In this document: positions 1 through 64,000 of the stretch, piece after piece
Numbering within the stretch: position 1 is the stretch's first letter
Layout: every line of letters starts with the position of its first letter
Source: Pseudomonas triclosanedens
GTDB taxonomy: Bacteria; Pseudomonadota; Gammaproteobacteria; Pseudomonadales; Pseudomonadaceae
DNA length: 64,000 nucleotides
Assembly (NCBI RefSeq): GCF_026686735.1
Contig: NZ_CP113432.1
Location: 992,001 to 1,056,000, forward strand
Reading direction: 5' to 3'
Made by a program: the position numbers and the translations under genes
The notes under the pieces: model-generated
Database searches by the model: none
Told to the model about the DNA's origin: nothing
What the model saw: only the letters and a program-made list of their open reading frames with translations

Positions 1-3000
1 CGTGTCAGCGTTCTTCATCAGTTGGCTGAGCTCGGCGCCGTCCTGCGGCGAGAGGGCCACCCCGATGCTGGCGGTGACGAAGAACTCGCGGCCTTCCAGA
101 GTGAACGGGCGCGCCAGGCTGGCGAGAATCTGCTCGGCGACCTGGATCGCCTGGTTCAGTGCCTTCTCACGATCGCGCTGGCCAGGCAGCAGCAGGGTGA
201 ATTCGTCGCCGCCCATGCGCGCCACGGTATCGTCGTCGCTGACGCAATGGCTCAGGCGCTCGGCGACTTCCTTGAGCATGCGGTCGCCGGCGGCGTGGCC
301 CAGCGAGTCGTTGATGGGCTTGAAGCGGTCGAGGTCGAGGAACATCAGCACCACCCACTGCTGATGCCGTTCGGCCTGCAGCAGCGCGGTGTGCAGGCGG
401 TCCTGGAACAGCGTGCGGTTGGGCAGGTGGGTCAGTGCATCGTAGTAGGCCAGGCGATGGATGCGCCGCTCGCTGGCCTTGCGTTCGCTGATGTCGCTGA
501 AGAAGCAGACGAAGCTGACCAGGTCGCCTTCCTCGTCGTGTACCGCGGTAATGCCGACCCACGATGGGTACAGCTCGCCGCTCTTGCGCTTCTGCAGTAT
601 CTCTCCTTCCCAGCTGCCGCTCTTGCGCAGGCTGTCCAGCACATGCTTGAGCTGGTTGGCCTCCTGGCGGTCGGCGGTCAGCAGGCGCGGCAACTGGTCC
701 AACACCTCGTTGGCCGTGTAGCCGGTGAGGCGGGTGAAGGAATCGTTGATCTGTACGATGTAGCCGGCCGGGTCGGTGACCATGATCGCCGCCGTGGAGT
801 GCTCGAATACCGTCGCGGCCATGCGCATCTCGCGCTCGGCGCGGCGTTGCTGGCTGATGTCGCGGGCGACACCGAGCAGCCCCTCGAAGCGCCCGTGGTC
901 GTCCCACATCAGGGCGATGCGCAGCTCCACTGGAATCTTGTGGCCGTCTGCATGGATGCAGTCGAGGGCGAACAGTTGCGGCGCGGTGTTCGCGCGTAGC
1001 TCGGCGAGCCGCTTGGGTTCGCCGATCGCGTCGTGCACCCGCTCCAGCAGCGCATTCAGGCGTTCCAGTTGAGCCGGGTTGGCGGCGACCTGCTGGAACC
1101 CGTTCTGCAGCACCCATTCGGCGCTATAGCCGAAGACCTGCTGGATCGACGGGCTGACATAGTCAGGCTTGACCTGGGCGTCGGTGGAGAGGATCACGTC
1201 GCTGATGCTCTCGGCGAGCATCCGGTAGCGCCGGCCACTCTCGCGTAGCGAGTTGTGTGCCTCGACGGTGTCGGTGATGTCCTTGGCCACGCCGATCAAC
1301 CGTGCCACGCGCCCGGCGGCGTCGCGAGTCAGCGCCTGCTCGCGGATGTCGAACCAGTGCCAGCTACCGTCGCGGTGGCGCCAACGCAACTGGCTGTCCA
1401 GCAGCAGACCGTCGCCCACTACCTGCTGCAGGTTGCGGATGCGCCAGTAGTATTCGGCGTCGTCGGGGTGCAGCACCTTTTCCCAGAAGCGCTCGCCCAT
1501 CGCACGCAGTTCGTCGCTGTCATAGCCGAGCTGATAGCCGAGGTTGTGGTTGCTGAAGATCACCCGCCGCGCGGCGATGTCATGGATATAAAGAGTGTCG
1601 GGTACGGCGCGCACTGCATCGGACCAGAACTTCTCGCGCTCGATCAGCGACAGTTCGACCTGCTTGCGCGAGGTGATGTCGGAGAGGCTCAGGGTGACTG
1701 CGTGGAAATCTTGAATCATCTCCGGCACGCGCAGTTGCAGCCACAAGTGGCGCTGCTCGCCCTGGCGGGTACGGATGCAGGCTTCCAGTTCGACCATGCC
1801 GTGGCCGGCTAGCACGGCGTCGAGCACTTTGCTGCGCACGCCGTCGGAGCGCATGCCGGCGCTGCCGATGAGCACCTGCCAGGCCTGTTCGGTGGTGCTG
1901 ACGCCCATCAGGCGCTTGGCGACGTTGTTGATCTCGGTGATGCGCACCTGGCGCAGCAGAGTCGGCAAGTGTTCGGGGTGCGAGGCGATCCACGATTTCA
2001 GGTCGTTCTGCCGACGCAGGTTGAGGTCGACCAGGCTCTGCCGGAGCCCCGCGAGGTCGAGCACGCAGAGGGCGACGCCAACGCCGTCGAAGATGTCCTG
2101 ATAGCGCCGCCGGGTTTCTTCGAGGATATGCAGCGCCTGCTGCTCTTCGGTGACGTCGCGCAGCACCCAGACTTGGCCGCCCTGCGGCAGGTTGCCTCGC
2201 AGCACCCACGGAAGGTCCGGGGCGATTGGGTTGTCGTCCAGCGAGTGGCGGCTGACGGCGAACAAGCGGGCTTGCCCCGTCTGGTTGACCCGTACCAGCT
2301 CGGTACTGCCGCTTTCGGATAGCGTGCTGTCGCCGTTGAGCAGCGCGCCCAGGCCCGGCAGCAATTCCAGCAGGTGGTGTTCGGAGGCTTTGTCCGCGTC
2401 GATGCCGAACAACTGCTCCGCCTGCGGGTTGAGGTAGGCGAGCCGGCCGTCGGCGCGGGTTACCAGCACTCGCTCATCGATGGCGCTCAGGGCCTGGGCG
2501 GCCTGGCGCAGGCGTTGCTGGGAGTCGGCGGTCAGCGCGCGCAGGTTCTGTTGTTCACGCTGCAGGCGCAGCAGGGCACCGCCAGTCACTCCGGCGAGCA
2601 GCAAGAGCAGCGCCAGTTCGCCGCCCAGACGCGGAAGCAGAGTGGCGCGTACGTGCTTGGCATCGAACAGTGGACGCAATTGCCAGTCGGTATTCTGGAT
2701 CGGCAGGCCCTCCAGGCTTTGCGCCTGCTCCAGCGGGGAGGCGGCGGTGAGCGGGCCTGGGCGGGAACCGCTGGAGCGGCCAAGGACCTTCTGCCGCTGC
2801 CGGTCTTCGAGAATCCATTGCGGCGCGTTCGGGCGGATCTGTGCGACCCAGCCCTGGCGGGCAATCTTCTCGTCGAGGCGAATCACGCTGTCGCCCTTGC
2901 CTGGTCCGGTGCCGCGCAGCCAGACGTAGAAAACGCCGCCGTTCTCTTCGCTGAAGGCGTAGTGATAGTCCTGGTGCCCGGCGCGCTGGCGCAGGGTGGC

Positions 3001-3396
3001 GATGAATGCCGCGTCCTTGAATCCGATGGCCGAATCCCGCAGCGGCAAACCGCTCTCGCTCAGGCTGAGCAGGCTATGGAATGCCGGATAGATACGGCGC
3101 AGGCCGGTGAGCAGCGCCGCCTGGCCCTCGGCCTCGCCGCGGTCGTCGCGCTGCTGGATCAGCGCCTGGGCCGCCAGAGCCTTGAGCTGCAGGGTCAGCG
3201 ACATGCGCTGGGCCAGTTGCTCGCTGTGCAGCATGACCCGCTCGCGCTCGAAGCGTTCCTGGTTGCGGAACTCCTGATTCAGTTGCCAGAACAGCAGGCC
3301 GAGCATCAGCAGGACCAGCAGCAACAGGGCGGTCCGGGTCGCCACGCGGCCAGGCCTGGCCAGGGAGTCCGGAGAAGGGCGGGGAGTTGTAGACAA
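1..3396 (-). CDS. morA: MorA-like membrane PAS/GGDEF(-EAL) sensor, 3' end outside window
   Basis: The reading frame is open from 3396 to the left edge (1132 codons), so the C-terminus is missing. The N-terminus has a hydrophobic segment (about residues 18-36). About 230 residues then follow before a second hydrophobic segment (about 245-265), which suggests a periplasmic sensor loop. Several PAS-type repeats come next, ending in a GGDEF domain that begins near residue 1010 and carries MGGDEF near 1061. The four residues at the usual RxxD inhibitory site read SDDD, so feedback by bound c-di-GMP through that site is unlikely. Length and order fit P. aeruginosa MorA (PAS-GGDEF-EAL, about 1415 aa), a c-di-GMP enzyme affecting motility and biofilm. 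The EAL part would lie off the window and is inferred. The start is uncertain: TTG at 3396 follows AGG, and GTG at 3345 is the alternative. Confidence 0.85.
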   Translation of the reverse strand, partial: MSTTPRPSPDSLARPGRVATRTALLLLVLLMLGLLFWQLNQEFRNQERFERERVMLHSEQLAQRMSLTLQLKALAAQALIQQRDDRGEAEGQAALLTGLRRIYPAFHSLLSLSESGLPLRDSAIGFKDAAFIATLRQRAGHQDYHYAFSEENGGVFYVWLRGTGPGKGDSVIRLDEKIARQGWVAQIRPNAPQWILEDRQRQKVLGRSSGSRPGPLTAASPLEQAQSLEGLPIQNTDWQLRPLFDAKHVRATLLPRLGGELALLLLLAGVTGGALLRLQREQQNLRALTADSQQRLRQAAQALSAIDERVLVTRADGRLAYLNPQAEQLFGIDADKASEHHLLELLPGLGALLNGDSTLSESGSTELVRVNQTGQARLFAVSRHSLDDNPIAPDLPWVLRGNLPQGGQVWVLRDVTEEQQALHILEETRRRYQDIFDGVGVALCVLDLAGLRQSLVDLNLRRQNDLKSWIASHPEHLPTLLRQVRITEINNVAKRLMGVSTTEQAWQVLIGSAGMRSDGVRSKVLDAVLAGHGMVELEACIRTRQGEQRHLWLQLRVPEMIQDFHAVTLSLSDITSRKQVELSLIEREKFWSDAVRAVPDTLYIHDIAARRVIFSNHNLGYQLGYDSDELRAMGERFWEKVLHPDDAEYYWRIRNLQQVVGDGLLLDSQLRWRHRDGSWHWFDIREQALTRDAAGRVARLIGVAKDITDTVEAHNSLRESGRRYRMLAESISDVILSTDAQVKPDYVSPSIQQVFGYSAEWVLQNGFQQVAANPAQLERLNALLERVHDAIGEPKRLAELRANTAPQLFALDCIHADGHKIPVELRIALMWDDHGRFEGLLGVARDISQQRRAEREMRMAATVFEHSTAAIMVTDPAGYIVQINDSFTRLTGYTANEVLDQLPRLLTADRQEANQLKHVLDSLRKSGSWEGEILQKRKSGELYPSWVGITAVHDEEGDLVSFVCFFSDISERKASERRIHRLAYYDALTHLPNRTLFQDRLHTALLQAERHQQWVVLMFLDLDRFKPINDSLGHAAGDRMLKEVAERLSHCVSDDDTVARMGGDEFTLLLPGQRDREKALNQAIQVAEQILASLARPFTLEGREFFVTASIGVALSPQDGAELSQLMKNADT

Positions 3397-3686
3397 AGAC
3401 CTGTTACCTGGGGCGATACGGCTGGATTCGGCGCCGTTAGGATGCCCGGAAGTGCGGCGATGTGCCAGTACGCCCGACGAGCGTTGTTTGCCCTTCCGGG
3501 GGCATTCCGGTAGTTTTGCCGCACGCGCGCGGGTGAAACGACCGCGCCAGTATCCGCGCGAAGGCCCCGAAAAGGTCATTCGCGCCCGGTGGCGGGGGCA
3601 GCCCGCCAACCCGGCCAGCAGCGCCGGCACTGCCACAGTCAGTTGTGGCCATCCCGATCACTTTTCATCCCAGAAGTCAGGTATCC

Positions 3687-5351
3687 ATGGCTCAATACGT
3701 CTACACCATGCATCGGGTCGGCAAGGTAGTGCCGCCCAAGCGTGAAATCCTCAAGGACATCTCCCTGTCGTTTTTCCCGGGCGCCAAGATCGGCGTGCTG
3801 GGCCTGAACGGCGCGGGTAAATCCACCCTGCTGCGCATCATGGCCGGCGTCGACACCGAGATCGAAGGCGAAGCCCGCCCGATGCCGGGCATCAATGTCG
3901 GCTATCTGCCGCAGGAGCCGAAACTCGATCCGCAAGCCACCGTGCGCGAGATCGTCGAAGAGGCGGTCGGCCAGATCAAGGCCGCCCAGGCTCGCCTGGA
4001 CGAGGTCTACGCCGCCTACGCCGAACCGGACGCCGATTTCGATGCCCTGGCCGCCGAGCAGGCCAAGCTCGAGGCCATCCTCCAGGCGTCCGACGGACAC
4101 AACCTGGAGCGCCAGCTGGAAGTCGCCGCCGACGCCCTGCGCCTGCCGCCGTGGGACGCCAGGATCGAGCACCTCTCCGGTGGTGAGAAGCGCCGCGTCG
4201 CACTGTGCCGCCTGCTGCTGTCCGCCCCGGACATGCTGCTGCTGGACGAACCGACCAACCACCTGGACGCCGACTCCGTCGCCTGGCTGGAGCACTTCCT
4301 CCACGACTTCCCGGGCACAGTGGTAGCGATCACCCACGACCGCTACTTCCTCGACAACGTCGCCGGCTGGATCCTCGAACTGGACCGTGGCCACGGCATC
4401 CCGTTCGAAGGCAACTACTCCGGCTGGCTGGAATCCAAGGCCAACCGCCTCGCCCAGGAAGCCAAGCAGGAAGCCTCCCACGCCAAGGCCATGAAGGCCG
4501 AGCTGGAGTGGGTTCGCCAGGGCGCCAAGGGCCGCCAGGCCAAGTCCAAGGCTCGTCTGCAGCGCTTCGAGGAACTGCAGTCGCAGGAATTCCAGAAGCG
4601 CAGCGAGACCAACGAGATCTACATCCCGGCCGGTCCGCGCCTGGGCGACAAGGTCATCGAGCTGCACAACGTCAGCAAGGGCTACGGCGATCGCGTGCTG
4701 ATCGACAACCTGTCGCTGAGCATTCCCAAAGGCGCCATCGTCGGCGTGATCGGCGGCAACGGCGCAGGTAAATCCACCCTGTTCCGCATGCTGACCGGCA
4801 AGGAACAACCGGACTCGGGAACCATCGAGATCGGTGAAACCGTGCAGATCGCCAGCGTCGACCAGAGCCGCGACAGCCTGGATGGCTCCAAGACCGTCTG
4901 GGAGCAGGTTTCCGACGGCTTCGAGCAGATCAAGATCGGCAACTACGAAGTTCCGTCGCGCAGCTATGTCGGTCGCTTCAACTTCAAGGGCGGCGATCAG
5001 CAGAAGTTCGTCAAGGATCTGTCCGGTGGTGAACGTGGCCGCCTGCACCTGGCCCTTACCCTGAAGCAGGGCGGCAACGTGCTGCTGCTCGACGAACCGT
5101 CCAACGACCTCGATGTGGAAACCCTGCGTGCGCTGGAAGAAGCGCTGCTGGACTTCCCGGGTGCCGCCATCGTGATTTCCCACGATCGCTGGTTCCTGGA
5201 CCGCATCGCCACCCACATCCTCTCCTACGAGGACGATGGTAAGGTGACCTTCTTCGAAGGTAACTACACCGAGTTCGAAGCAGACCGCAAGAAGCGACTG
5301 GGCGATGCTGCCTCGCAGCCACACCGCGTGCGCTACAAGAAGCTGGCGTAA
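3687..5351 (+). CDS. ettA: Energy-dependent translational throttle protein EttA (ABC-F ATPase)
   Basis: A 554-residue soluble protein with two ABC ATPase domains and no membrane segments. The first Walker A is GLNGAGKST (near residue 40) and the second GGNGAGKST (near 357). Each domain has an LSGGE signature and a Walker B ending in LLLDEP. A charged linker near residues 250-300 joins them. This is the ABC-F layout; EttA binds the ribosomal E site and couples translation initiation to ATP/ADP level. Both catalytic glutamates are present. The start MAQYVYTMHRVGK is the family start. An in-frame upstream ATG at 3645 would add 14 unrelated residues and was rejected. A strong terminator follows directly. 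PAO1 PA4595 is the likely counterpart. Confidence 0.96.
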   Translation: MAQYVYTMHRVGKVVPPKREILKDISLSFFPGAKIGVLGLNGAGKSTLLRIMAGVDTEIEGEARPMPGINVGYLPQEPKLDPQATVREIVEEAVGQIKAAQARLDEVYAAYAEPDADFDALAAEQAKLEAILQASDGHNLERQLEVAADALRLPPWDARIEHLSGGEKRRVALCRLLLSAPDMLLLDEPTNHLDADSVAWLEHFLHDFPGTVVAITHDRYFLDNVAGWILELDRGHGIPFEGNYSGWLESKANRLAQEAKQEASHAKAMKAELEWVRQGAKGRQAKSKARLQRFEELQSQEFQKRSETNEIYIPAGPRLGDKVIELHNVSKGYGDRVLIDNLSLSIPKGAIVGVIGGNGAGKSTLFRMLTGKEQPDSGTIEIGETVQIASVDQSRDSLDGSKTVWEQVSDGFEQIKIGNYEVPSRSYVGRFNFKGGDQQKFVKDLSGGERGRLHLALTLKQGGNVLLLDEPSNDLDVETLRALEEALLDFPGAAIVISHDRWFLDRIATHILSYEDDGKVTFFEGNYTEFEADRKKRLGDAASQPHRVRYKKLA

Positions 5352-5365
5352 GCCGCTTCTGCTTG

Positions 5366-5398
5366 AAAACGGGGCCTTCGGGCCCCGTTTTCGTTTCT
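5366..5398 (+). terminator. Intrinsic terminator of ettA
   Basis: A perfect 11-bp hairpin, AAAACGGGGCC with loop TTCG, lies 15 nt after the ettA stop and is followed by a T-rich tract. The stem is symmetrical enough to also end the converging gene at 5417. Confidence 0.9.
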
Positions 5399-5416
5399 TG
5401 GTCCGCTCGTGCCTGC

Positions 5417-5713
5417 TCAGCGACTGCGCTTGAGATCGTCCAGGGCGCGGCTCTGATCTTCCAACTGGCGCTTGAGTGAGTCGATTTGTCGCGCCTGCTC
5501 CTGCAGCGTTCGTTGCTGCTGCTCCAGTTGTTGCGTCATGCGCTGCAGGTCGTCGCTGCTGAACCTCGATTTGTGGATAACTTCGCTGTCGAATGTATCT
5601 GCCACCAGCAGCGCGCCGGAATCGGTGAAGTTACCGAGTTTCATGGCTGCCTGAGTGGGCAGGGTGACGCCGCAGGAAAGGGCGGCGAGGAGTATGGCGG
5701 TGCGAAGGCGCAT
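5417..5713 (-). CDS. Small exported coiled-coil protein, unrecognised
   Basis: A 98-residue protein. Residues 1-23 form a signal peptide (basic start, hydrophobic AILLAALSCGVTL, cleavage expected after TQAA). The C-terminal half, about residues 48-98, is a Gln/Arg/Leu-rich heptad-like segment that should form a coiled coil. ATG 5713 has AGGA about 8 nt upstream; the ATG at 5722 sits too close to the same AGG. The gene converges on ettA and diverges from gdhA. I do not recognise a named family, and a periplasmic or envelope role is inferred only from the signal peptide. Confidence 0.75.
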   Translation of the reverse strand: MRLRTAILLAALSCGVTLPTQAAMKLGNFTDSGALLVADTFDSEVIHKSRFSSDDLQRMTQQLEQQQRTLQEQARQIDSLKRQLEDQSRALDDLKRSR

Positions 5714-5761
5714 CGGGATCATCCTGGAATGACGAATGGAGTGGGTGCGATCAGGTATTGA

Positions 5762-5775
5762 TTTTGTATACAAAA
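5762..5775. promoter_or_regulatory. Perfect 14-bp palindrome between the coiled-coil gene and gdhA
   Basis: TTTTGTATACAAAA is a perfect inverted repeat centred on GTATAC, about 155 nt before gdhA and 50 nt before the diverging small gene. The TTGTATACAA core resembles operators of GntR-family (FCD-type) regulators. The regulator is not identified in the window. Confidence 0.5.
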
Positions 5776-5806
5776 ATCTGGTTTTCTGCCCGGGCGGCAA
5801 TGGTGA

Positions 5807-7264
<1,458 letters not shown>

Positions 7265-7280
7265 CCTCGCCTGCCGCATG

Positions 7281-7312
7281 AAAAACGGGCCCGGTGGGCC
7301 CGTTTTTCTTTC
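7281..7312 (+). terminator. Intrinsic terminator of gdhA
   Basis: AAAAACGGGCCC and GGGCCCGTTTTT form a long perfect stem with a GT loop, then T-rich sequence, 17 nt after the gdhA stop. Confidence 0.9.
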
Positions 7313-7413
7313 TGCTCAATGCGCGCCGTGCCGAGGCCAGTCAGCGGGCCGGCTGTTGGTCCGGCACCGTTATCGCAGGCAAAGTCCTGTGCTGCGCGCG
7401 CCTCGGGCGTGCC

Positions 7414-8445
7414 TCATTCCATCGGCCGTGGCGTGGTCGCCGTGCTCGGTGGCAGCAATGGGTACTCCACCTTGGGCTGCTTGCCGGTGACGGTCTTGAG
7501 GAAGGCGACGATATCGCCGACTTCTTCGGTGTTGAGCTGCTTGCCAAGCTGCGCGGAACCCATGATCGTCACCGCTTCCTCCAGGTCCCATACCTGTCCG
7601 CTGTGGAAGTACGGAGCGGTCAGCGCAATGTTGCGCAGCGGAGCTGCACGGAACACGTATTCGTCGTTCTGCGTCTTGGTCACCTCGAAGCGGCCCTTGT
7701 CGCCGGTGGGGAGGATCTTGCCGTCGGGCTTCTTCACCAGGCCGAATGGGAAATACGCCTGGCCGCCGAGGTTCACGCCGTTGTGGCAACTGATGCAGCC
7801 GGCGCTCATGAAGGTTTGCAGGCCCTTCTTCTCCTTGGCGTCGAGTGCCTTGTCGTCACCTTTCAGGTACAGGTCGAAGCGCGAGTCGGGGGTGATCAGG
7901 GTCGATTCGAACGCCTGCAGAGCGCGCGCCATATTGTCGAAGCTGACCGGCTTCTTGTCGGCAGGGAAGGCTTGCTCGAAGGCGGTTACGTACTCGGGCA
8001 TGCTGGCGAGCGTGGCCTCGACGTTCTTCGGCGTGTTGTGCATTTCAACAGGGTTCTGCACCGGCCCCTTGGCCTGTTCCGCCAGGTCCTTGGCGCGGCC
8101 ATCCCAGAACTGTGCGACGTTGAATACCGCGTTGAACACCGTAGGCGAGTTGCGCGCACCTTTCTGCCACGCGTGGCCGCTGGAGGCGGGGACGTTGTCG
8201 GCACCGCCGGTACCGATGTTGTGGCAGGTATTGCAACTGATCACATGGCTGGAGGACAGGCGTGGTTCGAAGAACAGCTGCCGACCCAATTCCACCTGCT
8301 TGGCGTCGAGCGTCTCGCTGGCTTGTTCCGGAATAGGTTTGAAGATGCTGTTGGCCTGGTCGCGCAACGCGTCGGCGTGAGCATTGGCGGCGGCGGTGCT
8401 GACTGCCAGCATCAGACTGCCCAGGGCCAGTTTCATGGGCTGCAT
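7414..8445 (-). CDS. ccpR: Cytochrome c551 peroxidase (diheme, periplasmic)
   Basis: A 343-residue diheme peroxidase that reduces hydrogen peroxide with electrons from small c-type cytochromes in the periplasm. A signal peptide ends near the ANAHA site. Two heme-binding CxxCH motifs are visible: CNTCH (near residue 77) and CISCH (near 222), matching high- and low-potential hemes. The IMGSAQLG segment supplies a methionine typical of the family. ATG 8445 has a clear AAAGGAG 6 nt upstream; the longer frame to 8490 lacks this and would put charged residues before the signal peptide. An ANR-type box lies 73 nt upstream, consistent with induction at low oxygen. PAO1 PA4587 is the counterpart. Confidence 0.95.
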   Translation of the reverse strand: MQPMKLALGSLMLAVSTAAANAHADALRDQANSIFKPIPEQASETLDAKQVELGRQLFFEPRLSSSHVISCNTCHNIGTGGADNVPASSGHAWQKGARNSPTVFNAVFNVAQFWDGRAKDLAEQAKGPVQNPVEMHNTPKNVEATLASMPEYVTAFEQAFPADKKPVSFDNMARALQAFESTLITPDSRFDLYLKGDDKALDAKEKKGLQTFMSAGCISCHNGVNLGGQAYFPFGLVKKPDGKILPTGDKGRFEVTKTQNDEYVFRAAPLRNIALTAPYFHSGQVWDLEEAVTIMGSAQLGKQLNTEEVGDIVAFLKTVTGKQPKVEYPLLPPSTATTPRPME

Positions 8446-8517
8446 GGTGTTCTCCTTTCTCAGGCTGTTGGTCTTCTTCTCTGAGTTCAAGGAGAGGCCA
8501 GCTAGCGAAGGGCTGGC

Positions 8518-8531
8518 TTGATTGGGGTCAA
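8518..8531 (-). promoter_or_regulatory. ANR/FNR-type box upstream of ccpR
   Basis: TTGATTGGGGTCAA matches TTGAT-N4-ATCAA at 9 of 10 defined positions. It is 73 nt before the ccpR start, so a site centred near -41 would leave a plausible short leader. ANR control of cytochrome c peroxidase is known in pseudomonads. Confidence 0.75.
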
Positions 8532-8570
8532 GTATGCGGGACGTGTCTGGTGCGGGCCTTTGCCGCAGCT

Positions 8571-8930
8571 TCAGTCGCCGCGAAGGGCGCGACTGAGCGC
8601 TCGGTCCTTCTGTTGTTCCCAGTCGCGGTCACGGTCGCTGTTGCGCTGCTCGTCGTAGCGTTGGCGTTCCCGGCTGACGTACTGGGTCTGGCATTGCTGG
8701 AACCCGTCGTCCCAGCCGAGGGTGTATTGGCGGTCGTCCAGATAGCGCGACACGTTCTTGCGAAACTCCCCGGTGATGGCGCCGGCGGCCTGCCGGCCAC
8801 TGCCACAGCCGTCGTCGAAGCCGTCGGCGTAAGCGGGCGGATAGCCTTGGGCGATAAGTGTCTGGTGGGTGGTTTCGCAGCCGGCCAGCGCCGCGAACAG
8901 AATCAGTATGCAGATGGCGCGAGGCGCCAT
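8571..8930 (-). CDS. Small lipoprotein, function unknown
   Basis: A 119-residue protein with a lipoprotein signal: hydrophobic ICILILFAA followed by lipobox LAGC, so the mature protein starts at Cys 17 and is likely anchored in the outer membrane or periplasm. The mature part is hydrophilic, has several cysteines (DGCGSG, QQCQTQ) and a charged tail rich in Arg, Asp and Gln. ATG 8930 is chosen because it starts the signal; the frame upstream lacks signal character. It lies between ccpR and rtcA and matches PAO1 PA4586 by position. No function is known to me. Confidence 0.8.
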   Translation of the reverse strand: MAPRAICILILFAALAGCETTHQTLIAQGYPPAYADGFDDGCGSGRQAAGAITGEFRKNVSRYLDDRQYTLGWDDGFQQCQTQYVSRERQRYDEQRNSDRDRDWEQQKDRALSRALRGD

Positions 8931-9035
8931 GAGGACTCCCGTGTGCCGAAGGGCGGGCACACGCGCCGGATGATTGAACCACGCCACCGGGCGGTGACGT
9001 GGCGGCAATCTATCCGTCTCGGTGTGAGGAAAGCG

Positions 9036-10061
9036 TCAAGCCGCTGTGATTGTGATGTGTTGCCCACCCTCGGAGCGCTTCTGGCAATCGATGCGTACCG
9101 GCAGGAAGGCCTCGATGACTGCGCGATTGCTCAGCAGGTGATCGCTCAGCAGCGGCGTGCTGAAGCTTCCGCCGCCGGCGAGGGACATGGGCAGCAACAG
9201 TTGGTCTGCGAGATGTTCCTCGACGCTGGTGCCGCTCCCGCGCCAGTTTTCGGCATGGCGCAACGCCTGGCCGGCGACTCGCTCGGCGCTCACCCCGGAC
9301 TGTCCGAAGGCGCAGAATACGGCGGTCAGCCGCTCGCATTCGATTTCCAGCAGCAGGGCGTTGCCCGGCCCCTGGTCTTCCGGCAGGCGCACGACCTGTC
9401 TGGAGGCGGCATGCCAGCCGGTGTGCCGTCCAACCCGCTCCAGCTCGCGGTCCGCTACGTGACCGGGAATGGCGGCCAGCAACGCACGAGCCGAGCGTGA
9501 ACGTTCTGTACCGGCATCCGGCAGATGCAGCGGCAGCAACGCACCGGGCTCCAGTCGCACCAGCAGCTCACCGCCGCCAGCCGGCATGAAACCGTGGCGC
9601 AACACCTCGAAATCCACCTTCCCGCCCATGCGCCGCAATAGCGGCAGCCAACTGCGCTCGATGAATTCTGCCGGCGGTGCCAGCGGATTGTGGGTGCCGC
9701 CGCTGATCGCCAGGCTGCTCGGCCCGTCGGCGAACAGCAGTGCTGGCAGCAGTGTCTGCATTACCAGTACGGCGCTACCCGCGCTGCCGATGGCAAAGCG
9801 GTAGTCGCCGCCGCGAATGGCGCCGGGGTCGAAGGCCAGGCTGCGCGATCCAAGCTCCATACCTTCGACCGCCGCGCCACAGATTTCCGCCGCCGCCCGC
9901 ACGGCGGTCAGATGCTGGCGCAACAGCCCCGGCCGCGAACGGCGGCCTCGGATGTTGACGATGCGCAGCGGCTTGCCGGTGATCATCGATAGGCTCAGTG
10001 CGCTGCGCAGTATCTGCCCGCCGCCGTCGGCGCCGTCGAGTTCGATCAGGTGCTTGTTCAT
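9036..10061 (-). CDS. rtcA: RNA 3'-terminal phosphate cyclase RtcA
   Basis: A 341-residue RtcA that converts RNA 3'-phosphate ends to 2',3'-cyclic phosphates with ATP through a covalent histidyl-AMP intermediate. The family signature DGADGGGQILRSALSLS is at residues 9-25, and the VEEHLADQL segment near residue 286 holds the expected nucleophilic histidine. Length is normal (E. coli about 338). AAGGA stands 10 nt before the ATG. It is the last gene of the rtcB operon, following the HEAT-repeat gene by about 47 nt, and so should be under RtcR/sigma54 control. Its cyclic-phosphate product is a substrate for RtcB. Confidence 0.96.
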   Translation of the reverse strand: MNKHLIELDGADGGGQILRSALSLSMITGKPLRIVNIRGRRSRPGLLRQHLTAVRAAAEICGAAVEGMELGSRSLAFDPGAIRGGDYRFAIGSAGSAVLVMQTLLPALLFADGPSSLAISGGTHNPLAPPAEFIERSWLPLLRRMGGKVDFEVLRHGFMPAGGGELLVRLEPGALLPLHLPDAGTERSRSARALLAAIPGHVADRELERVGRHTGWHAASRQVVRLPEDQGPGNALLLEIECERLTAVFCAFGQSGVSAERVAGQALRHAENWRGSGTSVEEHLADQLLLPMSLAGGGSFSTPLLSDHLLSNRAVIEAFLPVRIDCQKRSEGGQHITITAA

Positions 10062-10108
10062 CTTGTGTAGTCCTTGTGTGCTCGCTCAGCCGGCCCGAGG
10101 CGGCGAGT

Positions 10109-11491
10109 TCAATCAATGCAGGTCAGGCTACCTTTGGGCAGTTGACCGGTCGCGACCAGTTGGCGGATTCGTTCTGCCAGCGCTTGCCGCTCGTCACGCG
10201 GTGTCAGTGGGTCCTGGCCTGCGTAGCGCTGATAGCTCCATGAGCGCAGTGCTTTCATCCAGTAGGTCGAGTCGGGTGCGTCGTCGATCTGCCGTAGCAG
10301 GTAGGCGAGGCGTTGCCAATACGCCAGTAGGTCGAAGATCGCTTCGCGGCGAGTCTCATCCAGCTCCCGCCAGTGTTGATCCAGGTAATGGCCGATCGGC
10401 CCCTGTAGGCTCTGCCAGGAGAGTTTGCGCAGCCGTTCGAGGGCGCCGCGGAATACCTTGGGCGAGGCGTGCTCCAACTGTTCGATGAAGGCCGGTAGCG
10501 CTCCGCCCTCCAACTGGGCGATGGCCGCCAGTCGGGTCCGCGTGTTGGCCGAACGCAATGCGACTTCGAGCCAGGCCGTCGGCACCGGCTTGCCAAGGGC
10601 TGCACTCAGGCCCAGCACTCCCAGCCATCGGGAGGTGGTCGTCGGCATTGTCCCGGATGTGCTTTGCAGCAGCACCTGTGCCGGTTCGACTCCTTCGCGT
10701 AGCGCATGCCAGAGCGCGATTGAGCGCACGCTCGCCGAACTATCCAGCAGCCCGCATTCAAGTGCCTCGAGAGGCGGCATCGGTTCTTTCATGAGGAGCC
10801 TGAGCGCCTTGCCGCGCACGGTCGTCGAAGCATTGGTCATGGCCGTGTGCAGCAGCGCCTGCCGGGGCGCGAGCGGCTGCTTTCGGGCAGCATCCACTGC
10901 CAGTGTGCGCACCACCGGGTCGGGATGGCGCAGCGCCTGCTCCAGCAGCGCTGCGGAGCCATCGCCCTCCGCCAGTACGCTGAAAAGCAGGTGCGAGGCC
11001 TGGCCGCGCAAGCCGAACCAGGCTGCCTTGACCTCCGCGGCATGCTCCGGTTTGGCCAGCAATGACTGCACTTTTTGCAGCAGGAAGCGATGATCGCCAC
11101 GTTGCTGACGGCTCAGCGCGAGTAACTGCGGCAAGTTCTGCAGGACCAGCGAAACCTGCTCATCGGCCAGGTAGCCTTCGATGCCTTGCAGAGCCTGTTC
11201 GCGTATGCCCGGCACCCAGTCGTTGGCGCGGGTGAGCAGTATGCCGAGCGCCTCCGCGGACCGCCGACGGGCCAGCATGCGCACGGCCAGTTCACGGACA
11301 TATCCGTTGTAGCTGCGGCTCCAGCCCGGCCAGTCCGTTTCAGGGGTGGCGTTCGCCAGCACGCTCAGTGCTTCGTTGACGCCATAGCAGGAGCGCTGCT
11401 GGCCCAGCCAGTTGCGCAGGGCTTGCGTCGTCTCGTCCGTGGGGTTGTCTGGCGAGCGCCTGCGCTCCAGCCAGTGTTTGAGTTGTTTCAT
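10109..11491 (-). CDS. HEAT-repeat protein of the rtc operon
   Basis: A 460-residue cytosolic all-helical protein. From about residue 60 to 400 it shows repeated helical pairs with HEAT-like patterns such as DPVVRTLAVDAARK, SASVRSIALWHAL and NTRTRLAAIAQL, so a superhelical scaffold is likely. No catalytic motif, signal peptide or membrane segment is visible. ATG 11491 has GAGGGAGA directly upstream; the open frame continues upstream to 11917 but there overlaps the 192-aa gene and has arginine/proline-rich out-of-frame character, so it was cut. It sits between the 192-aa gene and rtcA, matching PAO1 PA4584 by position. A role in binding RNA or the RNA-repair enzymes is inferred from operon membership only. 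Confidence 0.85.
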   Translation of the reverse strand: MKQLKHWLERRRSPDNPTDETTQALRNWLGQQRSCYGVNEALSVLANATPETDWPGWSRSYNGYVRELAVRMLARRRSAEALGILLTRANDWVPGIREQALQGIEGYLADEQVSLVLQNLPQLLALSRQQRGDHRFLLQKVQSLLAKPEHAAEVKAAWFGLRGQASHLLFSVLAEGDGSAALLEQALRHPDPVVRTLAVDAARKQPLAPRQALLHTAMTNASTTVRGKALRLLMKEPMPPLEALECGLLDSSASVRSIALWHALREGVEPAQVLLQSTSGTMPTTTSRWLGVLGLSAALGKPVPTAWLEVALRSANTRTRLAAIAQLEGGALPAFIEQLEHASPKVFRGALERLRKLSWQSLQGPIGHYLDQHWRELDETRREAIFDLLAYWQRLAYLLRQIDDAPDSTYWMKALRSWSYQRYAGQDPLTPRDERQALAERIRQLVATGQLPKGSLTCID

Positions 11492-11562
11492 ATCTCCCTC
11501 TCTGTGCGCGCTCAATGGGCGGGCGCGCATCCACAGTCCTTTGTTCTTGGCGACGTCTGTTG

Positions 11563-12141
11563 TCAGTCCGTCGCGCTGGCGGCCAGCGCGGACAATGTTC
11601 GTCGTCGCGGGTTGTACAGGGTGAGGCACCAGATACCCCACCATTCCTTGCCGTCGTCGAAATAGCAGCTCCAGTTGCTGCGATGCGGTTCGACACCGCC
11701 ATTGCCGACCCAGTCGAGCACCTGCAGGCCTTCGTCCGGATACAGCCGCAGCGCCTGCACCCATTCGCGGAAATCCGCGATCTGCAGCTGGGTGCCGTAG
11801 GGCGGGTTGCGGAAGGCGCGGCACAGCGGGCCGTCGTCGCGGCCCAGCTCGCGCACCGCCTCGATATCGAGTGCCTGCGGGCGGGCCCGGGCCAGGTCGG
11901 GTGTCAGGTCCGCCCATTTATGGGTGGCGTATTGCGGGTAGCGGGCGATGACGTCCGCCTGCCACTTGCGCGCACGTTCCTGGATGGATTCGAACAGCAT
12001 CTGCAACGCCAGGCGATGTTCTGCTTCGCCGGGCGTGGCGGTCGGGTCGAGTGTCAGCACGCGGAAGTCGAAGACACAGCGTTCCTGTTCCAGGCGGCTG
12101 CGCAGCTCCTGCATGCGCTGGTTTTCCAAGGGTTGCAGCAT
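11563..12141 (-). CDS. Conserved hypothetical protein of the rtc operon
   Basis: A 192-residue protein with no signal or membrane segment. The first half is helical and charged. The second half contains an aromatic-rich stretch, including SCYFDDGKEWWGIWCLTLYNP near residues 159-179, that looks like a compact beta domain. I do not recognise a catalytic motif. It starts 9 nt after the rtcB stop, so translation is probably coupled. By position it matches PAO1 PA4582/4583-region genes. Its place between rtcB and rtcA suggests an accessory function in RNA repair, which is inference. Confidence 0.8.
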   Translation of the reverse strand: MLQPLENQRMQELRSRLEQERCVFDFRVLTLDPTATPGEAEHRLALQMLFESIQERARKWQADVIARYPQYATHKWADLTPDLARARPQALDIEAVRELGRDDGPLCRAFRNPPYGTQLQIADFREWVQALRLYPDEGLQVLDWVGNGGVEPHRSNWSCYFDDGKEWWGIWCLTLYNPRRRTLSALAASATD

Positions 12142-12150
12142 GTCCTTACC

Positions 12151-13365
12151 TCATCCTTTCACGCATACCACCTGGCGCAGGGTATGCAGTACTTCAACCA
12201 GCTCGCGCTGGGCATCCATCACGGCATCGATGTTCTTGTAGGCCATCGGAATCTCGTCGATCACGTCCTTGTCCTTGCGGCATTCGACGTGGGCGGTGGC
12301 GCGCACCTGGTCCTCGACGCTGAACAGCTTCTTCGCCTTGGTACGGCTCATCGTCCGGCCGGCGCCGTGGCTGCACGAGCAGAACGCTTCTTCGTTTCCC
12401 AGGCCGCGGACGATGAAGCTCTTGGCTCCCATCGATCCCGGAATGATGCCGAGCTGGCCCTTCTGCGCGGACACCGCACCCTTGCGGGTCACTAGTACCT
12501 CTTCACCGAAGTGGCGTTCCTTCTGCACGTAGTTGTGGTGACAGTTCACCGCTTCCAGGCTTGCCTCGAACGGCTTGCGGATGACTTGCCGTGCGGCGGC
12601 GATCACCGCACGCATCATCAGTTCGCGGTTCTGCCGGGCGAAGTCCTGGGCCCAGCCCACGGCTTCCACGTAGTCGTCGAAGTGCTGGCTGCCCTCTTCG
12701 AAGTAGGCCAGGTCGCGGTCCGGAAGGTTGGCGATGTGCTGGCGCATATCGGCCTGGGCCAGTTCGATGAACAGGTTGCCGATGGCGTTACCCACACCGC
12801 GCGATCCGCTGTGCAGCATGAACCAGACGCGGTTGGCTTCGTCGAGGCAGACTTCGATGAAGTGGTTGCCGGTGCCTAGAGTTCCCAGGTGCTTGCGGTT
12901 GTTGGTCTTCTCCAGTTTCGGGTGCTTGTCGGTAATCACCTTGAAGCGGCCGGCCAATGCCCGCCACGCGTCGTCGGCGTGCTCGGGCACGTCTTCCCAG
13001 GCGCCCTGGTCGCGGCGGCCGAAGGTCTTGCCGTGAGGCACGGCCTTTTCGATGGCGGTGCGCAGGCCGTGGAGGTTGTCGGGCAAGTCCGAGGCCACCA
13101 GCGAGGTGCGCGCGGCGATCATCCCGCAGCCGATATCCACGCCCACGGCGGCCGGGATGATGGCCCCCCTGGTGGGAATCACGCTGCCGATGGTCGAGCC
13201 CTTGCCCAGGTGCACGTCCGGCATTACGGCCAGGTGCTTGTAGATGAAGGGCATCTTCGCGGTGTTCATCAGTTGCTGCTTGGCGTCCTCTTCAACTGGT
13301 ACGCCCTGGGTCCAAAGCTTGATGGGTTTGCCGTTGGCGACTTCCAGCAGTTGGAAGGTTTTCAT
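12151..13365 (-). CDS. rtcB: RNA-splicing ligase RtcB
   Basis: A 404-residue GTP- and Mn-dependent ligase that joins RNA 3'-phosphate or 2',3'-cyclic-phosphate ends to 5'-OH ends. The metal and nucleotide residues are in place: DIGCGM (Cys near 80), GTGNHFIEV, HSGSRGVGN, VNCHHNYV and CSHGAGRTMSR with the histidine that is guanylylated. E. coli RtcB is 408 aa. Start choice is ATG 13365, which has AGAGAG at good spacing; ATG 13371 (two codons longer) is nearly as good. It is the first protein gene of the sigma54 operon and is preceded in the same transcript by the structured RNA at 13399-13526. Confidence 0.97.
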   Translation of the reverse strand: MKTFQLLEVANGKPIKLWTQGVPVEEDAKQQLMNTAKMPFIYKHLAVMPDVHLGKGSTIGSVIPTRGAIIPAAVGVDIGCGMIAARTSLVASDLPDNLHGLRTAIEKAVPHGKTFGRRDQGAWEDVPEHADDAWRALAGRFKVITDKHPKLEKTNNRKHLGTLGTGNHFIEVCLDEANRVWFMLHSGSRGVGNAIGNLFIELAQADMRQHIANLPDRDLAYFEEGSQHFDDYVEAVGWAQDFARQNRELMMRAVIAAARQVIRKPFEASLEAVNCHHNYVQKERHFGEEVLVTRKGAVSAQKGQLGIIPGSMGAKSFIVRGLGNEEAFCSCSHGAGRTMSRTKAKKLFSVEDQVRATAHVECRKDKDVIDEIPMAYKNIDAVMDAQRELVEVLHTLRQVVCVKG

Positions 13366-13398
13366 GTTCATCTCTCTTTTTTCCTGTGTCGCTGGCCC

Positions 13399-13526
13399 TG
13401 CGTGGCGACGAGTCGTGGTGAAACAGGCGGCGCGCTCCATTCCTTTGAGCTACGGCCCCAGAGAGCCGGCGGGAGTTGAACCCGCAACTTTGCCGATCTG
13501 TAGTTCCACCGGTATTCGCCACCGCA
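13399..13526 (-). ncRNA. Y-RNA-like (YrlA-type) permuted tRNA mimic in the rtcB leader
   Basis: Reading the minus strand, the ends pair first: TGC-G-GTGGCGA (13526-13516) with TCGCCAC-GCA (13408-13399). GGTGGAA (13510-13504) then pairs TTTCACC (13423-13417). After a CTA bulge, CAG (13500-13498) pairs CTG (13426-13424) and CGGC (13495-13492) pairs GCCG (13431-13428) at the anticodon-stem position. Inside this are a T-arm (13485-13469) with stem GCGGG/CCCGC and loop TTCAACT, an acceptor-like stem CGGCTCT (13468-13462) with GGGGCCG (13459-13453) joined by only two bases, then TA and a D-arm GCTC/GAGC (13450-13434) with loop AAAGGAATG. The 3' half precedes the 5' half, no CCA is encoded and there is no anticodon loop. 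Tight linkage to rtcB mirrors the Salmonella rsr-yrlBA-rtcBA locus. The 5' end is probably near 13540. Not checked with a covariance model. Confidence 0.82.
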
Positions 13527-13549
13527 ATGCCAAGAATTCCTGGAGATAG

Positions 13550-13565
13550 AGCAGGCGACGTGCCA
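13550..13565 (-). promoter_or_regulatory. Sigma54 (-24/-12) promoter of the rtc operon
   Basis: The minus strand reads TGGCACGTCGCCTGCT, with GG-N10-GC exactly spaced; only one base departs from the TGGCACG-N4-TTGCW consensus. Transcription should begin near 13540, just ahead of the structured RNA. The divergent neighbour rtcR encodes the matching activator. Confidence 0.93.
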
Positions 13566-13594
13566 GTTTTGATTCCGGTAACCTTACTTTTTAT

Positions 13595-13607
13595 TAAATA
13601 TTTGATT
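13595..13607 (-). promoter_or_regulatory. IHF site between activator sites and rtc promoter
   Basis: The minus strand reads AATCAAATATTTA, a full match to WATCAA-N4-TTR, in a very AT-rich tract about 55-67 bp upstream of the predicted start. This is the usual place for IHF bending at sigma54 promoters. Confidence 0.7.
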
Positions 13608-13649
13608 TTTAAAGATTAAATTTATATTCAGGCAAAGTATTCGAATTTC

Positions 13650-13666
13650 CAGGAGGACTTTTCCTG
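13650..13666. promoter_or_regulatory. Candidate RtcR upstream activating site
   Basis: CAGGA-N7-TCCTG is a perfect 5-7-5 inverted repeat about 110-126 bp upstream of the predicted rtc start, the expected distance for a sigma54 activator. Assignment to RtcR is inferred from position. Confidence 0.45.
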
Positions 13667-13710
13667 TCCATTTATAGATATTAATGGATAAGATTTTATC
13701 TAAATGGATA
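13667..13710. repeat. Inverted and direct repeats before rtcR
   Basis: TCCATTTA (13667-13674) and TAAATGGA (13701-13708) form a perfect 8-bp inverted repeat. AATGGATA also occurs twice as a direct repeat at 13683-13690 and 13703-13710, exactly 20 bp (two helical turns) apart. The array ends 12 nt before the rtcR start, where a repressor or autoregulatory protein could act. Confidence 0.55.
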
Positions 13711-13722
13711 GAGGGTGACTTC

Positions 13723-15327
13723 ATGCCAGCAGGACGCAAGACTGTCGCTATCGGGTTTCTCGGCTCTACGCTGGATCGCGTCGGCAAGGGCGCGTCGCGC
13801 TGGCAGAAATGGCGGCCCACGGTTGGGCTGTGCCAGCAGCAGGACCTGCTGATCGATCGCCTGGAGCTGATCCACGGCCTGGATGCGCGGGATGTCAGCC
13901 TGGCCGAGCGTATTGCCGCCGATGTGCGGCACGTTTCTCCTGAGACCGAGGTTCGGCTGCAGCCCATGTCGCTGCGCAATCCGTGGGATTTCGAGGAGGT
14001 CTACGGCACGCTGCACGATTTTGTCGGCGGATATGCCTTCGATACCGAGCACGAGGATTACCTGGTACACATCACCACCGGGACCCACGTTGCGCAGATC
14101 TGCTGGTTCCTCCTGACCGAAGCGCGCTACCTGCCGGCAAGGCTGGTGCAGACCTCGCCGTCGCGGCGCAAGGACGAGGCGCGGCAGCCGGAAGGAACGG
14201 TGACGCTGATCGATCTCGATCTGTCGCGCTACGACCGCATCGCCACGCGCTTCCGGCGTGAGCAGGAGGAAAGCCTGGCTTTCCTCAAGTCCGGCATCGC
14301 CACGCGCAATGCCGATTTCAACCGCTCCATCGAGCAGATCGAACGAGTCGCTGGACGCTCCCGTGCGCCGATGCTGCTGATCGGCCCGACCGGCGCGGGC
14401 AAGTCGTTCCTCGCCCGTCGCGTGTATGAACTCAAGCGGGCACGGCACCAGTTCCAGGGACGTTTCGTCGAGGTGAACTGCGCGACCCTGCGTGGCGACG
14501 GCGCGATGTCAGCATTGTTCGGTCATATCAAGGGTGCCTTCACCGGTGCGCAGAGTGCTCGCGAGGGGCTGTTGCGTGCGGCGGATGGCGGCATGCTGTT
14601 CCTCGACGAGATTGGTGAACTGGGCCTGGACGAGCAGGCCATGCTGCTGAAGGCTATCGAGGAAAAGCGCTTCTTTCCGCTGGGTTCGGACCGTGAGGTG
14701 GGCAGCGATTTCCAACTGATCGCCGGTACTCACCGCGATCTGCGCGAACGGGTCGTCGACGGACTGTTCCGCGAGGACCTTTTCGCCCGCATCAATCTCT
14801 GGACTTTCGACCTGCCGGGGCTGGCTGGGCGCCGCGAGGACATCGAGCCGAACATCGACTTCGAACTGGAGCGCCACGCCCGCGAACAGGGGCGTCTGGT
14901 ACGCTTCAACCGGGAGGCGCGGACGCGCTACCTGGATTTCGCCAATTCGGCGCAGGCGCTGTGGAATGGCAATTTCCGCGAGCTGTCGGCGTCCATCACG
15001 CGCATGGCGACCCTGGCCGACAGCGGGCGTATCGACGAGGCGCTGGTGGAGGAGGAGATCGGCCGGCTGCGTCGCTCCTGGGGCGCGGCGCAGCCAGAAG
15101 GCGAAGTGGAGCGCCTGCTGGGCGAGGGCGCCGAGGCGCTGGACCTGTTCGATCGTCTGCAACTGGAGGCGGTGATCTCCATTTGCCGGCAGGCGCGCAG
15201 CCTGTCCGACGCCGGACGCCAGTTGTTTGCGGCGTCACGCCAGGAGAAGCAGAACCCCAACGATGCCGACCGTTTGCGCAAGTACCTGGCGCGCTTCGGG
15301 CTGGACTGGGCGGCGCTGAAGAGTTGA
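13723..15327 (+). CDS. rtcR: RtcR, CARF-domain sigma54 activator of RNA repair
   Basis: A 534-residue bacterial enhancer-binding protein (E. coli RtcR 532 aa). Residues 1-180 are the RtcR-type CARF sensory domain, starting TVAIGFLGSTLD and containing HITTGTH. The AAA+ domain follows, with Walker A GPTGAGKS (near residue 223), the sigma54-contacting GAFTGA loop (near 270) and Walker B GGMLFLDEIGEL. The C-terminus ends in a helix-turn-helix-like region. ATG 13723 has GAGGG 7 nt upstream; an in-frame ATG at 13684 was rejected because it precedes the conserved start. It diverges from the rtcB operon. CARF domains bind nucleic-acid-derived ligands, and RNA ends produced by RNA damage are the likely signal. 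Confidence 0.96.
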   Translation: MPAGRKTVAIGFLGSTLDRVGKGASRWQKWRPTVGLCQQQDLLIDRLELIHGLDARDVSLAERIAADVRHVSPETEVRLQPMSLRNPWDFEEVYGTLHDFVGGYAFDTEHEDYLVHITTGTHVAQICWFLLTEARYLPARLVQTSPSRRKDEARQPEGTVTLIDLDLSRYDRIATRFRREQEESLAFLKSGIATRNADFNRSIEQIERVAGRSRAPMLLIGPTGAGKSFLARRVYELKRARHQFQGRFVEVNCATLRGDGAMSALFGHIKGAFTGAQSAREGLLRAADGGMLFLDEIGELGLDEQAMLLKAIEEKRFFPLGSDREVGSDFQLIAGTHRDLRERVVDGLFREDLFARINLWTFDLPGLAGRREDIEPNIDFELERHAREQGRLVRFNREARTRYLDFANSAQALWNGNFRELSASITRMATLADSGRIDEALVEEEIGRLRRSWGAAQPEGEVERLLGEGAEALDLFDRLQLEAVISICRQARSLSDAGRQLFAASRQEKQNPNDADRLRKYLARFGLDWAALKS

Positions 15328-15340
15328 GGCGCGGCGCGCC

Positions 15341-17206
15341 TCAGTAGTGGTACCAGCGCAGCTCCAGCATCACTTCGTTGCGCGGGCTGGCTTCGTGGCT
15401 GAACTCGCGCTGGGCCGAAAGGCGCAGGCCGAGGTTGCGGCTCAGTTCCACCTGTTGGCCGAAGCTCAGGGTGCGGCGTACCTCGCCATTGTGGAAGTAG
15501 TCGCCCTTGCCTTCGAGACTCAGGTTGCCCAGCGGGTTGCTCCACAGCAGGCCGGTATCGAAGCCCATCGCCGGGGCGATGGTGGCGGCGAAGTCCTGGT
15601 TGTTCTCGATTCGCGCGGTACCCAGGGCGTAGGCCTGCAACTCGTCGGTGAGCTTCCAGCTACCCCCTGCGCCGCCGTTGAGATGACCGACCAGGGTGTC
15701 GTGATCATCGTCACTGTTCTTGCCGGGTACGCGCTCCCAGCCGCCGGAAACCTGCCACGACAAGGGTTGCAGCAACTCGTTGCGTGGTGTCATCGAGCGG
15801 ATGGTGACGAGGTCGAACTGTTGCAATTGCCAGCGGTTTCCCTCGTATTGCCGCAGCTTCATCTGGCCGATTTCGATCTGCGCGCCGAGGGGGAAGCCAT
15901 ACTGGTTGTCGTTGAGGTCGTGGTAGGCCATGCGCAGGCCATACTGGGCGAACGCCTCGCCGTCGCGGCTGCCGGCGCCGATCTGCCAGGTGCGCGATTC
16001 GTGGCCGTCCTCGGGTTGGCCGGGGCGCTCTACGTCGAGCGCCGGCGGCGGATTACGGTTGATCGCACGCAGCAGGTTGTAGCTGCGCGAGGCGACGGCA
16101 GTGTCGCGGTCCTGGCCGGTGGCGCGGTAGCGCACCAGGCGGAAGGCGGTGTCTTGCACCAGTGCCTGGCGTTCGGCGGGCAGCGCCTTGAATTCGGGGC
16201 TGTCGAGCAGGCTGTCGTCATCCGCCAGGCTGCGGGCCAGATGCTTTTCCTCGTGGCTCAGCGGCGTGCCGCGGGCGAGCAGTTCGCGCTCGCGGGACGG
16301 GCGGTAGTCGATACGGTCGATCATCCCGGCGTTCTTCACTGCGCGCACCGTGTCGGTGGGAATGGCGGTGAGCGGGAAGTGATCGGTGAGTTCGGTGCCG
16401 GGCCGGGCGATTTCCAGCAACTCCAGCAGACGGAACGAGCAGTTCTCGTCGAAGAAGTAGTACTTGAAGCGAACCTGCTTCAGTTCCCAGACGTGCTCCA
16501 CCATGCGCCCGGTTTCTTCCGGGGTGAGATTGAGCCGGTATTCCCATAGGTCGCGGTTTTCAAGGCGGCTGTACTCGGACAGCTTCTCGCGGTACGGCAC
16601 CAGGGCGAACAGGCCGGGGTAGCCGCCCATCAGGCCCTTCCAGGCGTAGAGGATGCTGTTGTCCATGCCTTCGATGTACGCGCCGAAGTTCAGGGCGTAG
16701 CTCAGCAGGGCAGTGTTGTCGGAGTCGACATCGGCCTGGTCGATACGCAGCAGGGTGTGGCCGAACATTGAGGACGGGCTGTTCAGGTATGCTGCCGGGA
16801 ACACCAGTACCGCGCTGTGCGGGTTGATGTCTTCGTACCACGTCCGGTACTCCTGGCATGCCACCTGTGGCAGGTCGTCGAGCTGCAGTTGCCGGCGGAG
16901 CCAGCGGGTGCGCGCCGGGTAGACGCACTGGGCGTGCCTGTCGCCGAGTTCCGCTGGCGCGTAGAGCGCCTTCAGGGTCGCGGCCAGTTCGGCGGCGGGA
17001 TGCTCGGCGCCGTCGGCGGCGAGGAAGAACTTCGGATCGTCCACGAAGCTGCGCCATCCGCCCAGTCTGGCGTGTTCGTAGTGGCCCAGGGCGAGCCAGT
17101 AAGGTTCGTCGGCCAGTGCCTGCAGACGTTCATGGGGGATATTGGCCGCAGCGAGCAGAGGAGAGCAGGCGCACAGCGCCATCCAGGGCAACAGGCGTTT
17201 GAGCAT
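15341..17206 (-). CDS. DUF4105 family exported protein, possible outer-membrane barrel
   Basis: A 621-residue protein with a signal peptide (MLKRLLPWMALCACSPLLAA). The central part, about residues 130-290, carries DUF4105 features: conserved PSSMFGHTLLRI, an aromatic-rich stretch and FDENCSFRLLELL. The last 200 residues alternate polar and aromatic residues and the chain ends ELRWYHY, a terminal aromatic typical of outer-membrane barrels; this barrel reading is inference. The function of DUF4105 is not established. It follows the DUF3015 gene by 62 nt on the same strand, as in PAO1 PA4578-PA4579, so the two are probably one operon. There is no obvious ribosome binding site, which fits translation coupled to the upstream gene. 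Confidence 0.85.
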   Translation of the reverse strand: MLKRLLPWMALCACSPLLAAANIPHERLQALADEPYWLALGHYEHARLGGWRSFVDDPKFFLAADGAEHPAAELAATLKALYAPAELGDRHAQCVYPARTRWLRRQLQLDDLPQVACQEYRTWYEDINPHSAVLVFPAAYLNSPSSMFGHTLLRIDQADVDSDNTALLSYALNFGAYIEGMDNSILYAWKGLMGGYPGLFALVPYREKLSEYSRLENRDLWEYRLNLTPEETGRMVEHVWELKQVRFKYYFFDENCSFRLLELLEIARPGTELTDHFPLTAIPTDTVRAVKNAGMIDRIDYRPSRERELLARGTPLSHEEKHLARSLADDDSLLDSPEFKALPAERQALVQDTAFRLVRYRATGQDRDTAVASRSYNLLRAINRNPPPALDVERPGQPEDGHESRTWQIGAGSRDGEAFAQYGLRMAYHDLNDNQYGFPLGAQIEIGQMKLRQYEGNRWQLQQFDLVTIRSMTPRNELLQPLSWQVSGGWERVPGKNSDDDHDTLVGHLNGGAGGSWKLTDELQAYALGTARIENNQDFAATIAPAMGFDTGLLWSNPLGNLSLEGKGDYFHNGEVRRTLSFGQQVELSRNLGLRLSAQREFSHEASPRNEVMLELRWYHY

Positions 17207-17268
17207 GAAGAAGGCTTATTGGATGGGGAGGGGTGAGCCCGCCGGGGTGGCGGGCTCCCGTGCGGCCG

Positions 17269-17757
17269 TCAGGCCTGTTCGGCGTACTTGGCCAGGGTGG
17301 CATCCTGCTTCAGGACAGCCTGGGTATTGGCATAGACGTCCTCGGCGGTGACGTTGGACTTGGTGAAGATCTGCGCGAAGTGCTGGTGGGCGACTTCTGC
17401 GAAGTGGGCGCGGTCCTGCGGCGCCACACCCAGGACTACGGCGTAGGTGGTCAGTGCTTCGCCGTTGCCTTTGGCCATGTCTTCGGACAGTTCGTCCATC
17501 ATGCTGCTCAGCACGATCATCGGCTTGCCGCCGTAGGTCAGGGCGCCGTTGGTGTGGCAGCCATTGGTGCCGGTGGTCATGCCGAAGGTGTTGTTGCCGC
17601 TGGTGCCGTTGGTGGTGGCGGCGAGAACGTGGGTGGCGGTGCCACGCTGGCCCTTGAAGAGCATGTTGCCCCAACCGCAGCCATCGCTACCGGGAGCGTC
17701 GGCCATTGCGCTGAGGGAAGCGGTGGCGAGGAGGGTACCGAGCAGAATCCTTTTCAT
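17269..17757 (-). CDS. DUF3015 family exported protein
   Basis: A 162-residue protein with a signal peptide ending near LSAMA. The mature protein begins with a glycine/cysteine motif (GCGWGNMLFKGQ) and has a second cysteine in NGCHTNGAL, so one disulfide is possible. This pattern is DUF3015, a periplasmic or surface family of unknown function. AAGAAAGAGAGAG precedes the ATG. It is the first gene of a probable two-gene operon with the DUF4105 gene. About 210 nt separate it from the divergent DksA-like gene. Confidence 0.87.
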   Translation of the reverse strand: MKRILLGTLLATASLSAMADAPGSDGCGWGNMLFKGQRGTATHVLAATTNGTSGNNTFGMTTGTNGCHTNGALTYGGKPMIVLSSMMDELSEDMAKGNGEALTTYAVVLGVAPQDRAHFAEVAHQHFAQIFTKSNVTAEDVYANTQAVLKQDATLAKYAEQA

Positions 17758-17967
17758 TTTTTCTCTCTCTTTCTTAAGTACAAGTCGGAGTTGGCTGACA
17801 GCAAACAGCGCCGCTTGCAGCTTTTAGGAATGACTCGTGGGTGTCAAGGCAAGTCGTGCCGCTCTGTGCGGCGGGTCGAGGCCGCCGGCAGGTTATTGAT
17901 CGGTATCAGCGGCGGTTGCTTTGGAACCGGCCACACTTGATTCAGTTCCCTTTGCGAGGAGGTTGTC

Positions 17968-18291
17968 ATGACCGAATTCGATCCCCGTCCGGCCCTGGAC
18001 CAACTGGCGGCGGAGTATTCCAAGCGTGCCGAGGCGATTCGTCGGGATCTCGGCCGCAGCCATTCTCCGGATTTTGCCGAACAGGCCCAGCAGCGACAGA
18101 ACGACGATGTGCTGCGCGCCCTGCTGGCCGAAGCGGAAGCGGGCATGCGTCTTGTCGGGTTGGCCCGGCTGCGCCTGGCCGACGGCAGCTACGGCCTGTG
18201 CGCCCGTTGCGGCGAGCCGATCGAGGAGCGCCGGCTGCATGCGCTGCCTGCGGCCGAAAACTGCCTCCGCTGCGCCGGCGAGGTGGGCTGA
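17968..18291 (+). CDS. DksA/TraR-family zinc-finger protein
   Basis: A 107-residue protein. The N-terminal 70 residues are helical and charged and the C-terminus is a four-cysteine zinc finger, CARCGEPI plus CLRCAG, as in DksA/TraR proteins. It lacks part of the long coiled coil of full-length DksA (about 150 aa), so it resembles the short TraR-like type. Such proteins enter the RNA polymerase secondary channel. GAGGAGG lies 6 nt before the ATG. By position it matches PAO1 PA4577. The Lon-like protease gene follows after 95 nt. Confidence 0.9.
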   Translation: MTEFDPRPALDQLAAEYSKRAEAIRRDLGRSHSPDFAEQAQQRQNDDVLRALLAEAEAGMRLVGLARLRLADGSYGLCARCGEPIEERRLHALPAAENCLRCAGEVG

Positions 18292-18386
18292 ACTGTCACC
18301 AATACTGCCTTGCCAGTGGCGCGCGGGCAGCGCGAGAATGCGGACAACTCTCCGCGGCCTCGCGCCGCCCGAAGCAAGGACTTCCG

Positions 18387-20864
18387 ATGCCCGATTCCGT
18401 TGCTGCAGGCCTGCGCCTCGCACCCGATGAACTGACCCGCCCCTTCTCCCCCGAACAGTTTCCCTTCTCCACCACTGACGAACTGGAACCGTTCCTTGGC
18501 GTGCTCGGCCAGGAGCGCGCCGTGGAAGCGCTGCAGTTCGGCGTGGCGATGCCGCGTCCGGGCTACAACGTGTTCGTCATGGGCGAATCGGGCACTGGCC
18601 GCTTCTCGTTCGTGCAGCGCTACCTGAAGGCAGAAGGCAAGCGCCTGCCCACTCCGGCGGACTGGGTCTACGTCAATAACTTCGATGAGTCCCGCGAGCC
18701 CCGCGCCATCGAGTTGCCGCCGGGCAGCGCGGCGGATTTCGGCACGGATCTCGATCATCTGATCGAGAACTTGCTTTCCACCTTCCCGTCGGTCTTCGAG
18801 AACCCCGCCTACCAGCAGAAGAAGAGCGCCATCGATCGCGCCTTCAACCAGCGCTACGACAAGGCCCTGGATACCGTCGAGCGGCTGGCGCTGGAGAAGG
18901 AAGTGGCGCTGTACCGCGACAGTTCGAACATTGCCTTTACGCCGATGAAGGACGGCAAGGCGCTGGACGAGGCGGAGTTCGCCCAACTGCCTGAAACCGA
19001 ACGCGAGCGCTTCCACGCCGATATCGCCGAGCTGGAAGAGCAGCTCAACGAGGAGCTGGCAAGCCTGCCCCAGTGGAAGCGCGAGTCCAGTAATCAGTTG
19101 CGCCAGCTCAACGAAGAGACCATCACCCTGGCGTTGCAGCCGCTGCTGGCGCCGCTGGTGGAGAAGTACAACAACAACTCCGGTGTCAGCGCCTATTTGC
19201 AGGCGATGCAGTTGAACCTGCTGAAAACCGTGGTTGACCAGTTGGTGGACTCGGATCGCACCGATCCACAGCGCAAACAGGGGTTGCAGGAGCAGTACGC
19301 ACCCAACCAGGTGATCGGCCACCACGCCACCAGCGGCGCGCCGGTGATCTTCGAGTCGCATCCGACCTATGACAACCTCTTCGGCCGCATCGAGTACGCT
19401 TCCGATCAGGGCGCGCTGTACACCAGCTACCGCCAGTTGCGTCCGGGCGCCCTGCATCGGGCCAACGGTGGCTTCCTGGTGCTTGAGGCGGAGAAGCTGC
19501 TCAGCGAGCCGTTCGTCTGGGACGCTCTCAAGCGCGCGCTGCACTCGCGCCAGTTGAAGATGGAATCGCCGCTGGCCGAACTGGGCCGCCTCGCCGCCAT
19601 GAGCCTGACGCCGCAGGTGATCCCGCTGAATATCAAGGTGGTCATCATCGGTTCGCGGCAGATCTATTACACGCTGCAGGACCTTGACCCGGACTTCCAG
19701 GAGATGTTCCGTGTCCTGGTGGACTTCGACGAAGACATTCCGCTGGGCGAGGACAGCCTGGAGCAGTTCGCCCAGTTGCTGAAAACGCGCACATCCGAAG
19801 AAGGGCTGGCGCCGCTGACCAGCGCCGCCGTGGCACGTCTCGCGACCTACAGCGCGCGCCTGGCCGAGCACCAGGGGCGCCTGTCTGCGCGCATCAGCGA
19901 TCTGTTCCAACTGGTCAGCGAGGCGGACTTCATCCGCCAACTGGCCAACGAGGCGGTAACCGACCTCGGACACATCGAGCGCGCGCTGAAGGCCAAGGAG
20001 ACTCGCACCGGGCGGGTGTCCGGTCGCATTCTCGACGACATGCTCGCCGGTATCATCCTGATCGATACCGAAGGCGCCGCCGTGGGCAAGTGCAACGGCC
20101 TTACGGTGCTGGAGGTTGGGGACTCGGCGTTTGGCGTGCCGGCGCGAATCTCGGCCACGGTCTATCCGGGTGGCAGCGGCATCGTCGATATCGAGCGCGA
20201 GGTGAGCCTCGGCCAGTCGATCCACTCCAAGGGTGTGATGATCCTGACCGGCTACCTCGGCAGCCGCTATGCGCAGGAGTTCCCGCTGGAAATCTCCGCC
20301 AGCATCGCGCTGGAGCAGTCCTACGGTTACGTGGACGGCGACAGTGCCTCGCTGGGCGAGGTGTGCACGCTGATCTCTGCGCTGTCCCGCACGCCGCTGC
20401 GGCAGTGCTTTGCGATTACCGGCTCGATTAACCAGTTCGGCGAGGTGCAGGCGGTCGGTGGTGTCAACGAGAAGATCGAAGGCTTCTTCCGCCTGTGCGA
20501 AGCGCGCGGCCTGACCGGTGAGCAGGGTGTGATCATCCCGCGCGCCAACGTTGCCACGCTGATGCTCGACGAGCGCGTGCTGCAGGCTGTGCGCAATGGG
20601 CAGTTCCATGTGTACGCGGTTCGCCATGTCGACGAGGCCCTGGGGCTGCTGGTCGGTGAGCCGGCCGGGGCGCCGGATGCCAAGGGCAACTTCCCGAAAG
20701 GCAGCGTCAATGCCCGCGTGGTCGAGCGCCTGAAGGAGATATCCGAGTTGGGTATGGACGAGGACGAGAAGGAAAAGCCGGTCAAGGATGCCGTCGTCAA
20801 GGCCAAGCTAGAGAAGGCCGCCACGGAGAAGGAGCGGGCGCGCAAGAAGAAGGATGCCGACTGA
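18387..20864 (+). CDS. Lon-like ATP-dependent protease (LonB/YcbZ type)
   Basis: An 825-residue cytosolic protein. The N-terminal AAA-like domain carries GESGTGRFSF at about residues 65-74, where the Walker A lysine position is arginine, as is common in this Lon branch. A helical insertion with many Glu/Gln residues covers about 130-300. The C-terminal Lon protease domain has the catalytic serine in GDSASLGE (near residue 653) and the lysine of the dyad in VNEKIEGFF (near 696). The tail is charged and lysine-rich. ATG 18387 has AAGGA 7 nt upstream; the open frame further 5' overlaps the DksA-like gene out of frame and was rejected. PAO1 PA4576 is the counterpart. Confidence 0.93.
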   Translation: MPDSVAAGLRLAPDELTRPFSPEQFPFSTTDELEPFLGVLGQERAVEALQFGVAMPRPGYNVFVMGESGTGRFSFVQRYLKAEGKRLPTPADWVYVNNFDESREPRAIELPPGSAADFGTDLDHLIENLLSTFPSVFENPAYQQKKSAIDRAFNQRYDKALDTVERLALEKEVALYRDSSNIAFTPMKDGKALDEAEFAQLPETERERFHADIAELEEQLNEELASLPQWKRESSNQLRQLNEETITLALQPLLAPLVEKYNNNSGVSAYLQAMQLNLLKTVVDQLVDSDRTDPQRKQGLQEQYAPNQVIGHHATSGAPVIFESHPTYDNLFGRIEYASDQGALYTSYRQLRPGALHRANGGFLVLEAEKLLSEPFVWDALKRALHSRQLKMESPLAELGRLAAMSLTPQVIPLNIKVVIIGSRQIYYTLQDLDPDFQEMFRVLVDFDEDIPLGEDSLEQFAQLLKTRTSEEGLAPLTSAAVARLATYSARLAEHQGRLSARISDLFQLVSEADFIRQLANEAVTDLGHIERALKAKETRTGRVSGRILDDMLAGIILIDTEGAAVGKCNGLTVLEVGDSAFGVPARISATVYPGGSGIVDIEREVSLGQSIHSKGVMILTGYLGSRYAQEFPLEISASIALEQSYGYVDGDSASLGEVCTLISALSRTPLRQCFAITGSINQFGEVQAVGGVNEKIEGFFRLCEARGLTGEQGVIIPRANVATLMLDERVLQAVRNGQFHVYAVRHVDEALGLLVGEPAGAPDAKGNFPKGSVNARVVERLKEISELGMDEDEKEKPVKDAVVKAKLEKAATEKERARKKKDAD

Positions 20865-21029
20865 GCGGATCCTGATCACTCCTCGCCGCGCCGCGTGGGG
20901 CGGCGCTCTGGGGCTCCTTCCCACGCGCAGTCCACATGTTTTTCCACAGCCTGCGTGGATAAAACGGCGCTTTCGCGTGTCGGAACCTGGGTGTAGTCTC
21001 GAACTCAGGACCACCGCGAGGGTGCCGCC

Positions 21030-21371
21030 ATGCCGCGTAACCTCTGCCTTATCCGCCCCTGTCTGGGGCTGACCACGCGAATCGAATGCGCGATCAGGCC
21101 GCTGGCCGGAGAGAATGGACTCTGGACGTTGTTGTGCGCAGCCGGCATGGCCGGCGCGCAGCCCACCGCCATCAAGGCGCAAGGCCCGTTCTTCGGGCCT
21201 TTTGTCGCTGAGGGCGTGCTCGATGCGATCTGTGATTGTCTGGCCCAGCAGGGCTACGTCGAGGCGTCCGATCCGCCGATCTGGCAATTGCACCTGCAAG
21301 CCGAATTGCGTCGCCTGAACGGCGAACGCAACCGTCATATCGGTGATTGCCAGTTCCGTCCCGAATCCTGA
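21030..21371 (+). CDS. Conserved hypothetical protein
   Basis: A 113-residue soluble protein without signal or membrane segment. It contains a GPFFGPFVAEGVLDAICDCLAQQGY segment (written here by its ends: GPFFGPF to QQGY, residues 52-76) that looks like an amphipathic helix after a short loop. GAGGG stands 7 nt before ATG. It sits alone between the Lon-like protease and the UPF0114 gene and matches PAO1 PA4575 by position. I do not recognise a family, and its function is unknown. Confidence 0.75.
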   Translation: MPRNLCLIRPCLGLTTRIECAIRPLAGENGLWTLLCAAGMAGAQPTAIKAQGPFFGPFVAEGVLDAICDCLAQQGYVEASDPPIWQLHLQAELRRLNGERNRHIGDCQFRPES

Positions 21372-21458
21372 CGCGGAATCTGGGCAAGTGCTGAGCATCC
21401 CGCGGGAAGCCCTGTGGCGCTTGGCTATGTCCGCTTGATCCCGTGGTAGCCCACATAT

Positions 21459-21467
21459 TTATCCACA
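21459..21467 (+). promoter_or_regulatory. Isolated perfect DnaA box
   Basis: TTATCCACA lies 73 nt before the UPF0114 gene. A single box does not make an origin; it may be a regulatory DnaA site or chance. Confidence 0.3.
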
Positions 21468-21539
21468 GAAATCCGGGATAACTCGGCAATTTCGTTCGGC
21501 TATACTGCCGCCCTCCCGACCAATCCCCCCGCGAGTGCC

Positions 21540-22034
21540 ATGGAACGTTTCGTCGAAAACTCCCTGTATGCCGCCCGCTGGCTGCTGGCGCCGATCTATA
21601 TCGGCCTGTCGCTGGCCCTGCTGGCCCTGACCATCAAGTTCTTCCAGGAAATCTTTCACATTCTGCCAAGCATCTTCTCGATTGCCGAGGCGGAGCTGAT
21701 CCTTGTGCTCCTGTCGTTGATCGACATGGCGCTGGTCGGTGGATTGTTGGTGATGGTGATGTTCTCCGGTTACGAGAATTTCGTGTCCCAGTTGGACATC
21801 GACGAAAGCAAGGAAAAGCTCAGTTGGCTCGGCAAGATGGACGCCAGTTCGCTGAAAAACAAGGTGGCCGCCTCCATCGTGGCGATCTCCTCGATCCATC
21901 TTCTGCGTATCTTCATGGACGCCAAGAATGTCGATGACAACAAGTTGATGTGGTACGTGATCATCCACCTCACCTTTGTCCTCTCCGCGTTCGCGATGGG
22001 CTATCTGGACAAGGCTACCCGCCACGACCATTGA
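21540..22034 (+). CDS. UPF0114 family inner-membrane protein (YqhA-like)
   Basis: A 164-residue protein with about four hydrophobic segments: residues 14-33 ([19 protein letters not shown]), about 52-77, about 107-124, and 136-155. The sequence [21 protein letters not shown] at the N-terminus is the family hallmark. It is expected in the cytoplasmic membrane; the molecular function of UPF0114/YqhA is not known to me. It matches PAO1 PA4574 by position. It is flanked by about 170 nt upstream and 125 nt downstream, so it is probably transcribed alone. Confidence 0.9.
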
Positions 22035-22160
22035 GCCCCGCACAGGCGTTTCTCTTGCCGCCCGGCCGTTGCAAAACGGACGGGCGGCTGCGTTTCCGGC
22101 TTGCGGTGTCCGCGGGGTGTACAAGACTTCTCGCATGGCCGTGCGCGTCGGAGGTGCCCC

Positions 22161-22457
22161 ATGAACCTGCAGGAACTGACCAACCGTTCCCTCGCCGGAG
22201 ATATCGACGAGATCAATCTGGTATCGATGGAAGGCGATATCTATGTGTTGGAGGCGCGGATGGGAAACCGCTACTACCCGGTGCAGGACGTGCTGGGACA
22301 TGTGCTGAGCGTGCGCTCCGTGGCACATGCGCGCGAACTGCTGCATGCGCTGCCTGCCGTGCCGTTCCATCTCGTGCATGCGGTGGTGCATGACGAGATG
22401 GTCGGAATGCAGGATGAGCGCGACATTGGCGATGGAGTGCCGATCCCGCTGCACTAG
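22161..22457 (+). CDS. DUF6482-type small protein
   Basis: A 98-residue soluble protein beginning MNLQELTNRSLAGDIDEINL, with a beta-rich centre (YVLEARMGNRYYPVQD) and a histidine-containing C-terminus (FHLVHAVVHDEMVG). GGAGG lies 5 nt before ATG 22161, which decides the start over the in-frame codon at 22101. Family naming is from memory and moderate in certainty; function is unknown. PAO1 PA4573 is the positional counterpart. It lies 71 nt before fklB. Confidence 0.82.
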   Translation: MNLQELTNRSLAGDIDEINLVSMEGDIYVLEARMGNRYYPVQDVLGHVLSVRSVAHARELLHALPAVPFHLVHAVVHDEMVGMQDERDIGDGVPIPLH

Positions 22458-22528
22458 CGTCGGTGGGGATGACGGAGCTTCTGTGCTAGGCTGGCCGCCC
22501 TTTTTTCGACCCCCAGCGGAGCGCCGCC

Positions 22529-23146
22529 ATGAGCGAACTCAATCTTTCCACCGACGAAGCCCGCGTCAGCTACGGCATCGGCCGTCAGCTCGGCGACCAG
22601 TTGCGCGAGAACCCGGTTCCGGGCATGACTCTCGATGCAATCCTGGCCGGTCTGTCCGACGCCTACGCCGGCGCTGACAGCCGCGTGCCGGGCGAGGCCC
22701 TGTCTGCCAGCTTCCAGGTCATCCGCGAGCGCATGCAGGCCGAAGCCCAGGCTAAAGCCGAAGCCGCCGCCGCCGTTGGTCGCGAGTATCTGGTGGAAAA
22801 CGCCAAGCGCGAAGGCGTGACCGTATTGCCGTCGGGCCTGCAGTACGAAGTGCTGGTAGCAGGCGAGGGCGCCAAGCCATCCCGCGAAGACACTGTTCGC
22901 ACCCACTACCACGGCACCCTGGTCAACGGCACTGTCTTCGATAGCTCCTATGAGCGTGGCCAGCCGGCCGAGTTTCCGGTGGGTGGAGTGATCGCCGGCT
23001 GGGTCGAGGCACTGCAACTGATGAACGCGGGTAGCAAGTGGCGCCTGCATGTGCCAAGTGAACTGGCCTACGGTGGCCAGGCTGTCGGCAGTATTCCGCC
23101 GCACAGCGTGCTGGTCTTCGATGTCGAGCTGCTGGACATCCTCTGA
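22529..23146 (+). CDS. fklB: FKBP-type peptidyl-prolyl isomerase FklB
   Basis: A 205-residue protein of the FklB/FKBP22 type, a proline isomerase and chaperone. The N-terminal 90 residues form the helical dimerisation domain (ARVSYGIGRQLGDQL). The FKBP fold follows from about residue 100 with TVRTHYHGTLVNGTVFDSS, the active-site GWVEALQLMNAGSKW and the closing VLVFDVELLDIL. No signal peptide is visible, so it is cytosolic as in E. coli FklB. A terminator follows. PAO1 fklB is PA4572. Confidence 0.94.
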   Translation: MSELNLSTDEARVSYGIGRQLGDQLRENPVPGMTLDAILAGLSDAYAGADSRVPGEALSASFQVIRERMQAEAQAKAEAAAAVGREYLVENAKREGVTVLPSGLQYEVLVAGEGAKPSREDTVRTHYHGTLVNGTVFDSSYERGQPAEFPVGGVIAGWVEALQLMNAGSKWRLHVPSELAYGGQAVGSIPPHSVLVFDVELLDIL

Positions 23147-23194
23147 TATCCGAAGACTCGCTGCGGAGCGCCGTCCCTGGCTGCTCCGCAGGAG

Positions 23195-23219
23195 AAGGGG
23201 TGCTCCGGCGCCCCTTTTG
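23195..23219 (+). terminator. Terminator after fklB
   Basis: GGGGTGC and GCGCCCC form a GC-rich hairpin followed by TTTTGT, 50 nt after the fklB stop. Confidence 0.65.
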
Positions 23220-23277
23220 TGCATCCGCCTCCCGGGCAGCGGAGCACCGGCGGCGCGTCCGGCACCGCCCAGTGGCC

Positions 23278-23502
23278 TCAGCGTAGCGCCCTGGCGTAGC
23301 AGAACAGGAACAGATTGCGCACCAGTTCCTTCAGTATCACCGGCTCGCTGGTGGAGAGCTCCGATAGTTCCAGCCCGCCCTGTTCGCGCAGCTCGTCCAG
23401 TGCATCTTCTTCAAGTACCGCGCAGACTTCCCCGGTATCCCGATGCAGGATGCGCAGGTAAGGGTGCGGGCGATCCAGCCAGGCATCGATCATGTAGGTC
23501 AT
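23278..23502 (-). CDS. Small protein behind a Fur-type box (PA4570-like)
   Basis: A 74-residue soluble protein, MTYMIDAWLDRPHPYLRIL at the start and LFLFCYARALR at the end, with an acidic middle. ATG 23502 has GGAGGAA 8 nt upstream. A strong AT-rich Fur-like palindrome lies 29-48 nt before the start. By place (between fklB and ispB) and size it matches PAO1 PA4570, which I recall as strongly iron-regulated. The molecular function is unknown. No terminator is obvious downstream; the gene converges on fklB. Confidence 0.82.
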   Translation of the reverse strand: MTYMIDAWLDRPHPYLRILHRDTGEVCAVLEEDALDELREQGGLELSELSTSEPVILKELVRNLFLFCYARALR

Positions 23503-23530
23503 GGCGAGTTCCTCCGTGCAAATCCTTTGA

Positions 23531-23550
23531 TGAGAATAATTCTTATTGTC
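23531..23550 (-). promoter_or_regulatory. Fur box
   Basis: The segment TGAGAATAATTCTTATTGTC contains the inverted repeat AGAATAATTCT and matches most positions of the GATAATGATAATCATTATC consensus. It overlaps the likely -10 region of the small gene starting at 23502, fitting iron repression. Confidence 0.75.
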
Positions 23551-23624
23551 TTGATAGCAAGTCCTCATCGAAAAATTTCTTGCATAGCCGACGAACTGTT
23601 GTCCGGAGTCAACGGAACGAGCAT

Positions 23625-23659
23625 GAAAAAACCCGCCGCGGTGAACCGGGGCGGGCTTT
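23625..23659 (-). terminator. Terminator of ispB
   Basis: On the minus strand CCCGCC pairs GGCGGG around a 12-nt loop, followed by six T residues, 15 nt after the ispB stop. Confidence 0.85.
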
Positions 23660-23674
23660 TCTGTCGAGGCCGGG

Positions 23675-24643
23675 TCAGTGCGTGCGTGCGACGGAAAATT
23701 CGGCCAGTTCGATAAGCGCGGAGCGATGTTCGCTGTCCGGCAGAACCTTGAGGTGCTCCACGGCGCGGGCGGCGTAATCGCGCGCCAGCCTGGCGGTGTA
23801 CTCCAGTGCGCCGGCGGCTTCGACGGCTGCGCGGATTCCCTCCAGATCCTGGCTGCCGCCTTGTTGGATGGCTTTGCGCACCAGCGCGGCCTGCTCCGGG
23901 GTGCCGTCGCGCATGGTGACGATCAGCGGCAGGGTAGGCTTGCCTTCGGCGAGGTCGTCACCGACGTTCTTGCCCAGGGTCGTGGCGTCGCCGCGGTAGT
24001 CGAGCAGGTCATCGACCAACTGGAATGCAATGCCCAGGGCATCGCCGAACAGACGCAGCGCCTCGGCCTGCTCCGGTTGGGCGTTGGCCAGCGCGGCGGC
24101 GCTATGGGTGGATGCCTCAAAGAGCATCGCGGTCTTGCCGCGGATGACTTCCATGTAGGTTTCTTCGGTGGTGCTGGCGTCGCGAATCTTGGAAAGCTGC
24201 AGCACTTCGCCTTCGGCGATCACGCGGGTGGCTTGGGATATGATGCGCATGACCGGCATGGAGCCGAGTTCCACCATCATTTCGAAGGAGCGGGCATAAA
24301 GGAAGTCGCCCACCAGCACGCTAGGCGCGTTGCCCCACTGCGCATTTGCGGTGGCACGACCTCGGCGCAGGCCGGAGGCATCGACCACGTCGTCGTGCAG
24401 CAGGGTGGAGGTATGCAGGAACTCGATGGTGGCTGCGAGCAGCTTCAGGTCGTCGCCCGAATAGCCCAGCGCCTTGCCCGAAAGCAGCACCAGCAGAGGG
24501 CGCAGGCGTTTGCCGCCGGCGGAGATGATGTAGTCGCCGATCTTTTCCACCAGGGGAACGCGGGAAGTGAGTTGGCGACGGATGATGCCGTCGACGGCGG
24601 TGAAGTCGTCCGCCACCACGCGATAGAAAGCCTGGGGTTGCAT
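23675..24643 (-). CDS. ispB: Octaprenyl/polyprenyl diphosphate synthase
   Basis: A 322-residue trans-prenyltransferase making the long isoprenoid chain of ubiquinone from farnesyl diphosphate and isopentenyl diphosphate. Both aspartate-rich motifs are present: LLHDDVVD (near residue 81, first DDxxD) and LVDDLLDY (near 210, second). The GGKRLRP motif near residue 44 binds the diphosphate. ATG 24643 matches the family start MQPQAFYRVVADDF; the long 5' open frame overlaps the divergent rplU leader and was rejected. It diverges from rplU-rpmA, the usual proteobacterial order. Confidence 0.96.
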   Translation of the reverse strand: MQPQAFYRVVADDFTAVDGIIRRQLTSRVPLVEKIGDYIISAGGKRLRPLLVLLSGKALGYSGDDLKLLAATIEFLHTSTLLHDDVVDASGLRRGRATANAQWGNAPSVLVGDFLYARSFEMMVELGSMPVMRIISQATRVIAEGEVLQLSKIRDASTTEETYMEVIRGKTAMLFEASTHSAAALANAQPEQAEALRLFGDALGIAFQLVDDLLDYRGDATTLGKNVGDDLAEGKPTLPLIVTMRDGTPEQAALVRKAIQQGGSQDLEGIRAAVEAAGALEYTARLARDYAARAVEHLKVLPDSEHRSALIELAEFSVARTH

Positions 24644-24721
24644 TAAAGACAGCGCTCCTCGTAGATTGCGCGGCATGCTAGGTGCCGGGGGTAGGGCTGT
24701 CAAGGCAAGGCCCCGGGAGGC

Positions 24722-24750
24722 TTGATCCGGGGGGTGGGTTTGCGTACAAT
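24722..24750 (+). promoter_or_regulatory. Sigma70 promoter of rplU-rpmA
   Basis: TTGATC and TACAAT are separated by 17 bp, with a GC-rich stretch just after the -10. This leaves a leader of about 130 nt before rplU. Confidence 0.65.
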
Positions 24751-24884
24751 CGCGGCCCCGAACTTCCCTGGCATACCCTGCCTTACGCAATTGCATGGGC
24801 GTCTTTTCCGGCCCCGTGCAGCCATGCCGACCGATTCCTCTTCCTATAAAGCGTCGGGTGAGCAGGTCTAACGGAGATATCCAG

Positions 24885-25196
24885 ATGTACGCAGTTATTG
24901 TTACCGGTGGCAAGCAATACAAAGTCACCGAAGGCGAATTCCTCAAGGTCGAGAAGCTCGACGTAGCAACCGGCGAAGCTATCAGCCTCGACCGCGTTCT
25001 GCTGGTTGCCAATGGCGACGACGTCAAGATCGGCCTGCCGGTGGTTGATGGTGCCAAGGTCACCGCGGAAGTGGTTTCCCACGGCCGTCACGACAAAGTG
25101 CGCATCATCAAGTTCCGCCGTCGTAAGCACCACATGAAGCGTCAGGGCCACCGCCAGTGGTTCACTGAAATCAAAATCACCGGCATCCAGGCCTGA
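24885..25196 (+). CDS. rplU: 50S ribosomal protein L21
   Basis: A 103-residue L21, starting [17 protein letters not shown] and containing the basic [14 protein letters not shown] stretch near residues 75-90 that contacts 23S rRNA. Length equals E. coli L21. ATG 24885 is set by the conserved N-terminus and a GGAGA about 9 nt upstream; the frame to 24795 is non-coding leader. rpmA follows after 40 nt in the same operon. Confidence 0.98.
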
Positions 25197-25236
25197 TTTC
25201 CTTTTAGGCCTGTTTCCTGTTTAGGAGAATTGACTC

Positions 25237-25494
25237 ATGGCACACAAAAAAGCTGGCGGTAGTACCCGCAACGGCCGCGATTCCGAAAGTAAACGCCTTG
25301 GCGTGAAGCTGTTCGGTAGCCAGGCTGTAAAAGCAGGCAACATCATCGTGCGTCAGCGCGGCACCCAGTTCCACGCTGGCTACGGCGTTGGCATGGGCAA
25401 GGATCACACCCTGTTCGCGAAAATCGACGGCGTGATCAAGTTCGAAGTGAAAGGCGCCTTTGGCCGTCGCTATGTAAGCGTCGTCGCTGCCTAA
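25237..25494 (+). CDS. rpmA: 50S ribosomal protein L27
   Basis: An 85-residue L27 beginning [16 protein letters not shown]. The flexible basic N-terminus, which reaches the peptidyl transferase centre, directly follows Met, so no cleaved extension of the Firmicutes kind is present. AGGAGAA lies 7 nt upstream of the ATG. It is the second gene of rplU-rpmA and is followed by a strong terminator before obg. Confidence 0.98.
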
Positions 25495-25508
25495 GCGAGA
25501 TTTCACTG

Positions 25509-26871
<1,363 letters not shown>

Positions 26872-26932
26872 TCGGAGCGGCGCCCGTCGGTCCGGATGAA
26901 ACGTGTGAAGCCTGACTTCTAAGGTTGAGGGT

Positions 26933-28051
26933 ATGCGTGAGAAGGTCACTGGCGCCAAGCGCTGGGTAGTCAAGATTGGCAGTGCGTTGTTGACCGCCGA
27001 TGGTCGCGGTCTGGATCGCGACGCCATGGCGGTTTGGGTCGAGCAGATGGTCGCGCTGCATTGCGCGGGCGTCGAGCTGGTTCTGGTGTCCTCGGGCGCT
27101 GTTGCGGCGGGCATGAGTCGCCTGGGGTGGGTGTCCCGACCTAGCGACATGCACGAGCTGCAAGCGGCTGCCGCGGTGGGGCAGATGGGGCTGGTGCAAG
27201 CCTGGGAATCCAGCTTCGGCGTGCACGGCTTGCAGACCGCGCAGGTGCTGCTGACTCATGACGACCTGTCCGACCGCAAGCGCTACCTCAATGGCCGCAA
27301 CACGCTCCGCACTCTGGTCGACCTCGGCGTGATCCCGGTGATCAATGAGAACGACACTGTTGTCACCGATGAGATCCGCTTCGGTGACAACGACACCCTG
27401 GCGGCGCTGGTGGCTAATCTGGTCGAGGCTGATCTGTTGGTCATTCTCACTGACCGCGATGGCATGTTCGATGCCGACCCGCGTCACAACCCCGATGCTG
27501 AGCTCATCTTCGAGGCTCGGGCCGACGATCCAGCCCTGGATGCTGTCGCTGGCGGCACCGGTGGTGCGTTGGGGCGTGGCGGCATGCAGACCAAGCTGCG
27601 TGCGGCGCGCCTGGCTGCTCGTTCCGGCGCGCACACGGTGATTGTCGGTGGGCGTATCGAGCGTGTGCTGGATCGCCTGCGCGCCGGTGAGCGCCTCGGC
27701 ACGTTGCTGACCCCTGAGCAGAGCCGCAAGGCGGCCCGCAAGCAATGGCTGGCGGGGCATCTGCAGATGCGTGGCACCCTGGTGCTGGACGATGGTGCGG
27801 TGAAGGCGGTTGCCCAGGATCACAAGAGTCTGCTGCCGGTCGGCGTGAAGGCCGTGCAGGGCAGCTTCCGTCGCGGCGAAATGGTGGTGTGCGTGGATCA
27901 GCAGGGTCGTGAAATCGCCCGCGGCTTGGCCAATTACAGTGCTCTGGAAGCGCAGAAGATCATTGGTCAGCCGACCGATGCCATCGAAGGCCTGCTGGGC
28001 TATGTCGATGGTCCGGAGCTAGTGCACCGCGACAACCTGGTGCTCGTCTGA
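26933..28051 (+). CDS. proB: Glutamate 5-kinase with PUA domain
   Basis: A 372-residue ProB, first enzyme of proline synthesis, phosphorylating glutamate to glutamyl-5-phosphate. The amino-acid kinase domain (1-260) has [10 protein letters not shown] at the start, [10 protein letters not shown] near 40, [21 protein letters not shown] (written by its ends NENDTV to DTLAA) near 140-160 and [14 protein letters not shown] near 205. The PUA domain is residues 280-360. Feedback control by proline is usual for the family. It lies in the obg-proB-creA run; the CreA-like gene follows after 11 nt. Confidence 0.96.
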
Positions 28052-28062
28052 GGAGAGTGTTC

Positions 28063-28518
28063 ATGCGCAAGGGATGGATGGCGGCGTTGATGCTGCTGCC
28101 GGCGCTGGCCCGGGCCGATGTGATCGGCGAGGTGTCCACCGTGTTCAAGTGGGTCGGGCCGAACGACAAGATCGTCGTCGAGGCCTTCGATGATCCGAAG
28201 GTGGCAGGCGTCAGTTGCTACCTGTCCCGCGCCAAGACCGGCGGTGTGAAAGGTGGTCTGGGCTTGGCGGAGGATCGCGCCGAGGCGTCGATCTCCTGTC
28301 GTCAGGTCGGGCCCATCCGTTTCGCGGGTGAGTTGAAGGATGGCGAAGTGGTGTTCCAGCAGCGTACTTCGCTGGTGTTCAAAACCATGCAGGTGGTGCG
28401 TTTCTTCGACAAGAAGCGCAATGCGCTGGTTTACCTCGTTTATAGCGATCGGGTGATCGAGGGTAGTCCGCAGAATGCCGTGACGGCGATTCCGATCATG
28501 CCGTGGCCTGAAAAGTAG
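28063..28518 (+). CDS. CreA-family periplasmic protein
   Basis: A 151-residue protein with a signal peptide ([18 protein letters not shown]). The mature sequence [29 protein letters not shown] is CreA-like, and it carries the two conserved cysteines ([15 protein letters not shown]) likely to form a disulfide. CreA function is unknown. ATG 28063 has AGGAG 8 nt upstream; a GTG two codons earlier is less well placed. It follows proB by 11 nt, so it is probably the last gene of that operon. PAO1 PA4564 matches by position. Confidence 0.9.
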
Positions 28519-28526
28519 AAAGGAGA

Positions 28527-28553
28527 AGGGCGGGTGACCGCCCTTTCTTTTTG
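28527..28553 (+). terminator. Terminator after the CreA-like gene
   Basis: AAGGGCGG and CCGCCCTT pair around GTGA, then TTCTTTTT follows. Confidence 0.88.
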
Positions 28554-28587
28554 CCTGCAGGTTTTTCACCGGCAGAGAAGATGAGTC

Positions 28588-28596
28588 TGTGGATAA
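28588..28596 (-). promoter_or_regulatory. Isolated perfect DnaA box
   Basis: TTATCCACA on the minus strand sits between two terminators. No cluster of boxes surrounds it, so a replication role is not supported. Confidence 0.3.
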
Positions 28597-28622
28597 CTCA
28601 TTCGAAGGGTAAATTGCAGGCA

Positions 28623-28652
28623 ATAAAAAACCGGCCCTGGGGCCGGTTTTTC
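28623..28652 (-). terminator. Terminator of rpsT
   Basis: On the minus strand AAAACCGGCCC and GGGCCGGTTTTTT form a near-perfect hairpin with a T run, 14 nt after the rpsT stop. Confidence 0.88.
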
Positions 28653-28665
28653 AAGAACGGAACGC

Positions 28666-28935
28666 TTACGCGGTGGCCAGGGCCTTCACGTGGGCGTTCA
28701 GGCGGCTCTTGTGGCGAGCGGCCTTGTTCTTGTGGATGATGCCTTTGTCGGCCATACGGTCGATGACCGGAACGGCGGCAACCAGAGCGGCCTGGGCCTT
28801 CGGCAGGTCCTTGGCGTCGACTGCTTTGACTACGTTCTTGATGTAGGTACGAACCATGGAACGCAGGCTGGCGTTGTGGCTGCGACGCTTCTCAGCCTGT
28901 TTGGCGCGTTTTTTGGCGGAAGGTGTGTTGGCCAC
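28666..28935 (-). CDS. rpsT: 30S ribosomal protein S20
   Basis: An 89-residue basic S20, beginning [18 protein letters not shown], that binds 16S rRNA. The start codon is GTG (28935), preceded by GAGGAG about 9 nt upstream. No ATG is available near the conserved N-terminus. E. coli rpsT also uses a non-ATG start (UUG) tied to autoregulation, so the GTG may be functional rather than accidental. It is transcribed alone and diverges from murJ. Confidence 0.97.
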
Positions 28936-29199
28936 CGTCGAGCTCCTCGAAAAAAACTTGGGATGTTGCGAATAAATTAAGGCCGCGAATAATGCCGTTG
29001 CATCAGATGCTTGTCAAGGGTATGGGCAGCCTCCGACGAGCGGTGGGAATGCTGCATACCAACTGGCCGACGGGGTGATTTATTCGTCGGGCGGCCCTAA
29101 ACTGCTGCGCTTCGCATGGTGGACGGACGCTGGTTCCGCTGCCCTTGCCGCGCCCGTGTAACGGGGCGGCCATTCTACGTGCTCCCGGCTCCGGACGCT

Positions 29200-30738
29200 A
29201 TGAACCTACTCAAGTCGCTGGCCGCAGTCAGCTCGATGACCATGATCTCGCGGGTGCTCGGCTTCGTACGCGACACCATAGTCGCCCGTATGTTTGGCGC
29301 CGGCATGGCCACCGACGCCTTCTTCGTCGCCTTCAAGCTGCCTAACCTGCTGCGTCGTATCTTCGCCGAGGGGGCCTTCTCCCAGGCGTTCGTGCCGATC
29401 CTGGCGGAGTACAAGACCCAGCAGGGCGAGGAGGCGACCCGTACCTTCATCGCCTACGTGTCCGGCCTGTTGACGCTGATCCTCGCGCTGGTCACCGCGC
29501 TGGGTATTCTTGCGGCGCCCTGGGTGATCTGGGTGACGGCCCCCGGCTTCGTCGATTCGCCGGAGAAATTCGAGCTCACCAGTTCCCTGCTGCGGGTGAC
29601 CTTTCCTTATATCCTGCTGATCTCGCTGGCCTCGCTGGCGGGGGCGATTCTCAATACCTGGAACCGTTTCTCGGTGCCGGCCTTCGTGCCGACACTGCTG
29701 AATGTCAGCATGATCCTGTTTTCGCTGTTCCTGACGCCGTACTTCGACCCGCCGATCATGGCGTTGGGCTGGGCGGTACTGGTCGGTGGCCTGGCCCAAC
29801 TGCTCTATCAACTGCCGCACCTGAAGAAGATCGGCATGCTCGTGCTGCCGCGCATCAACCTGCGCGATTCCGGCGTCTGGCGCGTGATGAAACAGATGGG
29901 GCCTGCGATCCTGGGCGTATCGGTCAGCCAGATTTCTCTGATCATCAACACCATCTTCGCGTCCTTCCTGGTGGCGGGCTCGGTGTCCTGGATGTACTAC
30001 GCGGATCGCCTGATGGAGTTGCCCTCCGGCGTGCTGGGCGTGGCATTGGGGACCATCCTGCTGCCCTCGCTGGCCAAGACTTACGCCAGCGATGATCGCC
30101 ACGAATACTCGCGCCTGATGGATTGGGGGCTGCGCCTGTGTTTCCTGCTGGTGCTGCCGTGCTCCCTGGCCCTGGCGGTGATCGCCGAGCCGCTGACTGT
30201 TGCGTTGTTCCAGTACGGCAGGTTCAGCGCCCACGATGCGCTGATGACCCAGCATGCGCTGATCGCCTATGCGGTCGGCCTGCTTGGCATCATCCTGGTG
30301 AAGGTTCTCGCGCCGGGCTTCTACGCGCGGCAGAACATTAAGACGCCAGTGAAGATCGCACTGTTCACCCTGGTTTCCACGCAGTTGATGAACCTGGTCT
30401 TCATTGGCCCGCTCAAGCACGCCGGGCTGGCGCTGGCCATCAGTCTGGCGGCATGCCTGAACGCCGGCCTGCTGTACTGGCAACTGCGCAAGCACCAGTT
30501 GTTCGCCCCGCAGCCCGGCTGGGGCAAGTTCATCGCCAAGTTGGTGGTGTCTGTACTGGTGATGTGCGCCGTGTTGATCGGCATGATGTGCGTCATGCCG
30601 GCCTGGGATCAGGGCGGTATGCCGATTCGTCTGGTGCGCCTGGGGGCGCTGGTGGTGGCCGGTGTGGTCGCCTATTTCGGTATGCTGGCGATCCTGGGTT
30701 TCCGCTTGCGGGACTTCTCTCGCCGCGCGGTACTGTAA
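29200..30738 (+). CDS. murJ: Lipid II flippase MurJ
   Basis: A 512-residue polytopic inner-membrane protein of the MurJ/MviN family, with about 14 hydrophobic segments. It flips lipid II for peptidoglycan synthesis. The N-terminal [19 protein letters not shown] (residues 17-35) and [20 protein letters not shown] (near 47-66) carry the conserved arginines and acidic residue of the central cavity. ATG 29200 is the conserved [12 protein letters not shown] start; upstream in-frame codons to 29116 are leader. No strong ribosome binding site is seen. PAO1 PA4562 is the counterpart. Confidence 0.95.
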
Positions 30739-30788
30739 TCCGCACGGGGCAAAGCATTGCATCCGTTTTCGGCGACGGCATTTTGCCT

Positions 30789-30816
30789 GTCGCACGGCAG
30801 CGGGTGCAGGTATAAT
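30789..30816 (+). promoter_or_regulatory. Putative sigma70 promoter for ribF-ileS-lspA-fkpB
   Basis: A perfect TATAAT (30811-30816) preceded by a CAGG extension, with a weak -35 near TGTCGC 16 bp upstream. It lies 29 bp before the ribF start. Confidence 0.55.
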
Positions 30817-30844
30817 CGACCACTTTCTGAGCAATACGCGCGCT

Positions 30845-31783
30845 ATGCAGCTGCTTCGAGGCCTTCACAACCTGCGGCCCCTGTCCGGGGGCTGTGTCGC
30901 CACCATCGGTAACTTCGACGGCGTCCATCTTGGCCACCAGGCTATCCTGGGGCGTCTGCGCGAGCGTTCGCTGGAGCTGCGCGTGCCCAGTTGCGTGGTG
31001 ATCTTCGAGCCGCAGCCGCGCGAGTATTTTGCGCCCGATGCCGCTCCGGTTCGTCTGACCCGCCTGCGCGAGAAGCTGGAATTGCTGCGTGCGCAGGGCG
31101 TCGACTTCGTCCTCTGCCTGACCTTCAACCGCCGACTGCGCGAGCTATCGGCCGCCGAGTTCGTCCGCCAGGTGCTGGTGGAAGGGTTGCGGGTTCGTCA
31201 TCTGGAGGTCGGAGACGACTTCCGCTTCGGTTGTGATCGTTCCGGCGATTTCGCCTTCCTGGTCAAGACCAGTACGGAGCAGGGCTTCACCGTCGAAGCC
31301 GCGACCACCGTGGAGGTCGATGGCATGCGCGTCAGCAGCTCGCGCATTCGCAAGGATCTCGCCGATGGCGATCTGCACATGGCGGAGCGCCTTCTGGGGC
31401 GTCCTTATCGCCTGAGCGGCCGTGTGCTGCACGGGCAGAAGCTGGGGCGCACGCTGGGTTCGCCTACTGCGAACATTCAGCTCAAGCGCCGCAAGGCGCC
31501 GCTCAATGGTGTTTATCTGGTCAGCACGATGGTGGCTGGCCAGCGCTGTAACGGGGTTGCCAACATAGGCACCCGGCCTTCTGTGAACGGCGACGGCCGG
31601 CCCCATCTGGAAGTGCATCTGCTGGACTTCGCTGGCGATCTGTACGGCCAGCACCTGGATATCACTTTCCACCAGAAGCTGCGTGATGAGCAGCGATTCG
31701 CCTCGCTTGAGGCACTCAAGGCGGCCATCCTCGCCGACATCGCCGCCGCCCGGGCCTACTGGCTGGGCCAACCGCTTGATTGA
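30845..31783 (+). CDS. ribF: Bifunctional riboflavin kinase/FAD synthetase
   Basis: A 312-residue RibF that phosphorylates riboflavin to FMN and adenylylates FMN to FAD. The N-terminal adenylyltransferase domain has GNFDGVHLGHQ near residues 21-31 and the SSSRIRKDL motif near 161. The C-terminal kinase domain has GSPTANIQL near 206-214 and ends with the usual EALKAAILADIAAARAY helix. ATG 30845 is right after the TATAAT promoter. ileS follows after 21 nt. The ribF-ileS-lspA order is standard in gammaproteobacteria. Confidence 0.96.
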   Translation: MQLLRGLHNLRPLSGGCVATIGNFDGVHLGHQAILGRLRERSLELRVPSCVVIFEPQPREYFAPDAAPVRLTRLREKLELLRAQGVDFVLCLTFNRRLRELSAAEFVRQVLVEGLRVRHLEVGDDFRFGCDRSGDFAFLVKTSTEQGFTVEAATTVEVDGMRVSSSRIRKDLADGDLHMAERLLGRPYRLSGRVLHGQKLGRTLGSPTANIQLKRRKAPLNGVYLVSTMVAGQRCNGVANIGTRPSVNGDGRPHLEVHLLDFAGDLYGQHLDITFHQKLRDEQRFASLEALKAAILADIAAARAYWLGQPLD

Positions 31784-31804
31784 AGATCCTGAACAGGCCC
31801 TGAG

Positions 31805-34639
31805 ATGACCGATTACAAAGCCACTCTGAACCTTCCCGAAACCGACTTCCCGATGAAAGCCGGCCTGCCGCAGCGCGAGCCGCAGACCCTGAAGTTCTGG
31901 AACGATATTGGCCTGTACCAGAAGCTGCGGAAGATTGGCGAAGGTCGCCCGAAATTCGTCCTGCACGATGGCCCGCCTTACGCCAACGGCAGCATCCATA
32001 TCGGTCATGCGGTCAACAAGATCCTCAAGGACATCATCGTCCGCTCCAAGACCCTGGCTGGCTACGATGCCCCCTATGTGCCGGGCTGGGACTGCCACGG
32101 CCTGCCGATCGAGCATAAGGTCGAGACCACCCACGGCAAGAACCTGTCGGCGGACAAGACCCGCGAGTTGTGCCGTGAATACGCCGCCGAGCAGATCGAA
32201 GGGCAGAAGGCAGACTTCATCCGCCTGGGTGTGCTGGGCGACTGGGACAATCCCTACAAGACCATGAACTTCGCCAACGAGGCCGGAGAGATCCGTGCCC
32301 TGGCCGAGATGGTCAAGCAGGGCTTCGTGTTCAAGGGGCTCAAGCCGGTGAACTGGTGCTTCGACTGCGGTTCGGCCCTGGCTGAGGCAGAGGTCGAGTA
32401 CGCCGACAAGAAGTCCGACGCCATCGACGTCGCCTTCCCGGTGGAGGATGCGGAAAAACTGGCCGCCGCCTTCGGCCTGGGCAGCCTGCCCAAGCCCGCC
32501 GCCATCGTCATCTGGACCACCACCCCCTGGACCATTCCGGCCAACCAGGCGTTGAACGTCCACCCCGAATTCACCTATGCGCTGGTCGATACCGGCGAGC
32601 GCCTGCTGGTGCTGGCTGAAGAGCTGGTCGAGTCGAGCCTTGCTCGCTACGGTCTGGAAGGCAAGGTCATCGCTACCGCCCAGGGCGAGTCGCTGGACCT
32701 GATCCGCTTCCGCCACCCGTTCTACGAGCGCTTCTCGCCGGTCTACCTGGCCGAGTACGTCGAGCTGGGCGCCGGCACCGGCGTGGTTCACTCCGCCCCG
32801 GCCTACGGCGAGGACGACTTCCGTACCTGCAAGCAGTACGGCATGGTCAACGACGACATCCTGAGCCCGGTGCAGAGCAACGGTGTTTACGTTCAGGACC
32901 TGCCGTTCTTTGGCGGCCAGTTCATCTGGAAAGCCAACCCGAATATCGTCGCCAAGCTCGATGAAGTCGGCGCGCTGCTCAAGCACACCAGCATCAGCCA
33001 CAGCTACATGCACTGCTGGCGCCACAAGACCCCTCTGATCTACCGCGCCACGGCGCAGTGGTTCGTCGGCATGGACAAGCAGCCGCAGGCCGGCGCCACC
33101 CTGCGTGAGCGTGCTCTGCAAGCCATCACCGAAACCGAGTTCGTGCCCTCCTGGGGCCAGGCGCGCCTGCACGGCATGATCGCCGGTCGCCCGGACTGGT
33201 GCATCTCGCGTCAGCGCAACTGGGGCGTACCGATCCCGTTCTTCCTGCACAAGGCTACCGGCGAGCTGCATCCGCGTACCGTCGAGCTGATGGAGGCCGT
33301 TGCCCAGCGCGTCGAGAAAGAGGGTATCGAGGGCTGGTTCAAGCTCGATGCCGCCGAACTGCTGGGTGATGAGGCGGCGCATTACGACAAGATCAACGAC
33401 ACCCTTGACGTCTGGTTCGACTCCGGCACTACCCATTGGCATGTGCTGCGCGGCTCCCATGCCGAGCTGGGCCATGCCAGCGGTCCGGCCGCCGACCTCT
33501 ACCTGGAAGGTTCCGACCAGCACCGTGGCTGGTTCCATTCCTCGCTGCTGACCGGCTGCGCGATCGACGGCCACGCGCCGTATCGCCAACTGCTTACCCA
33601 CGGCTTCACCGTGGACGAGAGCGGTCGCAAGATGTCCAAGTCGCTGGGCAATGTGATCGCTCCGCAGCAGGTCACCGACAGTCTGGGTGCCGACATCCTG
33701 CGTCTGTGGGTTTCTGCCACCGACTACTCGGGCGAGATGGCGGTTTCCCAGACCATCCTCCAGCGCAGCGCCGATGCCTATCGCCGCATCCGCAACACCG
33801 CGCGCTTCCTGCTCTCCAACCTGTCCGGTTTCGACCCGGCCAAGGACCTGCTGCCCAACGACCAACTTCTGGCGCTGGACCGCTGGGCCATCGACCGCGC
33901 CCTGCTGCTGCAGCGCGAACTGGAAGAAGCCTACCGCGACTACCGCTTCTGGAACGTCTACTCCAAGGTGCACAATTTCTGTGTGCAAGAGCTGGGTGGC
34001 TTCTACCTGGACATCATCAAGGACCGCCAGTACACCACCCCGGAGAATAGCGTCGCCCGCCGTTCCTGCCAGACCGCGCTGTTCCATATCGCTGAAGCGC
34101 TGGTGCGCTGGATCGCGCCGATCCTGGCGTTCACCGCCGAGGAAATCTGGAGCTTCCTGCCGGGCGAGCGCGCCGAGTCGGTGATGCTGACCACCTGGTA
34201 CGAAGGCCTGTCCGAACTGCCGGCCGATGCCGAGCTGGACCGTGCCTACTGGGATGAAGTCATGGCTGCCAAGGCTGCGGTGAACAAGGAGCTGGAAAAC
34301 CAGCGCAGCGCCAAGACCATCGGCGGCAACCTGCAGGCCGAGATCACCCTCTACGCCGAAGATTCCCTGGCCAAGCGCCTGGAGAAGCTGGGCAATGAGC
34401 TGCGCTTCGTATTGATCACCTCCGCCGCCACCGTCGCGCCGCTGGCTGATGCGCCGGCTGATGCGGTCGAGAGCGAACTGCCGGGCCTGAAGCTGAAAGT
34501 GGTGAAGTCTTCCCACGCGAAGTGCGGCCGCTGCTGGCACTTCCGCGTCGATGTCGGCAGCAGTCCCGCGCACCCGGAGCTGTGCGCACGCTGCGTCGAG
34601 AACATCGATGGCGCCGGTGAGGTTCGTCACTATGCCTAA
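31805..34639 (+). CDS. ileS: Isoleucyl-tRNA synthetase
   Basis: A 944-residue class I synthetase charging tRNA-Ile. HIGH is present as [11 protein letters not shown] (near residue 62) and KMSKS as [10 protein letters not shown] (near 608). The editing domain lies between, with [13 protein letters not shown] and [15 protein letters not shown]. The C-terminal zinc finger CGRCWHFR with CARC closes the protein, marking the bacterial mupirocin-sensitive type (type 1) rather than the eukaryote-like type. The reading frame overlaps lspA by 8 nt. Confidence 0.98.
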
Positions 34640-35141
34640 CGCCGATCGTTTCGGTCGTCTGCCCTGGTTGTGGATCACTGTGCTGGTGTTAGTGCTGGAT
34701 CAGGTCAGCAAGGCGTTCTTCCAGGCTGAGCTGACCATGTACCAGCAGATCGTGGTGATTCCCGATCTGTTCAGCTGGACCCTGGCGTACAACACCGGCG
34801 CAGCGTTCAGCTTCCTCGCCGACAGCTCGGGCTGGCAGCGCTGGCTGTTCGCCCTGATCGCCATCGTGGTCAGCGTGGTGCTGGTGGTCTGGCTCAAGCG
34901 CCTCAAGCGTGGCGAGACCTGGCTGGCCATCGCGCTTGCGCTGGTGCTCGGCGGTGCGCTGGGTAATCTCTATGACCGCATGGTGCTAGGCCACGTAGTC
35001 GACTTCATTCTGGTGCACTGGCAGAACAGTTGGTATTTCCCGGCGTTCAACCTGGCCGACAGCGCCATTACCGTTGGCGCCGTCATGTTGGCGCTGGACA
35101 TGTTCAAATCGAAGAAATCCGGAGAGACCGCTCATGGCTGA
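34632..35141 (+). CDS. lspA: Lipoprotein signal peptidase (signal peptidase II)
   Basis: A 169-residue inner-membrane aspartyl protease that cleaves prolipoprotein signal peptides. Four hydrophobic segments are visible. The two catalytic aspartates are in GNLYDR (near residue 117) and FNLADSAIT (near 136). The start ATG 34632 overlaps the end of ileS, giving translational coupling; the longer frame from 34551 lies wholly inside ileS. fkpB overlaps its end by 8 nt. Confidence 0.97.
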
Positions 35142-35586
35142 GTCTTCTGAAAACATTCAGCGCATTGGTGCGGACAGCCAGGTCACCCTGCATTTCGCTC
35201 TCAAGCTGGAGGACGGCAACGTCGTCGACAGTACCTTCGACAAGCAGCCCGCCACCTTCAAGGTCGGTGACGGCAACCTGCTGCCGGGCTTCGAGCAGGC
35301 ACTGTTCGGTCTCAAGGCCGGTGACAAACGCACCCTGACCATCGAGCCGGAGAATGGCTTCGGCCAGCCGAACCCGGCCAACGTGCAGGTGATGCTGCGC
35401 GACCAGTTCCAGGACATGGAGCTGGCCGAAGGATTGTTGGTGATCTTCAACGATGCCGCCAAGACCGAGCTGCCCGGCGTGGTCAAGGAATTTGACGACC
35501 AGCACGTCACCATCGATTTCAATCATCCGCTGGCCGGCAAAACCCTGGCCTTTGAAGTCGATATCATCGACGTACAATCAGCCTGA
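35134..35586 (+). CDS. fkpB: FKBP-type peptidyl-prolyl isomerase FkpB (SlpA)
   Basis: A 150-residue SlyD/SlpA-like FKBP. The FKBP half-domains surround an inserted flap (residues about 70-125), and the sequence [17 protein letters not shown] and [21 protein letters not shown] shows the fold. It lacks the histidine-rich metal-binding tail of SlyD, so SlpA/FkpB is the better name. GGAGAG precedes ATG 35134, which overlaps lspA. The ileS-lspA-fkpB-ispH order is conserved in E. coli. Confidence 0.95.
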
Positions 35587-35744
35587 CCGGCTGCGCGTCG
35601 GCCATACCTCGTTCGAAGGACTCGGGAAGTTGGGGCAAACTCCGCATTTCCCGGGTCTTTGCGCATGGGCTGGCCTGGCTTTGGCTCGCGCAGCCAGTAC
35701 TCCCGATCAAGCTTCCGGGACGCCCACGTCCATCCGAGGCCACC

Positions 35745-36689
35745 ATGCAAATCAAACTCGCCAACCCCCGCGGCTTCTGCGCCGGTGTCGACCGGGCTAT
35801 CGAGATCGTCAATCGCGCCCTCGATGTCTTTGGCCCGCCGATCTACGTACGCCATGAGGTGGTGCACAACAAGTTCGTCGTGGAGAACCTCCGCAATCGT
35901 GGCGCCGTCTTCGTCGAGGAGCTCGACCAGGTGCCGGATGACACCATCGTCATCTTCAGCGCCCACGGCGTGTCCCAGGCCGTGCGCAAGGAAGCGGAGA
36001 ATCGTGGGCTGAAGGTCTTCGATGCGACCTGCCCGCTGGTGACCAAGGTGCACATGGAAGTCGTGCGTTATAGTCGCGACGGCCACGAATGTATCCTGAT
36101 CGGCCATGAAGGCCATCCTGAAGTGGAAGGCACGATGGGCCAGTACGACGCCTCCAACGGTGGCGACATCTATCTGGTCGAGGACGAGGATGATGTGGCG
36201 GCGCTGGTGGTGCGCAACCCTGCTGAGCTGCACTTCGTCACCCAGACTACCCTGTCGATGGACGACACCTCCAAGGTGATCGATGCTCTGCGCGCCAAGT
36301 TCCCCGAGATCCAGGGGCCGCGCAAGAACGACATCTGCTACGCAACGCAGAACCGCCAGGACGCGGTGAAGGAGCTCGCCGACCAGTGCGACCTGGTGCT
36401 GGTAGTCGGCAGCCCGAACAGCTCCAACTCCAACCGCTTGCGCGAGCTGGCCGAGCGCATGGGGACTCCCGGCTACCTGATCGATGGTGCCGAAGACCTG
36501 AAGAAGGAGTGGTTCGATGGCGTGCAGCGAGTGGGCATCACCGCGGGCGCCTCTGCGCCGGAAGTGCTGGTGCGCGGTGTGATCCAGCAGCTGCGTGACT
36601 GGGGGGCGGAGCCGGAACTTGAGCTGGATGGGCGGGAGGAGAACATCACCTTCTCGATGCCCAAGGAGCTGCGAGTGAAGGCGCTGTGA
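35745..36689 (+). CDS. ispH: 4-hydroxy-3-methylbut-2-enyl diphosphate reductase
   Basis: A 314-residue iron-sulfur enzyme, last step of the MEP pathway, giving isopentenyl and dimethylallyl diphosphate. The three cluster cysteines are at [10 protein letters not shown] (Cys 12), [11 protein letters not shown] (near 96) and [10 protein letters not shown] (near 198). The catalytic [10 protein letters not shown] segment (near 166-175) is intact. ATG 35745 is the conserved [18 protein letters not shown] start. A 158-nt gap separates it from fkpB. A shared terminator follows. Confidence 0.97.
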
Positions 36690-36704
36690 GCCGAGCCTGA
36701 AAAT

Positions 36705-36735
36705 GAAAAGCCCGATCAGTCGATCGGGCTTTTTC
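36705..36735. terminator. Bidirectional terminator between ispH and pilE
   Basis: GAAAAGCCCGATC and GATCGGGCTTTTTC form a perfect stem with loop AGTC. It has U-tracts in both directions and lies between two converging genes. Confidence 0.88.
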
Positions 36736-36737
36736 GT

Positions 36738-37151
36738 TTACTTCCAGCAGTTCATGACGGTCGCCGCCACCGTGCCGCCGGCGGCGCCCCGCGTGCCGGC
36801 CTGGTCCAGAGTCAGGCTGCCGCACTGGGTATCCCGGGCCTGGATGCCGATCGGTTGGGCCGTCAGCGTGTACTGGCTGGTGGTCGGGCGATTGATGACC
36901 AACTGGTACAGGTTGTTCGGCGAGTTGCTGGTCGTCAGGCCCAGTTGTGCCGCGGTGGTGGCGTACTGGTTGTTCTGCGAGAAGAAGCGTTCCTGGCGAG
37001 CGGCGGCTTCGTTGAGCATTGTCATGGCTTCGGATCGGTTGGAGCGCATGACGTAGCTCTGGTAGCTCGGGTAGCTGATGGCCGCGAGAATGCCGAGGAT
37101 CAGTACGACGATCATCATCTCGACGAGTGTGAAACCTTTGCTTTTATTCAT
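36738..37151 (-). CDS. pilE: Type IV minor pilin PilE
   Basis: A 137-residue type IV pilin-like protein. The short leader MNKSKG is cut before F, giving the methylated FTLVEMMIVVLILGILAAIS helix with the conserved Glu at position 5. Two C-terminal-region cysteines (DTQCGSL, MNCWK) form the pilin disulfide loop. PilE joins the minor pilin tip complex that starts pilus assembly. Its start overlaps the pilY2 end by 8 nt. It is the last gene of the fimU-to-pilE operon. Confidence 0.94.
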   Translation of the reverse strand: MNKSKGFTLVEMMIVVLILGILAAISYPSYQSYVMRSNRSEAMTMLNEAAARQERFFSQNNQYATTAAQLGLTTSNSPNNLYQLVINRPTTSQYTLTAQPIGIQARDTQCGSLTLDQAGTRGAAGGTVAATVMNCWK

Positions 37152-37464
37152 GGGCGTTCGTCGACCTGGTCTGTTTCTGAATCGGTGGTTGCTGGAGCAT
37201 GCCGATGCTGGTGATGGTGGGTGGCGCCCCGGATTCCGCCAGGAAGCTGATGACGGAGCCTTCCCGGAGCTGGTAGATCGCCGGCATCGAATTGACCTGC
37301 ACCCGGTTCGGAAGCACGTAGTCCGTGTCGTTCACGCGGATACGCGACTCCTTCAGATCGATCATCGTGACGGGGCCGTTGTTCTCGATGGTTTCCGCCA
37401 TCGCCCCCTGGGTGACGCTGCCAAGCAGCGCCGCCAGGGCGAATGTCATTGTGATTCTGCTCAT
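37144..37464 (-). CDS. pilY2: PilY2-like small exported protein
   Basis: A 106-residue protein with a signal peptide (MSRITMTFALAALLGSVTQGAMA). The mature part has a beta-rich stretch (TMIDLKESRIRVNDTDYVLPN) and a polar tail. By size and place between pilY1 and pilE it corresponds to PAO1 PilY2 (PA4555), needed for full fimbrial biogenesis; its mechanism is not known. It overlaps the ends of both neighbours by 4 and 8 nt, so its translation is coupled. Confidence 0.85.
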   Translation of the reverse strand: MSRITMTFALAALLGSVTQGAMAETIENNGPVTMIDLKESRIRVNDTDYVLPNRVQVNSMPAIYQLREGSVISFLAESGAPPTITSIGMLQQPPIQKQTRSTNAHE

Positions 37465-40400
37465 TCTTCACCTACCCGGCGCCAGTTCTGCCGCCCCTTG
37501 GCCTGTTGTCCGTAGTCCAGACGGATACGGGTGATGCCTGTTTCGGTGTTGAAGTAGGCATCGTTGCCGATCACCGCCGGAGAGCCGAAGCCCGGAATGC
37601 GGACACCCGATACCACGCCGCTGTTGTAGCGGTCGTTGGCAGTTACGTAGTTGTTGCCACTGAGGTCGAGCACGTCGAACTTGGTGGCGCCCCCAGTGTA
37701 CGCGTCCAGTGCCAGGAACCAGCGGTCGATGCCTGCCTGGCAGGGGTCGTTGCTGGGCACGATGGTGGTGGCGAGCAGCACGCTGGCGCGGCTGGTCGGA
37801 TCGGTCACGACCATTTCACCCTGGCGCGTGTTGCCGTTGGTCAGGTCCAGGTACCAGCCGTACTTGCTGACCCCCTCGGCAGGGTTGCCGTTCACATACC
37901 ACTGGACGGCGTTCTGGCTGACCTGGCGAATATCCTTGGTCGTGGTGGTGGTGCCGCCCGAGGAGTTGGTATCGGTGAACGATGCGTTGTTGACCGTCGT
38001 GTTGAAAGTCTGGGCGACGAGATCGCTGCGGCTGATGTTCGGCGTGCTGCCCGCGGCGCCGCCGCTGGTCTGCAGGTCCCAGATACCGTACATGGACATG
38101 GCCTGGCTGGTGTTGGCGGCTGCGTCGCTGTCCTCGATGTACTTGCCGGTGCCGAAGGACACGATGTAGCCAGTGCCGGTCGGGTGGCGAACCAGCGTCG
38201 GCGCCGTGGTGATCGGCTGCGGCGAACCATTGTTCGCGGTGAACAGCGGCGACCCGCCGAAAGCGACACGGAACGAATTGGGCGACACGATCGTGGTGGC
38301 GTCGGCGGTGATACTGGTGTCGATCAGGTCGAACCGCCACATGTTGCCACGCAGGTCGCCGGCATAGACGTAGTCAGTGATCAGGTCGCCGTTGATGTCC
38401 ACCGCGCGCGGGGAGGACAGGCCATTGTCGGTGGTCACGTTGGTGCCGACGGTCATCTTCTTGATGACGGCGCCGGTCTGTGCGTTGAACAGGAACAGTG
38501 CGGCGCGGCCGACGCCGGCGTTGCCACCGGTGCTGGCGTAGCCGTTGCTCATGATCACGCCCCACTGGCCGTTGTGCAGGCGAGTGATGATCGGGCGGCC
38601 GAAGCTGTAGCCCAGGTCGACGTCGTTGGTGGAGCTGTACTCCCAGAGCAACTGGATGTTCGCCGGGTCGGTAATGTCCAGGGCGAACAGGCTGCGGCCG
38701 CCTGCGCGCAGGGTACCTACCAGGATGGTGTGCCAGGCGTTGTTGAAGAACACGTCGCCGACCACCGGGGTGCCGTCCACGTAGAACTGGTGTGCGGTGC
38801 CGCTGTAGCTCTTGTCGGTCAGTTTGTTCAGGTTGGCGATCACTGCCGTTGGGATGTAGGCGAAGACTTCCTGGCCGTTGTCGTCGAAGGCATGCAGCAT
38901 GCCGTCGTTGGCGCCGACATAGATGCGTTTTGCGCGGTTGGCCTGGGCCGTCTTGAAAGCGGCATAGGATTGGCCGGCGGGCGCCGCGCTGGACGAGTTG
39001 CCGGTCGGCAGGCCGAATTGCGCCTGATCCATCAGCGACGGCAGGCGGTCGGGCGCGCCGACGACTGCTGGGCTGGAGTAGATGATGTCGCCGAGCAGGT
39101 AGTTGCGGGTGCGGAACTGGCTGTCGGAAGCGCCGCGCAGGTACGCCACCCGCGCACTGCCGAGGTTGTCGGTGGTGCCCTTGATGTTCTTGTTCAGCGC
39201 TGTCTGGTTGGCGGCGGAGAGGTTCGAGAGCTGGAAATCCACCAGTGAGCCGCTGCCGTTGTTGACCTTGATCGTGCGCGGCGAAGCCGACAGGTTGCGT
39301 GCCTGCAGGAGGTCCCGGGCATTCCAGCGCAGGGTCGCGTTGCCGTTGTTGTCCAGGTCATAGCGAATCAGCTCGCCGCTCCAGTCGGTGCTGGAGAAGC
39401 GGGCGTAGTAGGCTTCGTTGCCGGCGGTGGTGACTGCCGATTCCAGCGATACTGCCGAGGCCGAGGTGTTGCGGTCGGAGATTCGGCTCAGGATCGACTG
39501 GAAGGCCTCGACGATCTCGTTGGGTGAGTCGACGCTGAAGAACTCGCCGCGAGAGTTGATCGCGGCGTGCCACAGGTCGTAGACGTGGTAGGGCTCGTTG
39601 TTGCTCGCGCTCTGGTCGATGTATGGCCAGGCCTTGTTGCCGCTGGCCAGCTTCGGATAGTCCCCGGAATAGGTATCGCCGCCCCAGGCGGGATCGACTA
39701 TTTGCCGGGTCAGGCCCAGGCCCAGGGTGAAGTTGACCAGGTGTTGCCAGGTTGCCGGGTCGTTCTTAGGGTCCCAGTAGGCATTGGATCCCTGGTACGG
39801 CATGTAGGCCTTGATGTTGTTCGCCAGGTCACTCCGCGCGTCGGTCGCCCAGTACTTGAACGCCAGGTCCGCCAGGGTGCTCGACGAGTCGTCCTTGAAC
39901 GGCGCGGTCGGGGTGTATGTCTTGCCGTCGGGCAGGCTGGTCGAGTTGTTGTCGAGGTTGCCGACGCTGAAAGTGTCGTTGTTCCACAGGCCGTCGGTCA
40001 TCAGCAGGTGATAGCTGGGGCGGCAGGTGTACTCGGTGCCGAGGTCGGTCCCGGGGAACTGCGCGTAGGCGCCTTTGGCGCCGAGGTCCTTGTTGGCGAT
40101 GTACTTGCCGGCACGGTCCAACGCCGAGCGCAGCGGGGTGCCGCCGCTGGTGGGAGTGTCCGCCAGCCAGGCGAAGAAGGTTGCCCGGCTGCGGCCGCTG
40201 AAGTCGTTCAGGGTGTTGTCGTAGGTGGTGCCGGACTCACCCTGGCAGGAGCCGCTGGTATTGCCGATGTTCTTGCAGGTGTTGAGCATCTGCCAGGTGA
40301 CCCGCAGGTTCTCCGGCAGACTGTAGAACGCAAGGTTCGCGGCGGATGCGGTGGCCAGGAAGCGGGTGCGGTAGAACGAGTACCAGTTGGCGAAGTTCTG

Positions 40401-41018
40401 TTGTTCTGCGGTGCTGACGTTGACGAGCTTGTAGCACCCGTCGTTGTCGATGCTCTTGGTGCCGCAGGTGGACAGCGTCGTGTCGTAGAGCGCGTAGTAC
40501 GCCGCGCGCCCGGTGTTATAGGGCGAATTGGGATGGTTGGCGACCGTCTGGCTGGTGTTTCCCGAGGAGTACTGGTAGGTCGGGCGATAGTTCTGCGCGA
40601 GGTTCATGCTGCCGTCGCCGGTCTTGTACCCGTTGTAGTACGCGTTGGTATAGCTGGTGCTGTAGTCGGTGATGGTCAGTTGGCCGGTCGTCGAGTTGTA
40701 CGTCACCTTCTTTGGCAACGTGTAGGTGACCGCCGGGTTGTAGTACATCGGGTTGAAGGTCGCAGAGAAGAAACGCAGCGCAGAGCCATTTCGGGTGCCG
40801 CTGGTCACGGCCTGCGCGCTGATGCCGTCCGGCGTATAGGCGAACGCCATACTGCCCGAGTCATCGAGGGTCACCAGGACGTTGGGCGACACGCCCTCGG
40901 TCAGGAACAGCGGCTGGTTGCTGATGTTCACCGCGCTGGCCGATTGCGCGGCGGTCAGCATCGCCAGTGTCACGAGTGCTCCAGGAATGGAGGAGCTCCA
41001 GTTTCCGTACTTTTTCAT
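37461..41018 (-). CDS. pilY1: Type IV pilus tip adhesin PilY1
   Basis: A 1185-residue PilY1 (P. aeruginosa about 1160), a tip-associated adhesin and mechanosensing protein. A signal peptide ends near ASA. The N-terminal half is von Willebrand A-like, with a DDSGSM metal-site motif near residue 53. The C-terminal half is a beta propeller that carries the calcium loop DINGDLITD near residue 873. Several cysteine pairs are present. The strain-specific part is the N-terminal half. It follows pilX by 16 nt. It would be assembled with the minor pilins FimU, PilV, PilW, PilX and PilE. Confidence 0.95.
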   Translation of the reverse strand: MKKYGNWSSSIPGALVTLAMLTAAQSASAVNISNQPLFLTEGVSPNVLVTLDDSGSMAFAYTPDGISAQAVTSGTRNGSALRFFSATFNPMYYNPAVTYTLPKKVTYNSTTGQLTITDYSTSYTNAYYNGYKTGDGSMNLAQNYRPTYQYSSGNTSQTVANHPNSPYNTGRAAYYALYDTTLSTCGTKSIDNDGCYKLVNVSTAEQQNFANWYSFYRTRFLATASAANLAFYSLPENLRVTWQMLNTCKNIGNTSGSCQGESGTTYDNTLNDFSGRSRATFFAWLADTPTSGGTPLRSALDRAGKYIANKDLGAKGAYAQFPGTDLGTEYTCRPSYHLLMTDGLWNNDTFSVGNLDNNSTSLPDGKTYTPTAPFKDDSSSTLADLAFKYWATDARSDLANNIKAYMPYQGSNAYWDPKNDPATWQHLVNFTLGLGLTRQIVDPAWGGDTYSGDYPKLASGNKAWPYIDQSASNNEPYHVYDLWHAAINSRGEFFSVDSPNEIVEAFQSILSRISDRNTSASAVSLESAVTTAGNEAYYARFSSTDWSGELIRYDLDNNGNATLRWNARDLLQARNLSASPRTIKVNNGSGSLVDFQLSNLSAANQTALNKNIKGTTDNLGSARVAYLRGASDSQFRTRNYLLGDIIYSSPAVVGAPDRLPSLMDQAQFGLPTGNSSSAAPAGQSYAAFKTAQANRAKRIYVGANDGMLHAFDDNGQEVFAYIPTAVIANLNKLTDKSYSGTAHQFYVDGTPVVGDVFFNNAWHTILVGTLRAGGRSLFALDITDPANIQLLWEYSSTNDVDLGYSFGRPIITRLHNGQWGVIMSNGYASTGGNAGVGRAALFLFNAQTGAVIKKMTVGTNVTTDNGLSSPRAVDINGDLITDYVYAGDLRGNMWRFDLIDTSITADATTIVSPNSFRVAFGGSPLFTANNGSPQPITTAPTLVRHPTGTGYIVSFGTGKYIEDSDAAANTSQAMSMYGIWDLQTSGGAAGSTPNISRSDLVAQTFNTTVNNASFTDTNSSGGTTTTTKDIRQVSQNAVQWYVNGNPAEGVSKYGWYLDLTNGNTRQGEMVVTDPTSRASVLLATTIVPSNDPCQAGIDRWFLALDAYTGGATKFDVLDLSGNNYVTANDRYNSGVVSGVRIPGFGSPAVIGNDAYFNTETGITRIRLDYGQQAKGRQNWRRVGEE

Positions 41019-41034
41019 TTGAGTTCTCCCGGAG

Positions 41035-41607
41035 TCAGTAGCGCTGCACGGCGACGCTTTGCAGCGTGACCATCACGCGGTCGCTGGTGCCTTGCGAGGC
41101 GGCGTTGACCTGGTAGTAATAAGGGCCCACGCCCTTGCTGCGCAGATCCGGATCGGTGACTTCCACCATCCCGCGCGAGTTGGCAGGGTCGAAGCCGATG
41201 AAGGCGGTGTTCCAGCGCGGGGTGCTGGTGAGCATGCTCTGGTTCGAGTTCCCCTGCGGCCCGGTGTAGTTCAGGGCGTTGCCGACGGTCGTCCACCACG
41301 ACCAGGCAGTCGGGTTGAGCGCGGCATCCGAGGCGAACGGCGTTGCGAGTACACAGAGTGCCGGGGCACCGCATGCCGCTGCGGTCGTGGGAACGCCGAA
41401 GTTGGCGGCCAGTCGCGCCTCGCCTTCGCGCAGGGCGGACTCGGCGCCGTTGAGCGCCCCCTGGCGATCGCGCATGTTGGAGGTGATGCGCTCTTCGAGC
41501 GTGACCTCGCGAACGTTGGCAATGGTCAGCAGTGTCACGATCAGCAGCATGACCATGCAGACCAGAAGCGTGGCGCCCTGCTGCCTTGCAGCGAATGACT
41601 TGTTCAT
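41035..41607 (-). CDS. pilX: Type IV minor pilin PilX
   Basis: A 190-residue protein with a short basic leader ending QQG before the hydrophobic helix ATLLVCMVMLLIVTLLTIANV, then E in ERITSNMRDRQ. The non-standard +1 residue (Ala) after the cleaved Gly is typical of PilX/GspK-like minor pilins. Two cysteines (AACGA, ALCV) are in the globular domain. The start at 41607 overlaps pilW by 4 nt; the frame continues open upstream but inside pilW. PilX couples the priming complex to PilY1. Confidence 0.92.
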   Translation of the reverse strand: MNKSFAARQQGATLLVCMVMLLIVTLLTIANVREVTLEERITSNMRDRQGALNGAESALREGEARLAANFGVPTTAAACGAPALCVLATPFASDAALNPTAWSWWTTVGNALNYTGPQGNSNQSMLTSTPRWNTAFIGFDPANSRGMVEVTDPDLRSKGVGPYYYQVNAASQGTSDRVMVTLQSVAVQRY

Positions 41608-42353
41608 TGGGAAATATTCCGCAGCGTGGTTGTGCCCGCTATGGAGCGATAGATCCTGGAGTCGGTCGGCGTGGTGGCGGTGGTGTTGGAGAGCGGGAAG
41701 AAGTAGTTGTTCTGGCCGACCGCGATGTTGTTGGTGGTGCCGGCGAACAGCAGGGAATAACGCACGGCGACGATGCTGGCGCCGGCGTCTGGGGCCGCTA
41801 CGTAGCTCTGCGCGCGACGGGTGGAGCTCATGTCCACGCCGTACTGGAATTGCAGGCCGGCGAGCCCGGTCACCAGTTGCCCGGTAACACCCTGGGCGGT
41901 GCACTGCAGCGTGCCGCTGGCAGCGTCGTATTCCAGGCGGGTGGTCACGACCGCGTTGGCGGCCACCGCGTTGCCGAGGCAGTCGCGGGTGTTGGTGGAG
42001 TAGCGCTGGTAGCGATAGCAGACACCGTTGCCGCTGGTGCTGCGTTGTACAAGCTGGCCGGCGGCGAACGCCGGGCAGCCGCCTGCCGCCGACGATGCGG
42101 GGAAGGCGATCTGGAAGTCGTCCTGGGCAAGGGCGCGGTATCCGGCCTTGGCCAGTTCCTGATTCAGCATCAGCAGGGCGAAGCGACCGTTCTCCTGGTT
42201 GCCGGCCTGGTTCTGCTGGTAGGTATAGGCCTGCTTGTTGTTGATGAACATGGTGGTCACGCCGAGGATCAGGAAGCTGCTGATCAGCAGCGCGATCATC
42301 AGCTCGATCAACGAGATACCGGCCTGCTGGCGTCGCTGTTCAAGTCTTTGCAT
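41604..42353 (-). CDS. pilW: Type IV minor pilin PilW
   Basis: A 249-residue minor pilin. The leader ends QQAG and the helix ISLIELMIALLISSFLILGV carries the conserved Glu at position 5. The globular domain has cysteine pairs (GGCPAF, GVCYRY, RDCLG, LQCTA). PilW is the largest minor pilin, as in PAO1 (about 274 aa). It lies 9 nt after pilV and overlaps pilX by 4 nt in the minor pilin operon. Confidence 0.93.
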   Translation of the reverse strand: MQRLEQRRQQAGISLIELMIALLISSFLILGVTTMFINNKQAYTYQQNQAGNQENGRFALLMLNQELAKAGYRALAQDDFQIAFPASSAAGGCPAFAAGQLVQRSTSGNGVCYRYQRYSTNTRDCLGNAVAANAVVTTRLEYDAASGTLQCTAQGVTGQLVTGLAGLQFQYGVDMSSTRRAQSYVAAPDAGASIVAVRYSLLFAGTTNNIAVGQNNYFFPLSNTTATTPTDSRIYRSIAGTTTLRNISQ

Positions 42354-42362
42354 GGCGACTCC

Positions 42363-42947
42363 TCAAGGCTGGAAGCTGATGCGGTAGAACTCGCGGCGGT
42401 TGGCCGCGTCTACGCCGCAGGGCTGGTTGGCGGCCGTACATGCCACGTTTTCCTGGCTGTACCAGGCGATCTGGATCTTGATCGTCGAGCCGGTGTTGTC
42501 GCAGGCATCCGTGGCGGGCGTGCTGTCGACGCATATCACATAGGACGATTGCAGCAGCGCCGCGTCGGTGGGCAAGGCGTTCTGCACCTGGCGCGACCAG
42601 AGGACCAGTTGATCGGTTGCCATGTCCGCACTGGAGCAGCCGGACGAGGTGCGGCAGGCTGCAACCGCAGTGGTCGGGAAGACAGCGTTGGCGGCCTTGA
42701 AGTAGTTGGAGGCCGTGGCGACCGTGCCGTCGGGGGCGAGTACCGCGTCGCGGTTGCTGCGAATCGCTTCGATCAGGTCACCTGCCAGCATCGCGGCCGT
42801 GTTGCGCTGGCTGGAGCTCTGGGTGAACTGGATGTTGCGGCTCTGCATGGCGACCATGCCCAGTACGCCGACGCAGATAAGCAGCAGGCTCACCAGCACC
42901 TCGATGAGGCTGAACCCGGCCACTCGCTTCATGCTCATCATCCTCAT
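42363..42947 (-). CDS. pilV: Type IV minor pilin PilV
   Basis: A 194-residue minor pilin with leader ending VAG and helix FSLIEVLVSLLLICVGVLGMVAM. It has several cysteines (AACRTSSGCSS, VICVDS, DACDN, ACTAANQPCG). Start: the first of four in-frame ATGs, 42947, overlaps the fimU stop as ATGA and has GGGAG 8 nt upstream; starts at 42941, 42938 and 42932 cannot be excluded. It belongs to the priming set with FimU, PilW, PilX and PilE. Confidence 0.92.
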   Translation of the reverse strand: MRMMSMKRVAGFSLIEVLVSLLLICVGVLGMVAMQSRNIQFTQSSSQRNTAAMLAGDLIEAIRSNRDAVLAPDGTVATASNYFKAANAVFPTTAVAACRTSSGCSSADMATDQLVLWSRQVQNALPTDAALLQSSYVICVDSTPATDACDNTGSTIKIQIAWYSQENVACTAANQPCGVDAANRREFYRISFQP

Positions 42948-43426
42948 GGGCAAACTCCCGTGGCTGGAGGCAGGACGCGCCCGCTGGTCTGGACCTGGAC
43001 GATCCGGCAGGACGGCGTGGCGGTATCCGTCGGGCAGACGGCGAAGCAGGCGAGCGCGGCGGTGGTCGACGAGCCATTGGGCCTGAACGCGAGAGTCGCA
43101 GCGCCGGAAGTGATCGAGATGTTCGACTGGCCGAAACCTTCGGTCCCCTGCCGGCGCAGGGTTGTTGCCGCCGTAGAGACAGTCAGCGCACCCTGCCAGG
43201 TGGTCGCGGAAGAGGCAGTGAGCGTGACTTGCTGTCCGCGCGTCACTGCCTCGGTGCGGGCGTACTGCAACAGGCTGTAGAACTCGTCCGCGACGCTCTG
43301 GACGCGGTTGCTGCGGATCAGTGACGTGAAGTTGGGGACTGCGAAGCCGGCCAGAATGACGAGCAGCAGGATGGTCACCATCAACTCGATCAACGTAAAC
43401 CCCGCTGATCCTTTGGGGCGCGACAT
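42944..43426 (-). CDS. fimU: Type IV minor pilin FimU
   Basis: A 160-residue minor pilin of the GspH/FimT fold. Leader MSRPKGSAG is cut before FTLIELMVTILLLVILAGFAV. The C-terminal domain contains LRRQGTEGFG and cysteines in LACFAVCPT and SCRIVQV. ATG 43426 begins a normal short leader; the upstream in-frame extension to 43528 was rejected. FimU opens the minor pilin operon and lies 150 nt downstream of fimT, which leaves space for its own promoter. Confidence 0.92.
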   Translation of the reverse strand: MSRPKGSAGFTLIELMVTILLLVILAGFAVPNFTSLIRSNRVQSVADEFYSLLQYARTEAVTRGQQVTLTASSATTWQGALTVSTAATTLRRQGTEGFGQSNISITSGAATLAFRPNGSSTTAALACFAVCPTDTATPSCRIVQVQTSGRVLPPATGVCP

Positions 43427-43576
43427 GGCGCATTCCTCGCTTTTTAGATAGCGGTAATGCTGCCTTCTCTTGTCAGAAAAGTCCTTTTTGTACGGATGAC
43501 CGTTCCCGATAGTGCGATGTCCGGTCATGTGACCGGGGTATCTGTGAAACGGGTCGCTATGAGAGTGTGAAAGGGG

Positions 43577-44089
43577 TCAGCGTAGGCAGAGCGATGAGTC
43601 TGCGCTGGACTCCTGACGAATCCGCCCGGCCCTGTTGATCACGATGCGCGCTGCCAGGTTACCGCTCGTGCACAGCACGAAATGGCCGGAATGGAAGGCC
43701 CCGCTCGCCTGAATACTCTGGCCGCGGGGCGTATAGAGGACGAAGTTGCGTGAGGTTGCATCGGGCAGGATACGAATGTGCGCTAGCGCTTCGTGGGTCG
43801 AAAGCAGCCGCTCGGGCGATTCACGGATGCCGTTGTGGTTACTGTCGATGAACAGATCCCAGCCCTGCGCCCAATCGCCAGCGTGCGTGACGATGCTGAT
43901 CGACTGACCTTTGAGCACAGCCGTTTCGCGGGTTTGATCCAGTGCGTTGCGCAGTTCCCTGGTCGCGTTGCGCAGGCGTTGTTCTTCAATCAGGTGGTTG
44001 AAGCCGGGCATCGCGAATGCGAGGGCGATGGCAAGGATAGCGATGGTGACGAGGAGTTCGAAAAGGCTGAAACCGTTGGACTTGAACAT
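43577..44089 (-). CDS. fimT: Type IV minor pilin-like FimT with EF-hand-type loop
   Basis: A 170-residue pseudopilin of the GspH/FimT family. The leader MFKSNG is followed by FSLFELLVTIAILAIALAFAM. The globular domain contains DSNHNGIRESPE near residues 82-93, which fits the D-x-N-x-N-G-x5-E calcium loop. Two cysteines close the C-terminus (VLCTSG, SLCLR). FimT-type proteins have been linked to DNA uptake in some gammaproteobacteria, while P. aeruginosa fimT is dispensable for twitching. It stands 150 nt before fimU on the same strand. Confidence 0.9.
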   Translation of the reverse strand: MFKSNGFSLFELLVTIAILAIALAFAMPGFNHLIEEQRLRNATRELRNALDQTRETAVLKGQSISIVTHAGDWAQGWDLFIDSNHNGIRESPERLLSTHEALAHIRILPDATSRNFVLYTPRGQSIQASGAFHSGHFVLCTSGNLAARIVINRAGRIRQESSADSSLCLR

Positions 44090-44287
44090 GACCTCTCCCT
44101 GGTTCGTTGTTCGTACCTGGGAGTATCGATATCCGGCGGGCGCCCGCTGGCAGCCGATACTGATGTGGTTGTAGGTAAATTCTCTGCCTCGAGTCGTTGT
44201 CGCCCGTCACCCCTGCTACTCCGTTGGCCGGTATAGTGCGCGATTGGCGTTTTCCCTTCGAATTTCTCAAGTGATACGGGGCGTTGT

Positions 44288-45397
44288 ATGCCGGACGTGA
44301 TAGTGGTGGGTGGCGGGGTCGTAGGTCTGCTGACGGCCTGGACTCTGGGGCAGGCGAGTGCCGAAGTGGTGCTGCTGGAGCGCGGCGAGACCGGGCGCGA
44401 AGCTTCCTGGGCGGGCGGAGGTATCGTCTCGCCACTCTATCCGTGGCGCTACAGCGATGCCGTCGCCAACCTGGCGCACTGGTCGCAGGATTTCTATCCC
44501 AGCCTCGGTGAGCGCCTTCTGGCGGATACCGGACTGGATCCCGAAGTGCATGTCACCGGTCTGTACTGGCTGGACCTTGACGACCAGGAGCGGGCTCTGG
44601 CCTGGGCTGCGGCCAACCAGCGGCCGCTGCAGGCGGTCGACATCGACGCGCTATACGACGCGGTGCCAGTGCTGGGGCGTAGCTTCCAGCGCGCGGTGTA
44701 TATGCCCGGCGTGGCGAATGTGCGCAACCCGCGCCTCGCCAAGTCCCTGCGCGAGGCGCTGGTGCGTCTGCCCAATGTGCAGGTCTGCGAGCAGGTGCAG
44801 GTGCAGTCGTTCTTGAGCGAGGGCGAGCGCGTCGCTGGCGTGCGCACCGGTGCCGGCGAGTTCCGTGCCGGACGGGTCGTGCTGGCTGCTGGGGCATGGA
44901 GCGGCGAACTGCTGGCATCGCTTGGCCTGGAGTTGCCCGTGGCGCCGGTAAAGGGGCAGATGATCCTCTACCGTTGCGCTGCCGATTTTCTTCCCAGCAT
45001 GGTGCTGGCCAAGGGCCGGTACGCGATTCCGCGCCGCGATGGGCACATCCTGGTCGGCAGTACGCTGGAGCACACTGGTTTCGACAAGACGCCATCCTCT
45101 GAGGCGCTGGCAAGCCTGCGCGCATCGGCGCAAGAGCTGATCCCGGAGCTGGCCGGACTGGAGCCGGTCCAGCACTGGGCGGGCCTGCGCCCGGGGTCTC
45201 CAGAGGGCATTCCCTTCATCGGTGAAGTTCCGGGGTTCCGTGGGCTGTGGCTGAACACCGGGCACTATCGCAATGGGTTGGTGCTGGCGCCGGCTTCCTG
45301 CCAATTGCTTGCCGACCTGATGCAGGGCGGGAAAACGATCATCGATCCGCGCCCCTATGCGCCCGAAGGGCGGCTGGTGGCTACGCCACTGAGTTGA
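44288..45397 (+). CDS. thiO: Glycine/D-amino acid oxidase ThiO
   Basis: A 369-residue FAD-dependent oxidase. The N-terminal Rossmann motif VVGGGVVGLLTAW is at residues 6-18 and the FAD-contacting LLERGETGREASWAGGGIVSPL (ends LLERGE to VSPL) follows. ThiO oxidises glycine to iminoglycine for the thiazole of thiamine. The family assignment is clear; glycine specificity is inferred from homology to PAO1 PA4548. It is the only plus-strand gene between fimT and pilR and ends 30 nt from pilR with no visible terminator. Confidence 0.88.
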   Translation: MPDVIVVGGGVVGLLTAWTLGQASAEVVLLERGETGREASWAGGGIVSPLYPWRYSDAVANLAHWSQDFYPSLGERLLADTGLDPEVHVTGLYWLDLDDQERALAWAAANQRPLQAVDIDALYDAVPVLGRSFQRAVYMPGVANVRNPRLAKSLREALVRLPNVQVCEQVQVQSFLSEGERVAGVRTGAGEFRAGRVVLAAGAWSGELLASLGLELPVAPVKGQMILYRCAADFLPSMVLAKGRYAIPRRDGHILVGSTLEHTGFDKTPSSEALASLRASAQELIPELAGLEPVQHWAGLRPGSPEGIPFIGEVPGFRGLWLNTGHYRNGLVLAPASCQLLADLMQGGKTIIDPRPYAPEGRLVATPLS

Positions 45398-45427
45398 GGA
45401 AGGACTTCCTGCGCGGGAGACCGGGCA

Positions 45428-46765
45428 TCAATCGATGCCCAGCTTCTTCAGCCGGTAGCGCATCGAGCGGAAGGTCAGACCCAGGCGCTGTGCGGCCGCC
45501 GTGCGGTTCCAGCGGGTTTCCTCAAGGGCCTGCATGATCAGTTTGCGCTCGATGTCTTCCAGATAGTCTTCCAGATTGTCGATCTGCGACAGGCTGGTCG
45601 AGCTGCCCGCGTCGCCGCCGGTGGCCTCGGCCAGGCGCAGGTCGTGCGGCTGGATCAGGTCGTTCTCGCACAGCGTGTAGGCGCGCTCGAGCATGTTCTC
45701 CAGCTCGCGCACATTGCCGGGGAAGCGGTAGTTCTTGAGCTTCTCCAGGGCCTCGGGAGCGACGGTCGCGGCGGGCAGGCCGGCGTCGCTGGCCAGTCGC
45801 TTGAGCACGCGCTCTGTGAGCAGCGGAATGTCTTCGCGGCGCTCGCGCAGCGGCGGCACACGCAGCTCGATGACGTTCAGCCGGTAGTACAGGTCCTGGC
45901 GGAAGCGGCCAGCGGCGACTTCCGCCGCGAGGTCCTTGTGGGTGGCGCAGAGAATGCGCACGTCCACCGAGGCTTCCTGCTGGCCGCCAACAGCGCGGAC
46001 GGCCTTTTCCTGGATCGCCCGCAGCAGCTTGACCTGCATGGGAAGCGGGAGGTCGGCGACTTCGTCGAGGAACAGCGTGCCGCCATTGGCCGCCTGGAAC
46101 AGGCCCTGCTTGTCTTCGACGGCGCCAGTGAAGCTGCCCTTCTTGTGGCCGAAGAACTCGCTTTCCATCAGCTCCGACGGAATTGCCCCGCAGTTGACGG
46201 GAACGAAGGCCAAGTCTGCGCGTGGGCCCTGTTCGTGGATCAGGCGCGCCACCAGCTCCTTGCCGCTGCCGGATTCGCCGCTGATGTACACCGGCGCCTG
46301 GCTGCGTGCCAGCTTGGCGATCTGGTTGCGCATCAGGCGCATGGGCGGGGAGTCGCCGAGCAGGCGGTTGTCCACTGGTGCTTCCTCGGCGTCCGGGAAG
46401 CGCAGGCGCAGCGCGGTGCCGACCAGCTCGCGCAGGCGGCCGAGGTCGACCGGTTTGGTAAGGAAGTCGAAGGCGCCGGCCTTGAGTGCCTGTACGGCGG
46501 TGTCCAGGCTGCCGAACGCGGTGATCATCGCCACTGGCGTCTGTGGGTGGCGCTGCTGGATGTATTGCACCAGGTCGAGGCCGGTGCCGTCGGGCAGGCG
46601 CATGTCGGTGAGGCAGAAGTCGAACGGCTCGCGGGCCAGGAATTCGCGTGCTTCCTTGACGTTGCGGGCGCTGCGGGTATCCAGCTTCATGCGGCCGAGG
46701 GTGATCTCCAGCAGCTCGCGGATATCGGGTTCGTCATCGACGATAAGGGCTTTTTGACGACTCAT
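45428..46765 (-). CDS. pilR: Response regulator PilR (sigma54 activator of pilA)
   Basis: A 445-residue NtrC-type regulator. The receiver domain (1-120) has IVDDEPDI and LTDMRLPDG with the phosphorylated Asp near 54, and lysine KPVDL near 104. The AAA+ domain has GESGSGKE (near 164), GSFTGA in place of GAFTGA (near 223), and FLDEVADLP. A Fis-type helix-turn-helix ends the protein (TRWNRTAAAQRLGLTFRSMRYRL, residues about 421-443). With PilS it activates pilA transcription. It starts 15 nt after pilS. Confidence 0.96.
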   Translation of the reverse strand: MSRQKALIVDDEPDIRELLEITLGRMKLDTRSARNVKEAREFLAREPFDFCLTDMRLPDGTGLDLVQYIQQRHPQTPVAMITAFGSLDTAVQALKAGAFDFLTKPVDLGRLRELVGTALRLRFPDAEEAPVDNRLLGDSPPMRLMRNQIAKLARSQAPVYISGESGSGKELVARLIHEQGPRADLAFVPVNCGAIPSELMESEFFGHKKGSFTGAVEDKQGLFQAANGGTLFLDEVADLPLPMQVKLLRAIQEKAVRAVGGQQEASVDVRILCATHKDLAAEVAAGRFRQDLYYRLNVIELRVPPLRERREDIPLLTERVLKRLASDAGLPAATVAPEALEKLKNYRFPGNVRELENMLERAYTLCENDLIQPHDLRLAEATGGDAGSSTSLSQIDNLEDYLEDIERKLIMQALEETRWNRTAAAQRLGLTFRSMRYRLKKLGID

Positions 46766-46780
46766 GCTCTTCGCGTGTTC

Positions 46781-48370
46781 TTAGCTTTGTTTGCGTGGAT
46801 GGGCGAAGGTGATGCGGAAGCAACTGCCGCCCTCGTCACGCGTTTTGTAGTCCAGGCGCGCCTGGTTGCTTTCACACAGCTCCCGGGAGATATACAGCCC
46901 CAGGCCCGTGCCCTTGCTTTCTGTGGTGAAGAACGGCTCGAACAGCTTCCCCCGCTGTTCCGCCGCGATGCCTGGGCCGTCATCCAGCACTTCCAGGACA
47001 GGCAGATCGGTCTCGCTATCGCGGAACAGCCGCAGCCAGACCTGACCGACGCCATTCTTCTTGGCGCTGTACCGTAACCCATTCTGAACCAGGTTGGTCA
47101 GCACCTGTGTCAATTGGTGAGGGTCCATGCGTGTCTGCACGGTACCTGAACCGGTTTCCACATGGATCTGCTGGCCTTCGCGCATGCCCTGGCGCAGTTC
47201 GCCGCTGAAACGGTGCAGCCAGTACTTCAGGTCGAGCAACTGAGGCTCAGACTGGCGGCGGCGCGACAATTGCAGGACGTTCTCGATAACCAGGTTCATC
47301 CGTCGCGACTGGTCCTGGATGATCTGCGTGAGGCGGCGATCCGGCGCATCGAGGCTCTCGGACTCCAGTAACAGTTGTGCCGCGTGGCTGATGGCACCCA
47401 GCGGGTTGCGGATTTCGTGGGCGATGCCGGCGGTCAGTCGGCCGAGGGCCGCGAGCTTGAGCTGCTGCGCCTGCTGGGCGATCTGCGAGATGTCTTCGAG
47501 GAACATCAGTATGTGCTGCTCATGGCCGCGGCGCAGCGGGATGAAGCTGGGCTGGACGCTCGGCCCGGTGTCGTTCGGTTGCAGGCTCGGCGGTCGCAGG
47601 GCGGGGTTCTGCTGCCACTGCTGCAGGCTGGTGAGGAGTGTCGGGTTGTGTTCCACCAGTGGCCGGCCGGTGAGTTCTCCGCTGCCAAGCAGGGTTGTGG
47701 CGCTCTGGTTGGCCAGCAGCACGCGCTGCTGGTCATCCAGCACCAGGATGCCGGTGCGCATGCGCTGGAGGATCAGGGCATTGAGTTCTTCGAGGTTGGC
47801 CACGGTATTGGCGCGTTGCTCCGCGAGGTTCTCGATGACCTGCTGGCGGCGCGCCAGGGCCTGGATCAGCAGGGCCGAGGCGAAGCACAGGGCACCCAGC
47901 CCGCCGGCCTGTACGTAGTGGTTCAGGGCGGTGGCCTGGCTCAGGCTGATATAGAAAGTCAGGTAGATCAGACCGATTGCGGCGAGCGCGGCGATCAGCA
48001 ATCCGATTCGCCCGCGCAAGAGAATGTTGGCGATGGCGACCGCGATCACCATCAGGTTGCCGATACCGCTGGGGATGCCTCCGGCGGCATAGAACAGCCC
48101 GCTGAGCATGATGATGTCGAGGGCCGCCAGGACGAATAGCGGCATCAATTGCCGAGGAGCGGGCATCAGTACGGCGATCAGGATGTTGATCACCAGGTAG
48201 GCCCAGCAGCCGACGTGGAACAGGTCGGGGTGGGAAAGATTCAGGACGTGGTCGTCGAGGTTGCTGGAAATCAGCAGTACCAGCACCAGGCCGATGGTCA
48301 GGCGATACAGATGGTACAGGCGGAGAACGCGTAGCCCCTGCCCTGTCAGCGAGATGCCGTCAGCGCCCAC
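46781..48370 (-). CDS. pilS: Sensor histidine kinase PilS
   Basis: A 529-residue membrane kinase. Six hydrophobic segments in the first 180 residues (for example LTIGLVLVLLIS, YLVINILIAVLM, LLIAALAAIGLIYLTFYI) match PilS topology. A PAS domain (about 200-300) precedes the phosphorylated histidine in AGIAHEIRNPLGAISHA (near 320). The N and G boxes of the ATPase domain are present (LVQNGLRYS, DDGPGI, GTGLGLYISREL). It senses pilin level in P. aeruginosa and phosphorylates PilR. Its start overlaps the preceding small gene by 11 nt. Confidence 0.96.
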   Translation of the reverse strand: MGADGISLTGQGLRVLRLYHLYRLTIGLVLVLLISSNLDDHVLNLSHPDLFHVGCWAYLVINILIAVLMPAPRQLMPLFVLAALDIIMLSGLFYAAGGIPSGIGNLMVIAVAIANILLRGRIGLLIAALAAIGLIYLTFYISLSQATALNHYVQAGGLGALCFASALLIQALARRQQVIENLAEQRANTVANLEELNALILQRMRTGILVLDDQQRVLLANQSATTLLGSGELTGRPLVEHNPTLLTSLQQWQQNPALRPPSLQPNDTGPSVQPSFIPLRRGHEQHILMFLEDISQIAQQAQQLKLAALGRLTAGIAHEIRNPLGAISHAAQLLLESESLDAPDRRLTQIIQDQSRRMNLVIENVLQLSRRRQSEPQLLDLKYWLHRFSGELRQGMREGQQIHVETGSGTVQTRMDPHQLTQVLTNLVQNGLRYSAKKNGVGQVWLRLFRDSETDLPVLEVLDDGPGIAAEQRGKLFEPFFTTESKGTGLGLYISRELCESNQARLDYKTRDEGGSCFRITFAHPRKQS

Positions 48371-48596
48371 GGTCTGTGCGGTCCTGCTCGAGATGGGCGC
48401 GGCTGCAGTACCAGTTCTGTTCGTCCTGCAGAGCGTTGCTGCGCGGGACGTGCACGCCGCACTGGGCGCAGCGCACCATCGGCACGGTCTCTTCCTCGCG
48501 GGGCTCTTGCGGGGTGGGGCGGGAGGGGCGGGTGGCCCTGCGCCATAACCACCAGGCCAGGACGAACAATGCGATCCAGAACAGCAGACGGCTCAT
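48360..48596 (-). CDS. PP0621-family small zinc-ribbon-like membrane protein
   Basis: A 78-residue protein. Residues 1-20 form one membrane helix (MSRLLFWIALFVLAWWLWRR). After a proline-rich spacer comes a short motif, VRCAQCGVHVPRSNAL followed by WYCSRAH, with three cysteines and a histidine that could bind one metal. AAGGG precedes ATG 48596. It overlaps the pilS start by 11 nt, so it is co-translated with the PilSR pair. This small family is common beside pilS in pseudomonads; its function is unknown. Confidence 0.85.
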   Translation of the reverse strand: MSRLLFWIALFVLAWWLWRRATRPSRPTPQEPREEETVPMVRCAQCGVHVPRSNALQDEQNWYCSRAHLEQDRTDRGR

Positions 48597-48700
48597 GGGA
48601 TTCCCTTGTCTCGTAGAAGGCAGCAGTTTATCCAAGGCATACGCTTGCGGACAGTGAGCTTATCCGCGAGTTGCGCTGCCCTGGGGACTATCGACAACGA

Positions 48701-48725
48701 AAAAGGGAGGCCGAAGCCTCCCTTT
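48701..48725 (-). terminator. Terminator of bamD
   Basis: AAAGGGAGGC and GCCTCCCTTT pair around CGAA, with T residues on the minus strand, 18 nt after the bamD stop. Confidence 0.85.
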
Positions 48726-48742
48726 GCCACCGAGTCGGGTGA

Positions 48743-49768
48743 TCAGTCGAAGATGCCGAAGGTCATGTAGCTGAACCAGGAACGGTTGCTGCTGCCGCTG
48801 TTGCCCTCGGCCTCGTGTTCTTCTTCCTGCACGTCGCTCTGGTTCTCAGGCTTGAGCTCTGCCGGAATCTGTTGCTCGGCGTCTTCGTACTGCCGGATGA
48901 CGTCCTTGCTCGCCTGGGTTTCCATATGCGGCGGAGCGTCGCTGGTCTCGATCAGGCCCAGGGTGGCCTTGGCCAGCCAAGAGCGGTTGTCTGCCTCGCT
49001 TTCGCGCGGCACGAACTCACCGTCCTTCAGGCTCGCGTTGTCCGGGTAGTTGAGCTTCAGGGTTTCCAGGCTGGTATCGGCCAGGTCGTTCAGGCCCAGG
49101 CGGCGGTAGGCCTCGACCATGATTGCCAGGCCGTCGCCGACCGCAGGGGTCTCCTGGAAGTTCTCGACCACGTAGCGGCCACGGTTGGCGGCTGCGACAT
49201 AGGCCTGGCGCTTGAGGTAGTAATGGCCAACGTGCACTTCGTAGGCAGCCAGCAGGTTGCGCAGGTAGATCATGCGCGCCTTGGCGTCGGGGGCGTAGCG
49301 GCTGTTCGGGAAGCGGCTGACCAGTTGCGCGAACTCGTTGAAGGAGTCGCGGGCGGCACCCGGGTCACGCTTGGTCATGTCCAGCGGCAGGAAACGCGCC
49401 AGCAGGCCCCGGTCCTGGTCGAAGGAGGCCAGGCCTTTGAGGTAGTAGGCGTAGTCGACGTTGGGGTGCTGCGGGTGCAGGCGGATGAAGCGCTCGGCGG
49501 CGGAACGCGCGGCCTCGGGCTCCATGTTCTTGTAGTTGGCGTAGATCAGTTCGAGCTGCGCCTGCTCAGCATAGCGACCGAACGGATAACGGGACTCCAG
49601 CGCCTTCAGCTTGGCCACGGCGTTGGTGTAGCTCTTGTTGGTCAGATCGTCCTGTGCCTGCTGGTACAGCTGGCTTTCGCTCAGGTTCTCATCCACCTTG
49701 TCGCCCTTGGATGAGCAGGCGGTGACGAAGGCGAGGGTGGCGATCAGCAGCAGGTGTTTCACTTGCAT
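48743..49768 (-). CDS. bamD: Outer membrane assembly lipoprotein BamD (ComL)
   Basis: A 341-residue lipoprotein, an essential part of the BAM complex that inserts outer-membrane proteins. The signal ends at lipobox VTAC with mature Cys 18. Five TPR repeats follow (for example [22 protein letters not shown] region, [38 protein letters not shown]). The acidic, serine-rich C-terminal 60 residues are longer than in E. coli BamD (245 aa) but usual in Pseudomonas. It diverges from rluD, the standard neighbour. Confidence 0.95.
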
Positions 49769-49917
49769 GGCGGCTTGCGTCCCTGGACGGTCGGCTGTCG
49801 CGGCCGCAACCGTCTGTTATGATTGGCGCCCCAGAGGGATACCCCTGGGACAAAGGCCCCGTATTTAACCACAGCGCGTAGCCGAACCAAAAGGCCGCGC
49901 GCCCTTCGTGCCCCGCC

Positions 49918-50877
49918 ATGTCCGATATCATTCAACTCGCGGCAGAAGTGCCGTTCGACCTCGGTGGTCAGCGTCTCGACCAGGTCGCCGCCCAGCTCTT
50001 CTCCGATCACTCCCGTTCGCGCCTCGCCAACTGGATCAAGGACGGTCGCCTCAAGGTCGACGGATCCGTGCTGCGTCCCCGCGACATCGTTCATGCCGGC
50101 TCGCGCCTTGAGCTGGAAGTCGAACTGGAGGCCCAGGGGGAGTGGAAGGCTCAGGACATCGAGCTGGACATCATCTACGAAGACGACCACATCCTGATCA
50201 TCGATAAGCCGTCCGGCCTGGTGGTGCATCCGGCCGCTGGCCACCAGGATGGCACGATGCTCAACGCGCTGCTGCACCATGTGCCGCACCTGGCCAATGT
50301 CCCGCGTGCGGGCATCGTCCATCGTCTGGACAAGGACACCACCGGCCTGATGGTGGTAGCCAAGACCCTGGAGGCGCACACCAACCTGGTTGCGCAGCTC
50401 CAGGCGCGCACGGTCAGCCGTATATATGAAGCGATTGTCATCGGCGTGATCGTCTCCGGCGGTACCGTCGATGCGCCAATTGGCCGCCACGGCGTGCAGC
50501 GGCAGAAGATGGCGGTGGTCGACGCGGGCAAGGTCGCCGTCAGTCACTACCGTGTGCTGGAGCGCTTCCGCGCCCACACTCATACCCGCGTGAAGCTGGA
50601 AACCGGCCGGACCCACCAGATCCGTGTCCACATGACGCATATTGGTCATCCGCTGGTAGGCGACCCCACCTACGGCGGACGCTTCCGTATTCCGCCGGGG
50701 GCGAGCCCGACACTGATCGAATCCCTGCGCGACTTTCCGCGTCAGGCCCTGCATGCGCGCTTCCTGGAGCTGGACCACCCGGCCACCGGCGTGCGGATGA
50801 AGTGGGAGTCGCCGTTGCCGGATGATTTCACCTGGCTGCTGAGCCTGTTGCGACAGGACAGCGAGTCCTTCGTATGA
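49918..50877 (+). CDS. rluD: 23S rRNA pseudouridine synthase RluD
   Basis: A 319-residue enzyme making pseudouridines 1911, 1915 and 1917 in helix 69 of 23S rRNA. The S4 RNA-binding domain spans residues 17-75 and the catalytic domain has HRLDKDTTGLMVVAKT with the nucleophilic Asp near 139. KLETGRTHQIRVHMTHIGHPLVGDPTYGG (ends KLETG to TYGG) near 225-252 is the family signature. pgeF overlaps its end by 4 nt (ATGA). Confidence 0.96.
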   Translation: MSDIIQLAAEVPFDLGGQRLDQVAAQLFSDHSRSRLANWIKDGRLKVDGSVLRPRDIVHAGSRLELEVELEAQGEWKAQDIELDIIYEDDHILIIDKPSGLVVHPAAGHQDGTMLNALLHHVPHLANVPRAGIVHRLDKDTTGLMVVAKTLEAHTNLVAQLQARTVSRIYEAIVIGVIVSGGTVDAPIGRHGVQRQKMAVVDAGKVAVSHYRVLERFRAHTHTRVKLETGRTHQIRVHMTHIGHPLVGDPTYGGRFRIPPGASPTLIESLRDFPRQALHARFLELDHPATGVRMKWESPLPDDFTWLLSLLRQDSESFV

Positions 50878-51599
50878 CCCCCTGGCTGACGCCCGATTGG
50901 CCGGCTCCCGAGAATGTCAGGGCCTGCGTAACCACGCGTGCGGGGGGTGTCAGCGCAGAACCGTTCGACAACTTCAATCTGGGCGATCACGTTGGGGATG
51001 ACCCAGCCGCAGTGGCGGAGAACCGTCGTCGCCTGACCGCCGGGCTGGCATGCCGGCCGGCCTGGCTGAACCAGGTGCATGGTGTCGAGGTGGCCCGGGC
51101 CGATCCGTCTCGGGTCGTCGAGGCTGACGCCAGTTGGAGCTCCACGCCGGGCGTCGCCTGTACTGTAATGACCGCTGACTGCCTGCCTGTACTGTTCTGC
51201 GACCGCGCCGGCACCCGGGTCGCCGCTGCCCATGCCGGCTGGCGCGGGCTTGCCGATGGCGTGCTGGAGGCAACCGTCGAGGCCCTGGATGTCGATCCGG
51301 GCGAGCTGCTGGTCTGGCTGGGCCCTGCCATCGGCCCACAGGCATTCGAAGTCGGTCCGGAAGTGCGCGAGGCGTTCGTCGCCCAGCACCCGCAGGCTGC
51401 CGACGCTTTCGTTGCGAGCCAGCGGCCGGGTCGTTTCATGGCCGACATCTACCGGCTGGCCCGTATCCGTCTGGCCGCCAAGGGCGTGGATGCGGTCTAT
51501 GGCGGCGGCCTGTGCACCGTCACCGATAGCGAGCGCTTTTATTCCTACCGCCGCAGCCCGCGCACCGGCCGCCTGGCCAGTCTCGTCTGGCTGATCTGA
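50874..51599 (+). CDS. pgeF: Purine nucleoside phosphorylase-like/peptidoglycan editing factor PgeF
   Basis: A 241-residue protein of the YfiH/DUF152 family. The metal and active-site residues are visible: NQVHG (near 62), TADCLPVLF (near 101) and AAAHAGWRGLADGV (near 118). Members act on purine nucleosides, and E. coli YfiH prevents wrong amino acids entering peptidoglycan precursors. It overlaps rluD by 4 nt, so translation is coupled, and precedes clpB by 231 nt. The older name 'polyphenol oxidase' is probably misleading. Confidence 0.93.
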   Translation: MTPWLTPDWPAPENVRACVTTRAGGVSAEPFDNFNLGDHVGDDPAAVAENRRRLTAGLACRPAWLNQVHGVEVARADPSRVVEADASWSSTPGVACTVMTADCLPVLFCDRAGTRVAAAHAGWRGLADGVLEATVEALDVDPGELLVWLGPAIGPQAFEVGPEVREAFVAQHPQAADAFVASQRPGRFMADIYRLARIRLAAKGVDAVYGGGLCTVTDSERFYSYRRSPRTGRLASLVWLI

Positions 51600-51724
51600 A
51601 TTTTCTCGCTAACCTCCTTCGCAGGTCCCTCCGCGCCCGGCCAGTGGCAGCCATGAGAATGGCTCGCGCGTGGATTTCGGGCTGACCGTAACGGCACGAA
51701 CTGATCGGTGTCATGGCCAAATGG

Positions 51725-51752
51725 CTTGAACCGACCAAAATTGGCCTTATCT
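51725..51752 (+). promoter_or_regulatory. Sigma32-type heat-shock promoter of clpB
   Basis: CTTGAA-N14-CCTTATCT resembles the sigma32 consensus CTTGAA-N13to15-CCCCATNT, with a perfect -35. It lies about 80 bp before the clpB start in a 231-bp gap. Confidence 0.7.
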
Positions 51753-51830
51753 ATCTGGCATCCCGGCGGGTTAGTCGTGACCAGGAGTACTCATCGCTCC
51801 GGCCCGCTATCAGAAGGAAGGACGACCCTC

Positions 51831-54395
51831 ATGCGAATCGACCGTTTGACCAGCAAGCTGCAACTTGCCCTCTCCGACGCCCAATCCCTGGCCGTTGGAC
51901 ATGACCACCCGGCCATCGAGCCGGTGCACCTGATTTCCGCCCTGCTGGAGCAGCAGGGCGGTTCCATCAAGCCTCTGCTGATGCAGGTCGGCTTCGACAT
52001 TCCGGCGCTGCGTAGCGCGCTCAACAAAGAACTGGATACGCTGCCGAAGATCCAGAACCCCACTGGCGATGTGAACCTGTCGCAGGATCTGGCGCGCCTG
52101 CTCAACCAGGCCGACCGCCTGGCCCAGCAGAAGGGCGACCAGTTCATTTCCAGTGAGCTGGTGCTGCTGGCCGCGATGGACGATAGCACCAGGCTCGGCA
52201 AGCTCCTGGGTAGCCAGGGAGTTTCCAAGAAGGCTCTGGAGAACGCAGTGGCCAACCTGCGGGGCGGCGAGGCGGTGAACGATCCTAATGCCGAGGAATC
52301 CCGCCAGGCTCTGGACAAGTACACCGTCGACATGACCAAGCGCGCCGAAGACGGCAAGCTCGACCCGGTGATCGGCCGTGACGATGAAATCCGCCGGACC
52401 ATCCAGGTTCTGCAGCGCCGGACCAAGAACAACCCGGTACTGATCGGCGAACCTGGCGTGGGCAAGACCGCCATCGTCGAAGGGCTGGCCCAGCGCATCG
52501 TCAACGGTGAAGTACCCGATGGCCTGAAGGACAAGCGCCTGCTGGCGCTGGACATGGGCGCACTGATCGCCGGCGCCAAGTTCCGCGGAGAGTTCGAAGA
52601 GCGTCTGAAGGCGGTTCTGAACGAACTGTCCAAGCAGGAAGGCCGGGTCATCCTGTTCATCGACGAGCTGCACACAATGGTCGGCGCGGGCAAGGCCGAA
52701 GGGGCGATGGACGCCGGCAACATGCTCAAGCCGGCCCTGGCCCGTGGCGAGTTGCACTGCGTAGGCGCCACCACGCTGGACGAGTATCGCCAGTACATCG
52801 AGAAGGACGCTGCGCTTGAGCGCCGCTTCCAGAAGGTGCTGGTGGACGAGCCGAGCGAGGAGGATACCATCGCCATTCTGCGTGGCCTGAAAGAGCGCTA
52901 CGAGGTTCACCACGGCGTGACTATCACCGACGGTGCGATCATCGCCGCGGCCAAGCTCAGCCACCGCTACATCACCGATCGTCAGTTGCCGGACAAGGCC
53001 ATCGACCTGATCGACGAAGCGGCCAGCCGCATCCGCATGGAAATCGACTCCAAGCCGGAAGAGCTGGACCGCCTGGATCGCCGCCTGATCCAGTTGAAGA
53101 TCGAGCGCGAGGCGCTGAAGAAAGAAGACGACGAGGCCACCAAGAAGCGTCTCGCCAAGCTGGAAGAGGATATCGACAAGCTCGAACGCGAATACGCCGA
53201 TCTTGAGGAAATCTGGAAGTCGGAAAAGGCCGAGGTTCAGGGTTCCGCGCAGATCCAGCAGAAGATCGAGCAGGCCAAGCAGGAAATGGAAGCAGCCCGA
53301 CGCAAGGGCGACCTGGAAACGATGGCGCGCATCCAGTACCAGACCATTCCGGACCTGGAGCGCAGCCTGCAGATGGTCGACCAGCATGGCAAGACCGAGA
53401 ACCAGTTGCTGCGCAACAAGGTGACGGACGAGGAGATCGCCGAGGTCGTGTCCAAGTGGACCGGCATTCCGGTATCCAAGATGCTCGAAGGCGAGCGCGA
53501 AAAGCTGTTGCGTATGGAAGACGAGCTGCATAAACGCGTCATCGGCCAGAATGAGGCGGTAGTGGCCGTGGCCAACGCGGTGCGTCGTTCCCGTGCGGGG
53601 CTTGCTGACCCGAATCGTCCGAGCGGCTCCTTCCTCTTCCTCGGCCCGACCGGGGTGGGCAAGACCGAGCTGTGCAAGGCGCTGGCCGAGTTCCTCTTCG
53701 ACACCGAGGAAGCGCTGGTGCGTATCGACATGTCGGAGTTCATGGAGAAGCACTCCGTCGCCCGCCTGATTGGCGCTCCTCCGGGCTATGTAGGCTATGA
53801 AGAGGGCGGCTATCTGACCGAGGCAGTGCGTCGCAAGCCGTATTCCGTCGTACTGATGGATGAGGTGGAGAAGGCACACCCGGATGTCTTCAACGTGCTG
53901 CTGCAGGTGCTGGAAGATGGCCGTCTGACCGACAGCCACGGCCGTACCGTGGACTTCCGCAACACGGTGATCGTGATGACCTCCAACCTCGGCTCGACGC
54001 AGATTCAGGAGCTGGTCGGCGATCGTGAGGCGCAGCGCGCAGCGGTGATGGACGCCGTGAACGCGCACTTCCGTCCGGAGTTCATCAACCGGATCGACGA
54101 AGTCGTGGTGTTCGAGCCGCTGGCTCGCGAGCAGATCGCCGGCATCGCGCAGATCCAGATGGGCCGCCTGCGCAAGCGTCTGGCGGAGCGCGAGCTGACT
54201 CTGGAGCTGAGCGACGAGGCGATGGACAAGCTGATCGCCGTCGGTTTCGACCCGGTGTATGGTGCGCGGCCGCTCAAGCGTGCGATCCAGCGCTGGATCG
54301 AGAACCCGCTGGCGCAGTTGATTCTTGCCGGCAAGTTCCTGCCTGGCGCGAAGATTCATGCCAAGGTGGAAAACGACGAGATTGTCTTCTCCTGA
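51831..54395 (+). CDS. clpB: Disaggregase chaperone ClpB
   Basis: An 854-residue Hsp100 hexamer that rescues aggregated proteins with DnaK. The N domain is residues 1-145. The first AAA+ module has Walker [10 protein letters not shown] (near 205). The coiled-coil M domain (about 400-520) is charged and marks ClpB rather than ClpA. The second AAA+ module has GPTGVGKTE (near 606). ATG 51831 matches the conserved [11 protein letters not shown] start and lies 80 nt after the sigma32-like promoter; the in-frame codons upstream to 51708 were rejected. Confidence 0.97.
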
Positions 54396-54405
54396 CTCCA
54401 AGCGA

Positions 54406-54440
54406 CATGAAAAAGCCCCGCAACGCGGGGCTTTTTCATG
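54406..54440. terminator. Bidirectional terminator between clpB and the PilZ gene
   Basis: A perfect inverted repeat, CATGAAAAAGCCCCG and CGGGGCTTTTTCATG, with a 5-nt centre. It can end transcription from both converging genes. Confidence 0.9.
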
Positions 54441-54446
54441 TCCGGC

Positions 54447-54800
54447 TCAGTGCCCGGCGCGGGACTCTTCAAGGTAGCCGAGCAACTGCTCCAGCGCCTG
54501 GGCCTGGTCTTCCGCCAGGTCAATGATGTGGAAGCCCGCCCAGCCCAGTTGGCCGTCGGTACCGCCGCGGCTCCACAGGCAGTCCGCACCCAGGTGGATT
54601 TCGCCGACTTCGTCGAGCGGTGGCAGGGGTACCAGTTGGCAGTCCCACACTGAATCGACGGCGGGGACATCCACGCCGCAGAGCATGAAGCCCTCGCTGG
54701 AGAGGTCCGCGAGGCGGCCCAGGCTGCGCCCGGTGTGGCGGTCGAAGACTTCCACGGTCAGCCCGGTCTGATGCCGGCTGTGCTGGCGACGTTCACTCAT
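54447..54800 (-). CDS. PilZ-domain protein
   Basis: A 117-residue single PilZ domain. The c-di-GMP binding residues appear as RRQHSRH at residues 4-10 (RxxxR type) and DLSSEGFML near 32-40 (D/NxSxxG). A beta-barrel pattern follows with GEIHLGADCLW and GQLGWAGFHIID. GAGGAG precedes ATG 54800. It starts 10 nt after the DUF1631 gene, so the two should be co-transcribed; a role as c-di-GMP receptor for that partner is inference. Confidence 0.9.
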   Translation of the reverse strand: MSERRQHSRHQTGLTVEVFDRHTGRSLGRLADLSSEGFMLCGVDVPAVDSVWDCQLVPLPPLDEVGEIHLGADCLWSRGGTDGQLGWAGFHIIDLAEDQAQALEQLLGYLEESRAGH

Positions 54801-54810
54801 CGACTGCTCC

Positions 54811-57123
54811 TCAATTCTGTGCCGGGCTGCGCCCGGTAAAGCGTTGCAGGACCCGGTAGATCGCATTCAGTGCGCGATCCATCAGCGGGGCGGCGTGTTC
54901 CGTGGGAACCAGACGAACCTTGCCGGTCTCCATTTCCCTAGCCAACTGCACTATCGGTTTGACGGCCACCCGTTGCCCAGTGTGGTCGACGAACATGTAG
55001 TTTCGAGTAGTCGGGCTGAACCACGACAGCTTGAGCCGGCGCGGCGGTGTGGCATCGTGGAACTCGAACCAGGTGCCGAACTCCACTTGTCCCAGCTCCT
55101 TGACCAGGCTGCGTGCACGCTCGGACAGGGCGTTGCCAGCGGTGCGGTCGAGCGTGTGGCCCTCGGCGCCCAGCATGGCGCCCAGCGGGCTTTCCGGCAG
55201 CTCCTGCTTGAGCTGGGCCGCGACCTGTGGCTGCTTGGCCTGGATCGCATGCTGACAGGCGACCAGGTCCTGCAACAGGCGGCGAATACCGTCCTCGTGA
55301 TAACCGCCGAGCACTTCCAGGCCTTTGCGCAGTTCGTCCAGCAGGCCGAGGCGCAGCGCCTGTAAGTGCTCGCGCCCAGCGGCGTCGAGCGGGGTAACGC
55401 TCCACGCCAGTCGTTCGCCAACCTCGCAGGCGCGCTTCCATTCGTCGCTGTGTTCGCCGTTGCGCAGCGCGATGAACGTCAGTGCATCACACCAGCTCAG
55501 TTCCAGGAAGTTGCGCACCAGTTGCGGCAGGTCGCGGTCCCTGGTCACCTTGGCGATGGCTTCCAGGGCGTGCTCGCGGGCGGCCAGCAGGCGGTCGCGG
55601 CCACGAGCAGCCTCCATCGCCCGACGCTCGCGCAGTTCGACCTTCTGTCGCAGGTTGGCGACATATTCGTTGAATTCACCAAGCAGCGCATCGAACAGGC
55701 CGAGGTCGCCGACGAAGTCCTGGATCACGCGTTCGACGACCCAGTGCATCTTCGCGAGTAGGCTGCGTTCCTCTCCTTCGCCGCCATAAAGCACGCCCGC
55801 CTGGGCCATCGCATTGAGCAGCTTGCGTGCCGGATGGTGGTGCTGTGTGAAGAGTTGTTTGTCCTGCAGCGCGACCTTCAGATAGGGCGTGTGCAGGTGG
55901 GAAAGGGTGGTCTTGCAGCTATCCGGCAGGTTGTCGTCGTCAAGGATGAAGTCGAAGACCATGCCCACCAGGTCGATAACGTCGGCTTCCTGGTCGGTCA
56001 GCCGGGTGTTGCCGGGTTGTGCGCTGCCCGCTTCCAGTTGGCGCTGCAGATCGGCCTTCAATGCTTCGACCGGCTGCGGTTGGCGCAGGCGTTGGGCAAG
56101 TTCCCGAGCCGATTCGCGCTGCAGACGGTTGAGCGCTTCGAGCAGTTCATTGGCGCTGTAGGTGGTGGTGGCGGTCGCGGCGGGCGGCCCGAAGCTGACG
56201 ATGCTGTGGCTGTTGCCGAACAGCGTTGCCTTGTCGCCACGTCGCCGATGCTCGGCCAGCAGCACCGCCAGCCCGCCGAACAGCGCGTTACGGTCAGCGG
56301 GTGGCATGTCCGGCAGCTCGCTGGCGCTCTTTGGCGGTGCTGCGGGCGAAGGTGACTCCGGTGCGACGGCGGCAGGCGCCTCGGGAGCCGTCTGCCGTGC
56401 CGCCGCTGGCGGAGCCGGCCGGCTGGGGCTCTGCTGCGGGCGAAACTTCAGATTTGGCAGGATGCCGGCGTCAGCCAGGCGCTGGTTGAGCTGTTCATAG
56501 AGCGGCGCCAGGTGCTGCATGACGTGCTGATCGAACAGTACATAAAGGATGGTCTTGATGCGCAACGCAAAGGCGCTTTGCGCCAGCGTTTCGCGATAGG
56601 CCTGGGCGATGGCCTGCGGGCCGAAGGGGTTGCGGTCCTCGCCGATCTTGCTGCCGTTGTTGAGCAGTGCCAGGCGCTGGTCCAGGGCGAACAGTGGCTG
56701 GGCGCAATGCGCTTTCACCTGATTCACCATATTGGTGATCAGCAGCGTCTCTTCATATTCGTCATTGCCGATCAGCGTGAGCTGATCCACGTCCATCTCG
56801 TCGAAGGGCTCGCCGGTTGGCAACTTGCCTTCGAGGAAATCGCTCAGGCCCTGGGCGATGCGCTGATGATAGGTGCGCTCGAGCGTGGGGCGCTCGCGGC
56901 GAACCTCCCGCATGGCGTCGAAGAACAGCGCCTGCACCTGGTTGTTCTCGGCTTTCTCGGCGCACTCGAAGAGTGTGTCGTCCACCTGGGAAAAGACGTT
57001 GCCGAGCAATTCGGCCAAGTGGTTCATCGCCAGTTGGCGGCATGTCTGTACCAGCTCGCCAAAACGCGGCTGGATCATGCGGCTGGCGATCGGGGAGGAG
57101 GGGGGCGTGTCCTTGGTGCTCAT
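54811..57123 (-). CDS. DUF1631 family protein
   Basis: A 770-residue cytosolic protein without signal or membrane helices. The N-terminal 230 residues are helical (FSQVDDTLFECAEKAENNQVQALFFDAMREVRR region). A Pro/Ala-rich linker covers about 230-290 and a long helical DUF1631 body follows to about 640. The C-terminal part has LKLSWFSPTTRNYMFVDHTGQR (ends LKLSWFS to GQR; near 696-717), a beta-type segment also seen in PilZ-like barrels. The function of DUF1631 is unknown to me. It is translated with the PilZ gene, suggesting a c-di-GMP link. Confidence 0.85.
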   Translation of the reverse strand: MSTKDTPPSSPIASRMIQPRFGELVQTCRQLAMNHLAELLGNVFSQVDDTLFECAEKAENNQVQALFFDAMREVRRERPTLERTYHQRIAQGLSDFLEGKLPTGEPFDEMDVDQLTLIGNDEYEETLLITNMVNQVKAHCAQPLFALDQRLALLNNGSKIGEDRNPFGPQAIAQAYRETLAQSAFALRIKTILYVLFDQHVMQHLAPLYEQLNQRLADAGILPNLKFRPQQSPSRPAPPAAARQTAPEAPAAVAPESPSPAAPPKSASELPDMPPADRNALFGGLAVLLAEHRRRGDKATLFGNSHSIVSFGPPAATATTTYSANELLEALNRLQRESARELAQRLRQPQPVEALKADLQRQLEAGSAQPGNTRLTDQEADVIDLVGMVFDFILDDDNLPDSCKTTLSHLHTPYLKVALQDKQLFTQHHHPARKLLNAMAQAGVLYGGEGEERSLLAKMHWVVERVIQDFVGDLGLFDALLGEFNEYVANLRQKVELRERRAMEAARGRDRLLAAREHALEAIAKVTRDRDLPQLVRNFLELSWCDALTFIALRNGEHSDEWKRACEVGERLAWSVTPLDAAGREHLQALRLGLLDELRKGLEVLGGYHEDGIRRLLQDLVACQHAIQAKQPQVAAQLKQELPESPLGAMLGAEGHTLDRTAGNALSERARSLVKELGQVEFGTWFEFHDATPPRRLKLSWFSPTTRNYMFVDHTGQRVAVKPIVQLAREMETGKVRLVPTEHAAPLMDRALNAIYRVLQRFTGRSPAQN

Positions 57124-57242
57124 GGGCGATCCTGTCCGTGATCACTCCGTTACACCCGCGGAGATCACTCGTGTTTTTTAAGCACATATAGCAATCGGAC
57201 ACTTCCTCTGCAAAGCAGAGAAAAACTTTTTGGATCAGAGGG

Positions 57243-57270
57243 TTGACAGGTGAATCCGTATCCGTAAAAT
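57243..57270 (+). promoter_or_regulatory. Sigma70 promoter of the tRNA operon
   Basis: TTGACA-N16-TAAAAT followed at once by GGCGCGCC, a GC-rich discriminator typical of stringently controlled stable-RNA promoters. Confidence 0.85.
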
Positions 57271-57336
57271 GGCGCGCCTCTGATACGGGAAACCAGCAAC
57301 GCTGGAACTTGTAGAGGAGATTGGAAGGCTCGTCGT

Positions 57337-57412
57337 TCCGCGATAGCTCAGTCGGTAGAGCAAATGACTGTTAATCATTGGGTCCCTGGTTCGAGTCCAG
57401 GTCGCGGAGCCA
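57337..57412 (+). tRNA. tRNA-Asn (GTT)
   Basis: A 76-nt cloverleaf. Acceptor TCCGCGA pairs TCGCGGA, the anticodon loop is CTGTTAA with GTT, the T-loop is TTCGAGT, and CCA is encoded. It is the first of three tRNAs in one transcript. Confidence 0.97.
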
Positions 57413-57421
57413 ACTTCCAAG

Positions 57422-57498
57422 CGGGGTATAGCGCAGTCCGGTAGCGCGCCTGCTTTGGGAGCAGGATGTCGGGAGTTCGAATCTCTCTACCCCGACCA
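57422..57498 (+). tRNA. tRNA-Pro (TGG)
   Basis: A 77-nt cloverleaf. Acceptor CGGGGTA pairs TACCCCG, the anticodon loop is TTTGGGA with TGG, the T-loop is TTCGAAT, and CCA is encoded. It lies 9 nt after tRNA-Asn. Confidence 0.97.
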
Positions 57499-57504
57499 AA
57501 ATCT

Positions 57505-57580
57505 GGGTCGTTAGCTCAGTCGGTAGAGCAGTTGGCTTTTAACCAATTGGTCGTAGGTTCGAATCCTACACGACCCACCA
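57505..57580 (+). tRNA. tRNA-Lys (TTT)
   Basis: A 76-nt cloverleaf. Acceptor GGGTCGT pairs ACGACCC, the anticodon loop is CTTTTAA with TTT, the T-loop is TTCGAAT, and CCA is encoded. It is last in the array. Confidence 0.97.
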
Positions 57581-57603
57581 TATTCGGCTCCTTCGGGAGC
57601 TAA

Positions 57604-57648
57604 GAAAAAGCCCGCTGGCCTCGTTGAGGTGGCGGGCTTTTTCTTTTC
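57604..57648 (+). terminator. Terminator of the tRNA operon
   Basis: GAAAAAGCCCGC and GCGGGCTTTTTC form a 12-bp stem around a 16-nt loop that itself contains GCCTC/GAGGT, followed by TTTTCC. Confidence 0.88.
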
Positions 57649-58523
57649 CTGCTTGCTGGGATCTCCTGGGTTCCGGGGCTTTTTCTCCCATCCTTCCCGT
57701 TCTTTTTCGTGCCCTGCGGCCTTGGCCGAGCAGGCACGTTCGTCACAATTTGAACCATATCGTTTCTTGCAAAAGCCAAGATGCGTCGATCTGTCGCAGG
57801 TTGCGCAGGGTGCTTTCGAGCGTTTTTGAGCAGCTCTTGATCGGCGTCATGGCAGGCTAATTGCCTGCTATGAAACGTCTTCTCGCCCGCCCTCTGATCC
57901 CACTCCGAAACCCGCGCCGTTCACGCATTTGACACAGTTCTGCGATAGGCGAGAGGCGAGCCGATGCGCTCCCGCAAGTCCTTGTGTGAAATAGGGGAAT
58001 TGGTCGTTTTTTGAGCGCTTTGCGCGGCGACTGTTTCCTGCATCGAGAAAATATCTTGTTAAAAATGAAACGGCAGGGCCTTGTCAGGCATTTCTGAAAT
58101 GCTTTGTAATATCTGCCGCCCATTTCTTACCCCAAAATCGCTGAGTCGCACTGATGCAGATCATTGCCAGTGTTCACCCTTCGGTGCAGCGGCATAACAA
58201 CAGGGGACTGCCATCGGTGGGCTCCTGTCATACGACGAGGCGGGCAATCCCCTCGTGCATCCGGTGTGCGACGCGCGCGCTCCATTGAGCCGCCAGTCCA
58301 GACACCACACGCTGAATAACACGGAACGAATCAGCTGACGAAATCGGTTTCGCATCGCGAAGACCGGGCGGTCTCCCTTTGCCTGGAATTCCTGCGACCG
58401 CATTCGTGAATCCATGACAGCCCTGGCAGGCGACCTGGAACAGTCGCGGGTAGCGAGTCGTCGAGCGATGCGTGGCGAAGGCTCATGGGCGGTGAAGCGA
58501 TTTTCATCCACTAAGGCCGCAAG
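57649..58523 (+). other. Long non-coding region upstream of cyoA
   Basis: About 875 nt without a convincing gene; the short open frames lack coding character and ribosome binding sites. A hairpin GGCAGGC/GCCTGCT-type repeat is at 57852-57870. TTGATCGGCGTCAT at 57838-57851 is a weak ANR-like match. A possible promoter (TTGTCA at 58081, TGTAAT at 58105, 18 bp apart) has a perfect inverted repeat GCATTT-CTG-AAATGC (58088-58102) between its elements, leaving a leader of about 400 nt before cyoA. Another short AT-rich stretch is near 58050. Confidence 0.5.
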
Positions 58524-59489
58524 ATGAAAAAAGAGCAGTACACAGGAATTTTGAAGAGACTTGCGTGGCTGCCGATGCTGATGCTCGGTGGTTGCAATAT
58601 GGCGTTGTTCGACCCGAAGGGGCAGGTCGGCGCCGACGAGAAGTCCCTGATCATCACGGCAACCCTGCTGATGCTGATCGTGGTGGTGCCGGTCATTCTC
58701 ATGACTCTTGGTTTTGCCTGGAAATACCGGGCGTCGAACACCAAGGCTACCTACATGCCCGACTGGTCTCACTCGACCAGGATCGAGCTGGTGGTGTGGC
58801 TGGTTCCCTGCCTGATCATCGCCGTGCTCGGCTGGATCACCTGGGAAAGCACCCACAAGCTCGACCCGTATCGTCCGCTGGACTCCGAGGTCAAGCCGGT
58901 GACCATCCAGGCTATCTCGCTGGATTGGAAGTGGCTGTTCATCTATCCGGAACAGGGCATCGCCACCGTCAACGAAATCGCCTTCCCGAAAGACACCCCG
59001 GTGAACTTCCAGATCACCTCGGATTCGGTGATGAACTCCTTCTTCATCCCGCAACTGGGCAGCCAGATCTACTCGATGGCCGGGATGCTGACCAAGCTGC
59101 ACCTGATCGCCAACGAAGAAGGCGTCTTCGACGGCATCTCCGCGAACTACAGCGGCGGCGGCTTCTCGGGCATGAAGTTCAAGGCTATCTCCACTTCCGA
59201 GCAGGGCTTCCAGGATTGGGTCGCGAAGGTCAAGGCCTCGCCGCAGACCCTGAATCTGGATCAGTACCCCGAGCTGGTGAAGCCGACCGAAAACGTCCCG
59301 GCAACCTACTTCTCGACCGTCAGCCCCGAGCTGTTCTCGCATGTTCTCACCAAGTGGGAGCACGCGGGCCACGCGATGGCCAAGGCCGAGCACGCCGAGG
59401 GCGGGCATGAAGAGGCCGCGATGGCGGGCCACGACATGCACGACATGCAAGGCATGCAGGGCATGCAAATGAATCCGAGCCAGGAGTAA
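58524..59489 (+). CDS. cyoA: Cytochrome bo3 ubiquinol oxidase subunit II
   Basis: A 321-residue lipoprotein subunit. The signal ends at lipobox LGGC (mature Cys 24). Two membrane helices follow (about 43-68 and 88-107), then the periplasmic cupredoxin domain starting near 125 (ISLDWKWLFIYPEQG). The CuA cysteines of cytochrome c oxidases are absent, as expected for a quinol oxidase. The C-terminal 30 residues are rich in His and Met (HDMHDMQGMQGMQM), which is unusual and could bind copper. It opens cyoABCDE. Confidence 0.96.
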   Translation: MKKEQYTGILKRLAWLPMLMLGGCNMALFDPKGQVGADEKSLIITATLLMLIVVVPVILMTLGFAWKYRASNTKATYMPDWSHSTRIELVVWLVPCLIIAVLGWITWESTHKLDPYRPLDSEVKPVTIQAISLDWKWLFIYPEQGIATVNEIAFPKDTPVNFQITSDSVMNSFFIPQLGSQIYSMAGMLTKLHLIANEEGVFDGISANYSGGGFSGMKFKAISTSEQGFQDWVAKVKASPQTLNLDQYPELVKPTENVPATYFSTVSPELFSHVLTKWEHAGHAMAKAEHAEGGHEEAAMAGHDMHDMQGMQGMQMNPSQE

Positions 59490-59495
59490 CCACAG

Positions 59496-61475
59496 ATGTT
59501 CGGGAAACTGACACTGTCGGCCGTGCCGTACCACGAGCCGATCATCGTCATCACGCTGGCCGTCGTCGCCCTGCTGGGCCTCGGCGTGGTTGGCGCGATC
59601 ACCTATTACCGCAAGTGGACCTATCTGTGGACCGAATGGCTGACTTCCATCGACCACAAGAAGATCGGCGTGATGTACATCATCGTCGCCCTGATCATGC
59701 TTCTGCGCGGCTTCGCCGACGCCATCATGATGCGCGGCCAGCTCGCGCTGGCTGAAGGCGCCAACCACGGCTACCTGCCGCCGGAACACTACGACCAGAT
59801 ATTCACCGCTCACGGCGTGATCATGATCATCTTCATGGCCATGCCCTTCATGACCGGCCTGATGAACCTGGCCGTGCCGCTGCAGATCGGCGCGCGCGAC
59901 GTGGCGTTCCCCTTCCTGAACTCGCTGAGCTTCTGGCTGCTGGTCGTCAGCGCAATGCTGGTGAACGTCTCGCTGGGCCTGGGCGAATTCGCCCGTACCG
60001 GCTGGGTCGCCTATCCGCCGCTGTCCGAGCTGGCCTACAGCCCCGGCGTGGGGGTGGACTACTACATCTGGGCGCTACAGATATCGGGGATGGGTACCTT
60101 GCTCACGGGTATCAACTTCCTGGTAACCGTGTTCAAGATGCGTACCCCCGGCATGAAGCTGATGCAGATGCCGATCTTCACCTGGACCTGCACCTTCGCC
60201 AACATCCTGATCGTTGCGTCGTTCCCGATCCTGACCGCAGCGCTGGGCCTGCTGTCGCTGGACCGCTACTTCGACATGCACTTCTTCACTAACGAGCTGG
60301 GCGGCAACGCCATGATGTACATCAACCTCTTCTGGGCCTGGGGCCATCCTGAGGTGTACATCCTGATCCTGCCGGCGTTCGGTATCTTCTCCGAAGTCAC
60401 CGCCACCTTCGCCGGCAAGCGTATGTTCGGCTACACCTCGATGGTGTGGGCGAGCGCCGCGATTACCTTCCTCGGCTTCACCGTTTGGCTGCACCACTTC
60501 TTCACGATGGGTTCGGGCGGAGACGTCAACGGCTTCTTCGGCGTTGCGACCATGCTGATTTCCATCCCGACCGGCGTGAAGCTGTTCAACTGGCTGTTCA
60601 CCATCTACCGTGGCCGCCTGCGCTTCACCACGCCGATCCTGTGGACCCTGGGCTTCATCGTCACCTTCACCATCGGTGGCATGACCGGCGTTCTGCTGGC
60701 CATCCCGGGCGCTGATTACCTGCTGCACAACAGCCTGTTCCTGATCGCCCACTTCCATAACACCATCATCGGTGGTGCGGTGTTCGGCTACCTGGCCGGC
60801 TTCGTCTTCTGGTTCCCGAAAGCCTTCGGCTTCACCCTGGACGAGAAGTGGGGCAAGCGTTCCTTCTGGTGCTGGCTGGTCGGCTTCTACATGGCCTTCA
60901 TGCCGCTGTACATCCTCGGCTTCATGGGCATGACCCGTCGCCTGAACCACTACGACAACCCAATGTGGAAGCCGTACCTGGTGGTGGCCTTCTTCGGTGC
61001 CGTGCTGATCTTCCTGGGCATCGCCTGCCAACTGATCCAACTGTTCGTCTCGATCAAGAACCGCAAGCAACTGGCCGATGTGACCGGCGATCCGTGGGGC
61101 GGTCGTACCCTTGAGTGGTCCACTTCTTCGCCGCCGCCGTACTACAACTTCGCCGAGCTGCCGCACGTCAACGACATCGATGCGTTCCACGACATGAAGC
61201 AGACCGGTACCGCGTACCGCAAGCTGCCGGCCTATGCACCGATCCATATGCCGAAGAACACCGCCGCTGGCTTCTCCATCGCGCTGTTCGCCTTCATCTT
61301 CGGCTTCGCCGCCATCTGGCACATCTGGTGGCTGGTGGGGGTCGGCTTCGTCGGCATGATCGCCTCGGTCATCGTGCGCAGCTACGTCACCGACCTGGAC
61401 TACTACGTCCAGCCGGATGAAATCGAGCGCATCGAAAACGCCAACTTCCAGAAACTCGCCACTGCGCAGGTATAA
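59496..61475 (+). CDS. cyoB: Cytochrome bo3 ubiquinol oxidase subunit I
   Basis: A 659-residue catalytic subunit with about 15 membrane helices that reduces oxygen to water and pumps protons. Heme and copper ligands are in place: His 106 in AHGVIM, WGHPEVY with His 284 and Tyr 288 at the CuB site, VWLHHFF (near 333-334), and IAHFHN (near 419-421). Numbering equals the E. coli enzyme (663 aa). It starts 6 nt after cyoA. Heme o is supplied by CyoE. Confidence 0.98.
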
Positions 61476-61478
61476 GCC

Positions 61479-62108
61479 ATGTCTACGGCAGTACTGAATC
61501 AACACCTGGTCGATACGCACGAAGCGGCGCACGACCATGACCACGCCCATGACAGCGGCGGCATGACGGTCTTCGGCTTCTGGCTGTACCTGATGACCGA
61601 CTGCATCCTGTTCGCCAGCGTCTTCGCCACCTACGCCGTGCTGGTCAACCACACGGCCGGCGGCCCGAGCGGCAAGGACATCTTCGAGCTGCCCTACGTG
61701 GCCGTCGAAACCGCGATCCTGCTGATCTCCTCCTGCACCTACGGCCTGGCCATGCTGGCCGCGCACAAGGGCGCAAAGGGCAAGGCCATCGCCTGGCTGG
61801 GCGTGACCTTCCTGTGCGGCGCCGCGTTCATCGGCATGGAGCTCAACGAGTTCCATCACCTGATCGTCGAAGGCTTCGGCCCGAGCCGCAGCGCCTTCCT
61901 GTCGTCCTTCTTCACCCTGGTCGGCATGCACGGCCTGCACGTGAGTGCCGGCCTGCTGTGGATGCTGGTACTTATGGCGCAGATCGGCACCCGTGGCCTG
62001 ACCGCGCAGAACAACACCCGCATGATGTGCCTGAGCCTGTTCTGGCACTTCCTGGACATCGTCTGGATCTGCGTATTCACCGTCGTCTACCTGATGGGGG
62101 CTCTGTAA
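61479..62108 (+). CDS. cyoC: Cytochrome bo3 ubiquinol oxidase subunit III
   Basis: A 209-residue membrane subunit with five helices (E. coli CyoC 204 aa). The N-terminus is histidine/aspartate-rich ([15 protein letters not shown]). The body has the COX3 motif [10 protein letters not shown] near residue 123 and [15 protein letters not shown] near 147. It starts 3 nt after cyoB and its stop overlaps the cyoD start codon by one base. Confidence 0.97.
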
Positions 62109-62470
62109 TGACCGCTGCTGCACATCATCACGGCTCCCACGGCGCCGGCCACGACAACCACGGCGCCGGTCACGGCAGTCTGGGCTCGTATGCCATCGGC
62201 TTCGTGCTCTCGGTGATCCTGACCGCGATCCCGTTCTACATGGTCATCGACGGTGGCTTCTCGCGTCACGCCACCCTGCTGACCATGGTGATTCTTGGCC
62301 TGGTTCAGGTCGTCGTGCACCTGATCTGCTTCCTGCACATGAACTTCTCCTCGGAAGGTCGCTGGAACGTGATGGCGTTCATCTTCACCGCCATCATCAT
62401 CCTGCTGGTGGTCGGTCTGTCGCTGTGGATCATCTTCACCGCCGACGCCCTGATGATGCCGATGCCCTGA
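62108..62470 (+). CDS. cyoD: Cytochrome bo3 ubiquinol oxidase subunit IV
   Basis: A 120-residue subunit with three membrane helices. The N-terminus is histidine/glycine-rich ([20 protein letters not shown], residues 3-22). The [17 protein letters not shown] segment is family-typical. ATG 62108 shares a base with the cyoC stop (TAATG), so translation is coupled; the longer open frame from 61814 lies inside cyoC and was rejected. Confidence 0.96.
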
Positions 62471-62481
62471 GGGCCGATGCC

Positions 62482-63369
62482 GTGAAACTCAAGCGTTATC
62501 TCCTGGTGGCCAAGCCGGGCATCATCTTCGGCAACCTGATCGCGGTGGCGGGGGGATACTTCCTCGCCGCTCGCGGCAGCGTTGACCCGATGCTGCTGCT
62601 AGCCACCGTGATCGGCCTGTCCCTGGTCGTTGCCAGTGGTTGTGTATTCAACAACTGCATCGACCGCGACATCGATCGCTTCATGGAGCGAACCCGCAGC
62701 CGTGTCACCGTGACCGGGCAGATCTCGCTGAAGGCCGCGCTGGCCCACGGCGTGGTTCTCGGCGTGGCAGGCTTCGGCCTGCTGGCGTGGAAGACCAACG
62801 TGCAGGCGACTCTGCTCGCCGCCTTCGGCTTCTTTGTCTACGTCGTGCTCTACAGCCTCTGGCTCAAGCGCAGTTCGGTCTACGGCACGCTGATCGGCAG
62901 TCTCTCCGGAGCCATGCCGCCAGTGGTGGGCTACTGCGCCGCCAGCGGTCACTTCGACATGGGCGCGGCGGTGCTGCTGCTGATCTTCTGCCTCTGGCAG
63001 ATGCCGCACAGCTACGCCATCGCGATCTTCCGCCTCAACGACTACCGCGCCGCCGGGATTCCCGTGCTGCCGGTGGAGCGGGGCATCGAAGCGACCAAGA
63101 AGCAGATCCTCTACTACGTCGTGGCCTTCGGCCTGGCGACGCTGCTGCTGACAGTGACCGGCTTTGCCGGCTACGGTTACCTGGTGGTGGCGCTGGCGGT
63201 CAGCGCCTGGTGGCTGTTCATCGCGGTGAAAGGCTTCAGTGCTGAAGACGACCGCCGCTGGGCCCGCCAGTTGTTCGCCTTCTCCATCATCGCGATCAGC
63301 GTGCTGAGCCTGATGATGTCCATCGACTTCCAGGCCATCCCGGCCCAGTCGATGCTGGCGGCGCTGTAA
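62482..63369 (+). CDS. cyoE: Protoheme IX farnesyltransferase (heme O synthase)
   Basis: A 295-residue UbiA-family prenyltransferase with seven to nine membrane helices that adds farnesyl to heme B, giving heme O for the bo3 oxidase. The first Asp-rich motif is [15 protein letters not shown] (near residues 55-69) and the second region follows near [14 protein letters not shown]. The start is GTG 62482, matching the conserved [18 protein letters not shown]-terminus; the nearby ATG at 62476 is out of frame. It follows cyoD by 11 nt and ends at a strong terminator. Confidence 0.95.
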
Positions 63370-63385
63370 GGCTGCTCGGCTGCAA

Positions 63386-63417
63386 CGAAAAAGCCGCCCC
63401 TCGGGGCGGCTTTTTTG
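63386..63417 (+). terminator. Terminator of cyoABCDE
   Basis: AAAAAGCCGCCCC and GGGGCGGCTTTTTT form a perfect stem with loop TC, then T residues. Confidence 0.92.
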
Positions 63418-63468
63418 TGCGGGTCTGGCGCGTCGGGAGCGATGGGTATCGCTGCGCTCCACGCCATC

Positions 63469-63939
63469 CTACGTCGTGCCTAGCGGCCCGGCAGTCAGCT
63501 CGGGCCAATGCTGGTAAGGCACCCAGGTCACGCCCTGCCATTTCAACACCGACAACGTCTGCGTCGCCGCCCGCAGCATTTCCCGGCGCGGCTCGCCAAG
63601 GCCGCTGCGGTGCTGATCGCGCAACGTCGGGATCACATGTAGCGTCAACCATTGCCGGATGCTGCGATTTTCCGGGTGGAAGTAGTGAATCAGCGCCGCG
63701 TAAACCGCCGACTCACTGATGAGCAGCTCATCGACGTAATCGCCGCAACCATCGCGCACCCAGGCGCAGCGGAACTGGTCGTCGTCCAGGTTGCGTTCGA
63801 TGCGCTCGGCCAGGTAGGGCGAGCCGATCAGCCGGCCCAGGTCGTGGGCGCAGAACCAGCATTGGTCCTCTAGCAGCACGGCGCGCAGCAGGCGTTTGTG
63901 GCGGATGAATTCGGTGGGGATAAGGAACTCTTCAGGCAT
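63469..63939 (-). CDS. Stand-alone Bro-N domain protein
   Basis: A 156-residue protein with a BRO family N-terminal domain at about residues 10-115: FIRHKRLLRAVLLEDQCWFCAHDLGRLIG, then LISESAVYAALIHYF and a helix ending IPTLR (segments named by their ends). Bro-N domains bind DNA and are common in phage antirepressors, but small chromosomal copies without other phage genes occur in pseudomonads. The short C-terminus lacks the usual antirepressor domain. GGAGG is 7 nt before ATG 63939. It converges on cyoE. No other phage gene is seen. Confidence 0.85.
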   Translation of the reverse strand: MPEEFLIPTEFIRHKRLLRAVLLEDQCWFCAHDLGRLIGSPYLAERIERNLDDDQFRCAWVRDGCGDYVDELLISESAVYAALIHYFHPENRSIRQWLTLHVIPTLRDQHRSGLGEPRREMLRAATQTLSVLKWQGVTWVPYQHWPELTAGPLGTT

Positions 63940-64000
63940 GACGCACCTCCGCGCAGGAGGGGGAAGAGGGCGGGTGCAGCGAAGTGCCTTCGGGATCAAG

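Follow-up and report, generated by a model that had tools for sequence, protein, structure and literature searches.

A YrlA-type Y RNA heading an rtc operon in a Pseudomonas genome in which no Ro protein was found

A YrlA-type Y RNA lies directly behind a predicted RtcR/sigma54 promoter in a 64,000-nucleotide stretch of Pseudomonas DNA (the window), in a genome in which no gene for the Ro protein Rsr, the Ro60 orthologue, was found. The overall explanation we favour, at a probability of roughly 0.55, is that this RNA was retained after a loss of about 2.1 kb and acts without an Rsr ring. What is new is the setting, a Y RNA that appears to have been retained, at least twice, after loss of the Ro protein. 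The RNA family itself is already known and is in Rfam, and the YrlA match as first described is a correct rediscovery.

The RNA is encoded on the minus strand, reads from 13522 to 13399, and is almost certainly a YrlA-type Y RNA. Rfam model RF02553 matches positions 13399..13522 over its full length (model 1-114 of 114; E 2.5e-14 for the whole window) with 71.1 bits, barely over the curated gathering score of 69. A covariance model built from 26 sequences of the same family gives 100.7 bits, the window copy being one of its 26 seeds. A sequence-only reading of this DNA had proposed a circularly permuted, Y-RNA-like tRNA mimic at 13399..13526 and had suspected that a published Y-RNA model might cover it; RF02553 does so and confirms the permuted mimic, agreeing with the end at 13399 and placing the other end at 13522, 4 nt shorter. 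The permuted tRNA-like domain appears in the order T-arm, acceptor-like stem, D-arm in both the Rfam alignment and the fold. The T-arm with its TTCAACT loop (13469..13485, GCGGG-TTCAACT-CCCGC read from 13485) and the 4-bp D-arm with GG in its loop AAAGGAATG (13434..13450, GCTC-AAAGGAATG-GAGC read from 13450) are where that reading had drawn them, and its acceptor-like stem of 7 bp closed by two bases is better replaced by one of 6 bp with the four-base loop UCUG (13453..13468). Of the two scans it had suggested, the one for YrlA succeeded and the one for tRNA did not; a tRNA or tRNA pseudogene at 13399-13522 was rejected, with neither ARAGORN nor the Rfam tRNA model (RF00005) matching there.

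The minimum-free-energy fold of the 124-nt RNA (-52.3 kcal/mol, z -2.63, 2 of 200 shuffles equally good) contains the end-joining stem, the inner helices, the T-arm, the acceptor-like stem and the D-arm; its inner helices (GUGG/CCAC and ACAG/CUGU) are slightly unlike the consensus pairing GGUGGAAC/GUUUCACC. With two relatives folded singly, the YrlA fold came out incomplete (z -0.43 and -1.07), and the structure therefore rests more on covariation than on energies. In a MAFFT alignment of 26 relatives including the window, the paired share of cells is 94.6%; changes on both sides occur at 14 of 26 pairs compared with 7.0 in shuffles, and none of 500 shuffles reached 14. The helix that joins the RNA ends (helix 1), also part of the earlier proposal, has 5 of its 6 pairs changed in this compensatory manner, and the stem covariation among homologues on which that proposal had been staked is strong. 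One of five covariation measures, the number of further pair types, showed no excess (24 versus 23.2 in shuffles). The acceptor-like stem was misplaced by MAFFT, leaving 2 of the 26 pairs missing from our own covariance model. The T-loop bases are invariant in the 26 relatives, which include the window and two rsr-less copies of the g14 genomes described below.

Upstream of the RNA, a sigma54-type -24/-12 promoter motif (TGGCACGTCGCCTGCT, 13550..13565, minus strand) matches 10 of 11 consensus positions, a level found in 6 of 2000 shuffled gap sequences, and ends 27 nt before YrlA, in agreement with the sequence-only claim that the RNA would be the first product of an rtc operon. The minus strand then continues, 33 nt beyond YrlA, with rtcB (RNA ligase, 12151..13365 with an in-frame alternative start at 13371; PF01139, 437 bits), a 192-aa protein (11563..12141) with no Pfam or NCBIfam match and with relatives in several such operons, a HEAT-repeat protein (10109..11491; PF13646), and rtcA (RNA 3'-phosphate cyclase, 9036..10061; PF01137, 251 bits; NF003246, 456 bits against a cut-off of 352). 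The sigma54 activator gene rtcR is divergent, on the plus strand (13684..15327; PF06956, 288 bits; NF038308, 847 bits against a cut-off of 650). Divergent rtcR, the presence of both rtcB and rtcA, and a sigma54 motif in between make this an RtcR-controlled rtcBA operon. Motifs matching at least 9 of 11 positions were found 89-149 nt from rtcR in 81 of 82 RtcR loci, the lone exception being L070, of which the first 260 nt only were scanned. Since positions 13300-13720 contain neither a sigma70-type promoter nor a terminator-like site on the minus strand (the only such site, on the plus strand, lies inside rtcB), the rtcB transcript would presumably begin with YrlA, which would then be trimmed out. 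The genes for the HEAT-repeat and 192-aa proteins stand between rtcB and rtcA, and window positions 9036-13365 gave no match to the nucleotidyltransferase-like gene that is common between rtcB and rtcA in relatives. Further along the window, an RsmW small RNA (RF02809, 78.8 bits) lies on the minus strand at 23153-23274.

The picture of a permuted YrlA mimic heading an RtcR-type rtc operon thus holds; what the sequence-only reading had missed is that the searches below found no rsr in the genome. PF05731 (TROVE) has 0 matches in this genome, which is one contig given as 100% complete, at E of at most 0.001. PF05731 is too weak on Pseudomonas Rsr (20-34 bits), and a protein search with the Rsr of a related genome, G003 (locus L103), was therefore added. 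This query found no match in the window's genome at E of at most 1e-10, a threshold at which it matches 26 of 398 genomes of the family at identities down to 54%. Because Rsr was not found, a Ro-type ribonucleoprotein is probably unavailable in this genome. The RF02553 gathering score is reached in 20 of the same 398 genomes, 16 of which have Rsr; the four without it are the window's genome, G335, G368 and G388. Several side observations came from these searches. Elsewhere in the window's genome there is one of several matches of about 28 bits to YrlA model positions 26-82, and no slipin of the rtc type (three matches, at 22-31% identity only). G018 has a 36.4-bit YrlA match at a locus (L104) without any of the rtc genes sought, and the rsr match at G317:C9:71221-72828 comes in two overlapping pieces, possibly owing to a frameshift.

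The usual association of Y RNA with rsr was examined in the best 80 of at least 571 RtcR relatives, loci picked by RtcR and not by Y RNA; the seeds of the survey model come from related genomes, some perhaps of the same species. The interval between rtcR and rtcB contains rsr in 32 loci, a slipin-like gene in 24 and neither in 23, and one further locus (L094) has no rtcB match in its stretch. With our own model, Y RNAs of at least 37 bits, a line chosen after the scores were known, occur in 32/32 rsr loci, 0/24 slipin loci and 0/23 loci with neither, the rsr status of this last group having been scored between rtcR and rtcB. On these counts a Y RNA normally accompanies rsr and vanishes with it, and the window is an exception: the 32 rsr loci have Rsr together with one to ten Y RNAs of at least 37 bits (at least 60 bits in 29 of the 32), whereas no Rsr was found for the window. 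The maximum of ten such matches belongs to L097 (Andreprevotia lacus, 5884-8033, between rsr and rtcB). At gap position 171 of L037, a locus with no rsr and no Y RNA match, TTGTCGCC resembles a Y RNA 3' end before rtcB and is possibly a remnant. In L024, L030, L031, L093, L097 and L100, rtcB is preceded by a small, basic protein (about 115-145 aa; MKSNKQRRREIR..., MISGKQKRAAIMARR...). The rtcR match of L145 (G205; 4085-5664) is split in two, perhaps because the gene is broken or through a sequencing error.

Comparison with G003, whose rtcB and rtcR products are 97% and 94% identical to those of the window, suggests how the window arrangement arose. G003 has the order promoter, rsr, Y RNAs, YrlA, rtcB, its promoter and rtcB being separated by rsr and five T-arm RNAs; like P. 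khazarica (L028), it is a pseudomonad with an rsr - Y RNA array - rtcB operon and a promoter in a similar place. The two sequences are collinear from rtcR via the promoter to CTATCTC, and collinearity resumes at GAATTCTTGGCATTGC, just before the last YrlA of G003, the copy that matches the window's, and runs on to rtcB. The gap between rtcR and rtcB measures 318 bases in the window versus 2461 in G003, so that about 2.1 kb is absent from the window. On balance, we infer an ancestral operon of the order rsr - Y RNAs - rtcB, of which the window YrlA is the copy nearest rtcB, and rsr was very probably lost in the window lineage. The polarity reads more simply as a loss in the window, rsr arrangements being widespread; this reading is drawn from the arrangements and not from a tree.

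Rsr was not found in G335, G368 or G388 with the G003 query at E of at most 1e-10 either. Their loci (L139-L141) run from the promoter motif through the first rsr codons and a Y RNA of which only the 3' half is left to a complete YrlA and rtcB, and one deletion joint is common to all of them, a loss shared by three species. In the G335 stretch, bases 1-81 match the promoter and the rsr start and bases 89-321 match the rtcB side, two regions separated by about 2 kb in genomes that have rsr. When 398 genomes of that genus were searched at the DNA level, only G335 and G388 matched across the joint; G368 came from the 398-genome family sample, outside this genus search. Among 95 relatives of G335, only G335 and G398 exceed the RF02553 gathering score. 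Because the genus labels (g14 for these three, g1 for the window) and the deletion joints differ, at least two separate losses of rsr would have kept the rtcB-proximal YrlA. In L139-L141, rtcR is immediately preceded on its own strand by a 197-aa ORF (MRVLSVLLAMLWAAFAHAEPS...).

Whether such a YrlA still functions without Rsr we judge to be evenly poised, and the strongest rival holds that rsr was lost recently and that the RNA is a functionless leftover heading to decay, a serious possibility that we place somewhat short of even odds. Sequence conservation speaks against a mere leftover. Of 123 sites aligned between the window and G003 copies, 24 differ, only 2-3 of these in paired columns, and all 28 comparable G003 pairs are kept in the window, whereas random placement keeps a mean of 21.6 pairs, and all 28 in 0.035% of 20000 trials; the pair list for this comparison was drawn from an alignment containing both copies. 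The fourfold sites of rtcB are 73% identical between the two genomes, and part of the constraint may predate the rsr loss. With 93.7, 87.4 and 85.7 bits, the remaining rsr-less copies rank 2, 7 and 9 by best score among the 20 YrlA genomes, and the g14 loss, common to three species, is therefore not very young there. Between G335 and G368, YrlA differs at 7/118 sites, the fossil half RNA at 13/82 and rtcB fourfold sites at 43/198, placing YrlA below both rtcB (p 1e-4) and the fossil (p 0.03). The values for G368 and G388 are 7/120, 13/81 and 34/198 (p about 0.03 for YrlA versus fossil). Between G335 and G388 (2/118, 1/82 and 38/202), the comparison gives no sign of YrlA evolving more slowly than its fossil neighbour, and the low divergence of this pair may stem from recombination.

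Other observations favour decay. A Y RNA is kept in 0 of the 23 loci with neither rsr nor slipin, the window copy ranks 20th and thus lowest by best score among the 20 genomes over the Rfam cut-off, and one D-stem pair is broken in the YrlA of G368. In addition, a basal-region motif at RNA positions 7-11 reads AATAC in the window (13512..13516, minus strand) where AATGC stands elsewhere. AAUGC is present in 67 of 69 Y RNAs of at least 60 bits from rsr-bearing genomes and is changed in 3 of the 4 rsr-less copies, to AAUAC in the window and to AGCGC twice. From the counts, the chance of at least 3 of 4 being changed is about 6e-4, a figure for which the 69 include near-identical copies and G335 and G388 share their change; AAUAC also occurs in one Y RNA of the rsr-bearing P. 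sp. PDM15 (L056). The basal stem of a Y RNA holds Rsr according to the available part of a review (PMC8394870), and AAUGC is likely to be the Rsr contact, as judged from our set of sequences and not from any paper. If so, a changed motif with a kept tRNA-like part is what an Rsr-free role would produce and, equally, what early decay would produce. We lean slightly towards a stand-alone tRNA mimic over a relic, with a role as cis leader third.

As a cis leader, the fold would have no role beyond structuring the 5' end of the rtcB mRNA, for its stability, processing or translation. The 33-nt distance to rtcB, the lack of a minus-strand terminator-like site or sigma70-type promoter in 13300-13720, and the retention of precisely the rtcB-proximal copy in rsr-less loci would all suit such a role, but in 23 of the 80 loci a promoter motif of this kind precedes rtcB with no Y RNA match in between, and T-loop bases for which a mere hairpin has no need are invariant in the 26 relatives; we consider this explanation improbable. 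A normal Y RNA working with an unrecognised Ro-like protein is the least probable alternative. A very divergent Ro could escape a Pfam model that is weak even on Pseudomonas Rsr, but the genome also gave no match to a Pseudomonas Rsr query that reaches 54% identity within the family.

For YrlA acting without the Rsr ring, the loss, promoter use, processing, partners and function that we infer would run as follows. A loss of about 2.1 kb with rsr and the other Y RNAs would have left YrlA directly behind the RtcR/sigma54 promoter. Upon tRNA damage, RtcR would become active and the promoter would fire, yielding a transcript that begins with YrlA and continues into rtcB, from whose leader YrlA would be trimmed. 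The tRNA-like head, with its T, acceptor-like and D arms, may then engage proteins that handle tRNA, such as PNPase and tRNA-modifying enzymes, with no Rsr ring, and YrlA would serve as a tether or decoy during tRNA repair. The sequence-only reading had offered a decoy or ligand of RtcR or RtcB as a possible role.

The available parts of three papers on Salmonella and related systems provide the background. Fragments of tRNA that carry 2',3'-cyclic phosphate ends activate RtcR in Salmonella, where YrlA, reportedly left uncut by the anticodon nuclease, was proposed as a possible competitive inhibitor of that enzyme (PMC7790460). Salmonella YrlA is a substrate of DusA and TruB, and its tRNA-like part binds PNPase (review, PMC8394870); PNPase and these modifying enzymes could still be reached by the window YrlA without Rsr. 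The Salmonella operon, of order rsr-yrlB-yrlA-rtcB-rtcA (PMC9879122), shares with the window the full-length RF02553 match, the permuted T, acceptor-like and D arms on an end-joining stem, the rtcB-proximal place of YrlA and RtcR/sigma54 control, whereas the window lacks rsr and yrlB and has YrlA first after the promoter motif. RYPER (Rsr - Y RNA - PNPase; Deinococcus, Salmonella) has its RNA part present in the window, but as described in the part of PMC8394870 at hand it should not form in the window species, in which no Rsr was found.

In the parts of the literature available to us, the roles of bacterial Y RNAs are largely open and Y RNAs are treated as parts of Ro particles. Genomes with YrlA and no rsr separate the RNA from Ro and so offer a direct handle on what the tRNA-like RNA alone does in tRNA damage and repair; should rsr-less YrlA prove to be expressed and needed, Y RNAs would have to be seen more widely than as Ro tethers. 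Among the matches listed in a search of open-licence papers by titles and abstract openings, none dealt with Y RNAs in Pseudomonas without Rsr, and earlier literature may already describe Rsr-less Y RNAs.

Slipin-type rtc operons (for example L023) have tRNA mimics of another kind behind the promoter motif, in the place that YrlA has in the window. T-arm units occur there in 17 of 24 slipin loci (for example L023:9513-9712), two units in 16 of the 17, and are lacking in 7. When ARAGORN was run on the 24 loci and L146, 16 loci yielded 26 units: it typed 9 as ordinary tRNAs and the remaining 17, whose anticodon has two bases, as undetermined tRNAs. This count leaves aside a tRNA-Lys at another place in L099, and ARAGORN called no unit in L091 and L101 despite their T-arms. 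The Rfam tRNA model gave five units in four slipin loci. Many of these RNAs have shortened anticodon loops, and in an alignment of 17 sequences 9 of 23 predicted pairs are changed on both sides (no shuffle control), with compensatory changes in the acceptor and anticodon-like stems. Y RNAs were rejected for these operons on the T-arm/acceptor/D-arm junction, which is that of tRNA-like units in normal order; the weak matches to our own model in 13 of the 24 loci (24.7-35.7 bits) were set aside, and partial Rfam YrlA matches of 30-35 bits next to rtcR are of the same tRNA-like kind. Unlike the window YrlA, the slipin-operon RNAs are in canonical order, often tandem, not permuted and without a Y basal stem.

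The SPFH gene PaFlo8 is located in an rtc locus, and the accessible portion of the 2026 text describing it (PMC13086221) does not contain the word 'tRNA'; for tRNA-like RNAs of slipin operons, the same kind of search (open-licence papers, titles and abstract openings) gave no paper among the matches listed. Permuted YrlA outliving rsr in two lineages, taken with the canonical-order RNAs of slipin operons, raises the tentative and rather doubtful possibility that RtcR-driven repair operons carry tRNA mimics that act alone and not only as Ro cargo, as decoys, tethers or feedback ligands resistant to anticodon nucleases. Between the tRNA-like RNAs and slipin (about L023:9513-9570), inspection by eye showed a hairpin, CTGCCC..GGCAG or TACCCT..AGGTAG, with a GCAACACCCGC-like stretch after it, and the same hairpin and GCAACACCCGC-like stretch were seen, again by eye, in L068, L074, L077 and L083, which are without tRNA-like RNAs.
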